From NCBI GenBank assembly GCA_016931995.1, contig JAFGDS010000031.1, forward strand, positions 1 to 32,172: 32,172 bases of DNA. The letters run 5' to 3'. Origin of the DNA: Pirellulales bacterium (GTDB taxonomy: Bacteria; Planctomycetota; Planctomycetia; Pirellulales; Thermoguttaceae). The position numbers and the translations under genes are program-made. The notes beneath the pieces are model-generated. The model saw only the letters and a program-made list of their open reading frames with translations. It did not search any database and was not told the DNA's origin. Shown piece after piece: positions 1 through 32,172 of the stretch (the stretch's first letter is position 1; each line of letters starts with the position of its first letter).

Positions 1-67
1 CGCCGCAAATCAAAAGAAGAAGCGACAACTGGAGCGATACCGCCAACACCTGGCAAACGCCGTCTGA
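1..67 (+). CDS. Possible C-terminal tail of an upstream gene (partial)
   Basis: Reading frame 2 is open from the left edge to a TGA at 65-67 and gives a short, charged tail ending in KKKRQLERYRQHLANAV. The lysine/arginine-rich amphipathic character looks more like the end of a real protein than noise, but only 21 residues are visible. No family can be named. Frame 1 is open for longer but runs into the heptamer repeats and has no protein character. Confidence 0.3.
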   Translation, partial: AANQKKKRQLERYRQHLANAV

Positions 68-195
68 AATGCTTAACGGCGTTGCCCAACGGGGTAAACG
101 CCTTCGGATCCCCCAACTCGCAAAAAGCAAACTCCGAAGCGGCCAACGACAGTGTTGACGGCGTGGGTACCACGCCCTCCTCGCTCGCGCAACGC

Positions 196-272
196 CCCCA
201 ATCCCCAATCCCCAATCCCCAATCACTGACCACTGACCACTAACCACCAGCCAATAACCACCAGCCACTCCC
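196..272. repeat. Eleven-unit heptamer array (CCCCAAT-type followed by CACTGAC-like units)
   Basis: Four perfect CCCCAAT units at 196-223 are followed without a break in the 7-nt period by CACTGAC, CACTGAC, CACTAAC, CACCAGC, CAATAAC, CACCAGC and CACTCCC, ending at 272, three bases from the fucosidase stop codon. The minus strand, which is the fucosidase coding strand, reads GGGGATT repeats with four G-runs and could form a G-quadruplex in the mRNA 3' end. CCCCA(A/G)T is, from memory, the STRR1 heptamer of filamentous cyanobacteria. Confidence 0.85.
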
Positions 273-275
273 CCC

Positions 276-1793
276 TCACCTCTTCCCCGTCGGGTACACC
301 GCGAAGTCCCACAGCGTCGGGCCGCCGGTCGAGTCGATGATGGACAGGCGCACGCGGTCGGCGGTCACTGGCGGAAACGAGACGTCGATGCCTGGACCGC
401 CGATGGTTTGGCCGCGGTGGATCGTGCGCCAGCCGCCTTGGCCGTCGGGCACTTGTAGCTCGAACGCGCGGACGGCGTCGAGATACTCGCTGGCCGTCGC
501 CCGGGCGAACGTCTTGGGGCCGCCCAGATCGACTTCGAGCCAGGCGGTCTTCACGTCGTCGTCGGTGGCCCAGCGCGTGCCCGTCTCGACGGTGACGTCC
601 ATGTCCACCGCGCGGTTCGGGCCCCATTTGTCCGCGTCGTTGTGGTACACGTTCGACGCCGTGACCGGCCGGTCCACAACGAGCGAATCCTCGACCAACT
701 CGGGATGCTCGATCAGCCGGGCCAGGTCCATGAGTCGCTGGACCGTCTCGGGCGGAATCCGGCCCGATCGGTCCGGCCAGGCATTGAGAAGCAGATTCGC
801 CTTCCGCCCGACCGAACGCCGGTGGATCTCCACAAGCTGCCGGGCGGGGCGAACGTCGTCCTCGGCGCCCCAGAACCACCGCCGCTGTCCCATCATCGTG
901 CATACTTCGTTGGGGATGTAATACTGTCGGCCCTCGAACGCAATCCGCGGGTTGTGGCCCTCGGCTGGCGGATAGATGAGTTCGCCGTTGTTAACGTCCT
1001 TCGGCCAGATCGGCACGGGCGGCTTCGAGACGCTCTTGCCGAAATACGTCGGCTCCCGCTTATGCACCTGGCTGCCGTCGACAAAGCCCTGGTTGTGCAG
1101 AATCAAGCAGTCCGGTTGCAGCGACTTGCAGTGGGCGTAAAGCCGCCCGAGCGCCCCGGGCGTGTCGGGCCCCATGTCCCAGGGGATGTCGCACCAGAGC
1201 ACCGTGATCGGCCCGTATTGCGTCAGAAGCTCGGTCATCTGATCGAGCACGAATCGCTCGTACTGCTCGGGCGTCCTCTTCGGCATGTGGTGCGAGTCCC
1301 AGCCGAGCGAGTAGTAGAACCCCGGCTTCAGGCCGTGCTTGCGGCACGCCTCGACGAACTTCTCGACCACGTCGGTTTTGTTCCCGCTCGTGGCCACGGT
1401 GAAGTCGGAATGCTTGCTGGGCCACAGGGCGTGGCCGTAGTGGTGCTTCACGGTGAGCACCATGTACTTCATGCCGGTGTCGCGGGCGGTCCGCGCCCAC
1501 TGGTCCACGTCCAGCGCGGTCGGCGCGTAGTCCGTGCTCTTGGCCGGCGTGCGTCCAAACTGATCGCCCACGAACGTGCTCAGCCCGAAGTGGACGAACA
1601 TCCCGAACTTCAAATCCTCCCACGCCCGAATGGCGGGCGTCGGCTCGGTAGCCACGCCGGCGGTCGCCGCGGCGATTGTCTTCGGCGCGTCGCCGGGCGT
1701 TTTCGAAGCCGGCTCGTCGCCGCGCAAAGCGGACGCAGCCAACCCAATCAGCAAGGACACAAGGACGCAACACCCGCTCTTGTTGATTTCCAC
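276..1793 (-). CDS. Secreted alpha-L-fucosidase, GH29, with C-terminal F5/8-type (discoidin-like) domain
   Basis: The product is 505 aa and probably removes alpha-L-fucose from extracellular or cell-wall glycans. I chose the GTG at 1793 because a strong AAGGAG (1801-1806, minus strand) sits 7 nt upstream and it yields a clean signal peptide (VEINKSGCCVLVSLLIGLAA). An ATG at 1817 is in frame but has no ribosome binding site. GH29 signatures follow in order: GMFVHFG, the TVKHHYGHALWPSKHSDF block, FYYSLGWD, and LWCDIPWD, where D202 stands at the family's nucleophile position (usual context WFD). Roughly the last 130 residues (from about VVDRPVTASN) form a beta-rich module of the F5/8 type C kind, usually sugar-binding. 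The acid/base residue cannot be assigned by eye. The gene stands alone between two heptamer arrays. Substrate is unknown; planctomycetes commonly use such enzymes on fucosylated algal polysaccharides. Confidence 0.9.
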   Translation of the reverse strand: MEINKSGCCVLVSLLIGLAASALRGDEPASKTPGDAPKTIAAATAGVATEPTPAIRAWEDLKFGMFVHFGLSTFVGDQFGRTPAKSTDYAPTALDVDQWARTARDTGMKYMVLTVKHHYGHALWPSKHSDFTVATSGNKTDVVEKFVEACRKHGLKPGFYYSLGWDSHHMPKRTPEQYERFVLDQMTELLTQYGPITVLWCDIPWDMGPDTPGALGRLYAHCKSLQPDCLILHNQGFVDGSQVHKREPTYFGKSVSKPPVPIWPKDVNNGELIYPPAEGHNPRIAFEGRQYYIPNEVCTMMGQRRWFWGAEDDVRPARQLVEIHRRSVGRKANLLLNAWPDRSGRIPPETVQRLMDLARLIEHPELVEDSLVVDRPVTASNVYHNDADKWGPNRAVDMDVTVETGTRWATDDDVKTAWLEVDLGGPKTFARATASEYLDAVRAFELQVPDGQGGWRTIHRGQTIGGPGIDVSFPPVTADRVRLSIIDSTGGPTLWDFAVYPTGKR

Positions 1794-1944
1794 GATGAGA
1801 CTCCTTCGCAACGACATTGAATCACCGCACGGAACCTCAGGAAGTATGATAGATTGTCGCGCCGGCCCTTGTCCAGCAGTCACACCCGTCGCGCGAGCAG
1901 CGCACGAACGGCCCGTGCTCGCCCACCGTCGCTCGCGTCGCGCT

Positions 1945-1979
1945 CCCCAATCCCCAATCCCCAATCCCCAATCCCCAAT
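1945..1979. repeat. Second CCCCAAT heptamer array (five perfect units)
   Basis: Five perfect head-to-tail CCCCAAT units lie upstream of the fucosidase gene. The sequence just before both arrays is alike (TCGCTCGCG, then a short variable stretch), so the two arrays are probably copies of one larger element and not independent slippage products. Confidence 0.85.
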
Positions 1980-2160
1980 CCCTCGCCCCCCGTCCCCTCT
2001 CTCGTGCCTCCCCTGGGAGACTCTGGCCTCGTGTCCAAAACGGCCCAAAAACTGGCCTTGAAAGGGCACCATCGCGTCGGGGACAATGCACGCGTTGGAC
2101 ACTTCCCCGTAAGGCACTCAACGGAGGCGGCCCGCGGGCGGACCGCCGGTTCGATAGCCT

Positions 2161-2225
2161 GTACTCCCATGTTCGCACTCGTCGCGCTCCGCGTGACGAA
2201 TCCTCACACGGAGCGTGAGGAGTAC
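2161..2225. repeat. Nested palindrome of the TCACACGGAGCG type
   Basis: The inner arms CGCTCCGCGTGA (2185-2196) and TCACACGGAGCG (2204-2215) are complementary with one mismatch. They are enclosed by perfect outer arms GTACTCC (2161-2167) and GGAGTAC (2219-2225). This is an REP/MITE-like element. I recall very similar strings scattered in planctomycete genomes but cannot verify that here. Confidence 0.65.
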
Positions 2226-2364
2226 GACCCCGGCGGCCGGCTGTACGTCGCGGTCGGGTGGTGGTAATCTGGAGCCGAGAGTCTTTCCCGCGGTTCTCGG
2301 TCGCCGGCGGGGATGATAAAACGTCCCTGCCCCGGAACCCCCACACTCAACGAGGCGTAATGCG

Positions 2365-3420
2365 ATGAAAAAGACTGCTGCGAACAGGTGTTCCTGTCCG
2401 GCGGCGGCGATTGCCGGCGCGATGTGCCTGCTGGCAATATGCTCCACCGCGGCCCGCGCCGCCGCGCCGACGCTGCAATTCAACCCGCAAGGCAAGTTCA
2501 AAATCGTCCAACTGACCGACCTGCATTGGAATTCGACCCAAGAGGAAGCCCCCAAGACCCTCGAGGTGATCGAAAAAGTCATCGACGCCGAGAAGCCGGA
2601 CCTCGTCGTGCTCACCGGCGACGTCGTCGTGACGGAGCGCGACCCGCTTGAAGATTGGACGCGCCTGACCGAACCCATTCGCCGCCGCGCGATCCCCTGG
2701 GCCGCCGTAATGGGAAACCACGACGACGAGAAGCACGGCGTCGCCCGCCGCGACATCGTCAAACATCTGGCGGCCCTGCCCGGCAGCCTCGCGCGGGAAG
2801 GCCCCGAGTCGCTCGGCGCGACGGGCAACTACGTCCTGACGATCGCCGGGAGCAAGTCGAACGAAGCCGCCTGCGCGCTCTATTTCCTCGACTCCCAAGC
2901 CTACCCGACGATCGAGGCGATCAACCAATGCAAGGACGTCCGCTCGCGCTACGGCTGGGTGTCGTTCGACCAGATCCAGTGGTATCGCCAGACGAGCCGC
3001 CAGCTCCGCGCCGCCCGCTGCGGCGAGCCGCTTCCGGCAATGGCCTTTTTCCACATCCCGCTGCAGGAATACTGCGACCCGATCCTGTTGAAATCGAAGA
3101 TCGGCGCCCGGGGCGAAAGCGGCTCGCACGGAACGCTCAACTCCGGCCTGTTCGCCGCCATGCTCGAGGAGGGCGACGTGATGGGAGTGGCCGTCGGCCA
3201 CGATCACGACAACGACTACGCGGGCTGCCTGTTCGGCATTTGCCTGGCCTACGGGCGAGTCAGCGGCCTGGCCGCCTACGGCGACCTGCCGCGCGGCGGC
3301 CGGGTCATCGAATTGACGGAGGGCAAACGCGAGTTCGACTCCTGGATCCGCCCCGCCGAGGGCCCCGTCCGCAACCGGATCCATTTTCCGACGTCGTTCG
3401 AGAATCGCGACGGCGGGTGA
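2365..3420 (+). CDS. Secreted metallophosphoesterase (calcineurin-like)
   Basis: The 351-aa product has a basic N-terminus, a hydrophobic core and an ARAAA end, a typical signal peptide of about 33 residues. The dinuclear-metal motifs follow in family order: TDLHW (DxH), LTGD (GD), GNHDDE (GNHD, about residues 116-121), FFHIPLQEY (single His, about 229) and GHDHDND (GHxH, about 278-284). This is the layout of purple-acid-phosphatase or Sia1-like phosphohydrolases. The likely role is hydrolysis of an extracytoplasmic phosphoester; the substrate is unknown. The ribosome binding site is weak (GAGG about 9 nt upstream). The gene stands alone and converges with the membrane-protein operon. Confidence 0.88.
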   Translation: MKKTAANRCSCPAAAIAGAMCLLAICSTAARAAAPTLQFNPQGKFKIVQLTDLHWNSTQEEAPKTLEVIEKVIDAEKPDLVVLTGDVVVTERDPLEDWTRLTEPIRRRAIPWAAVMGNHDDEKHGVARRDIVKHLAALPGSLAREGPESLGATGNYVLTIAGSKSNEAACALYFLDSQAYPTIEAINQCKDVRSRYGWVSFDQIQWYRQTSRQLRAARCGEPLPAMAFFHIPLQEYCDPILLKSKIGARGESGSHGTLNSGLFAAMLEEGDVMGVAVGHDHDNDYAGCLFGICLAYGRVSGLAAYGDLPRGGRVIELTEGKREFDSWIRPAEGPVRNRIHFPTSFENRDGG

Positions 3421-3467
3421 GTTTTTTATCGATGCTCCGTCCCGTTTATGGTTTTGGCTGCTTGGCG

Positions 3468-6026
3468 TTAAAGTACTAGAGCGGCCCGCAGTAGGGCGAA
3501 GAGAACGTCGTACCGGCCGCGCTGCGCGGCGTCGGGCTGCGGCTGCCAGGAGCCGCCCATCCGGTAGTCGTCAAACGACGGGCCGAACCCGATCGCCGTG
3601 ACGCGGCCCTTGCCCAGCGACGTGGTCGCCGCGACGGTCGTGTTCCCGATCCGCGCCACGGCCGATCCGCCGGACACCGCGCAGCCGACCTCGTCCGGCA
3701 GCCTCAACGTCGAATCGGCCAGGACCACTTCGCCCCGAACGTATTGCTCCGGCTCGATGGCCAGCCCAAAGGGCCAAAGCAAACTGTTGGCCGTCGAGCG
3801 GTAGTTGCCCGGCGAATCGACCACCAGCACCCGCCCACCCCGCGCCACGTACTCGACGAGCCGCCGGCGGTACTCCTCGCTCACCGAGCCGGTGGGATGC
3901 AGCACGACGAGGGCGTCGCCGGCAAAGGCGTCCGCGCCGGCTCTCCGCGACGTGAAACATCCCAGCCGCGGAATCCACTGCTCGAAAAGCCCGAATCCCT
4001 CGCCCTGGCCTTGGATGTAGGCGCCCTTGGAAAGCGGCGCGTCGGACACGGTTCGGTCGATCGCGACGTCCACGGCGTCGCGCCGGGGCACGGGCGCCGG
4101 CATGGCCGCGCGCGCCGATGCCCCGGCGCCCAGGCACGCCGCGGCCCAGCCCGCTAGAAAACACGCGGCCAAAAGCGCCCCGGCGCGGCTGCCGCGGGCC
4201 GTCCACAAACCAAACGCCGCCAGCGCCGCGCCGGCCAGCCCCAGCGGAATCGTCAGCAGCCGCCAACGGCCCGGCTCGTCCCAATAGCTTCGGCGGTTGA
4301 GCCAGTCGAGCATCCCGATGGCGAGTTCCGACTTGCCCGGCTGAAAGAGCGAGAAATTCGAGAAGATGGTCGAGTCGGTGAACGCCAGAACGCGGCCCGC
4401 CCCATGCCGCGCGGCCCAAAGCTGAATGAACGCGCCGGCGCGGAGCGTGGCCCGGTATTCGGCGGGTGGATGGTAGTTTTCGTGCTCGTATTGCGAGGGC
4501 AAGCTCCACAGCCCGATGTCCCAGAGCGCCGCCCGGCCGCTCGAACGGCCCGGATCGATCGAACAGGAAACGGCAAAATCCATCCGTTCCACGTATTGCA
4601 CGGCCGGATGCGGTACGAGGGCGGGCCGATACGCCTGCTCGTAGGGCGTGCCCACGCAGAACAACAGGTCGTCGCGGAAGGCGAAGCCGAACTGCCGGGC
4701 GACGTCGTTGATGTACGCGGTCGAGTTGAAGACGTTCGTGTGGTCGCCGATCAGAAGAAGCCCTCCGCCGTTGCGGACGTACTGCGCGATGGCGGCCACT
4801 TCCTCGGGCAGGAAACGCGCCGTGGGCGTTTTGACCACGAGGACGTCGCAGCCGCGCAGCGTCTCGGCGTCGATCGCGTCCGACTCCACAAGCCGCGACA
4901 TGGAGAAAAACCGCGAGGCGTAGTCGTACAGCACCCGATACGTGTAGCTCGAGGGCTCGCCATAGTGGTCCTCATCGTAAGCGGCGTCCGTGGGCTCCCA
5001 CTCGCTGTGCCGCTCGACGAACGTCACGCGGCCTTCCCGAGGGCTCCCGACCGGGTGCCACGCCCAAAGCCACGTCGGCACGGCCGCGCCCAACGCGACG
5101 AGCCCGCAGCAAAGGGCCAGCCGACGGCGCGGGAATGCCCTTCCGGCGGCCGGCGGTTCCACGCGCGATTCCACCGGCGGCACGCTCACCAGACGAACGG
5201 CCAAGAGCGTCGGCCCGGCCAGAAGCATCGCCGGCAGCCACCAACTAAACGTCTGATTCATCACGCTCGGGGGCAAACTCGCGTCGGCCCGCGCGACGCG
5301 ATGAACATACAATCCCAAGATCATTCCCAGTCGCACGGGCAGCCACGCGGCGACGACGAGAAGCAACGTGCCCGCCGCGCGGCCCCAATCCGACAGACGC
5401 CGCCGCGGCGGCGCGTCTCGAAACACCAAGCCGAGCATCGCCAGGCCGCCGGCGGCAAACAGCAACGTGGCTGGATCGATCAAAAGGTCCCACGTCGCGC
5501 CCAGCCGGTGCACGTCGTCGCCGGCGCGAATCGCCAGCGTGCTGCCCTCGACGCTGGCCTCCACGCCGAGGGCTCGAGCCACCACGCCCATCAAGTGCGC
5601 CAACGGCGAGGGCAGTTCGTGCGATCGGGCGGTCCAACATCCATAGGCCCATGCAACGGGCGCCTGCGCCAAAAGCGTCCAACCCGCCATCGAAGCGCCG
5701 CCGGCCAACGCCCTCGGCCATCGCCGCGGGATCGGCGTCCAATGCAGCAACAACCCGGCGAGCAGCAGAAGCGGCGCCGCCCGATACGGCCACGGCATCA
5801 CCCAGACCGGTAAAATCCATATCGCCGCCGCCACGAGGCATTCGCCCTGGGGACTGTCCCAATTTTCGTTCAGCGAAAATGGGACCGTCCCCTTATTCGT
5901 CGCCCACAACACGACCCCCGCCGCCAGACTTGCCGCCCACAACCACGCGCTGGCCGGGCGATAGCATCCCAGCCCGGCCGTCCACGACGCCGACACCAGC
6001 GCAAGGGCCAGCCACGCGCGGATCAT
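3468..6026 (-). CDS. Large membrane protein: exosortase-like core without cysteine plus two DUF4350/GATase-like domains (downstream paralogue)
   Basis: The product is 852 aa. The ATG at 6026 overlaps the stop of the upstream gene (ATGA), and GGAG lies 8 nt before it, so the start is well supported. Residues 1-280 are several membrane helices. Within them, about 141-245, the layout resembles exosortase/archaeosortase: RALGVEASVEGSTLAIRAGD, a helix, RRRLSDWG, a helix, then LPVRLGMIL near the family's final Arg motif. At the expected active-site Cys the sequence reads GATWDLLID. Residues about 330-600 form a Rossmann-like GATase1/DUF4350-type domain (CDVLVVKTPTARFLPEE, VRNGGGLLLIGDHT). A further membrane region and a second such domain (DALVVLHPTGSVSEEYRR, VARGGRVLVVDSPGN) complete it. 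Residues 44-62 come from an inserted palindrome. The two-domain layout is seen directly; the exosortase relationship is inference. No function is assigned. Confidence 0.8.
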   Translation of the reverse strand: MIRAWLALALVSASWTAGLGCYRPASAWLWAASLAAGVVLWATNKGTVPFSLNENWDSPQGECLVAAAIWILPVWVMPWPYRAAPLLLLAGLLLHWTPIPRRWPRALAGGASMAGWTLLAQAPVAWAYGCWTARSHELPSPLAHLMGVVARALGVEASVEGSTLAIRAGDDVHRLGATWDLLIDPATLLFAAGGLAMLGLVFRDAPPRRRLSDWGRAAGTLLLVVAAWLPVRLGMILGLYVHRVARADASLPPSVMNQTFSWWLPAMLLAGPTLLAVRLVSVPPVESRVEPPAAGRAFPRRRLALCCGLVALGAAVPTWLWAWHPVGSPREGRVTFVERHSEWEPTDAAYDEDHYGEPSSYTYRVLYDYASRFFSMSRLVESDAIDAETLRGCDVLVVKTPTARFLPEEVAAIAQYVRNGGGLLLIGDHTNVFNSTAYINDVARQFGFAFRDDLLFCVGTPYEQAYRPALVPHPAVQYVERMDFAVSCSIDPGRSSGRAALWDIGLWSLPSQYEHENYHPPAEYRATLRAGAFIQLWAARHGAGRVLAFTDSTIFSNFSLFQPGKSELAIGMLDWLNRRSYWDEPGRWRLLTIPLGLAGAALAAFGLWTARGSRAGALLAACFLAGWAAACLGAGASARAAMPAPVPRRDAVDVAIDRTVSDAPLSKGAYIQGQGEGFGLFEQWIPRLGCFTSRRAGADAFAGDALVVLHPTGSVSEEYRRRLVEYVARGGRVLVVDSPGNYRSTANSLLWPFGLAIEPEQYVRGEVVLADSTLRLPDEVGCAVSGGSAVARIGNTTVAATTSLGKGRVTAIGFGPSFDDYRMGGSWQPQPDAAQRGRYDVLFALLRAALVL
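5849..5892. repeat. Palindromic REP/MITE-like element inside a coding sequence
   Basis: The left arm at 5849-5868 (GGGGACTGTCCCAATTTTCG) and right arm at 5874-5892 (CGAAAATGGGACCGTCCCC) are complementary apart from one mismatch and one extra A, with a 5-nt loop TTCAG. Each arm also has its own dyad GGGAC-N-GTCCC. It is read in frame in the membrane protein as NKGTVPFSLNENWDSPQGE, a hydrophilic insert between hydrophobic helices. Confidence 0.85.
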
Positions 6027-8842
6027 GGCGCGGTCTCCTTCGAGCTGGTCGGCTGCTTCGTCGGCGCGGACGCCCGTTTCACGTCGGGTGGGACCCATTC
6101 GTCGCCGCCCGACACGCGCGAGAGCAGCCAACGCCAGAAGTAGGCGTTCTCGTCCGCGCCGTCGACCATCTGCCCGTCGAAGTAGCCCATATTGTAGTTC
6201 AACGCGAAGCCGCCGTCGCCGATCACCACGGCCCAACCCCGCTCGGCCTGCTCGCCGACCGGCCGCGCGGCCGCGAGCGGCACGTTATCGTAGCCGCGGA
6301 CGAGCACCTGCGCGTCTTGCCCGCGGGGTTCGACCGGCCAGCCGTGGAAGATCCACACCCGGGCGAGATAGTCCCCCGCGCCGTAATCGGCCGCGTTGAG
6401 ATACGCCGTGGCGAAGCGGCCGAAGTTGTTGGGGAACCGTCCGACCGGGGCGGGCTCCGGCGAAGGGTCGCCCGGCGATTGCGGGATCGGCCGGACGCGG
6501 ATGCCCAGATCGGCGAACAGCGCGTCGTGCGGCCCGGCCTCGGTCGCGCCGGCGCAGAGAACGAACACGCCGCCGCGCTCCATCCATTGCCGCAGCCACG
6601 CGCGCTCCGACGGAGAGAACGACCCCGCGGGCGCCACCGCCACGACGGTCGCCGCCGCGTCCAGCCGCGTGGCCGACCAGTCGTACAGCGCCAAAGGCAC
6701 GCGGCCGGCGCGCATCAACGCCATGGCAAGGCCCTCGATCCCTTCGTTGCTCCACGGCCGGCGGCAAATCGGCTCCTGGTGCGACAGGTCGATGTAGGCC
6801 AGCGGCGCGTGCGAGCCCGGCGGTCCCTGGGGCAACACGGGCGGCAGCAACCCGTTGACGCCCCGCGCGCCTGCCAGTCCCAGGGCGATCGCCAGCGACA
6901 CGGCGACCGCGGCCGCGGCGTCCAACGACGCGACCAGCGCCGCCGCAAGGGCCAGGCAGACGATCAAGCCCAGGGCTTGTCGCCACCACGTTTGCGGATT
7001 GGCCGGCCGTCGGGCCAGATACCCGAGCAGACGACCGACAAACGGATGGGAGTAGACCGTGGTCAGATTGGCGAGGCAAGCGTCGTCGGCCAGGGCCACG
7101 ACGACGCCGCGTCCCAGCGGCCGCTCGGCCATGAGCACGAGATCGCCCAGCCGTTCGCCGGGGTCGATTTGGCCGTCCGCGCCGGCGGCCGCGTCGCTGC
7201 CCGGCTCGGCGTGACCCCACGTGCCCATGAGGATCGGCCGGGCCGGCCATCGCGCCCGGATCGACGAGCTTTGCCGCAGGCCGAAACACTCGATGCGGTC
7301 CGGCAAACCCGCCGTGGCCGGATGCGGCAGCGCCACAAGCGCGTCGTCCCACTGGGCCGCAGCGGGCAGGGCCACGTCGTAGTTGATCGCCATGCCCACG
7401 GGCGAGAGCACGTCGTCCACGGCCCCGCGCGGCGACGCGCCAAACACCGCCGGACCCGCCACGACCAGCAGCGACCCACCCTCGCGGACAAAGGCCTCGA
7501 TCCGCTCCAACTGGCCCGGCGTCCAGGGTTCGGTCGGATGCAGAAGCAAGAGCACGTCGGCCTTTTCGAGATCCGCCTGGGCCAGTTCGGGCGAGACGAC
7601 CATCTCTCCGCCGAAGCTCGACACCAGCGCCGGCAACGTGCCGTACAAGCCCGCCGCCTCGATCCCGAAATTGTCGTAGCCCGGCCGGGCGAAATCGAGA
7701 AACCCTCGGGCGTAGACGACGATCCGCGCCCCGCCCAGGCTCGACGGTCCGCCGGCGATGGCCAGGACGCCCACCGCGACGAACGCCAACGCGGCGGCCG
7801 CGCCAAGCCGGCGCGGGGCAACGCGCCCGACCGACCGACCGTCGGCCGGCGCCCATCGCCCCCACCGAAACATGCACCCGGCGACGATCGCGTGAAGACA
7901 CGCCGCCAGGATCGGCAGATTCCAGGGGATCGCGGCGCGGAGGGTTTCGGAAAGCAGCCACTCGGGTGGGCGATACTCCGAGGCATCGAGCGACGGCGGC
8001 GCGGGCGGATCCGGCAGAAACGCGACCAGATCGTTGGCTCGCGCGACGACCGCGAGATACGCAAGATGAGCCGCCACGATGGCCCCGGCGGCCCATACGG
8101 CGCGCTTCCAGCGCGGCGTCAAGGTCCATCGCAGCCAGCCGATCCAGATCACCGCCATGGGCACGAGGAAATCCAGCCCGGCGAAGCTCGCGCCTACGTT
8201 CAGCGGGCGGCCCGCGATCCATCCGGCAATGTCGCCCATGCCCTCGCCTAGCGCGCCGGCCAGCGAGACCGCCGTCGGGATCGTCGCGACGGCCAATCGC
8301 CAAATTGCGAGCACGCCCGCGGCCACGCCCACCAAGACCAATAGCCGCGCGTCGGCGGCTGGGAGCCCCTCGCGCTCGGGCGGCGCGGCGGGCGAAGCGT
8401 CGGACGTTTCACGGCGCGGTGGAGTCCGAGGCGAACCCCGGCCTTGGCTCGCCAGACGGATGCCTTCCACTCGATTTGGGGCGTGCCGTCCCGCCGCATC
8501 GCGACGCCCCATGCCCGACAACACGGCGATAAAGACGGCCACGGCCGCCGCGTCGGCCGCGCTTTGCCCTGGCGCGAAAAGCGACAGACCCACCACGAGC
8601 GCCGCGGCGGCGGCGAGCCAGGCGAGCCTGCGGCCCCTCGGACGCGCCAGCGCGCCGGCCGCGCCCAAAAGGATCCACACCACGGCGTGGCGCAGCGGCG
8701 CGGCCACCAATCCGATCGAACCCGCCGCGGTCCACGCGGCCATCAAACCCAACGCGCCCGCGGCAACCGCCGCGCGCGTTGGTCCCGCAACGGGCGGTTC
8801 CGCGGCGGCGTTTTGGTCGGTTGCAGCCGAAGAGACGGACAT
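6023..8842 (-). CDS. Large membrane protein: exosortase-like core without cysteine plus two DUF4350/GATase-like domains (upstream paralogue)
   Basis: The product is 939 aa and first in the two-gene operon. The ATG at 8842 is the only good Met; its ribosome binding site is poor. Residues 25-110 are membrane helices, followed by a polar Pro/Arg linker (about 112-160). The second membrane block contains about residues 190-270, read as GDIAGWIAGRPLNVGASFAGLDF, a helix, TPRWKRAVW, a helix, then AVVAR. This matches the order of the exosortase/archaeosortase core (Cys-Ser-Gly-Leu motif, Arg, Arg), but SFAGL stands where CSGL is expected. Two soluble GATase/DUF4350-like domains follow: one with KADVLLLLHPTEPWTPGQLE and VREGGSLLVVAGP, the other with IDLSHQEPICRRPW and WMERGGVFVLCAG. 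A helical hairpin (about LGLIVCLALAAALVASLDAA) separates them. It is the paralogue of the next gene. Function is unknown; a membrane-bound sensor or assembly role is only a guess. Confidence 0.8.
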   Translation of the reverse strand: MSVSSAATDQNAAAEPPVAGPTRAAVAAGALGLMAAWTAAGSIGLVAAPLRHAVVWILLGAAGALARPRGRRLAWLAAAAALVVGLSLFAPGQSAADAAAVAVFIAVLSGMGRRDAAGRHAPNRVEGIRLASQGRGSPRTPPRRETSDASPAAPPEREGLPAADARLLVLVGVAAGVLAIWRLAVATIPTAVSLAGALGEGMGDIAGWIAGRPLNVGASFAGLDFLVPMAVIWIGWLRWTLTPRWKRAVWAAGAIVAAHLAYLAVVARANDLVAFLPDPPAPPSLDASEYRPPEWLLSETLRAAIPWNLPILAACLHAIVAGCMFRWGRWAPADGRSVGRVAPRRLGAAAALAFVAVGVLAIAGGPSSLGGARIVVYARGFLDFARPGYDNFGIEAAGLYGTLPALVSSFGGEMVVSPELAQADLEKADVLLLLHPTEPWTPGQLERIEAFVREGGSLLVVAGPAVFGASPRGAVDDVLSPVGMAINYDVALPAAAQWDDALVALPHPATAGLPDRIECFGLRQSSSIRARWPARPILMGTWGHAEPGSDAAAGADGQIDPGERLGDLVLMAERPLGRGVVVALADDACLANLTTVYSHPFVGRLLGYLARRPANPQTWWRQALGLIVCLALAAALVASLDAAAAVAVSLAIALGLAGARGVNGLLPPVLPQGPPGSHAPLAYIDLSHQEPICRRPWSNEGIEGLAMALMRAGRVPLALYDWSATRLDAAATVVAVAPAGSFSPSERAWLRQWMERGGVFVLCAGATEAGPHDALFADLGIRVRPIPQSPGDPSPEPAPVGRFPNNFGRFATAYLNAADYGAGDYLARVWIFHGWPVEPRGQDAQVLVRGYDNVPLAAARPVGEQAERGWAVVIGDGGFALNYNMGYFDGQMVDGADENAYFWRWLLSRVSGGDEWVPPDVKRASAPTKQPTSSKETAP

Positions 8843-9055
8843 CTCGCACTCGCAAAGCGGTCAGTGCTATGTCGCTGAGTTTGCGGGAAACGAAGACTGG
8901 CTCCTTGGCGAAAACGAGTGTGGCGTGGACGGAAACGTCGCCGCCGCCGCGCCTGTCCCCGTTTTCCGCCCTTGGATCGAACTGTTTAGTATGTCGCTGG
9001 ACACACCCCAGGTCAAGCCTTGCACGACGCGGCGGCGGAATGGACAATAGGGAAC

Positions 9056-9652
9056 ATGGCCATTCTCAAGGCGGCAATTCTGCTGTTTCTCGTGATCGAC
9101 CCGATGGGCAACGTGCCGCTGTTTGTCAGCTTCCTGTCGGGCATTCCGCCGCGGCGCGCCCGCTGGATCGCCGTTCGCGAACTCCTCATCGCCCTGGCCG
9201 TTCTTGTCTTCTTCCTCGTCGTGGGCGACGTGCTGCTCAATCTGCTCCAAGTCGGCGAGCCGGCGCTGGGAATCGCCGGAGGGATCATCTTGTTTTTGAT
9301 CGCCATCAAGATGATTTTCGCCAGCGCGAAGGAGATTTTCCCCCACAACCTGGACGGCGAGCCGTTTGTCGTCCCCCTGGCGATTCCGTTCGTGGCGGGC
9401 CCCTCGGCCATGGCAACGGTGCTCTTGCTGCGAGCCGGCGCCCCGTCGCAATGGCTCGAATTGCTCGTGGCCCTGGTGGCCGCGTGGCTTGTTTCGGGCG
9501 CGATTCTCGTGGCGGCCAGCCCCTTGAGCCGGTTCCTCGGCGCCCGCGGGCTCAATGCGATGGAGCGCCTGATGGGTCTGCTCCTGACCACCGTGGCCGT
9601 CCAGATGTTCTTGACAGGCGTGAAGGAGTTTTTCGCCGTCGCCCCGCGTTGA
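9056..9652 (+). CDS. MarC/YchE/YhgN-family integral membrane protein
   Basis: The 198-aa product has six predicted membrane helices and the family hallmarks: LFLVIDPMGNVPLF near the N-terminus, GGIILFLIAIKMIF in the third helix, VPLAIPFVAGPSAM as the second half-repeat motif, and AMERLMGLLLTTVAVQMF at the end. Length matches the family (about 200 aa). The ATG at 9056 places the first helix right at the N-terminus; an upstream in-frame TTG at 9020 adds 12 polar residues and is less likely. MarC proteins are of unknown transport function despite the old multiple-antibiotic-resistance name. The 3' end contains the probable promoter of the following tRNA. Confidence 0.9.
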   Translation: MAILKAAILLFLVIDPMGNVPLFVSFLSGIPPRRARWIAVRELLIALAVLVFFLVVGDVLLNLLQVGEPALGIAGGIILFLIAIKMIFASAKEIFPHNLDGEPFVVPLAIPFVAGPSAMATVLLLRAGAPSQWLELLVALVAAWLVSGAILVAASPLSRFLGARGLNAMERLMGLLLTTVAVQMFLTGVKEFFAVAPR

Positions 9653-9677
9653 CGGTCTCAACAGCCGGTGTTAGACT
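9649..9677 (+). promoter_or_regulatory. Probable sigma-70 promoter for tRNA-Glu
   Basis: TTGACG (9649-9654) is separated by exactly 17 bp from TAGACT (9672-9677). It lies over the marC stop codon and 45 bp before the mature tRNA 5' end, as expected for a leader that RNase P removes. Confidence 0.5.
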
Positions 9678-9722
9678 GTGGAGCTTGGCGCTGTGGGCAA
9701 CCCGCCCCCAGTTCGCCGCAGG

Positions 9723-9795
9723 GCCCCCTTCGTCTAGTGGCCCAGGACATTGGATTCTCAGTCCAAAGACAGGGGTTCGACTCCCCTAGGGGGTA
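9723..9795 (+). tRNA. tRNA-Glu, anticodon CUC
   Basis: The 73 nt fold as a cloverleaf. The acceptor arm GCCCCCT (9723-9729) pairs with AGGGGGT (9788-9794), with G1-U72 as a wobble, and the discriminator base is A. The anticodon stem is TTGGA/TCCAA with loop TTCTCAG, so the anticodon is CTC. The T arm is AGGGG-TTCGACT-CCCCT. The 3' CCA is not encoded (CTG follows), so it must be added by the CCA-adding enzyme. The sequence is close to bacterial tRNA-Glu. Confidence 0.95.
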
Positions 9796-9798
9796 CTG

Positions 9799-9820
9799 GT
9801 GTAACCCGTTGTGGTTGCAC
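9799..9820 (+). terminator. Hairpin just after tRNA-Glu, possible terminator
   Basis: GTGTAACC (9799-9806) pairs fully with GGTTGCAC (9813-9820), including one U-G wobble, around a 6-nt loop. No strong T-run follows, so intrinsic termination is uncertain, but the position right after the tRNA fits. Confidence 0.35.
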
Positions 9821-9875
9821 TGAATCTTACTGAGTCGCATCCCCGCGCACGCGCCACGTCCGCATCGAGCCCGCC

Positions 9876-11837
9876 TTACGACGTCTCCATCCCAAGCTGC
9901 CGCATCTTGCGGTAAAGGTTCGAGCGGTGCAGGCCGAGGCGGTCGGCGGCTTGGCTGACGTTGCCGCCGGCGAGATGGACGGCGCGGTGGATGTAGTCGA
10001 TCTGAAACCGCGCGGTCGCCTCGGCCAGCGACTCGCCGCCGGCGGGCTCGATCTCCGGCCCGCCGCGGGGCGAGAGGATGAACGCCAGCTCCGCGGCGTC
10101 AATCTCGGCGTCCGTCGAGAGATACGCGAGCCGCTCCATCAGGTTGCGCAGCTCGCGGACGTTGCCCGGCCAGGCGTGCGATTGAAGCCGCGCAAGCGCC
10201 GCAGCCGAGAACCGCGGGGCGGGCCGCCGCGCCCGGCGGGAGAACTCGCCGAGGAAGTGCTCGGCCAACGGCACGACGTCCTCCGGCCGATCGCGCAAGG
10301 GCGGGATCTCGATCGCCACCACGTTGAGCCGGAAGTACAGATCCTCGCGAAACCGCTTCTGGCGAACCATGGCGGCAAGATCCTGATTGGTCGCGGCGAC
10401 GATCCGCGCGTCGGTGCGGATGGGCGTCGATCCGCCCACGCGCACCAGCGTCTTTTCCTCAATCACGCGGAGCAGCTTCGCCTGCGCGGCCAGCGACAGG
10501 TCGCCGATCTCGTCGAGGAAGAGCGTGCCCAGGTCGGCCAGCTCGAACTTGCCGGCACGGGCCTCGCGGGCGTCGGTAAACGCGCCCTTCTCGTGCCCGA
10601 ACAGCTCGCTTTCGGCCAGCGTGTCGGGAATGGCCGCGCAGTTGACGGCCACCAACGGCTTGTCGCGCCGCCGGCTCAGGTAGTGGATCGACTGGGCGAC
10701 GATTTCCTTGCCCGTCCCGTTCTCGCCCAGCACCAGCACGGCCAGATCGGTATCGGCCACGCGGCGGGTGATCGAGCGGATGGCCTCGATCGCAGGGCTT
10801 CGGCCCACCAGACGCACGGACTCGGCGGCCTGATCGGCGATCCGACGGTTCACGCCGAGCAGGCGCTGGCGATCTTGCGCGTTTTCCAGGGCGATCGACG
10901 CGTGCGCGGCCAGCTCGACCAAGGCCGCCTCGTCCTCCTCGGTGAATCGGCCCGCGTGCTTGTTGACCAGCTCGAACGCGCCGAACAGCTCGCCCGCGCT
11001 ACCCCGCAGCGGAACGCACAGGAGCGTGCGCGTCTGGTAGCCAAGACGGGCGTCCACCTGGCGGTCGATCCGCTCGGGCTCGGCCGCGGCGTCCACCCGC
11101 AGCGGCCGGCCCGTCCGAATCACCTGGCCCACCACGCCGGCGTCGTCCGGCACGCGGAGCTCGCCGCCCTCGACGCCCAGAGCCGGTCGGGCCACCAGTG
11201 ATCGCGCGGGGCGATCCCAAAGGAAGATGCTCGCGCGATCGGCCTCCAACAGCCGCGTGGCCGCCTTGGCCATGTCGGCCAGCAGGGATTCCACGTCCTG
11301 GTGGCCGTGCCACTGCTGGGCGATCTGGACGATGGCCTCGAGCCGCCGGACCCGTCGGGCCAGTTCGCTTTGCCGCCGATCGCGCTGGCGGACGGCGCCC
11401 AAGGCATCGCCCAGCACGGGCGCAAGGACCGCGACGGCGCTGGCCCGCCGGGTGGCCGTTGGTGCATTGCCCGCCAGGACGAGCACCTCGGACGTTTCGG
11501 CCCGCTCGGCGAGCGGGGCCCCCGCCCAGGCATCGTTGCTGCACGGCGCCGCCCGATCGAGCGTCTCGGCCAGGAGCCCGCCGGGCAGCGTGCGGGCTGG
11601 GCCCCACTCGACCTGCACCACCCATCGGCCCTCCTCCGCCCGAACGACCGCCGCGTAGTCGCTTCCCGCCGCGACGGCCACGCGGCGCAAGGCCCCGGCA
11701 AGGAAGCTGGCCGCGTCCTCTTCTCGACTGGCCTGCCGCAGGATCTCCGCCCCGACCTCGGCCCATCGAGGCTGGGCCAGAAGTGCCCGGATGACGGCGC
11801 TGCCGGTCTCCAGGGGTTCAGGCGAGGAATGGCTCAT
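9876..11837 (-). CDS. Sigma-54-dependent transcriptional activator (GAF - AAA+ - Fis HTH)
   Basis: The 653-aa product is a bacterial enhancer-binding protein that uses ATP to remodel sigma-54 RNA polymerase. GGAAGGG lies 7-8 nt before the ATG. The N-terminal third is a degenerate GAF-like region, a short Arg-rich coiled coil (about 155-175) and a well-formed GAF domain (about 175-320; ATRLLEADRASIFLWD, LLCVPLRGSAGELFGAFELVNK). The AAA+ domain has Walker A GENGTGKE (371-378), the sigma-54 contact loop GAFTDA (418-423; canonical GAFTGA), Walker B GTLFLDEIGDL and SHAWPGNVRELRN. The C-terminal Fis-type helix-turn-helix reads GGNVSQAADRLGLHRSNLYRKM. There is no receiver domain, so the signal is probably a small ligand or redox cue sensed by GAF. 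No -24/-12 promoter was recognised nearby, so targets are unknown. Confidence 0.93.
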   Translation of the reverse strand: MSHSSPEPLETGSAVIRALLAQPRWAEVGAEILRQASREEDAASFLAGALRRVAVAAGSDYAAVVRAEEGRWVVQVEWGPARTLPGGLLAETLDRAAPCSNDAWAGAPLAERAETSEVLVLAGNAPTATRRASAVAVLAPVLGDALGAVRQRDRRQSELARRVRRLEAIVQIAQQWHGHQDVESLLADMAKAATRLLEADRASIFLWDRPARSLVARPALGVEGGELRVPDDAGVVGQVIRTGRPLRVDAAAEPERIDRQVDARLGYQTRTLLCVPLRGSAGELFGAFELVNKHAGRFTEEDEAALVELAAHASIALENAQDRQRLLGVNRRIADQAAESVRLVGRSPAIEAIRSITRRVADTDLAVLVLGENGTGKEIVAQSIHYLSRRRDKPLVAVNCAAIPDTLAESELFGHEKGAFTDAREARAGKFELADLGTLFLDEIGDLSLAAQAKLLRVIEEKTLVRVGGSTPIRTDARIVAATNQDLAAMVRQKRFREDLYFRLNVVAIEIPPLRDRPEDVVPLAEHFLGEFSRRARRPAPRFSAAALARLQSHAWPGNVRELRNLMERLAYLSTDAEIDAAELAFILSPRGGPEIEPAGGESLAEATARFQIDYIHRAVHLAGGNVSQAADRLGLHRSNLYRKMRQLGMETS

Positions 11838-11858
11838 TCATGTACCCTTCCATCCGTT

Positions 11859-11983
11859 TTTCGTGCTTTCGTCCTTTCGCGTTTTCGTGATTCAATCGGA
11901 TCGACAACGCTAAGCCAGTTCGGCCCTGAAGTGCTCGGCAACGGTTGTCGGAGACGGGATCACGAAAGGACGAAAACACGAAA
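11859..11983. repeat. Inverted pair of TTTCGTG/CTTTCGTCC repeats
   Basis: The left arm at 11859-11879 and right arm at 11963-11983 (21 nt each) are complementary with one mismatch, and 83 bp lie between them. Each arm is itself built from short TTTCG-containing units. Similar strings are, as I remember, common intergenic filler in environmental bacterial genomes. Confidence 0.6.
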
Positions 11984-12048
11984 GGTTTTTGGTTCATCCA
12001 ACACGAGAACGCGCGGGGGCTCTGCCCCCGGACCCCCGGGATTTTCTG

Positions 12049-12137
12049 AGGCATGGCTCCGGTGTCCAATGGGATTTGTGACGGGAAACGGCTTGCTCGT
12101 GCTCTTGGCGTGCCCATTGGACACCGGAGCCATGCCT
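12049..12137. repeat. Perfect 25-bp inverted repeat, MITE-like
   Basis: The left arm 12049-12073 starts AGGCATGGCTCCGGTGTCCA and is exactly reverse-complementary to the right arm 12113-12137. The 39-bp centre is between them. Imperfect similarity continues outward (GGGATTTTCTG on the left versus complement GGGTTTTTT on the right). The structure suits a miniature mobile element or very stable RNA hairpin. No transposase is present. Confidence 0.85.
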
Positions 12138-12256
12138 AAAAAACCCTGCGGCGCAGCCGCACCGGCATCACGACTTGTGGCAGCGCATCCTTCTGTCGGA
12201 TGGACGTTATTTTATCGAGTGGTTTTGACATCCCAGATTACCGAATGGATGTCAGA

Positions 12257-12285
12257 TTGACAACAGGACAAGGCGGGGCTATTGC
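12257..12285 (+). promoter_or_regulatory. Candidate sigma-70 promoter of the etf operon
   Basis: TTGACA (12257-12262) is followed by a 17-bp spacer and TATTGC (12280-12285). The -35 is perfect and the -10 is weak. It lies 110 bp upstream of the etfB start. Confidence 0.35.
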
Positions 12286-12395
12286 CGGGCGGTGTCGGGC
12301 AGGAAGGAGCGGGGCTTGACCGGTTTGGACAAGCCTGATAGCCTCCGGGGTTTCGTTCGTGTCCTCAAGACGATATCTCTCCGGAGCGAGCTGCC

Positions 12396-13310
12396 GTGCC
12401 CTACGATAGTATCGTGTGTGTCAAACAGGTGCCCGACACGGCCAACATCACCGTCGAGGCGATGAAGGACGACGGCACGGTGAACCGCGCCGCGCTGCCG
12501 GCCATCTTCAACCCAGAGGACCTGCACGCCCTGGAAACGGCCCTGGCCATCCGCGACGCCCACGGCGGAACGGTCACGGTGCTCTCGATGGGCCCTCCCA
12601 AGGCGGCCGACGTGCTGCGGGAATGCCTGTTTCGGGGGGCCGATCGGGCGATCCTCCTGACCGACCGGCGGGCGGCCGCAAGCGACACGTTGGCCACGAG
12701 TTACATCCTCAGCCAGGCCATCCGGACCGTCGGGCGGTTCGATTTCGTCTTCTGTGGCCGCCAGGCCATCGACGGCGACACCGCCCAGGTCGGCCCCCAA
12801 TGCGCCGAGAAGCTAGGCATCCCCCAGGTGACCTATCTCGAAGGGATCGAGAGCCTGTCGGGCGACGTCGTTCAGATCCGGCGGAACATCGGGCAGGGTT
12901 GGGAGGTGGTCGAGACCCGGCTGCCCGTTTTGGTCACCGTGATCGACACGGCCAACCGGCCGCGCCCCCCGGCGGCCAAGCGGGTGATGCGGCACAAGCG
13001 CCTCCGGGTCGAGGCCGAAGTGCCCGGGCTGGTTCGGGCCGAGATGCCCGAGGCGTCCGAGGAGGAGATCGCCGCGGAGGCCGCCCGCCGGGTCGAGGCC
13101 CTGCGCGCCGCCGGCCAGTTGCTCGAACAATGGGACCTGGACCGGATCGGGGCCGACCTCGACCGGTGCGGCGTGGCCGGCTCGCCCACCAAGGTCTACC
13201 GCGTTCAGTCCATCGTCTTGACCAAGGAGGGATTCACCGAGATTCCACCCACCGAGGACGGCGTCCGCCAGCTCGTCCACGAGTTGGTGACCGACCGGAC
13301 GTTGGGCTAA
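12396..13310 (+). CDS. etfB: Electron transfer flavoprotein beta subunit
   Basis: The 304-aa product is the beta subunit of the heterodimeric ETF that carries electrons from acyl-CoA dehydrogenases to the membrane quinone pool. It begins at a GTG with CGGAG 9 nt upstream. Family features are the N-terminal VCVKQVPDT, NPEDLHALETALAIRD, VTVLSMGPP, a nucleotide-binding CGRQAIDGDTAQVGPQ segment (AMP/FAD-proximal loop of EtfB) and the LPVLVTVIDTANRPRPP block. It has a longer C-terminal tail than the usual 250-265 aa, with charged helices (SEEEIAAEAARRVEAL) and KVYRVQSIVLTKEG. The gene is normally followed directly by etfA, but here an LRR gene intervenes. Role assignment is firm. Confidence 0.95.
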   Translation: MPYDSIVCVKQVPDTANITVEAMKDDGTVNRAALPAIFNPEDLHALETALAIRDAHGGTVTVLSMGPPKAADVLRECLFRGADRAILLTDRRAAASDTLATSYILSQAIRTVGRFDFVFCGRQAIDGDTAQVGPQCAEKLGIPQVTYLEGIESLSGDVVQIRRNIGQGWEVVETRLPVLVTVIDTANRPRPPAAKRVMRHKRLRVEAEVPGLVRAEMPEASEEEIAAEAARRVEALRAAGQLLEQWDLDRIGADLDRCGVAGSPTKVYRVQSIVLTKEGFTEIPPTEDGVRQLVHELVTDRTLG

Positions 13311-13336
13311 CGGCTCCTTTCAATTGGAGAGGCACC

Positions 13337-14272
13337 GTGAGGGATTTGCGACTTGATGGAGTCAGAGTCTGTTCCACCGGCATTACACAGGGTTTTTATC
13401 GAGCCGCACCTTGCGATCTCCTGTTGCCGGTAACGCCGGGCAATAGGAAGAAAGCTCTCGCGGAGTTCAGACGTGTCGGAGAGCTCGGTCCCTATAGCGG
13501 ATTGTGGATTTCTGGCGTATCAGATCTGGGTTTCTTGGACGAATTTCCACTTCTGCTCTACCTTGAAATCGTTAATCAGAAAGGAGTAGATGTTCGGAGT
13601 CTGGCTAGCCTGGGCAATCTTCGTGGATTACGCATTGAATCACCGGGATCGGGAATCGACTTCTCCTGGTTTCCAGAACTGGAGGTGTTTCAAGGGGATT
13701 GGCATATTGACAACGGTAATCTTCAAGAAAGCCGCGAATTGCGGAAGCTTGAAATCTGGCATTTCAATCCTCGTTCGTCGGATCTCTCCGACCTCGCCCA
13801 TATAACTCGACTGGAACTGCTGAGGTTGACGCAAACGAACATCAATTCATTGGTTGGCGCGGAAACGTTGGAGGATCTTCGCTACTTCGATGTCGCCTAT
13901 GCGCCAAAACTGGAGACTTTGGAGGTTCTTGCATCCGGGGCGTTGGGGATTCGCGAACTCGGCATTGAGAAGGCCAAGCGAGTCGCATCGTACAAGCCAA
14001 TCTCGTCGCTCAAACGCCTCCGACGACTCATGCTCTCATCATGTGCGCCCATGCCGAACTTGAAGTGGATGAGCGGGTTGAATCATCTCGACTTCTTCTC
14101 ATTCGTGGAGACGACCGTGGAAGATGGTGATCTGTCTCCGTTGCTCGACTTGCCGGAACTCCGATATGTTGGAACTTTCGACAAGCGGAATTACAATTAC
14201 AAATCCAACGAATTGATGGACCTTCTTAAAGAACGCAGGTCCATGGCAGGGTTGGATCGAGTCTCTCAGTGA
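13337..14272 (+). CDS. Cytosolic leucine-rich-repeat protein inserted between etfB and etfA
   Basis: The 311-aa product starts at GTG 13337, with GGAGAGG a few bases upstream; no usable Met exists near it. There is no signal peptide and no membrane helix. From about residue 65 on, leucine-rich repeats of about 22 residues follow one another (LDEFPLLLYLEIVNQKG, LASLGNLRGLRIESPG, SRELRKLEIWHFN, LAHITRLELLRLTQTNI, SSLKRLRRLMLSSCA, LLDLPELRYVGTF). Base composition is clearly different: lines sampled by count are 50% GC (13621-13680) and 38% GC (14161-14220), against about 72% in nearby etfA. This points to recent acquisition. Stand-alone LRR proteins of this type often bind other proteins, and some act as immunity partners, but there is no toxin next to it. 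I do not recognise the exact family. Confidence 0.85.
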   Translation: MRDLRLDGVRVCSTGITQGFYRAAPCDLLLPVTPGNRKKALAEFRRVGELGPYSGLWISGVSDLGFLDEFPLLLYLEIVNQKGVDVRSLASLGNLRGLRIESPGSGIDFSWFPELEVFQGDWHIDNGNLQESRELRKLEIWHFNPRSSDLSDLAHITRLELLRLTQTNINSLVGAETLEDLRYFDVAYAPKLETLEVLASGALGIRELGIEKAKRVASYKPISSLKRLRRLMLSSCAPMPNLKWMSGLNHLDFFSFVETTVEDGDLSPLLDLPELRYVGTFDKRNYNYKSNELMDLLKERRSMAGLDRVSQ

Positions 14273-14308
14273 CGGCTGACGGCACGTGTGACAGGATAGC
14301 AGGAAAAC

Positions 14309-15337
14309 ATGATCGAACCGAATCGACAGGGCGAAGTCTGGGTGTTCGCCGAGCAGGAGGACGGCCGTCTGCACGACGTGTCGCTCGAGCTGTGCGGCAA
14401 GGCCCGCCAGTTGGCCGACCAGCTTGGCGTGAAGACCGCGGCCGTGCTGCCGGGGTCGGGCTTGAACGGCTTGGGCGCGCGGCTCGTGGCCCAGGGAGCT
14501 GATCGGGTCTACGTCGTGGACCGGCCCGAGTTGGCCTATTATCAGACAAACAGCTACGCCAAGGTGGTGGCGACGCTCGTGGCCAAGCACCGACCGCAGA
14601 TCGTCATTTATGGGGCCACGCCCATCGGGCGCGACTTGGCCCCGCGGGTGGCCTCGACGATGCGGGCCGGTCTGACCGCCGATTGCACCGACCTGGAGAT
14701 CAAGGACGTCACCGAGGCGAAGACCGAGGTGACGCATAAGAATCTTCTCTTGCAAATCCGCCCGGCCTTCGGCGGCAACATCATCGCCACGATTGTGAAC
14801 TACGATTGGTGGCCGCAGATGGCCACGGTTCGCGAGGGCGTGATGCCGCTTTTGGATCCCGACCCCTCGCGCGCGGGCGAGGTAATCCCCGAGACGGTGG
14901 ACCTGGCCGAGCTGGACGCGCCGTTGAAGCTCATCCGCCGGCACGTCGAACCCCGCAAAGTGAATCTCAAGGGCGCCCGCGTGATCGTCGCCGGCGGCGG
15001 CGGACTGGGCAGCAAGGAGAATTTCCACCTGATTCAACAACTGGCCGGGGCCATCGGCGGCGCGGTCGGCGCGAGCCGCGCCGCGGTCGATAGCGGATAT
15101 ATCGGCAAGGAGTACCAGATCGGCCAGACCGGCACTACCGTGCGGCCGGCGCTCTACATCGCCGTGGGCATCAGCGGGGCCGTGCAGCATCGCGCCGGCA
15201 TGGAGGAATCGGCCAAAATCATCGCGATCAACAGCGACGCGGACGCCCCGATCTTCTCCGTCGCCCATTACGGCATCGTCGGCGATCTGAACAAGATCAT
15301 CCCGATGTTCATCAAAGCCATCAAGGAAAAACACTGA
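14309..15337 (+). CDS. etfA: Electron transfer flavoprotein alpha subunit
   Basis: The 342-aa product is the FAD-binding subunit of ETF, partner of EtfB. The ATG has AGGA upstream (GCAGGAAAAC). The N-terminal half is the alpha/beta ETF fold (VWVFAEQEDGRLHDVSLELCGKA, YGATPIGRDLAPRVA, LTADCTDLEI). The C-terminal half holds the FAD site: GGGGLGSKENFHLIQQLA, GASRAAVDSGY, QIGQTGTTVRP (about residues 269-280), YIAVGISGAVQH and INSDADAPIFSVAHYGIVGDL, all the expected positions of the isoalloxazine and ADP contacts. Length is near normal. Only 19 bp separate it from the downstream acyl-CoA dehydrogenase, a natural electron donor, so the two are probably cotranscribed. Confidence 0.97.
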   Translation: MIEPNRQGEVWVFAEQEDGRLHDVSLELCGKARQLADQLGVKTAAVLPGSGLNGLGARLVAQGADRVYVVDRPELAYYQTNSYAKVVATLVAKHRPQIVIYGATPIGRDLAPRVASTMRAGLTADCTDLEIKDVTEAKTEVTHKNLLLQIRPAFGGNIIATIVNYDWWPQMATVREGVMPLLDPDPSRAGEVIPETVDLAELDAPLKLIRRHVEPRKVNLKGARVIVAGGGGLGSKENFHLIQQLAGAIGGAVGASRAAVDSGYIGKEYQIGQTGTTVRPALYIAVGISGAVQHRAGMEESAKIIAINSDADAPIFSVAHYGIVGDLNKIIPMFIKAIKEKH

Positions 15338-15356
15338 GATATCCGGGAGACCGCCC

Positions 15357-17099
15357 GTGGCCAATTTCTTTCTCGACAACCAGGACATCCAGTTCCTGTT
15401 CGATTATCTCGATCTGGCCGAGCTTGCGCGGCTTCAGGAAGACCGCGCCGAAAACGGCCAGGCCGACTACGCGCCGCTGGACGAGCGCGACGCCGTGGAC
15501 AACTACCGCCGCGTGCTGGAGATCGTCGGCCACGTGGCCGCCACGACGATCGCGCCCAACGCCGAGCGCGTCGATGAAGAAGGCAACACGCTGAACGACA
15601 ACGGCACGGTGACCTATCATCCGCTCGTGCGCGAGAACCTGGACCGGATGGCCCAGGCCGACCTGATGGGCTTCACGCTGCCGCGGCGCTACGGAGGGCT
15701 GAACTGCCCGAACGTCGTCTACACGATGGCCACCGAGATGGTCAGCCGGGCCGACGCCTCGTTCATGAACATGTTCGGCCTGCAAGGCATCGCCGAGACG
15801 ATCAACGCCTTCGCCAACCAGGAGATCAAGGACGAAGTGCTGCCGCGGTTCGCCTCGGGCGAGGTGACCGGCGCCATGGTCCTGACCGAGCCGGACGCCG
15901 GCAGCGACCTGCAGTCCGTCCGTCTGCGGGCCGAGCAGAACGAAAACGGCAACTGGGTCCTGAACGGCGTGAAGCGGTTCATCACCAACGGCTGCGGCGA
16001 AATCCTGCTGACGCTTGCCCGCAGCGAGCCGAACATCTCCGACGGCCGGGGCTTGAGCCTGTTCCTCTCCGAGCGGTCGGATCGGGTTCGCGTGCGCCAT
16101 CTCGAGCACAAGCTGGGCATCCACGGCTCGCCCACCTGCGAACTCGTGTTCGACAACACGCCCGCCCGGCTGGTCGGCGAGCGCCAGCGGGGGCTCATCA
16201 CCTACGTGATGGCGCTGATGAACGGCGCGCGGGTGGGGATCGCCGCGCAGTCGATGGGCGTTGCCGAGGCGGCCTATCGCCTGGCGCGGACGTACGGCCA
16301 CTCGCGCCACCAGTTCGGCGTGCCCATCGAGCGGATGCCCGCCGTGGCCGAGATGCTCACGGATATGAAAGTGTCCATCGAGGCGGCCCGGGCGCTGCTG
16401 TACGAAACCAGCCGCGTCTGCGACCACGAGAACAACAACCTCCGCATCCTCGAAGGCTGCCCAGGGCTTTCGCCCGAGGAACAGAAGGAGCGCAAGCAGC
16501 GCAGCCGCGCCTTCAAGCGCACCAACAGCATGCTCACGCCGATGAGCAAGTACGAGTGCTCGGAAATGTGCATCCGCGTGGCGAACGACGCGATCCAGGT
16601 CCTGGGCGGCTCCGGCTACATGAAGGACTACGCCGCCGAGCGCTACCTGCGCGACGCGCGCATCACCACGATCTACGAAGGCACCAGCCAGCTTCAAGTG
16701 GTCGCGGCGGTCCGCGGGGTAACCTCCGGCACGTTCGAGCAGTACGTCGCCGACTTCGAGGCGAAAACCTACGACGATCCGGCCCTGGAGGAGCTCAAGG
16801 CGCGGCTCCTCGGCGCCCGCGAGGAAATCGTCGAGGCGATCCATTTCGTCAAGAGCCTGTCGGGCGCGTATCTCGATCTGGCCGGGCGGCGGCTGGTCAA
16901 TTCGGCCATCGCCGTGATTTGCGGCCACTTGCTCTTGGGCCAGGCCGCGGCGAACGATCGGAAGAAGACGGTTGCCCGGCGGTACATCGCAAGCCGTCTG
17001 CCGCTGGTACGGATGCACTGCGAGGTGATTCGCGCGGGCGACAGCACGGTGCTCGACGAGTTCGAGACGCTGGCCGGCCCCGTGCCGACGGCCGACTGA
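15357..17099 (+). CDS. Acyl-CoA dehydrogenase, long form with C-terminal extension
   Basis: The 580-aa flavoenzyme introduces the alpha-beta double bond in acyl-CoA and passes electrons to ETF, which fits its place behind etfA. It starts at GTG 15357 with GGGAGA upstream. Signatures include GFTLPRRYGG, AMVLTEPDAGSD (first family signature), VLNGVKRFITNG, HKLGIHGSPTCEL, RTYGHSRHQFGVPI, and QVLGGSGYMKDYAAERYLRDARITTIYEGTSQLQ written here only in part: GGSGYM-YLRDARITTIYEGTSQ, with E441 as the probable catalytic base. The N-terminal approximately 60 residues and a helical C-terminal extension (about 460-580) make it longer than short-chain enzymes (about 380 aa), as in VLCAD-like or DmdC-like groups. 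Chain-length specificity is not predictable by eye. Confidence 0.95.
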   Translation: MANFFLDNQDIQFLFDYLDLAELARLQEDRAENGQADYAPLDERDAVDNYRRVLEIVGHVAATTIAPNAERVDEEGNTLNDNGTVTYHPLVRENLDRMAQADLMGFTLPRRYGGLNCPNVVYTMATEMVSRADASFMNMFGLQGIAETINAFANQEIKDEVLPRFASGEVTGAMVLTEPDAGSDLQSVRLRAEQNENGNWVLNGVKRFITNGCGEILLTLARSEPNISDGRGLSLFLSERSDRVRVRHLEHKLGIHGSPTCELVFDNTPARLVGERQRGLITYVMALMNGARVGIAAQSMGVAEAAYRLARTYGHSRHQFGVPIERMPAVAEMLTDMKVSIEAARALLYETSRVCDHENNNLRILEGCPGLSPEEQKERKQRSRAFKRTNSMLTPMSKYECSEMCIRVANDAIQVLGGSGYMKDYAAERYLRDARITTIYEGTSQLQVVAAVRGVTSGTFEQYVADFEAKTYDDPALEELKARLLGAREEIVEAIHFVKSLSGAYLDLAGRRLVNSAIAVICGHLLLGQAAANDRKKTVARRYIASRLPLVRMHCEVIRAGDSTVLDEFETLAGPVPTAD

Positions 17100-17162
17100 C
17101 TTCGTTGATGTCGCGCAAGCGATTCTTGGGGAAAACGACAACGACGGGTGGATGCCCCGGGG

Positions 17163-17184
17163 CGGGCATTCGTGGGAATGCCCG
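17163..17184. repeat. Perfect 9-bp hairpin after the acyl-CoA dehydrogenase gene
   Basis: CGGGCATTC (17163-17171) pairs perfectly with GAATGCCCG (17176-17184) around GTGG. A run of seven Ts follows only 18 bp later (17203-17209 region), so it may be a REP-type repeat or a rho-independent terminator with displaced T-run. Confidence 0.5.
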
Positions 17185-17224
17185 AACCTTGGCGCCCTCC
17201 CCTTTTTTTGCGGAGGCGCGAGCC

Positions 17225-18157
17225 ATGGAGACGTTGCGGATTCTGGTTGCCTCGATCGCGACGTTCGGAGGCGGCCTCTTGACCGCGTCGGCCGAACCGA
17301 TCACGCATTACGTGGTCTTCGGCGACAGCCTCTCGGACGGCGGCAACACGTATGACTTGACCGCCGGCGCCGTTCCGGAGTCGCCGCCCTATTGGCAAGG
17401 CCGATACTCCAACGGGCCGACGTGGATTGAAGTACGCGCGGGGCTGTTCGGCCTGCCGGCGCCCACGCCCAGTCGCCTCGGCGGCACGAACTACGCCCAC
17501 GGCGGCGCGGAGACCGGCCACGGGCAGTCGTGGACCGGCACGGGAGCGTCAAACATGCTCGAGCAGGGGGATGAATACTTGGCTGCCCACGCGCCAACCG
17601 GCTCCGAGCAGTTTGTCATCTGGGGCGGAGCCAACGACATCTTCGCGAGCATTCTGTCCGGCGAAATGCCGGACTCGGCCGTCTCGGTGGCCAACCTCTC
17701 CGAGCTGATCACTTCCTTGGCCCAAAGCGGGGGCACGCAGTTCCTGGTATTGAACCTGCCGCCGTTGGGCGAGATTCCCCTCTTCCGCCAATTCGGCGAG
17801 GACGTGACGATTCCGATGAACGCGGTCTCCGCGGAATTCAACGCATTGCTGTCCGACAAGGTCCAACAACTGCGGTCCGAGCAGGGATTGTCCATCTCGT
17901 ATATCGACGTATACGCGCTGGTCACGGAGGTCGTGAACGATCCCGCGTCGTTCGGATTCGCCAACGTCACCGATTCGGCGTTCAACGAGGCCAGTGGAAC
18001 GGTCGTGCCCAATCCGGACGAGTATGCCTTTTGGGACGGCGTGCACCCAACGGCCCGCCTCCACGCGATGCTGGCCAGCGTACCCGAGCCCAAGGCGATT
18101 GTCCTTCTCGCAACCGCGGTGGTCGGCGTGCTCCCATTCGCGTGGCGACGCCGGTGA
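17225..18157 (+). CDS. Secreted SGNH/GDSL hydrolase with PEP-CTERM sorting signal
   Basis: The 310-aa product starts at ATG 17225 with GGAGG 9 nt upstream. It has an N-terminal signal peptide (about 1-23, ending in ASA) and an SGNH esterase/lipase core: block I FGDSLSDGGN with nucleophile S35, GGTNYAHGGA (block II Gly region), WGGANDIF (block III Asn), and DGVHPT with D271 and H274 (block V). The C-terminus is VPEP (286-289), a hydrophobic helix and RRR, the PEP-CTERM signal recognised by exosortases for surface sorting. It is probably an extracytoplasmic esterase attached to or released at the envelope. No canonical exosortase is encoded in this window. Confidence 0.93.
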   Translation: METLRILVASIATFGGGLLTASAEPITHYVVFGDSLSDGGNTYDLTAGAVPESPPYWQGRYSNGPTWIEVRAGLFGLPAPTPSRLGGTNYAHGGAETGHGQSWTGTGASNMLEQGDEYLAAHAPTGSEQFVIWGGANDIFASILSGEMPDSAVSVANLSELITSLAQSGGTQFLVLNLPPLGEIPLFRQFGEDVTIPMNAVSAEFNALLSDKVQQLRSEQGLSISYIDVYALVTEVVNDPASFGFANVTDSAFNEASGTVVPNPDEYAFWDGVHPTARLHAMLASVPEPKAIVLLATAVVGVLPFAWRRR

Positions 18158-18225
18158 CGCAACGGGGAGCCGATCCGGCCACCCAACGCCGTGTTCGCGC
18201 CACACCCCCCAACCCCCTGGGAGGG

Positions 18226-18255
18226 TTGCGGCGCTCGATCAATTCGGAGTATAAA
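18226..18255 (+). promoter_or_regulatory. Candidate sigma-70 promoter for the DUF1559 gene
   Basis: TTGCGG (18226-18231), an 18-bp spacer and TATAAA (18250-18255) lie 77 bp before the ATG. The -10 is strong and the -35 only moderate. Confidence 0.45.
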
Positions 18256-18331
18256 GAGGGTGGAGCGAGCGAGGAGACACTCGGGGCAATTCTTGTTCTT
18301 TTGGCCCCGCATTCCGAAAGGAGTGGGTCCG

Positions 18332-19420
18332 ATGCGCGTGTCCGCGTCGTCGCCGAGGGTGTTCCGGGGGTTCACTCTGGTCGAACTGCTGGTGGTGATC
18401 GCCATCATCGGCGTTCTTATCGCCCTTCTCTTGCCCGCCATCCAGGCTGCCCGCGAGGCTGCCCGACGCGCCCACTGCGCGAACAACCTGCGCCAGATCA
18501 GCACGGCGATGCACCATCACCATTCCCGCTACGGCTGCTTCCCGCCGGGCATCCCAAGCTGCACGGCGGAAAACTGGAACCAGGGCGGCACTCAGGCCGG
18601 CGCGTACTGCCAGGGTCCCAACTGGGCGCTGAACATCCTGGCCGACTTGGAACAGAAAAAAATCTGGGACTACGTCCTCAAAGTGATGGAGTACGAGGCC
18701 AACGCCGGAGACGACATGGAGCACGAGCCCGGCGCGGTGGGCACGGACCAGCTCCACGTCTACCTTTGCCCCAGCGCGCCGGAAATGACCATCCCCCTGG
18801 ATACGTATTCGCACGACCTGGGCGATTACGGCGGAGGGCTGGTGAAGGGAAACTACGCCGCCTGCTTCGGCGGAAACCATTACCTCGATTACGTCGAAAG
18901 CGGCTCCGTCTGGGTGAACGACCCCAAAACGGCCGGCGCGTTCGGCCTGGTCATGCTCCGCGGCTGGGAAAAGGTCGTGCAGCAGGAGTCGCATTCCTCG
19001 ATGCGGGGCACGTGGAAGATGGGCAACGATCAGGGCGTCAAGGTCGACGAAATCACCGACGGCACGTCGCACACGATTTTGGCGAGCGAGGTCATCGGCT
19101 ACGACTCCTCCAAGGACGGTCGCGGCGTGTGGGTGCTCGGGGCGATGGGCTCGTCGAGCTTCACCACCAAATACCCCCCCAACTCGACCACCCCCGACCG
19201 GATCCCCATGTGCGGCATCACCTCGGTGGGCAATCCGCTGCGGTGCGAGCAGAACCGGTCCAACGGGCTGGTGTATGCCTCGGCCCGCAGCGCCCACGGC
19301 GGCGTCGTGAACGCCGCGATGTGCGACGGGGCGGTCAAGGCATATTCCGACGACGTCGACCCGTACGTCTGGTTTGCCCTGGGCACCCGCGCCGGCGGCG
19401 AAGCCGTCGATGAGCCCTGA
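18332..19420 (+). CDS. DUF1559 protein with type IV pilin-like (prepilin) N-terminus
   Basis: The 362-aa product starts at ATG 18332 with AAGGAG 9 nt upstream. A short basic leader ends at G13, followed by [18 protein letters not shown] with Glu at mature position 5 (E18), the prepilin peptidase and methylation signal, and then the [18 protein letters not shown] helix that marks the large planctomycete DUF1559 family. The body is beta-rich and contains [21 protein letters not shown] written in part as [16 protein letters not shown], the His-Gly...Asp-Gly C-terminal motif of the family. It is expected at the cytoplasmic-membrane/surface interface as a pseudopilin-like structural protein; its exact role is unknown. 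Planctomycetes carry tens to hundreds of such genes. Confidence 0.96.
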
Positions 19421-19745
19421 GGTCTTGCCCTGCTAGTCTCACCCCGACCCTCTCCCGGAGGGAGAGCAGACGGTCTTTGACCGAAACCGGGGTTTGCGGG
19501 TGGGGTGATCTGGGTTAGATTTTGAAAACCTTACAACCGCTCGCCGCCCGCTCGATCCGGATTGTGGGCTTTTGATCGGGTGGGACGAGGGTGGAAAACC
19601 GTTTCGCCTGGAGGATTTCGGTCCCCGGTCGGCGCGGCCGTCCCTCTCGCCGCTTGCCCGTTTGGCCTGCCGTTTGCTTCTCGCGGACGCCGGCCGCACG
19701 GAGGGGGCTGAATTCACGATTCCTATCAGGGAAGGTACCCAGGGC
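19421..19745. other. Intergenic region upstream of the gluzincin gene
   Basis: The gap of 325 bp holds the CTCTCCC hairpin listed separately near its left end. The frame of the downstream peptidase stays open from 19572, but the upstream part is Arg/Pro-rich without protein character, so I treat it as noncoding. TTGACC occurs at 19477 without a good -10 partner. I see nothing else. Confidence 0.5.
19450..19466 (+). terminator. Short hairpin after the DUF1559 gene
   Basis: CTCTCCC (19450-19456) and GGGAGAG (19460-19466) form a 7-bp stem with loop GGA, 30 bp after the stop codon. No T-run follows. It may equally be a repeat of the ACCCTCTCCC kind. Confidence 0.35.
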
Positions 19746-20819
19746 ATGGAAGCTCGTCTGGCTCGGGTCGTCCTGCTGGCGGCCGCGTTGGTGGTTTCTC
19801 TCGGGGCCAGCCACCGCAGCGTGAATTTCGTGGTCGAGGCCCCCACTGCCCCGCTGGCCCAGCGGATTGCCGCGGCCGCGGAAACATTCCGCCACGACCT
19901 GGCCGTCTCGTGGCTCGGTCGGGCGATGCCCCCGTGGTCGGCGCCCTGCGTGATGAACGTCCGCGTGGATCCCCGTCTGGGCGCGGGCGGAACGACCACG
20001 TTCCTGTTCGAGAACGGCGAGGTGTTCGGCTGGCGGATGAGCATCCAGGGGTCGCACGAGCGGATCCTGGACTCGGTCCTGCCCCACGAGATCACGCACA
20101 TGATCCTGGCCACGCACTTCCGCTGTCCCCTGCCCCGCTGGGCCGACGAAGGCGCCGCCACGAGCGTCGAACATCCCAGCGAGCGCGAAAAGCATTTTCA
20201 CATGCTCAACGAATTCCTTACCACCGACCGCGGGATCGCCTTCAACCAGATGTTTGCCATGCGGGAATACCCCCGCGACGTGATGCCGCTTTACGCCCAA
20301 GGCTATTCGCTGGCCGAGTATCTCATTCAGCGCGGCGGGCGGCGGCGATTCATCGCGTATATCGAGGACGGCATCGCTTCGGGCCAATGGGGCAAGGCCA
20401 CCGAGCGCCACTACGGGATCCAGGATCTCGGCGCGTTGCAGAACACGTGGCTCGCGTGGATCCGGCAAGGTCATCCGACGTTGACTCCGCGGCCGACGCA
20501 GCCCGAGGCGGCGCCGTCCGCCGAGATGCTCGCCACGGCGCCCCCGGGAATCGACGCGGCGCGGTTGGCCGGGCGCGACCCCAACGTTCCGCCCGACACG
20601 CTTGCCCGATTGGACGCGGCCCATCTGGCCTTGAACAAGCGTCCGCGGCCCGAGCCGAATCTGGTTTACCACGAGCCGCGGCTGGCCAGCCGACCCAAAC
20701 ACCCGCTCGTGCCCATCGCCCCGGACGAACTCGCGCCCGCGTCCTCCCCGGCGCCGCAACTCGCCCGACCTCAGCCGGCCGAGCCGGTCCGGCAGATCAT
20801 TCTCGAGTGGCGGAAGTAG
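19746..20819 (+). CDS. Secreted gluzincin metallopeptidase-like protein (peptidase MA-like)
   Basis: The 357-aa product starts at ATG 19746, with AGGGAAGG about 10 nt upstream. Residues 1-22 are a signal peptide (RLARVVLLAAALVVSLGAS). The zinc site is HEITH (H114, E115, H118) with the third ligand in WADEGAAT (E135), the HEXXH-(about 16)-E arrangement of gluzincins and specifically of the MA-like group. The segment LYAQGYSLAEYLIQRGG follows, the helical packing region common to this group. From about residue 235 on the protein is Pro/Ala-rich and probably disordered (PTLTPRPTQPEAAPS; PASSPAPQLARPQPAEP). It is likely a periplasmic or wall-linked protease; no substrate can be inferred. Confidence 0.85.
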   Translation: MEARLARVVLLAAALVVSLGASHRSVNFVVEAPTAPLAQRIAAAAETFRHDLAVSWLGRAMPPWSAPCVMNVRVDPRLGAGGTTTFLFENGEVFGWRMSIQGSHERILDSVLPHEITHMILATHFRCPLPRWADEGAATSVEHPSEREKHFHMLNEFLTTDRGIAFNQMFAMREYPRDVMPLYAQGYSLAEYLIQRGGRRRFIAYIEDGIASGQWGKATERHYGIQDLGALQNTWLAWIRQGHPTLTPRPTQPEAAPSAEMLATAPPGIDAARLAGRDPNVPPDTLARLDAAHLALNKRPRPEPNLVYHEPRLASRPKHPLVPIAPDELAPASSPAPQLARPQPAEPVRQIILEWRK

Positions 20820-20878
20820 CCGGCCGCGTCATCTGCGGATCGGAAAGAGCCCATCCCAAGACGTTCGTTGTCGCGCGA

Positions 20879-20904
20879 GTCATCCTGAGCGCAGCGAAGG
20901 ATCT
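20879..20904 (+). repeat. CTGAGCGCAGCGAAG-family repeat, copy 1
   Basis: This is a 26-nt unit with core CTGAGCGCAGCGAAG and outer dyad ATCCT/AGGAT. It is one of five copies of the family in the window (others at 20988-21013, 21067-21092, 27862-27887 and 32131-32156). Confidence 0.85.
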
Positions 20905-20951
20905 CCCTGACATTGCCCCCGGGCCCGCGAAAGAACCAGTTTGACAATTGG

Positions 20952-21013
20952 GTCCCTGAGGAACGAAGGGCGTGGCGCGTCTGCAAACCACGCCCTTCGC
21001 TGCGCTCAGGGAC
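20952..21013. repeat. Long imperfect hairpin containing a reverse copy of the CTGAGCG repeat
   Basis: The left arm 20952-20975 begins GTCCCTGAGGAACGAAGGGC and the right arm 20988-21013 is its complement except for a few bases in the middle. Read on the minus strand, the right arm contains the CTGAGCGCAGCGAAG core with flanks CC/GG instead of the AT..-AT flanks of the other copies. Confidence 0.75.
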
Positions 21014-21066
21014 GTGCCACCCCGTCTTGGAATTGTAAAGGTTATTTTTCGCGGGCCCCCCACTTG

Positions 21067-21092
21067 AGATGCTTCGCCGCGCTCAGTATGAC
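21067..21092 (-). repeat. CTGAGCG-family repeat copy overlapping the folC stop codon
   Basis: On the minus strand this is GTCATACTGAGCGCGGCGAA followed by GCATCT. It supplies the last codons and the TGA stop of folC (21083-21085). Confidence 0.85.
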
Positions 21093-22510
21093 GATCCAGG
21101 GCCCGTCCCGGGATGGGCGGCGAGGATCCGCGGGCGCAACTCGGACGCGAGAAAGAACGAACCGGTCGCGCAGACGAGATCCTCGGGCTCGGTTCGCGCC
21201 CTAAGCGCGGCCCAGGCGTCGGCGGCCGACGGAACGACCTCGACCCGGCGGCCCGTCCACTGGGCAGACAACCGGGCCAGCTCGGCCGGGTCCGCGCCGC
21301 GGGGATTGTTCGAATACTTCGTGAAGACCACGTCATCGAACACGGGCAGCAACTCGTCGAGCATGCCGCGCAGGTCCTTGTCGAGCGTGGCGGCAAACAG
21401 CAGCCGGCGCCGCCGCACGGCGAAGCTTTCCCGCAGCACGGCGACCAGCGCCGCGGCCGAGGCCCGATTGTGGGCGGCGTCGATAATGACAACCGGCCGA
21501 CGGCCGACGACCTCGATCCGCGCGGGGCAAACCGCCGCGGCCAGGCCCTCGCGCAGCGCCGTCTCGGCAATCGCCAGCCCCCCGCGCCGGAGCACCCCCA
21601 GCGCCGCCAGCGCCACGGCCGCGTTGGCGGCCTGATGGGCGCCGAGGAGCCCCAGCCGAATGGCGTCGTGGCGGGCCCCGAATCGATCGCGGTAGTCGAT
21701 CTCGACCGCGGCGTCCGCGGTCTGCAAGTCCCGCGGCAGACGGTAGGCAAACGTGAAGTCGCGCTCCATCTCGATCAGCGGCGCGCCGCGATCCCGGCAA
21801 ACGGCGCGGATCACATCGCGGGGTTCGTCGGGCACGACGCCGCTGACCAGGGGCACGCCCGGCTTGATGATGCCGGCCTTTTCGCCGGCAATGGCCGCGA
21901 GCGTGCCACCCAACTGTTGCGTGTGGTCGAGGCTGATGCTGGTGATGATGGTGACGGCCGGCCGGCAGACGTTGGTCGCGTCGAGCCGCCCGCCGAGGCC
22001 CACCTCGAGCACCGTGGCGTCCACCGACCGATCGGCGAAGTGCCGCATCGCCACGGCCGTGACGACCTCGAAAAAGGTGGGCCGGCCGGCCTCGGGATCG
22101 GGGCCCTCGGCCGCGAGGGCATCCATTTCCTCGGCGGCGGGCCGCACCCGGGCGACCAGATCGACCAGCTCCTCGGCCGAGCAGGGCCGGCCGTCCAACG
22201 CGATTCGCTCCTCGATGCGGTCGACGTGGGGCGACGTGTAGGCGCCCGTGCGATATCCGGCACGGGTCAACACGCTTTGGACCATCGCCGTGACCGAGCC
22301 CTTGCCTTTGGTCCCGGCCACGTGGACCACGGCGCCGAGCCTCTCCCGCGGGCTGCCCAATCGGCGAAGGAGATCCTCCATCCGATCCAGCCGGAACTCG
22401 CGGGGCCGGTAGGGTACCGCAAGGGTCCGCTCGTAGTCGATCCGGCCAAAAAGGAACCGCGCCGCCTCGTCCCGCCGGGAGGCCGCCGAGTCAGGTTGGG
22501 ATGAGGACAT
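21083..22510 (-). CDS. folC: Bifunctional folylpolyglutamate synthase / dihydrofolate synthase
   Basis: The 475-aa product adds glutamate to dihydropteroate/tetrahydrofolate in the cytosol, an ATP-dependent Mur-ligase-type reaction. The ATG at 22510 gives a family-length protein and no strong ribosome binding site; the long extension upstream of it is translated palindrome and is excluded. Motifs: [20 protein letters not shown] loop GTKGKGS (66-72), [13 protein letters not shown] (folate-loop region), [46 protein letters not shown], and the C-terminal [10 protein letters not shown]. It lies convergent to the peptidase gene, and its stop codon lies within a dispersed repeat. Confidence 0.95.
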
Positions 22511-22948
22511 GGGTTGAACGCGGCCGAGGGTCGAGGGCAAGCCAGGGGCAGCACTCCCGAGCATAATGGACGGCAAGGCGGACCCCAAGGCCACGTGGGA
22601 TGCCACTGCTGGCTTGTCCAGCAGTGTTTCCTTAAGAGAGCTTGTCTTTTCACCGCTGGACAAGTCAGCAGTGGCGCCCTTGCCCATGGACACATCCTTC
22701 GGTTCGCTCGACGCGTGCCCTCCGAAAGGGGGCTTTGCGGGTTGTTTGATACCAAACTTCCGTGGGGGTTCTCGCCGAGCGTGGGGCGGTCGCCTATAGT
22801 AAAGGTTTGGCGTCGCTCCGGGGCCCGCCGGGCGTGGGTGAACCCCGGGGCCGCGGGCTCCGTATTGCGTAGAAGGTCTTCTCGTTCCTTCACGATGCCC
22901 TTCGGGCCGCTGACAACCCACCATTCATCGCGTTTGCGAGGCGATTCC
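22511..22948. other. Intergenic region between divergent folC and the ABC transporter operon
   Basis: The 438 bp carry a two-armed CACTGCTGG palindrome (22602-22675). Open frames through it are repeat translations. TATAGT at 22795-22800 would be a good -10 for the ABC operon but no matching -35 is seen. I see no gene. Confidence 0.5.
22602..22675. repeat. Two-armed palindromic repeat with core CACTGCTGG/CCAGCAGTG
   Basis: GCCACTGCTGGCTTGTCCAG starts the left arm (22602-22622). Its reverse complement, with one mismatch, forms the right arm (22655-22675). The left arm is also self-complementary (CACTGCTGG, loop CTTGT, CCAGCAGTG), so it is a composite of a hairpin core present twice in opposite orientation. 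I recall the same string as very common in planctomycete genomes. Confidence 0.85.
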
Positions 22949-23839
22949 ATGCCGGATGAGGTCATTATCGAAACGCGGAACCTGACCAAGGTATACCGCG
23001 ATTTCTGGGGGCGCAAGAAGGTCCAAGCTCTCAAGGCGCTGGATCTCGAGGTCCGCCGGGGCGAGATCTTTGGCCTTTTGGGTCCCAACGGGTCGGGTAA
23101 GACCACGACGATCAAGCTCTTGCTGGGCCTTTTGTTTCCCACCAGCGGCCAGGCGCTGGTGTTTAACCGCGACGCCACGGAGGTGACCAAGAACGAGCGG
23201 ATCGGCTACCTGCCCGAGGAGTCGTACCTCTACAAGTTCCTCACGGCCGAGGAGACGCTCGATTTCTACGGCCGGCTGTTCAAGATGCCTCGCCGCGTGC
23301 GGCGGCAGCGGTGCGCGGAGCTGATCGAGCAGGTGGGATTGGCGCGGGCGAAGCGGCGACAGCTTCGCGAGTATTCCAAGGGCATGACCCGCCGGATTGG
23401 CCTGGCCCAGGCGCTAATCAACGATCCGGAATTGATCGTGCTGGACGAGCCGACCACGGGCCTGGACCCGCTGGGCACGCGGGACATGAAGCAGATGATT
23501 ATCGACCTGCGCGCCCAGGGCAAAACGATCGTCATGTGTAGCCACCGGCTCGACGACGTGCAGGACGTGTGCGACCGGATCGCGATTCTTTACGAGGGCG
23601 AGCTGAAGGAGCTGGGCCGGGTGGACGGCCTGCTGAAGGTCCGCGACGTGACCGAGATCCACGCCCGCCAACTGAGCCCAAAAGCCCAGGACGAGATCCG
23701 CGCCGTGATCGCCCGCGAAGGCGGCGAACTGATTTCCATGGACAACCCGACGACAACCCTGGAGCGTCTCTTCCTGGACATTATCGAGGAGAGCCAGGCG
23801 CATCCGGGCCGTCGCGTGCGAGGGGGACGAGACGAATAA
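22949..23839 (+). CDS. ABC transporter ATP-binding protein
   Basis: The 296-aa ATPase drives the permease encoded 3 bp downstream. The ATG at 22949 has GAGG 8 nt upstream. It contains Walker [10 protein letters not shown] (K51), the Q-loop region [10 protein letters not shown], the signature [15 protein letters not shown] (a YSKGM variant of LSGGQ, usual in ABC-2/NatA-type exporters), Walker [16 protein letters not shown] and H-loop CSHRLDDVQ. The C-terminal tail ([18 protein letters not shown]) is the accessory domain of such exporters. As first gene of a tight four-gene run, it probably acts with an ABC-2-type permease at the cytoplasmic membrane. Confidence 0.97.
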
Positions 23840-23842
23840 GCC

Positions 23843-25753
23843 ATGGTCATAGAAACCGAACTGCTCCCGTTTCATCTATGGATCCGCAGCGCCCCGCTGG
23901 ACTGGCTGAAGGTGGCTGGCGCGCTGGCGCTGGCTTTCCTTCTCGTGGGGTATCTCGTGGCCGCGCTGCGGCACGGGCCGGTGGTCGCCCTGGAGGTGAC
24001 GGGCAAGACGCTGGTCGGATGGCTTGAGGACCTCGTGTTCCTTTCGCCTCGGCGGTTGTGGGCTTTGATGTGGCTGTCGATCCGCGACGCGCTGCGACGG
24101 CGGATCGTGGTGGTCTTCGCGCTTTTTCTCGTGGTGCTCATGTTCGCCGGATGGTTTCTGGATCCCGGCAACGATCATCCCGTGCGGCTGTATCTGAGCT
24201 TCGTGCTCACCGCGACGAGCTATCTGACGCTGCTTCTGGTGCTGTTTTTGAGCGTGTTCAGCATTCCCGGCGACCTGCGCAGCAAGACGTTGCACACGGT
24301 GGTGACGAAGCCGGTCCGGCCGAGCGAGGTCGTCCTGGGGCGCATGCTCGGGTTCATCGCGATTGGGACGTTCCTTTTGCTCGTGATGGGCGCGATCAGC
24401 TACGTGTTCGTCGTGCGGGGACTGGCCCACACGCACGAGGTCCTGCCGCGGGCGCTGGCGACCCTGGAAGGACCCGCCGGAGCGCCGGCCGACGCGGCGA
24501 CCTTGGTGGGCAAAAGCGAACCCGCCCATAACCATCGGCACGACGTGGTGATCCATGCCCAAGGCCACGGACGGCTCGAAACGGCGCGAGGGCACCGGCA
24601 CCGCGTGGTTCGCCAGGGCGAGGGCAAGGACGCCACGTACGTCGTGGGCGAGCCGGAGGGCATGTTCGTCGCCCGCGTGCCCCTGTACGGAAAGCTCCGC
24701 TTCGTCGATCGCGATCGCCGCGCGGCGGAAAAAGGCATCAACGTCGGCGACGAGTGGGCCTATCGCAGCTACGTTGAAGGGGGGACTCTGGGCGCGGCCA
24801 TCTGGACGTTCTCGGGCATCGTGCCGGAGCGGTTCCCCGACAAGCTTCCGTTGGAGATGACCATCTCGGTCTATCGCTCGGAAAAAGGCGTAATCACGGA
24901 AGGGATCCCCGGCGTGCTCCTGCTGCGCAATCCGAAAACGGGGCTCACGGTCGAGGCGAAGGTGTTCACCGCCCGCGAGTTCTCGACCGACGTCCAGATC
25001 ATCCAACGAAAAATCACGCCCAACAATGTCTACGCGCTTAAAGAGGAGAAGCTCGAGGACGGCAAGCTCCGCTACGTCCGCGAGGACCTCGCCGCCGGCC
25101 AGGCGGTCAAGGAGCGTTACGATCTCTTCGAAGACCTGACGAACGAGGGCCGGATTGAGATCTGGATGCAGTGCCTGGCGCCGCGGCAATACCTCGGCGC
25201 CGCGCAGGCCGACCTGTACCTTCGCGCAAGCGACGCGCCGTTCTGGTGGAACTTCACCAAGGGATATCTGGGCATCTGGATGCAGATGGTGCTTCTGGTG
25301 GCCTTCGGCGTGACGCTCAGCACGTTTCTGGGCGGACCGGTGGCGCTGATCGCCGCGGTCGGCGTGCTGGTGGGCGGACTGTTCCGCGAGTTCATGGTGC
25401 AAGTGGCGACGGGCACGGTCTACAGCGCGAAGCCGGGCGACGTGAACATGGGCGGCGGCCCGATCGAATCGATGATCCGGATGGCCACGCAGCAGAACGT
25501 CGTCACGGACATGCCCGAAGGGCTGCGGACCACCGTGGCGCAGACGATCGATCCGGTGCTTGAGCGCGGCCTTTGGTTGATGGCCCAGATCCTGCCCGAT
25601 CTCGGCCGGTTCAGCGCGGCGGACTACGTCGCGTATGGTTTCAACGTGTCGGGCGATTGGCTTTGCGAGGGGGGGCTGGCGACGCTGGGGTTCTTCGTCT
25701 TGTTGTCTCTGGCCAGTTGTCTATTTATGAGAATTCGCGAGGTGGCCAAATGA
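23843..25753 (+). CDS. ABC-2-type transporter permease with histidine-rich extracytoplasmic loop
   Basis: The 636-aa product has an N-terminal helix, then LMWLSIRDALRRRIVVVFALFLVVL, SFVLTATSYLTLLLVLFLSVF and GFIAIGTFLLLVMGAISYVF, with the ABC-2 family segment TLHTVVTKPVRPSEVVLGR between them. A large soluble region (about 200-460) follows, then a second helix group (LGIWMQMVLLVAFGVTLSTF and the next) and a final helix at the end. The soluble domain begins with a histidine cluster (AHTHEV about 199; HNHRHDVVIHAQGHGR and RGHRHRVV, about 228-255). ABC-2 permeases are normally shorter and lack this loop. The gene overlaps the next by ATGA. Substrate is unknown; the histidines suggest a metal-handling or metal-sensing step. 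Confidence 0.9.
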   Translation: MVIETELLPFHLWIRSAPLDWLKVAGALALAFLLVGYLVAALRHGPVVALEVTGKTLVGWLEDLVFLSPRRLWALMWLSIRDALRRRIVVVFALFLVVLMFAGWFLDPGNDHPVRLYLSFVLTATSYLTLLLVLFLSVFSIPGDLRSKTLHTVVTKPVRPSEVVLGRMLGFIAIGTFLLLVMGAISYVFVVRGLAHTHEVLPRALATLEGPAGAPADAATLVGKSEPAHNHRHDVVIHAQGHGRLETARGHRHRVVRQGEGKDATYVVGEPEGMFVARVPLYGKLRFVDRDRRAAEKGINVGDEWAYRSYVEGGTLGAAIWTFSGIVPERFPDKLPLEMTISVYRSEKGVITEGIPGVLLLRNPKTGLTVEAKVFTAREFSTDVQIIQRKITPNNVYALKEEKLEDGKLRYVREDLAAGQAVKERYDLFEDLTNEGRIEIWMQCLAPRQYLGAAQADLYLRASDAPFWWNFTKGYLGIWMQMVLLVAFGVTLSTFLGGPVALIAAVGVLVGGLFREFMVQVATGTVYSAKPGDVNMGGGPIESMIRMATQQNVVTDMPEGLRTTVAQTIDPVLERGLWLMAQILPDLGRFSAADYVAYGFNVSGDWLCEGGLATLGFFVLLSLASCLFMRIREVAK

Positions 25754-27819
25754 CGGGGTCTCGTCGTCGTTCGCTCGTGCGCAAGCTGGTGTACATGGCG
25801 GTGATCCTACCGCTCCTTCTCGCGCTTTGGTGGCTGGGGAATCCGGCCACGCGGGACGCCCAGGGCCAGCAAGGCTCGCCCGGCGGCAAGCTGGCCCAGC
25901 TCCGCGCCGAGTACAAGCTCGATCTGGCGCAGCTCGGCCAGTTGGATCCCACGAGCGAAACGGTCAAGCTGGCCACGCTTGGGATGCGCGGCATCGCGGC
26001 CAACATCCTGTGGACCAAGGCCAACAACTATAAGATGAAGAAGGACTGGACGAATCTGTCGGCCACGCTAAACCAGTTGACCAAGGTCCAGCCCAACTTC
26101 ATCGAGGTCTGGCGCCACCAATCGTGGAATCTCTCGTACAACTGCTCGGTCGAATTCGACGACTACCGCGACCGCTATCGCTGGGTCATCAAGGGCATCC
26201 AGTTCCTCGAGCTGGGAATCGGCTACAACCCATTCGAGCCGAAGCTCCACGACGCGATGGGTTGGGTGATCTCGCAGAAGATCGGCCGGTCGGACGAGCA
26301 CGTGCAGTTCCGCAAGCTCTTCAAGGAGGACGACGATTTCCACGGCCCGCGCCCCAAGGACGAGCGCGACAACTGGCTGGTAGGCAAGCTGTGGTATCGC
26401 AAGGGCGAGAATCTCGTGGACGCGGGCTACCCGCTGCGGGGCATCAGCCCGCTGGTCTTCCGCTCCTATTCCCCCAAGTGCCAGATCAACTACGCCGAAG
26501 CGATCGAAAAGGACGGAACGTTCGGCGAGCGGGCGCAGCTCCAGTGGCAGCAAGCGGATAAAGACTGGACCGCTTTTGGCAAGCTGGACATTCCCGCCTC
26601 GGATGGTCGAACCATCCGTCTGGGCGAATTGGCGCTGTGCCAGCAGCGGATCGCGCGGTTGGCGGCCGAGCTGGACGCCCTGGCGCCGGGCGCCCGCGAG
26701 AAGCTGGCCAAACAGAAGGCCGACTCGCTCACCGCCGAGCACAAGGCGGCGCTCGAGGTTCCCCCCGAGAGGCAAACGCCGGAGCAATACCAACTGGCGG
26801 CTCAGGCCCGGGAGTTGCTCCAGGTGAGCCACGACGAGATTGCCCGTCAGGCCACCGCGCACCGCCGCGAGGCGAACGCCCTATTGGAGCGAATCAAAGA
26901 GGCGGAGACGACGCTGCGTTTCACCGCGAGCTACCGGCAGATCGTGAACTACGACTACTGGGAGCGCCGCGCGCAAGTGGAGCAGTTGATGGACCTGATC
27001 GACGCGCGGAAACTGATCCGCGACGGCGACCAGGCCCTGGAAAACGGAAATCTGCCCGAGGCCGAGCGGGCGTACCGCGCCGGGTCGGCGGCCTGGGACC
27101 GGGTGATCCGGGCGTATCCCGATCTCATTCCGGATCGAGCCACCGCCGAGGACATCGAGCATATCCTCGATCAATACTCCCGGACGCTCGATCAGCAGGA
27201 CGCCCTTTTCCCGGAGGATTTCGCCCTGGGCGACTTCATTCAACTCCTTCTGAACGACAACAACCACGCCCACGAGCTGCGGAGCATCCAAAAGAAGGCG
27301 GAGAAGGCCGCGGCCAAGGGCGATCGGGAGACGGCGCGTCGCGAGTACCTCAACACGTTGCGAATCTGGGACGAAGTCCTCGTCGACATTCCAAGCCTGC
27401 GGTTGATGTCCAATCGTCGGATTGGCGGCGACATTCTCGCCACGATCGACAAATACTGCGCATTGCTCAAGGAGTTGAACCAACCCGTGCCGGACGATTT
27501 CCCCTTGCAGCAGTTCGTCTGGATTCAGCTCTCGCACGACGCGTTGGCGCGGTCGGCCCGCCAGACGATCGAGCGCGCCGAGGGGCTGGCCGAGGGCAAG
27601 GACCTAGCCGGCGCCCGAAAGACGTTTGACGAAGGCTTCTCGCTGTGGCGCAAGGCGCTGGACAAGTACCCCACCGCCGTCGCCGACCGAGTGATCGGCG
27701 AGGAAATCGCGATGAACGTCGACGCCTACCGCCGCGTGCTGGGTCAATTGAAGGAAGAGACGCCGAAGGACTTCCCCCTCCAGGACGTCCTCGACCGTCG
27801 CGCCGCGAAGGGGCAATAG
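25750..27819 (+). CDS. Membrane-anchored protein with triplicated C-terminal helical module
   Basis: The 689-aa product starts at ATG 25750, overlapping the permease stop by ATGA, so translation is coupled. Residues 10-30 are one membrane anchor (LVYMAVILPLLLALWWLG). The remainder is soluble and largely helical, with TPR-like segments (YKMKKDWTNLSATLNQLTKVQPNF; VWRHQSWNLSYNCSVEFDDY given here in part). The C-terminal about 270 residues are three related units of roughly 90 residues (418-507, 510-602, 604-689), each having an A-K-G-x-L helix pair, an x-W-x-x-V/A-L-x-x-x-P step, DR-x-x-G-E, D-x-Y and a closing DFPL motif (FPEDFALGDF; VPDDFPLQQF; TPKDFPLQDV). I do not recognise the family, but the operon position says it works with the ABC transporter. 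Confidence 0.88.
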   Translation: MTGSRRRSLVRKLVYMAVILPLLLALWWLGNPATRDAQGQQGSPGGKLAQLRAEYKLDLAQLGQLDPTSETVKLATLGMRGIAANILWTKANNYKMKKDWTNLSATLNQLTKVQPNFIEVWRHQSWNLSYNCSVEFDDYRDRYRWVIKGIQFLELGIGYNPFEPKLHDAMGWVISQKIGRSDEHVQFRKLFKEDDDFHGPRPKDERDNWLVGKLWYRKGENLVDAGYPLRGISPLVFRSYSPKCQINYAEAIEKDGTFGERAQLQWQQADKDWTAFGKLDIPASDGRTIRLGELALCQQRIARLAAELDALAPGAREKLAKQKADSLTAEHKAALEVPPERQTPEQYQLAAQARELLQVSHDEIARQATAHRREANALLERIKEAETTLRFTASYRQIVNYDYWERRAQVEQLMDLIDARKLIRDGDQALENGNLPEAERAYRAGSAAWDRVIRAYPDLIPDRATAEDIEHILDQYSRTLDQQDALFPEDFALGDFIQLLLNDNNHAHELRSIQKKAEKAAAKGDRETARREYLNTLRIWDEVLVDIPSLRLMSNRRIGGDILATIDKYCALLKELNQPVPDDFPLQQFVWIQLSHDALARSARQTIERAEGLAEGKDLAGARKTFDEGFSLWRKALDKYPTAVADRVIGEEIAMNVDAYRRVLGQLKEETPKDFPLQDVLDRRAAKGQ

Positions 27820-27861
27820 GCTGTAGTTGGGGGCTATCGCATAACGTCGTCATCGCAACAC

Positions 27862-27887
27862 GTCATCCTGAGCGCAGCGAAGGATCT
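27862..27887 (+). repeat. CTGAGCGCAGCGAAG-family repeat, copy 3
   Basis: It is identical over the core and outer dyad (ATCCT/AGGAT) to the copy at 20879-20904 and lies in the 119-bp gap between the triplicated-module gene and the prenyltransferase-repeat gene. Confidence 0.85.
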
Positions 27888-27938
27888 CGTCTGCCATGCC
27901 GGAGGTTACACCACATCGATTAGCAACCTGGCGAGGCC

Positions 27939-28895
27939 ATGGCGTCCTATCTTGCCGAGTTGATGTCCCGGTTGGCCGCGGGCGCCGCGCGGTTGCCGGA
28001 AGACCTCCGGCAACGACACGCCGCTTTCCTGGCCTCGGCCCAAAACGCCGACGGCGGCTTCGCGGGACGGCAGGGCGCCAGCGATCTCTATTACACGAGC
28101 TTCGCGCTCCGCGGGCTGGCCCTGTTGGGAGCCCTCGACGAGGGCGTGGCCGGCCGGGCCCAGCGGTTTCTCCGCGACCGTCTCGACCGCGCGCTGCCCG
28201 GCATCGAGTTCCTCTCGCTCGTTTTTGGCGCGGTTCTCGTCGAGGCGGCCCGCGGTCTGGACGTTTTCGCCGACGCGGGCGCCGACCGCGCCCAGACGAC
28301 CGCCCTGCTGGTGGATCGGTATCTTCGCGACGACGGCGGCTACGCCAAGACGAGCGGCAGCCCGACCAGCAGCACGTACCACACGTTTCTGGCGGTCGCG
28401 TGCAAGCGGCTGGTTGGCGCCCCGTTGGCCGAGACTGATCGAATCGTCGCCTTGATCCAATCGCGCCGGCGCGAGGACGGCGGATTCGTCGAGATCCCGC
28501 AGATGCGCGACAGCGGCACGAATCCCACCTGCGCCGCGGTCGCTGTCTTGCGCCAGTGCGGCGCGTTGGACGAGGCGACGCGGCGACGGTGCGTCCGGTT
28601 TCTGGCCGAGGCGCAGACGGCCGAAGGAGGCCTGCGGGCCAACCGCCGCGTGCCCGTGGCCGACCTCCTGAGCACGTTCACCGGCCTGGCCACGCTGGCC
28701 GACCTGGGCGGCCTGGCGGCGGTCGATCTCCGCGCGGCGCGGCGATTCGTCGATTCGCTCAATCAGCCCTCCGGCGGCTACCGCGGCGGCGTCTGGGATG
28801 ACGCCACCGACGTGGAGTACACGTTCTACGGCCTGGGTTCGCACGCCCTTTTGGTCGATCCGGCCGAAGCGGCCGGCTTTCCCCGGGGCATTTGA
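27939..28895 (+). CDS. Prenyltransferase/squalene-cyclase repeat protein
   Basis: The 318-aa product is an alpha-alpha barrel built from repeats of the PF00432 kind. Five glycine turns recur at intervals of about 48-60 residues: NADGGFAG, DDGGYAKT, EDGGFVEI, AEGGLRAN and PSGGYRGG. The C-terminal VEYTFYGLGSHALL resembles the last repeat of the Rab/geranylgeranyl transferase beta subunit. The zinc ligands of protein prenyltransferases (D, C, H) and the DxDD of squalene-hopene cyclases are not evident, so this may be a binding or structural version. The ATG at 27939 has GAGG very close upstream, so the start is only moderately sure. Whether the gene belongs to the ABC operon is uncertain since the gap is 119 bp and holds a repeat. 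Confidence 0.85.
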   Translation: MASYLAELMSRLAAGAARLPEDLRQRHAAFLASAQNADGGFAGRQGASDLYYTSFALRGLALLGALDEGVAGRAQRFLRDRLDRALPGIEFLSLVFGAVLVEAARGLDVFADAGADRAQTTALLVDRYLRDDGGYAKTSGSPTSSTYHTFLAVACKRLVGAPLAETDRIVALIQSRRREDGGFVEIPQMRDSGTNPTCAAVAVLRQCGALDEATRRRCVRFLAEAQTAEGGLRANRRVPVADLLSTFTGLATLADLGGLAAVDLRAARRFVDSLNQPSGGYRGGVWDDATDVEYTFYGLGSHALLVDPAEAAGFPRGI

Positions 28896-28967
28896 TGAGG
28901 TACGCTTGTCGCGGTGGGACCGGTCCGGCGTTCGGGCCGGTTTGGATCAAGACGGAGGGTTGTGAGC

Positions 28968-29246
28968 ATGTCGGACCAGCAGGAAACGCACGATTCGTCC
29001 CAGCCGGAGCCGCCTCCCGGATTGGCCCGGGACGGCGCCGCCCGAGCGAAGGCCGAGTGGGATAAAGCCCGGCAGTGGTGCGACAAGATGCAAGAAGAGG
29101 CCGCCCAGCGCATGCGCCGCGTCCGCGAGACGACGATGGGCGACGTGTTCGACGCGGTGTTGGCGGGCGTGCGGCGTAGGCCCGGCGTCGGCCTGGCCGC
29201 GGCCGTCGCGGCCGGCTTCTTCCTCGGCCGATTGTTCCGGAAGTGA
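28968..29246 (+). CDS. Small DUF883/YqjD-like membrane-anchored protein
   Basis: The 92-aa product has GGAGG about 10 nt before the ATG. It has an acidic, Pro-rich N-terminus, an amphipathic helix (AKAEWDKARQWCDKMQEEAAQRM) given in part as EWDKARQWCDKMQEEAA, and a C-terminal RRRPGVGLAAAVAAGFFLGR anchor ending in LFRK. The R-x-P followed by a glycine-rich single helix and basic end is the YqjD/ElaB/DUF883 layout, whose members bind ribosomes or the membrane in stationary phase. Its neighbours match the E. coli yqjD-yqjE group. Confidence 0.7.
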   Translation: MSDQQETHDSSQPEPPPGLARDGAARAKAEWDKARQWCDKMQEEAAQRMRRVRETTMGDVFDAVLAGVRRRPGVGLAAAVAAGFFLGRLFRK

Positions 29247-29257
29247 AGGTTACTCCC

Positions 29258-29623
29258 ATGCCCTCGCGCGTCGTGGATTGCCGTGAAGACCAGTCCAAGC
29301 GGGAGATCCGCCGGCGTATCGCGCGGCTGCGGCGGCGCGTTGATCGGCGACTGCAATCGACCCGGCGCGAGGCGGGGCGGCTGACTCACTGGCGGACCCA
29401 CGCCGCGCGGTGGCCCGGCCCCGCCATCTCGACGGCTTTCGGGGTGGGGCTGGCGCTGGCCGCCGGGTTGTCGGGCCGCCGCGTCATGCGACGCCTGGCC
29501 GCCCTGCTCGTGCGGGAAGGGCTCGGACGGATCGGCGCCGGCCTGTGGCGCGAATGGAGCCGCGCCTGGGCGGCGTCGGCGCAAACCCACCCGACCGCCG
29601 GCGAGGAGACTCCGCGTGTCTGA
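29258..29623 (+). CDS. Small basic protein of the yqjD-yqjE-like cassette
   Basis: The 121-aa product starts at ATG 29258, with GAAGG 8 nt upstream; an in-frame GTG at 29243 would overlap the preceding stop but lacks a good ribosome binding site. The N-terminus is strongly basic (REIRRRIARLRRRVDRRL), followed by a moderately hydrophobic AISTAFGVGLALAAGLSG stretch that could be a membrane helix. It resembles in place and type the YqjK/DUF3618-like middle gene of such cassettes, but I cannot name it with certainty. Its end overlaps the next start by 8 nt. Confidence 0.7.
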   Translation: MPSRVVDCREDQSKREIRRRIARLRRRVDRRLQSTRREAGRLTHWRTHAARWPGPAISTAFGVGLALAAGLSGRRVMRRLAALLVREGLGRIGAGLWREWSRAWAASAQTHPTAGEETPRV

Positions 29624-30029
29624 CGAAGACCGACCGATCCTGAACGACCTGCGCCGCGAGTTTGCCTCGCTGCGGGCGGATCTGCGCGAGTCGGCGGCGC
29701 TCCGATGGCGGCTCGCGCGGATGGAACTCGCGTCCGATCTGCGCCGCGCCGCGCGGCTGGCCGTCGTCTGGGCCGTGGCGTTGGTGATGGGCCTGACCTC
29801 GCTGCCGCTGCTTGTGGTCTGGCTGGCCGGGCGTCTGGACGGTTGGCTAGGCGTCGCCGAGCCGCTGTGGCTGGCCGTCTTTGGATTGGCTCTCCTGGTC
29901 GGCGCGATGGTCCTCGGCTACGTCGCGTGGCGCCGATTCCGCCGTCGGTTCCTCGGTCTGGAGCAGACGCTCGAAGAGCTTCGCGAGGACCTGTCCTGGC
30001 TCGGCGAGCGTTTCCGCCGCGATCGCTGA
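29616..30029 (+). CDS. Phage-holin-III-superfamily (YqjE-like) membrane protein
   Basis: The 137-aa product starts at GTG 29616 with GAGGAG about 8 nt upstream. It has an N-terminal amphipathic segment (DLRREFASLRADLRESAALR), two hydrophobic helices (LAVVWAVALVMGLTSLPLLVVWLA as one, given in part: VWAVALVMGLTSLPLLVVW; and LWLAVFGLALLVGAMVLGYV) and an acidic-basic coiled-coil end (LEQTLEELREDLSWLGERF). This is the YqjE/holin-X layout. Despite the name these proteins are general envelope proteins in non-phage contexts. It is third in the overlapping cassette. Confidence 0.82.
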   Translation: MSDEDRPILNDLRREFASLRADLRESAALRWRLARMELASDLRRAARLAVVWAVALVMGLTSLPLLVVWLAGRLDGWLGVAEPLWLAVFGLALLVGAMVLGYVAWRRFRRRFLGLEQTLEELREDLSWLGERFRRDR

Positions 30030-30092
30030 GCGGGGCGGCACGTTCACGCGTGCATGGATGCGCCGCTCGCAGTCAAGCCGTGCCTGACGACC

Positions 30093-30158
30093 TTGGAGTG
30101 CGGCGACTTGTCGCCGCTTTGTCTTGTCCGAAAGCGGCGACAAGTCGCCGCGCTCCAA
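30093..30158. repeat. Two-armed palindromic repeat with core GCGGCGACTTGTCGCCGC
   Basis: The left arm (30093-30120) and right arm (30131-30158), 28 nt each, are reverse-complementary with one mismatch around a 10-nt loop. Each arm also contains the self-complementary core GCGGCGA-CTTG-TCGCCGC. It lies just past the holin-like gene, so it could act as a bidirectional terminator towards the convergent hypothetical gene. Confidence 0.88.
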
Positions 30159-30181
30159 AGAGCCGTAGCCGCGGCGGCTTG

Positions 30182-30874
30182 TTACATGTACCCGCCGTCC
30201 ATGCCGAGTCGGGTTTTCAGCTCGTCGAACTGCTGGACGAACTGGTCGCTGGACGAATGCACGTGCTCGGCTTCCGTGATGAACTTCAGCCGCTCGTCGC
30301 AGGGGACGCTCCGCTCGTTAAGGATCTGGGCGAACGGTTCCTGGTTCTCGCCGTAGATGATCAGGAGCTTGTGCTCGTCGAGTTGCACCTCCTGCGGGAC
30401 GCCGGGATTGAGCACGGCGATGCCCACGCAACCGTCGTTGAGGAGCAGCTCCTCGAAGTCCCAGAGGATGCTTTTGAGGACGGGCATATCGATGTGCTCG
30501 CGGTACAGGTCGGTATGGCCCGCCTGGTCGCGGTTGTGGCTCGTCTCGAGCACCACGTCGACCACCGTTCCCAGTGGATCGAGCAGATCCATGAAGACCT
30601 CGAAGAGGACCTCGCTCGACACGGCGCTCATGAGGACCGGGACCGTGGCGTGGTTTTCCTCATCGCGGAACGTATCGTGCCGGTAGCCCTGGCAGGGCAC
30701 CACCTGCAGATCGTAAGACGGCCGGATGGCGTCGGTCAATGCGAAGTTGCCGTATCGGGAGACGCCCAGATGGGCTTCGAGTTCCTCCTCGGAGAGGTGC
30801 TCGAAGCTGCTGGCGCCCAACGGTACCGAGCCGTCGCGGAAGACGTTGCGGAAGAATTTCTTCAAAAAACCCAT
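30182..30874 (-). CDS. Hypothetical protein, acidic, cytosolic
   Basis: The 230-aa product starts best at ATG 30874 (MGFLKKFFRNVFRDGS); an ATG 27 nt upstream is possible. There is no signal peptide or membrane helix. The sequence has conserved-looking blocks: HLSEEELEAHLGVSRYG, DLQVVPCQGYRHDTFRDE, VDVVLETSHNRDQAGH, GCVGIAVLNPGVPQEVQLDEHKLL in part, and EAEHVHSSSDQFVQQFDEL. Composition and codon use match the neighbours, so it is a genuine gene of unknown function. It converges with the holin-like cassette across the palindrome at 30093-30158. Confidence 0.75.
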   Translation of the reverse strand: MGFLKKFFRNVFRDGSVPLGASSFEHLSEEELEAHLGVSRYGNFALTDAIRPSYDLQVVPCQGYRHDTFRDEENHATVPVLMSAVSSEVLFEVFMDLLDPLGTVVDVVLETSHNRDQAGHTDLYREHIDMPVLKSILWDFEELLLNDGCVGIAVLNPGVPQEVQLDEHKLLIIYGENQEPFAQILNERSVPCDERLKFITEAEHVHSSSDQFVQQFDELKTRLGMDGGYM

Positions 30875-30901
30875 CGGCGCTCTCAAACGTTGGATTGGCA
30901 A

Positions 30902-31453
30902 GTCGCGGTCAATGGATGGGGACGACTGCGCCGCAGCTGGGAAGCTCTATACAAACCGTAGGTCACGTCTCGACGACGCTGGGGGGGTTTCTTTTGGATC
31001 GCGGCCCGAGCGGGCCGGCGACACGATCCGCATGGAACAACCCGCGCCACCGCCACGATCGGTCGCGGGAGCACGGCATCCGGCCGCCCCCCATGGGTCG
31101 GAAACGCCCGGACCACCGCGCCCGGCGTATCCCGATCCATGAATGAAGTCTAGCACCCGAAAAGCACGGTGAATCCCGGTGAATCGGCTTTCGCCATCGC
31201 CGTCGCGGCCTCGCGAGAGAAGGACTCCGGATTGCGAAGACTCTCGGCCCGGCGGAACATGAACGCCGCGCGCGGACCTATCGCTCGATCGCCGGAAACC
31301 TTCCCGCGGAAAAAATCGACCGTCCCCCTCGCGCCCTGCCTTCCGGTTGGTACACTACGGTCGGTCGTCGCGATCGACGCATTCCACGTCGCATGCGGGA
31401 CCGCCCACGGCGTCGCAACCCCTACGTCACCGCGATCCCGCACGATCTCCACC
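30902..31453. other. Intergenic region upstream of rnhA
   Basis: The 552 bp have no credible gene; the frame of rnhA is open back to 31169 but the extension has no protein character. A short hairpin GGCCCG-AG-CGGGCC lies around 31004-31017. TATAGA on the minus strand near 30948 could serve the hypothetical gene as a -10, without a matching -35. Confidence 0.45.
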
Positions 31454-31933
31454 ATGGCACGCGCGAAAGCCCCCAAGGACCCCGTCGCCGAAGTCCAGCT
31501 TTTCACCGACGGGGCGTGCAGCGGCAACCCCGGCCCCGGCGGCTGGGCGTTTCTGCTGCGCCACGCGGCCTCGGGCAAGGAATTGGAGGGCGCCGGCGCC
31601 GAACGCGAGACCACCAACAACCGCATGGAACTCCTGGCCGTGATCCGCGGCCTCGAGGCCCTCAAACGCTCCGCCCGCGTCGAAGTGGTCACCGACAGCA
31701 CCTACGTCGGCAAGGGCTTCTCCGAGTGGCTGCCCAAGTGGAAGGCCAACGGCTGGCGCCGCCGCGCCAAGGGAGGCTGGGCCGAGGTGAAAAACGAGGA
31801 CCTCTGGCGCCGGCTCGACGCGCTTTTGGCCCTGCACGATGTCCGCTTCACCCACGTCCGCGGCCACGCCGGCCACCCCGAAAACGAACGCTGCGACGCC
31901 GCCGCCGTCGCGGCGTATCAGAAGTACCTCTGA
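31454..31933 (+). CDS. rnhA: Ribonuclease HI
   Basis: The 159-aa enzyme degrades RNA in RNA-DNA hybrids in the cytosol. All four carboxylates are in place: D19 in FTDGACSGNPGPGGW, E59 in NNRMELLAVI, D81 in VTDSTYV and D148 in NERCDAAA, with the catalytic-loop His in RGHAGHP. Length is typical (about 155 aa). ATG 31454 lacks a strong ribosome binding site, but earlier starts give no recognisable domain. The SEWLPKWKANGWRRRAKGGW segment is the basic protrusion of the E. coli type enzyme. Confidence 0.96.
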   Translation: MARAKAPKDPVAEVQLFTDGACSGNPGPGGWAFLLRHAASGKELEGAGAERETTNNRMELLAVIRGLEALKRSARVEVVTDSTYVGKGFSEWLPKWKANGWRRRAKGGWAEVKNEDLWRRLDALLALHDVRFTHVRGHAGHPENERCDAAAVAAYQKYL

Positions 31934-31983
31934 CCAAAACGCGAAGACAATAGGATCAACACGGAGACAGAGAGTGAAAGAGA

Positions 31984-32058
31984 ACCACGGATGAACACGG
32001 ATAAACACAGATAAAAGGGGGAAGAAGGAACCGCGGATGAACGCGAATAGACGCAGAA
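31984..32058 (+). repeat. Two tandem, diverged copies of an ACCACGGATGAACACGGAT-type repeat
   Basis: Copy 1 (31984-32012) starts ACCACGGATGAACACGGATA; copy 2 (32030-32058) starts ACCGCGGATGAACGCGAATA. Most differences are A-to-G changes in the CAC/CGC positions. Confidence 0.7.
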
Positions 32059-32130
32059 TAGGAGAGAGACCGCGGGCTTGGGGTATAGAGCGTCAGCATT
32101 AAGAGCCTATCCCAGAACCCGGATAATATC

Positions 32131-32156
32131 GTCATGCTGAGCGCAGCGAAGCATCT
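32131..32156 (+). repeat. CTGAGCGCAGCGAAG-family repeat, copy 5
   Basis: It has the same core as the other copies, but the outer dyad is ATGCT/AGCAT in place of ATCCT/AGGAT, a compensatory base-pair swap. It lies in the gene-free right end of the window, in which nothing else beyond the tandem repeat is seen. Confidence 0.85.
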
Positions 32157-32172
32157 GAACTCCTGAAACGCC

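Follow-up and report, generated by a model that had tools for sequence, protein, structure and literature searches.

How might two adjacent genes for giant membrane proteins function if the membrane cores of their products resemble exosortases from which the catalytic cysteine has disappeared? Exosortases are known as cysteine enzymes; their motifs include the invariant Cys of C-x-G, the Arg of N-x-x-R and the His of H-x-x-x-G, and the active residues are thought to be held on the outer face. The question arises for the P1 and P2 genes of a Pirellulales bacterium, which are located in a stretch of 32,172 nucleotides of contig JAFGDS010000031.1 (hereinafter, the window). The original prediction for this locus was that a degenerate sortase fold, coupled to a sensor-like domain, could recognize sorting signals without cleaving them.

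The predicted two-gene arrangement is confirmed: P1 and P2 are neighbours on the minus strand, and their genes overlap by the tetranucleotide ATGA (Table 1). The P2 reading frame extends from the ATG at 6026 to the stop codon at 3468-3470 (852 aa); the upstream TTG given in the list of open reading frames, which would yield a protein of 922 aa, is a less likely start than the ATG overlapping the P1 stop. Translation of the two genes is likely to be coupled via this overlap. The genes are found side by side and on the same strand in 87 loci from bacteria, including Verrucomicrobiota, and from archaea of the Thermoplasmatota, which implies that the pair is either old or has moved between the domains. 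The between-locus identities of P1 and P2 are closely correlated (r = 0.93 for 73 loci, with a maximum of 0.21 in 500 label permutations). Given the 87 joint same-strand loci together with this correlation, the pairing goes beyond chance; P1 and P2 most likely form a heteromeric complex in the cytoplasmic membrane. Among the titles and abstract openings listed from a partial literature collection, none dealt with a pair of this kind or with the TxCP proteins discussed below.

Table 1. Features of the P1-P2 locus, in window coordinates
Feature	Coordinates	Strand	Description
P1	6023..8842	-	939 aa; core helices 23-361, GIFT1 ~371-617, TM hairpin 619-664, GIFT2/DUF4350 ~681-910
P2	3468..6026	-	852 aa; core helices 2-322, GIFT1 331-581, TM hairpin 585-641, GIFT2/DUF4350 ~653-831
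ATGA overlap, P1 stop and P2 start	6023..6026	-	junction CGCGCCATGATC
P2 GIFT1 (residues 331-581)	4284..5036	-	invariant polar cluster, probable functional site
P1 SFAGLDF (residues 219-225)	8168..8188	-	aligned with exosortase ACSGI; Cys site is F220, Gly of C-x-G is G222
P2 GATWDLL (residues 176-182)	5481..5501	-	aligned with the P1 motif and the exosortase motif; Cys site is W179
P2 R232	5331..5333	-	aligned with the Arg of exosortase N-x-x-R; 92/92 rows

The architecture attributed to both proteins, in which a membrane core is followed by a GIFT/GATase-like domain, a helical hairpin and a second GIFT/DUF4350 domain, is recovered in the AlphaFold2 models (pLDDT 94.5 for P2 and 89.0 for P1). 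For the Pfam family DUF4350, P1 scores 61.4 bits and P2 53.6, both above the gathering score of 30.4; for ABC_transp_aux, where the cut-off is 34.7, the two proteins likewise pass, with 35.9 bits for P1 and 51.6 for P2. The modelled GIFT1 domains of P2 and P1 superimpose on the IFT52 chain 5fmr_A with VIA-align Z scores of 23.6 (rmsd 2.5, 210 aligned) and 22.4 (rmsd 2.6, 209 aligned), and OST48 in the OST chains matches both domains with Z of 17-20; as modelled, GIFT1 of each protein possesses the GIFT fold. The structure searches returned GIFT-like chains for the soluble part of P1 and P2 and scarcely probed the core. With the GldG equivalog model TIGR03521, both proteins score below the cut-off of 389.85 bits (18.5 bits for P2 and 9.6 for P1).

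The two core motifs quoted in the prediction, SFAGLDF and GATWDLL, both occur in the proteins, and the proposed replacement of the catalytic cysteine extends across the alignments: Cys is missing from the aligned column in 80/80 P1 rows and 91/92 P2 rows (171 of 172 in total). In P1, this column is occupied mostly by Phe (57 rows, with Tyr in 6 and Cys in 0) and, in P2, by Trp (83 rows, with Cys in 1). Because the site of the nucleophilic Cys is mostly taken by Phe in P1 or Trp in P2, thiol transpeptidation of the exosortase type is impossible in these cores. Column 178 of P2 contains Cys in two rows. An Arg at the end of the next helix had also been proposed for both proteins; this holds for P2, in which R232 is invariant, but not for P1, which has a conserved Y262-L263 near this position and no conserved Arg. 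The Asn of N-x-x-R is absent in P2, although the Arg is kept, and no conserved His-Gly pair corresponding to H-x-x-x-G was found in the alignments after R232 of P2 or Y262 of P1. H242 of P2, conserved at 58%, lies much nearer to R232 than the exosortase His would.

Does the resemblance of the cores to exosortases extend beyond the motifs? Searches of P1 and P2 against Pfam PF09721 and the NCBIfam exosortase families produced no match above the cut-off, and in a Pfam search with 75 P2 and 72 P1 cores, no exosortase was among the best 25 of 47 families for P2 or the best 25 of 44 for P1; among the families listed for these cores, the exosortase matches were stray and sub-threshold, namely, XrtC (one member, E 0.0052), XrtD (one member, E 0.093) and exo_archaeo (two members, best E 3.1). 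In profile-profile comparison with 39 exosortases, however, the P1 and P2 cores scored 37.0 and 36.3, respectively, above the maxima for block-shuffled exosortase profiles (30.1 and 31.8; 100 each), the reversed profile (27.9 and 21.9), 43 single membrane decoys (16.6 and 21.5) and six real membrane families (17.2 and 16.1), the decoy families being few and smaller. The alignments of P1 on exosortase, P1 on P2 and P2 on exosortase place the motifs alike; a P2 alignment with fewer sequences puts the motif two columns off. The modelled order of elements in P2, namely, an amphipathic helix, strands, a short helix at the motif, a helix, an Arg-rich loop and the long R232 helix, is the same as the exosortase motif order. 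On the other side, the trimmed P2 core scored 24.8, a value reached by 6/100 shuffles and hence not above the controls; in another comparison run, the best shuffle was nearly equal to P1 (35.2 vs 35.3); and the HHalign probabilities were 41-45% at best, with the tool's own runs yielding 20%, 11% and 10%, one of these aligning only 33 columns, short of the motif. PDB sequence searches with one exosortase (one chance match, E 1.5) and with a 15-member profile (no match) recovered no solved exosortase. The predicted relationship is supported by the profile-profile scores and the agreeing register but not by the family searches or the trimmed P2 core; the cores appear remotely exosortase-like, with homology supported but not proven.

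Strict conservation in P2 is concentrated in GIFT1, which accommodates 21 of the 23 invariant residues and 22 of the 31 positions conserved at 97%. W343, Y361, E409, H429, D453, R545, D551 and T553 are present in 92/92 rows, K399, T430, N440, S552 and S556 in 91/92, and C488 in 90/92; the conservation of residues 549-558 is partly built in, given that the 80 named loci were recruited by one P2 GIFT1 peptide spanning this stretch. Among the 16 rows that were not recruited by this peptide, H429, D551, T553, W343, E409, D453 and R545 are found in all, and C488 in 15. Because nearly all P2 invariants are located there, the working site of P2 is probably in GIFT1, and the alignments suggest that this polar cluster is most likely the functional site of the module; of the two partners, P1 is under less constraint.

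The gene neighbourhood points to a possible client. In 28 of the 73 scorable loci, a TxCP-repeat gene is located directly upstream of the pair on the same strand; the encoded proteins are cysteine-rich and often signal-bearing. There is no upstream TxCP gene in the window or in 45/73 scorable loci, which rules out the presence of such a gene at every pair locus. Such repeats are uncommon otherwise: across the phylum, they were detected at E 1e-10 in 4/244 genomes, three of which are pair genomes; in one pair genome (G043), the repeat genes are on contigs other than that of the pair. In the family to which the window belongs, true heptads were identified in 4/10 inspected loci, all four in pair genomes and adjoining the pair, and the four strong family loci contain 23-77 T-x-C-P heptads; the six inspected loci from pair-less genomes (L304-L309, one each from 6 of the 13 such genomes) have no heptad run. 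These 13 genomes are among the 17/97 family genomes with a TxCP profile match at E 1e-3, and their matches are weaker (best 7e-14). Judged by profile score alone, the difference between pair genomes and the other genomes of the family lacks significance at the looser cut-offs, with 4/34 vs 3/63 at 1e-10 (p = 0.24) and 4/34 vs 13/63 at 1e-3 (p = 0.40). RHS-like upstream proteins (L065, L066, L072) and archaeal secreted-looking downstream paralogues were also considered as clients and set aside as lineage-limited.

We tentatively propose, with somewhat less than even confidence, that P1 and P2 constitute a two-subunit membrane module that is built on degenerate exosortase cores and whose role at the outer face would be to handle secreted proteins. 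The two proteins, produced by coupled translation, would be partner subunits of one membrane complex. The exosortase-related core, with the Cys site now mostly Phe in P1 or Trp in P2, would probably still serve in binding or docking; both GIFT/GATase-like domains of each protein, which are of the GldG-IFT52-OST48 type, would, in the predicted orientation, be placed outside; and the invariant cluster in GIFT1 of P2 would serve as the working site. Such a module would most likely receive, anchor or mature secreted proteins after translocation, and in many lineages, its client would be the product of the TxCP-repeat gene located immediately upstream. A more specific scenario appears improbable: a bacterial and archaeal two-subunit processing machine in which the exosortase core acts as a membrane receptor without catalytic residues, the chemistry has moved to the outer GIFT1 of P2 (with C488, H429 and D551 as candidate catalytic residues), and a giant secreted TxCP-heptad protein from the same operon is among the clients.

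A contending explanation, unlikely in our estimate but to be taken seriously, is that the cores are generic polytopic anchors of a GldG/DUF4350-type envelope complex involved in secretion or membrane remodelling, the motif order being due to convergence. The family searches with nothing but stray sub-threshold exosortase matches, the modest HHalign probabilities and the failure of the trimmed P2 core to surpass the shuffles are all compatible with this explanation, as is the prediction, in section 3.2 of PMC5898192, that DUF4350 proteins are part of a secretion or remodelling complex. Convergence is harder to reconcile with the observations that two separately built core profiles outscore real membrane decoys and shuffles in the same register, and that every P2 row carries an Arg in the column of the exosortase Arg. 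A role of P1 and P2 as GldG-like accessory subunits of an ABC transporter that work together with an ATPase and a permease is quite improbable. GldG works with GldA and GldF; the ABC_transp_aux match, the sub-threshold GldG match of P2 (E 0.0006) and the presence in the window of an ABC ATPase gene (22514-23839), GldA-like below the cut-off, fit such a role. However, the ABC genes of the window are ~13.7 kb away from the pair, visual inspection of neighbour clusters, most of which are unannotated, revealed no ABC gene that recurs, and P1 and P2 carry a membrane core that is not known from GldG.

We also give very little credence to the possibility closest to the original prediction, namely, that P1 and P2 are accessories of the PEP-CTERM system in which the degenerate sortase fold would bind PEP-CTERM-like signals uncleaved and aid or regulate true exosortases. 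The window does encode the predicted PEP-CTERM protein (17225-18157; its end, VPEPKAIVLLATAVVGVLPFAWRRR, was read by eye), for which the NCBIfam search reported floc_PepA alone, below the cut-off (E 0.0079), and a sigma-54 regulator. The genome from which the window is derived has an exosortase of its own (locus L093). Co-occurrence, counted with exosortase as the marker rather than PEP-CTERM proteins themselves, is apparent among genomes of the window's own family (32/34 pair genomes vs 34/63 others, p = 2.7e-5) and in 44/50 named pair genomes, but not in the phylum (5/12 vs 92/232; 244 genomes), and it is weaker among the genera of the family (22/24 vs 8/12, p = 0.15). Taken alone, the phylum counts read as no exosortase link; the family counts show one by genome that weakens by genus. 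Furthermore, there are pair genomes without an exosortase, 8 exosortase-containing genera of the family lack the pair, and an exosortase match was found in 5/9 archaeal pair genomes, four of the five matches being at E 4e-5 to 6e-6. The PEP-CTERM link of the pair is weak, and signal recognition without cleavage is not the preferred reading, given that most of the invariant residues are located in GIFT1 of P2.

What is new here is the concentration of invariant residues in P2 GIFT1, which provides concrete residues, and the TxCP linkage, which provides a concrete candidate client. If the paired, family-wide Cys-less form is real, the exosortase fold would have embarked on a second career, as in other pseudoenzymes; the processing machine, if it exists, would represent a sorting or anchoring route of an undescribed kind. 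The pair may handle secreted proteins in a way not described so far.

With the exosortases and archaeosortases (PF09721, EpsH/Xrt/ArtA), the P1 and P2 cores share the polytopic organization, profile-level similarity and the same succession of helix, strands, motif, helix and Arg helix. The Gly of C-x-G in P1 and the Arg of N-x-x-R in P2 are retained, whereas the Cys (in 171 of 172 rows), a conserved His motif and the Asn of N-x-x-R are absent. Unlike exosortases, P1 and P2 bear two large GIFT domains, come as a two-gene pair and are not tied to the presence of an exosortase. Pfam matches in both proteins and, for GIFT1, structural similarity connect them to the GIFT domain proteins (GldG, IFT52, OST48) and to DUF4350/ABC_transp_aux, from which they differ in that each protein contains two copies of the domain attached to a core resembling exosortases, and in that invariant polar residues are densely clustered in GIFT1 of P2. 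The predicted archaeal complex of arCOG01314 (DUF4350) with a vWA protein and a MoxR-type ATPase, as outlined in section 3.2 of PMC5898192, has in common with P1 and P2 the DUF4350-type outside domain, the envelope setting and secreted proteins nearby; in that account, arCOG01314 has a single C-terminal TM helix and vWA/AAA+ neighbours, in contrast to the polytopic core, the tandem pair and the TxCP-repeat or other secreted-looking neighbours that characterize P1 and P2.

P1 and P2, the two giant membrane proteins of the window, are encoded on the same strand by genes that overlap in an ATGA; because the upstream MarC-like gene lies on the opposite strand, the operon in the window appears limited to this pair. 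The genome containing the window comprises 5.43 Mb and is 99% complete, and the best named relatives of P2 come from assemblies of Pirellulales and other Planctomycetota. A sigma-54 activator encoded close by is similar to the PEP-CTERM-box response regulator model, although its score of 343.5 bits is short of the 502.6-bit cut-off; NtrC-like genes are also close to the pair at some related loci.

Coordinates of the genes, neighbours and modelled domains (L numbers, sampled loci)
Feature	Location	Strand	Remarks
P1	window 6023-8842	minus	939 aa
P2	window 3468-6026	minus	852 aa
MarC-like gene	window 9020-9652	opposite to pair	upstream of pair
Sigma-54 activator	window 9876-11837	minus	
GDSL-type lipase-like protein	window 17225-18157	plus	PEP-CTERM tail
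ABC ATPase, then membrane protein	window 22514-25753	plus	ATPase resembles GldA, below cut-off (NCBIfam); 636-aa protein without NCBIfam match
P1 layout (AlphaFold2)	residues 23 to 361; about 371-617; 619-664; 681-910		core helices; GIFT1; hairpin; second domain
P2 layout (AlphaFold2)	residues 2 to 322; 331-581; 585-609, 616-641; 653-831		core helices; GIFT1; helices; second domain
TxCP genes	L168:4125-6020, L173:4217-6163, L061:5994-7523		directly upstream of P1; examples, with 25 further loci
RHS-like genes	L065:595-6966, L066:12181-18726, L072:12333-18752		directly upstream of P1
Thermoplasmatota downstream proteins	L198:11838-14180, L206:11398-13775, L213:11316-13605		PLGLSTSS-like stretch ahead of C-terminal hydrophobic segment
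Split P2	L188:6150-8684		two open frames; frameshift or assembly error possible

P1 and P2 are a unit. Strong relatives of P2, taken as those scoring at least about 78 bits (our own threshold), are present in 12 of the 244 genomes drawn from the phylum (G000, G017, G031, G038, G043, G047, G095, G105, G175, G186, G190 and G235); the default threshold yields matches in 31, the remainder being short and mostly to the GATase-like part. P1 adjoins P2 in 11 of the 12, the exception being G038, where the two are on separate short contigs. The scan of named genomes covered 80 of 115 confirmed loci, with titles indicating Planctomycetota, Verrucomicrobiota, Lentisphaerae, Thermoplasmatota archaea and a few others (MAG titles may hide binning errors). 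Both genes are on one strand in 87 loci, among which L197 and L200 seem to repeat L062 and L064 and some genomes carry two pairs. P2 was found without P1 in 11 loci. In 9 of them the sequence ends within about 170 bases of P2; L068, with 1.2 kb of room, and L159, with 5 kb, are true exceptions in the sequence examined. P1 occurs alone in L032 and L069, where the sequence breaks off on the P2 side. The gaps between the P1 and P2 open frames are mostly negative or below 130 bases, and the between-locus identities of the two proteins are strongly correlated (r = 0.93). Across eight loci, the archaeal counterparts are 19-22% (P1) and 23-26% (P2) identical to the window proteins.

The single architecture proposed for both proteins, a membrane core with two GATase-like domains and a hairpin, is borne out by Pfam, which in each places ABC_transp_aux mid-protein and DUF4350 C-terminally, and by confident AlphaFold2 models of P2 (pLDDT 94.5, pTM 0.94, 76 sequences) and P1 (pLDDT 89.0, pTM 0.90, 65 sequences).

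The core was predicted to be related to exosortases. According to PMC1569441, exosortases share three motifs (C-x-G, N-x-x-R and H-x-x-x-G) that together contain six invariant residues; the Cys, Arg and His of these motifs are predicted to sit close to the outer face, at consecutive helix ends. Direct searches of P1, P2 and the cores of their relatives against Pfam and NCBIfam gave no exosortase match above cut-off among the families listed, the stray sub-threshold NCBIfam matches including XrtC, XrtD and exo_archaeo; the relation fares better in profile-profile comparison. Against 21 exosortases, the 12-member P2 and P1 profiles scored 30.7 and 25.7 (reversed controls, 15.0-20.7), and the 92-member P2 and 80-member P1 profiles scored 35.5 and 35.3 against exosortases, compared with 17.5 and 23.7 for reversed controls and means of 22.7 and 20.0 (maxima 32.7 and 35.2) for 150 block-shuffled ones. 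With 39 exosortases, P2 reached 36.3 and P1 37.0 (maxima of 100 shuffles, 31.8 and 30.1; reversed, 21.9 and 27.9). The decoys, less numerous and smaller than the exosortase profile, gave at most 17.2 (P1) and 16.1 (P2) for six real membrane families, and at most 16.6 and 21.5 for 43 single membrane proteins. The full cores score above shuffled, reversed and membrane controls; a trimmed P1 core also exceeded its shuffles (31.6; best of 100, 25.5), but a trimmed P2 core did not stand out from them (24.8, attained by 6 of 100 shuffles). The score between the P1 and P2 profiles (52.2 for 80 versus 92 members) dropped to 19.9 upon trimming, and the probabilities from the hhalign tool itself were lower (20%, 11% and 10%).

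With regard to register, SFAGL of P1 occupies the position of the exosortase ACSGI in three alignments, and TWDLL of P2 aligns with SFAGL in two. W179 of TWDLL falls on the ACSGI Cys in both larger profile alignments; the smaller, 12-member alignment places the motif two columns off, and one hhalign alignment ends short of it. R232 of P2 aligns with the exosortase Arg in three alignments, the smaller one included. The replacement of the Cys holds in nearly every row: the column contains Phe (57/80), Tyr (6/80) and no Cys (0/80) in P1, and Trp (83/92) with a single Cys (L226) in P2, two further P2 rows having Cys one column earlier. P1 retains the Gly of C-x-G (74/80) and P2 the Arg (92/92); the His motif is retained in neither protein. 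Many Arg residues (PRWKRA, PPRRR) lie in the loop joining the two core helices, which by the positive-inside rule suggests that the motif end faces outside. On this evidence, remote homology of the cores to exosortases is likely, albeit not proven.

A PEP-CTERM protein is indeed encoded in the window; the two exosortases of this genome are both on other contigs. The predicted co-occurrence with the PEP-CTERM system, with exosortase as the marker, is seen in the family of the window genome when counted by genome (32/34 pair genomes versus 34/63 others, p = 2.7e-5, the fragmentary G469 being scored as a pair genome) and weakens by genus (22/24 versus 8/12, p = 0.15); the phylum draw gives 5/12 versus 92/232 (p = 1.0). 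Exosortases were matched in 44 of 50 named pair genomes, representing 50 of the 80 loci (39/41 non-archaeal and 5/9 archaeal, split by record title; most archaeal matches are weak). The pair therefore tends toward exosortase-bearing lineages without depending on exosortases, and binding of PEP-CTERM signals without cleavage is possible but not favoured.

Conservation points to another part of the pair. In the 76-row alignment of P2, 23 columns are invariant: 21 lie in GIFT1, and the other two are R232 (core) and G327 (linker). In 92 rows, GIFT1 contains 22 of the 31 positions that are conserved at the 97% level or higher. The polar ones are R232, W343, Y361, K399, E409, H429, T430, N440, D453, C488, R545, D551, S552, T553, S556 and R687, to be read with the caution that the 80 named loci were selected by a peptide spanning residues 549-558. 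In the 16 rows selected otherwise, W343, Y361, E409, H429, D453, R545, D551, T553 and R232 are all invariant and C488 is present in 15 (it is missing from two rows of 92); a 12-row alignment agrees. H429/T430, C488 and D551-T553 follow the modelled strands 422-426, 482-484 and 544-549, and in flavodoxin-like folds the site is usually located just after strands. P1 has only D567, R711, W835 and D876 as polar positions at this level. With constraint so concentrated, the working site, putatively catalytic, would most likely reside in P2 GIFT1.

Candidate clients, not proven as such, are found among the neighbours. Of the 73 loci that could be scored, 28 have a gene for a protein of T-x-C-P-x-x-x heptads (TxCP) that precedes P1 on the same strand and stops no more than about 320 bases from it (ten loci with too little room were excluded; L197, L200 and L222-L226 were omitted beforehand). 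About 62% of 1174 units have K, R or Q at the second position, several of the proteins have a signal-like N-terminus by eye, and two 70-residue pieces matched no Pfam family above cut-off. At E 1e-10, the repeats occur in 4 of 244 phylum genomes, 3/12 with the pair versus 1/232 others (p = 0.0004): directly upstream of P1 in G038 and G047, on other contigs in the pair genome G043, and in G074 on a 3.6-kb contig that stops just past the gene. Within the family, 17 of 97 genomes match the TxCP profile at 1e-3. Four of these reach E 3e-18 or better, and all four have the repeat beside the pair; the 13 weaker ones lack the pair. The contrast at 1e-10 is 4/34 versus 3/63 (p = 0.24); six weak loci inspected have no heptad run and the four strong ones have 23-77 heptads, and with strong matches only, the counts are 4/34 versus 0/63 (p = 0.013). 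The window genome has no TxCP profile match. Downstream of the pair, archaeal loci encode between one and three paralogues that look secreted and have a hydrophobic stretch at the C-terminus, and at three loci the gene upstream of P1 encodes a protein of over 2100 aa, RHS-like by eye, with a C-terminal hydrophobic transmembrane helix.

Overall, the original observation was real and the relation well guessed. The family merits its own name, as an exosortase-like membrane module that lacks the Cys, comes as a pair and has duplicated GIFT domains. Most likely, the module handles secreted proteins on the outer face and has its working site in P2 GIFT1; the detailed client-handling role is a tentative suggestion. 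In structure searches, GIFT1 resembles IFT52 (Z 23.6 for P2 and 22.4 for P1) and OST48 chains (Z 17-20).
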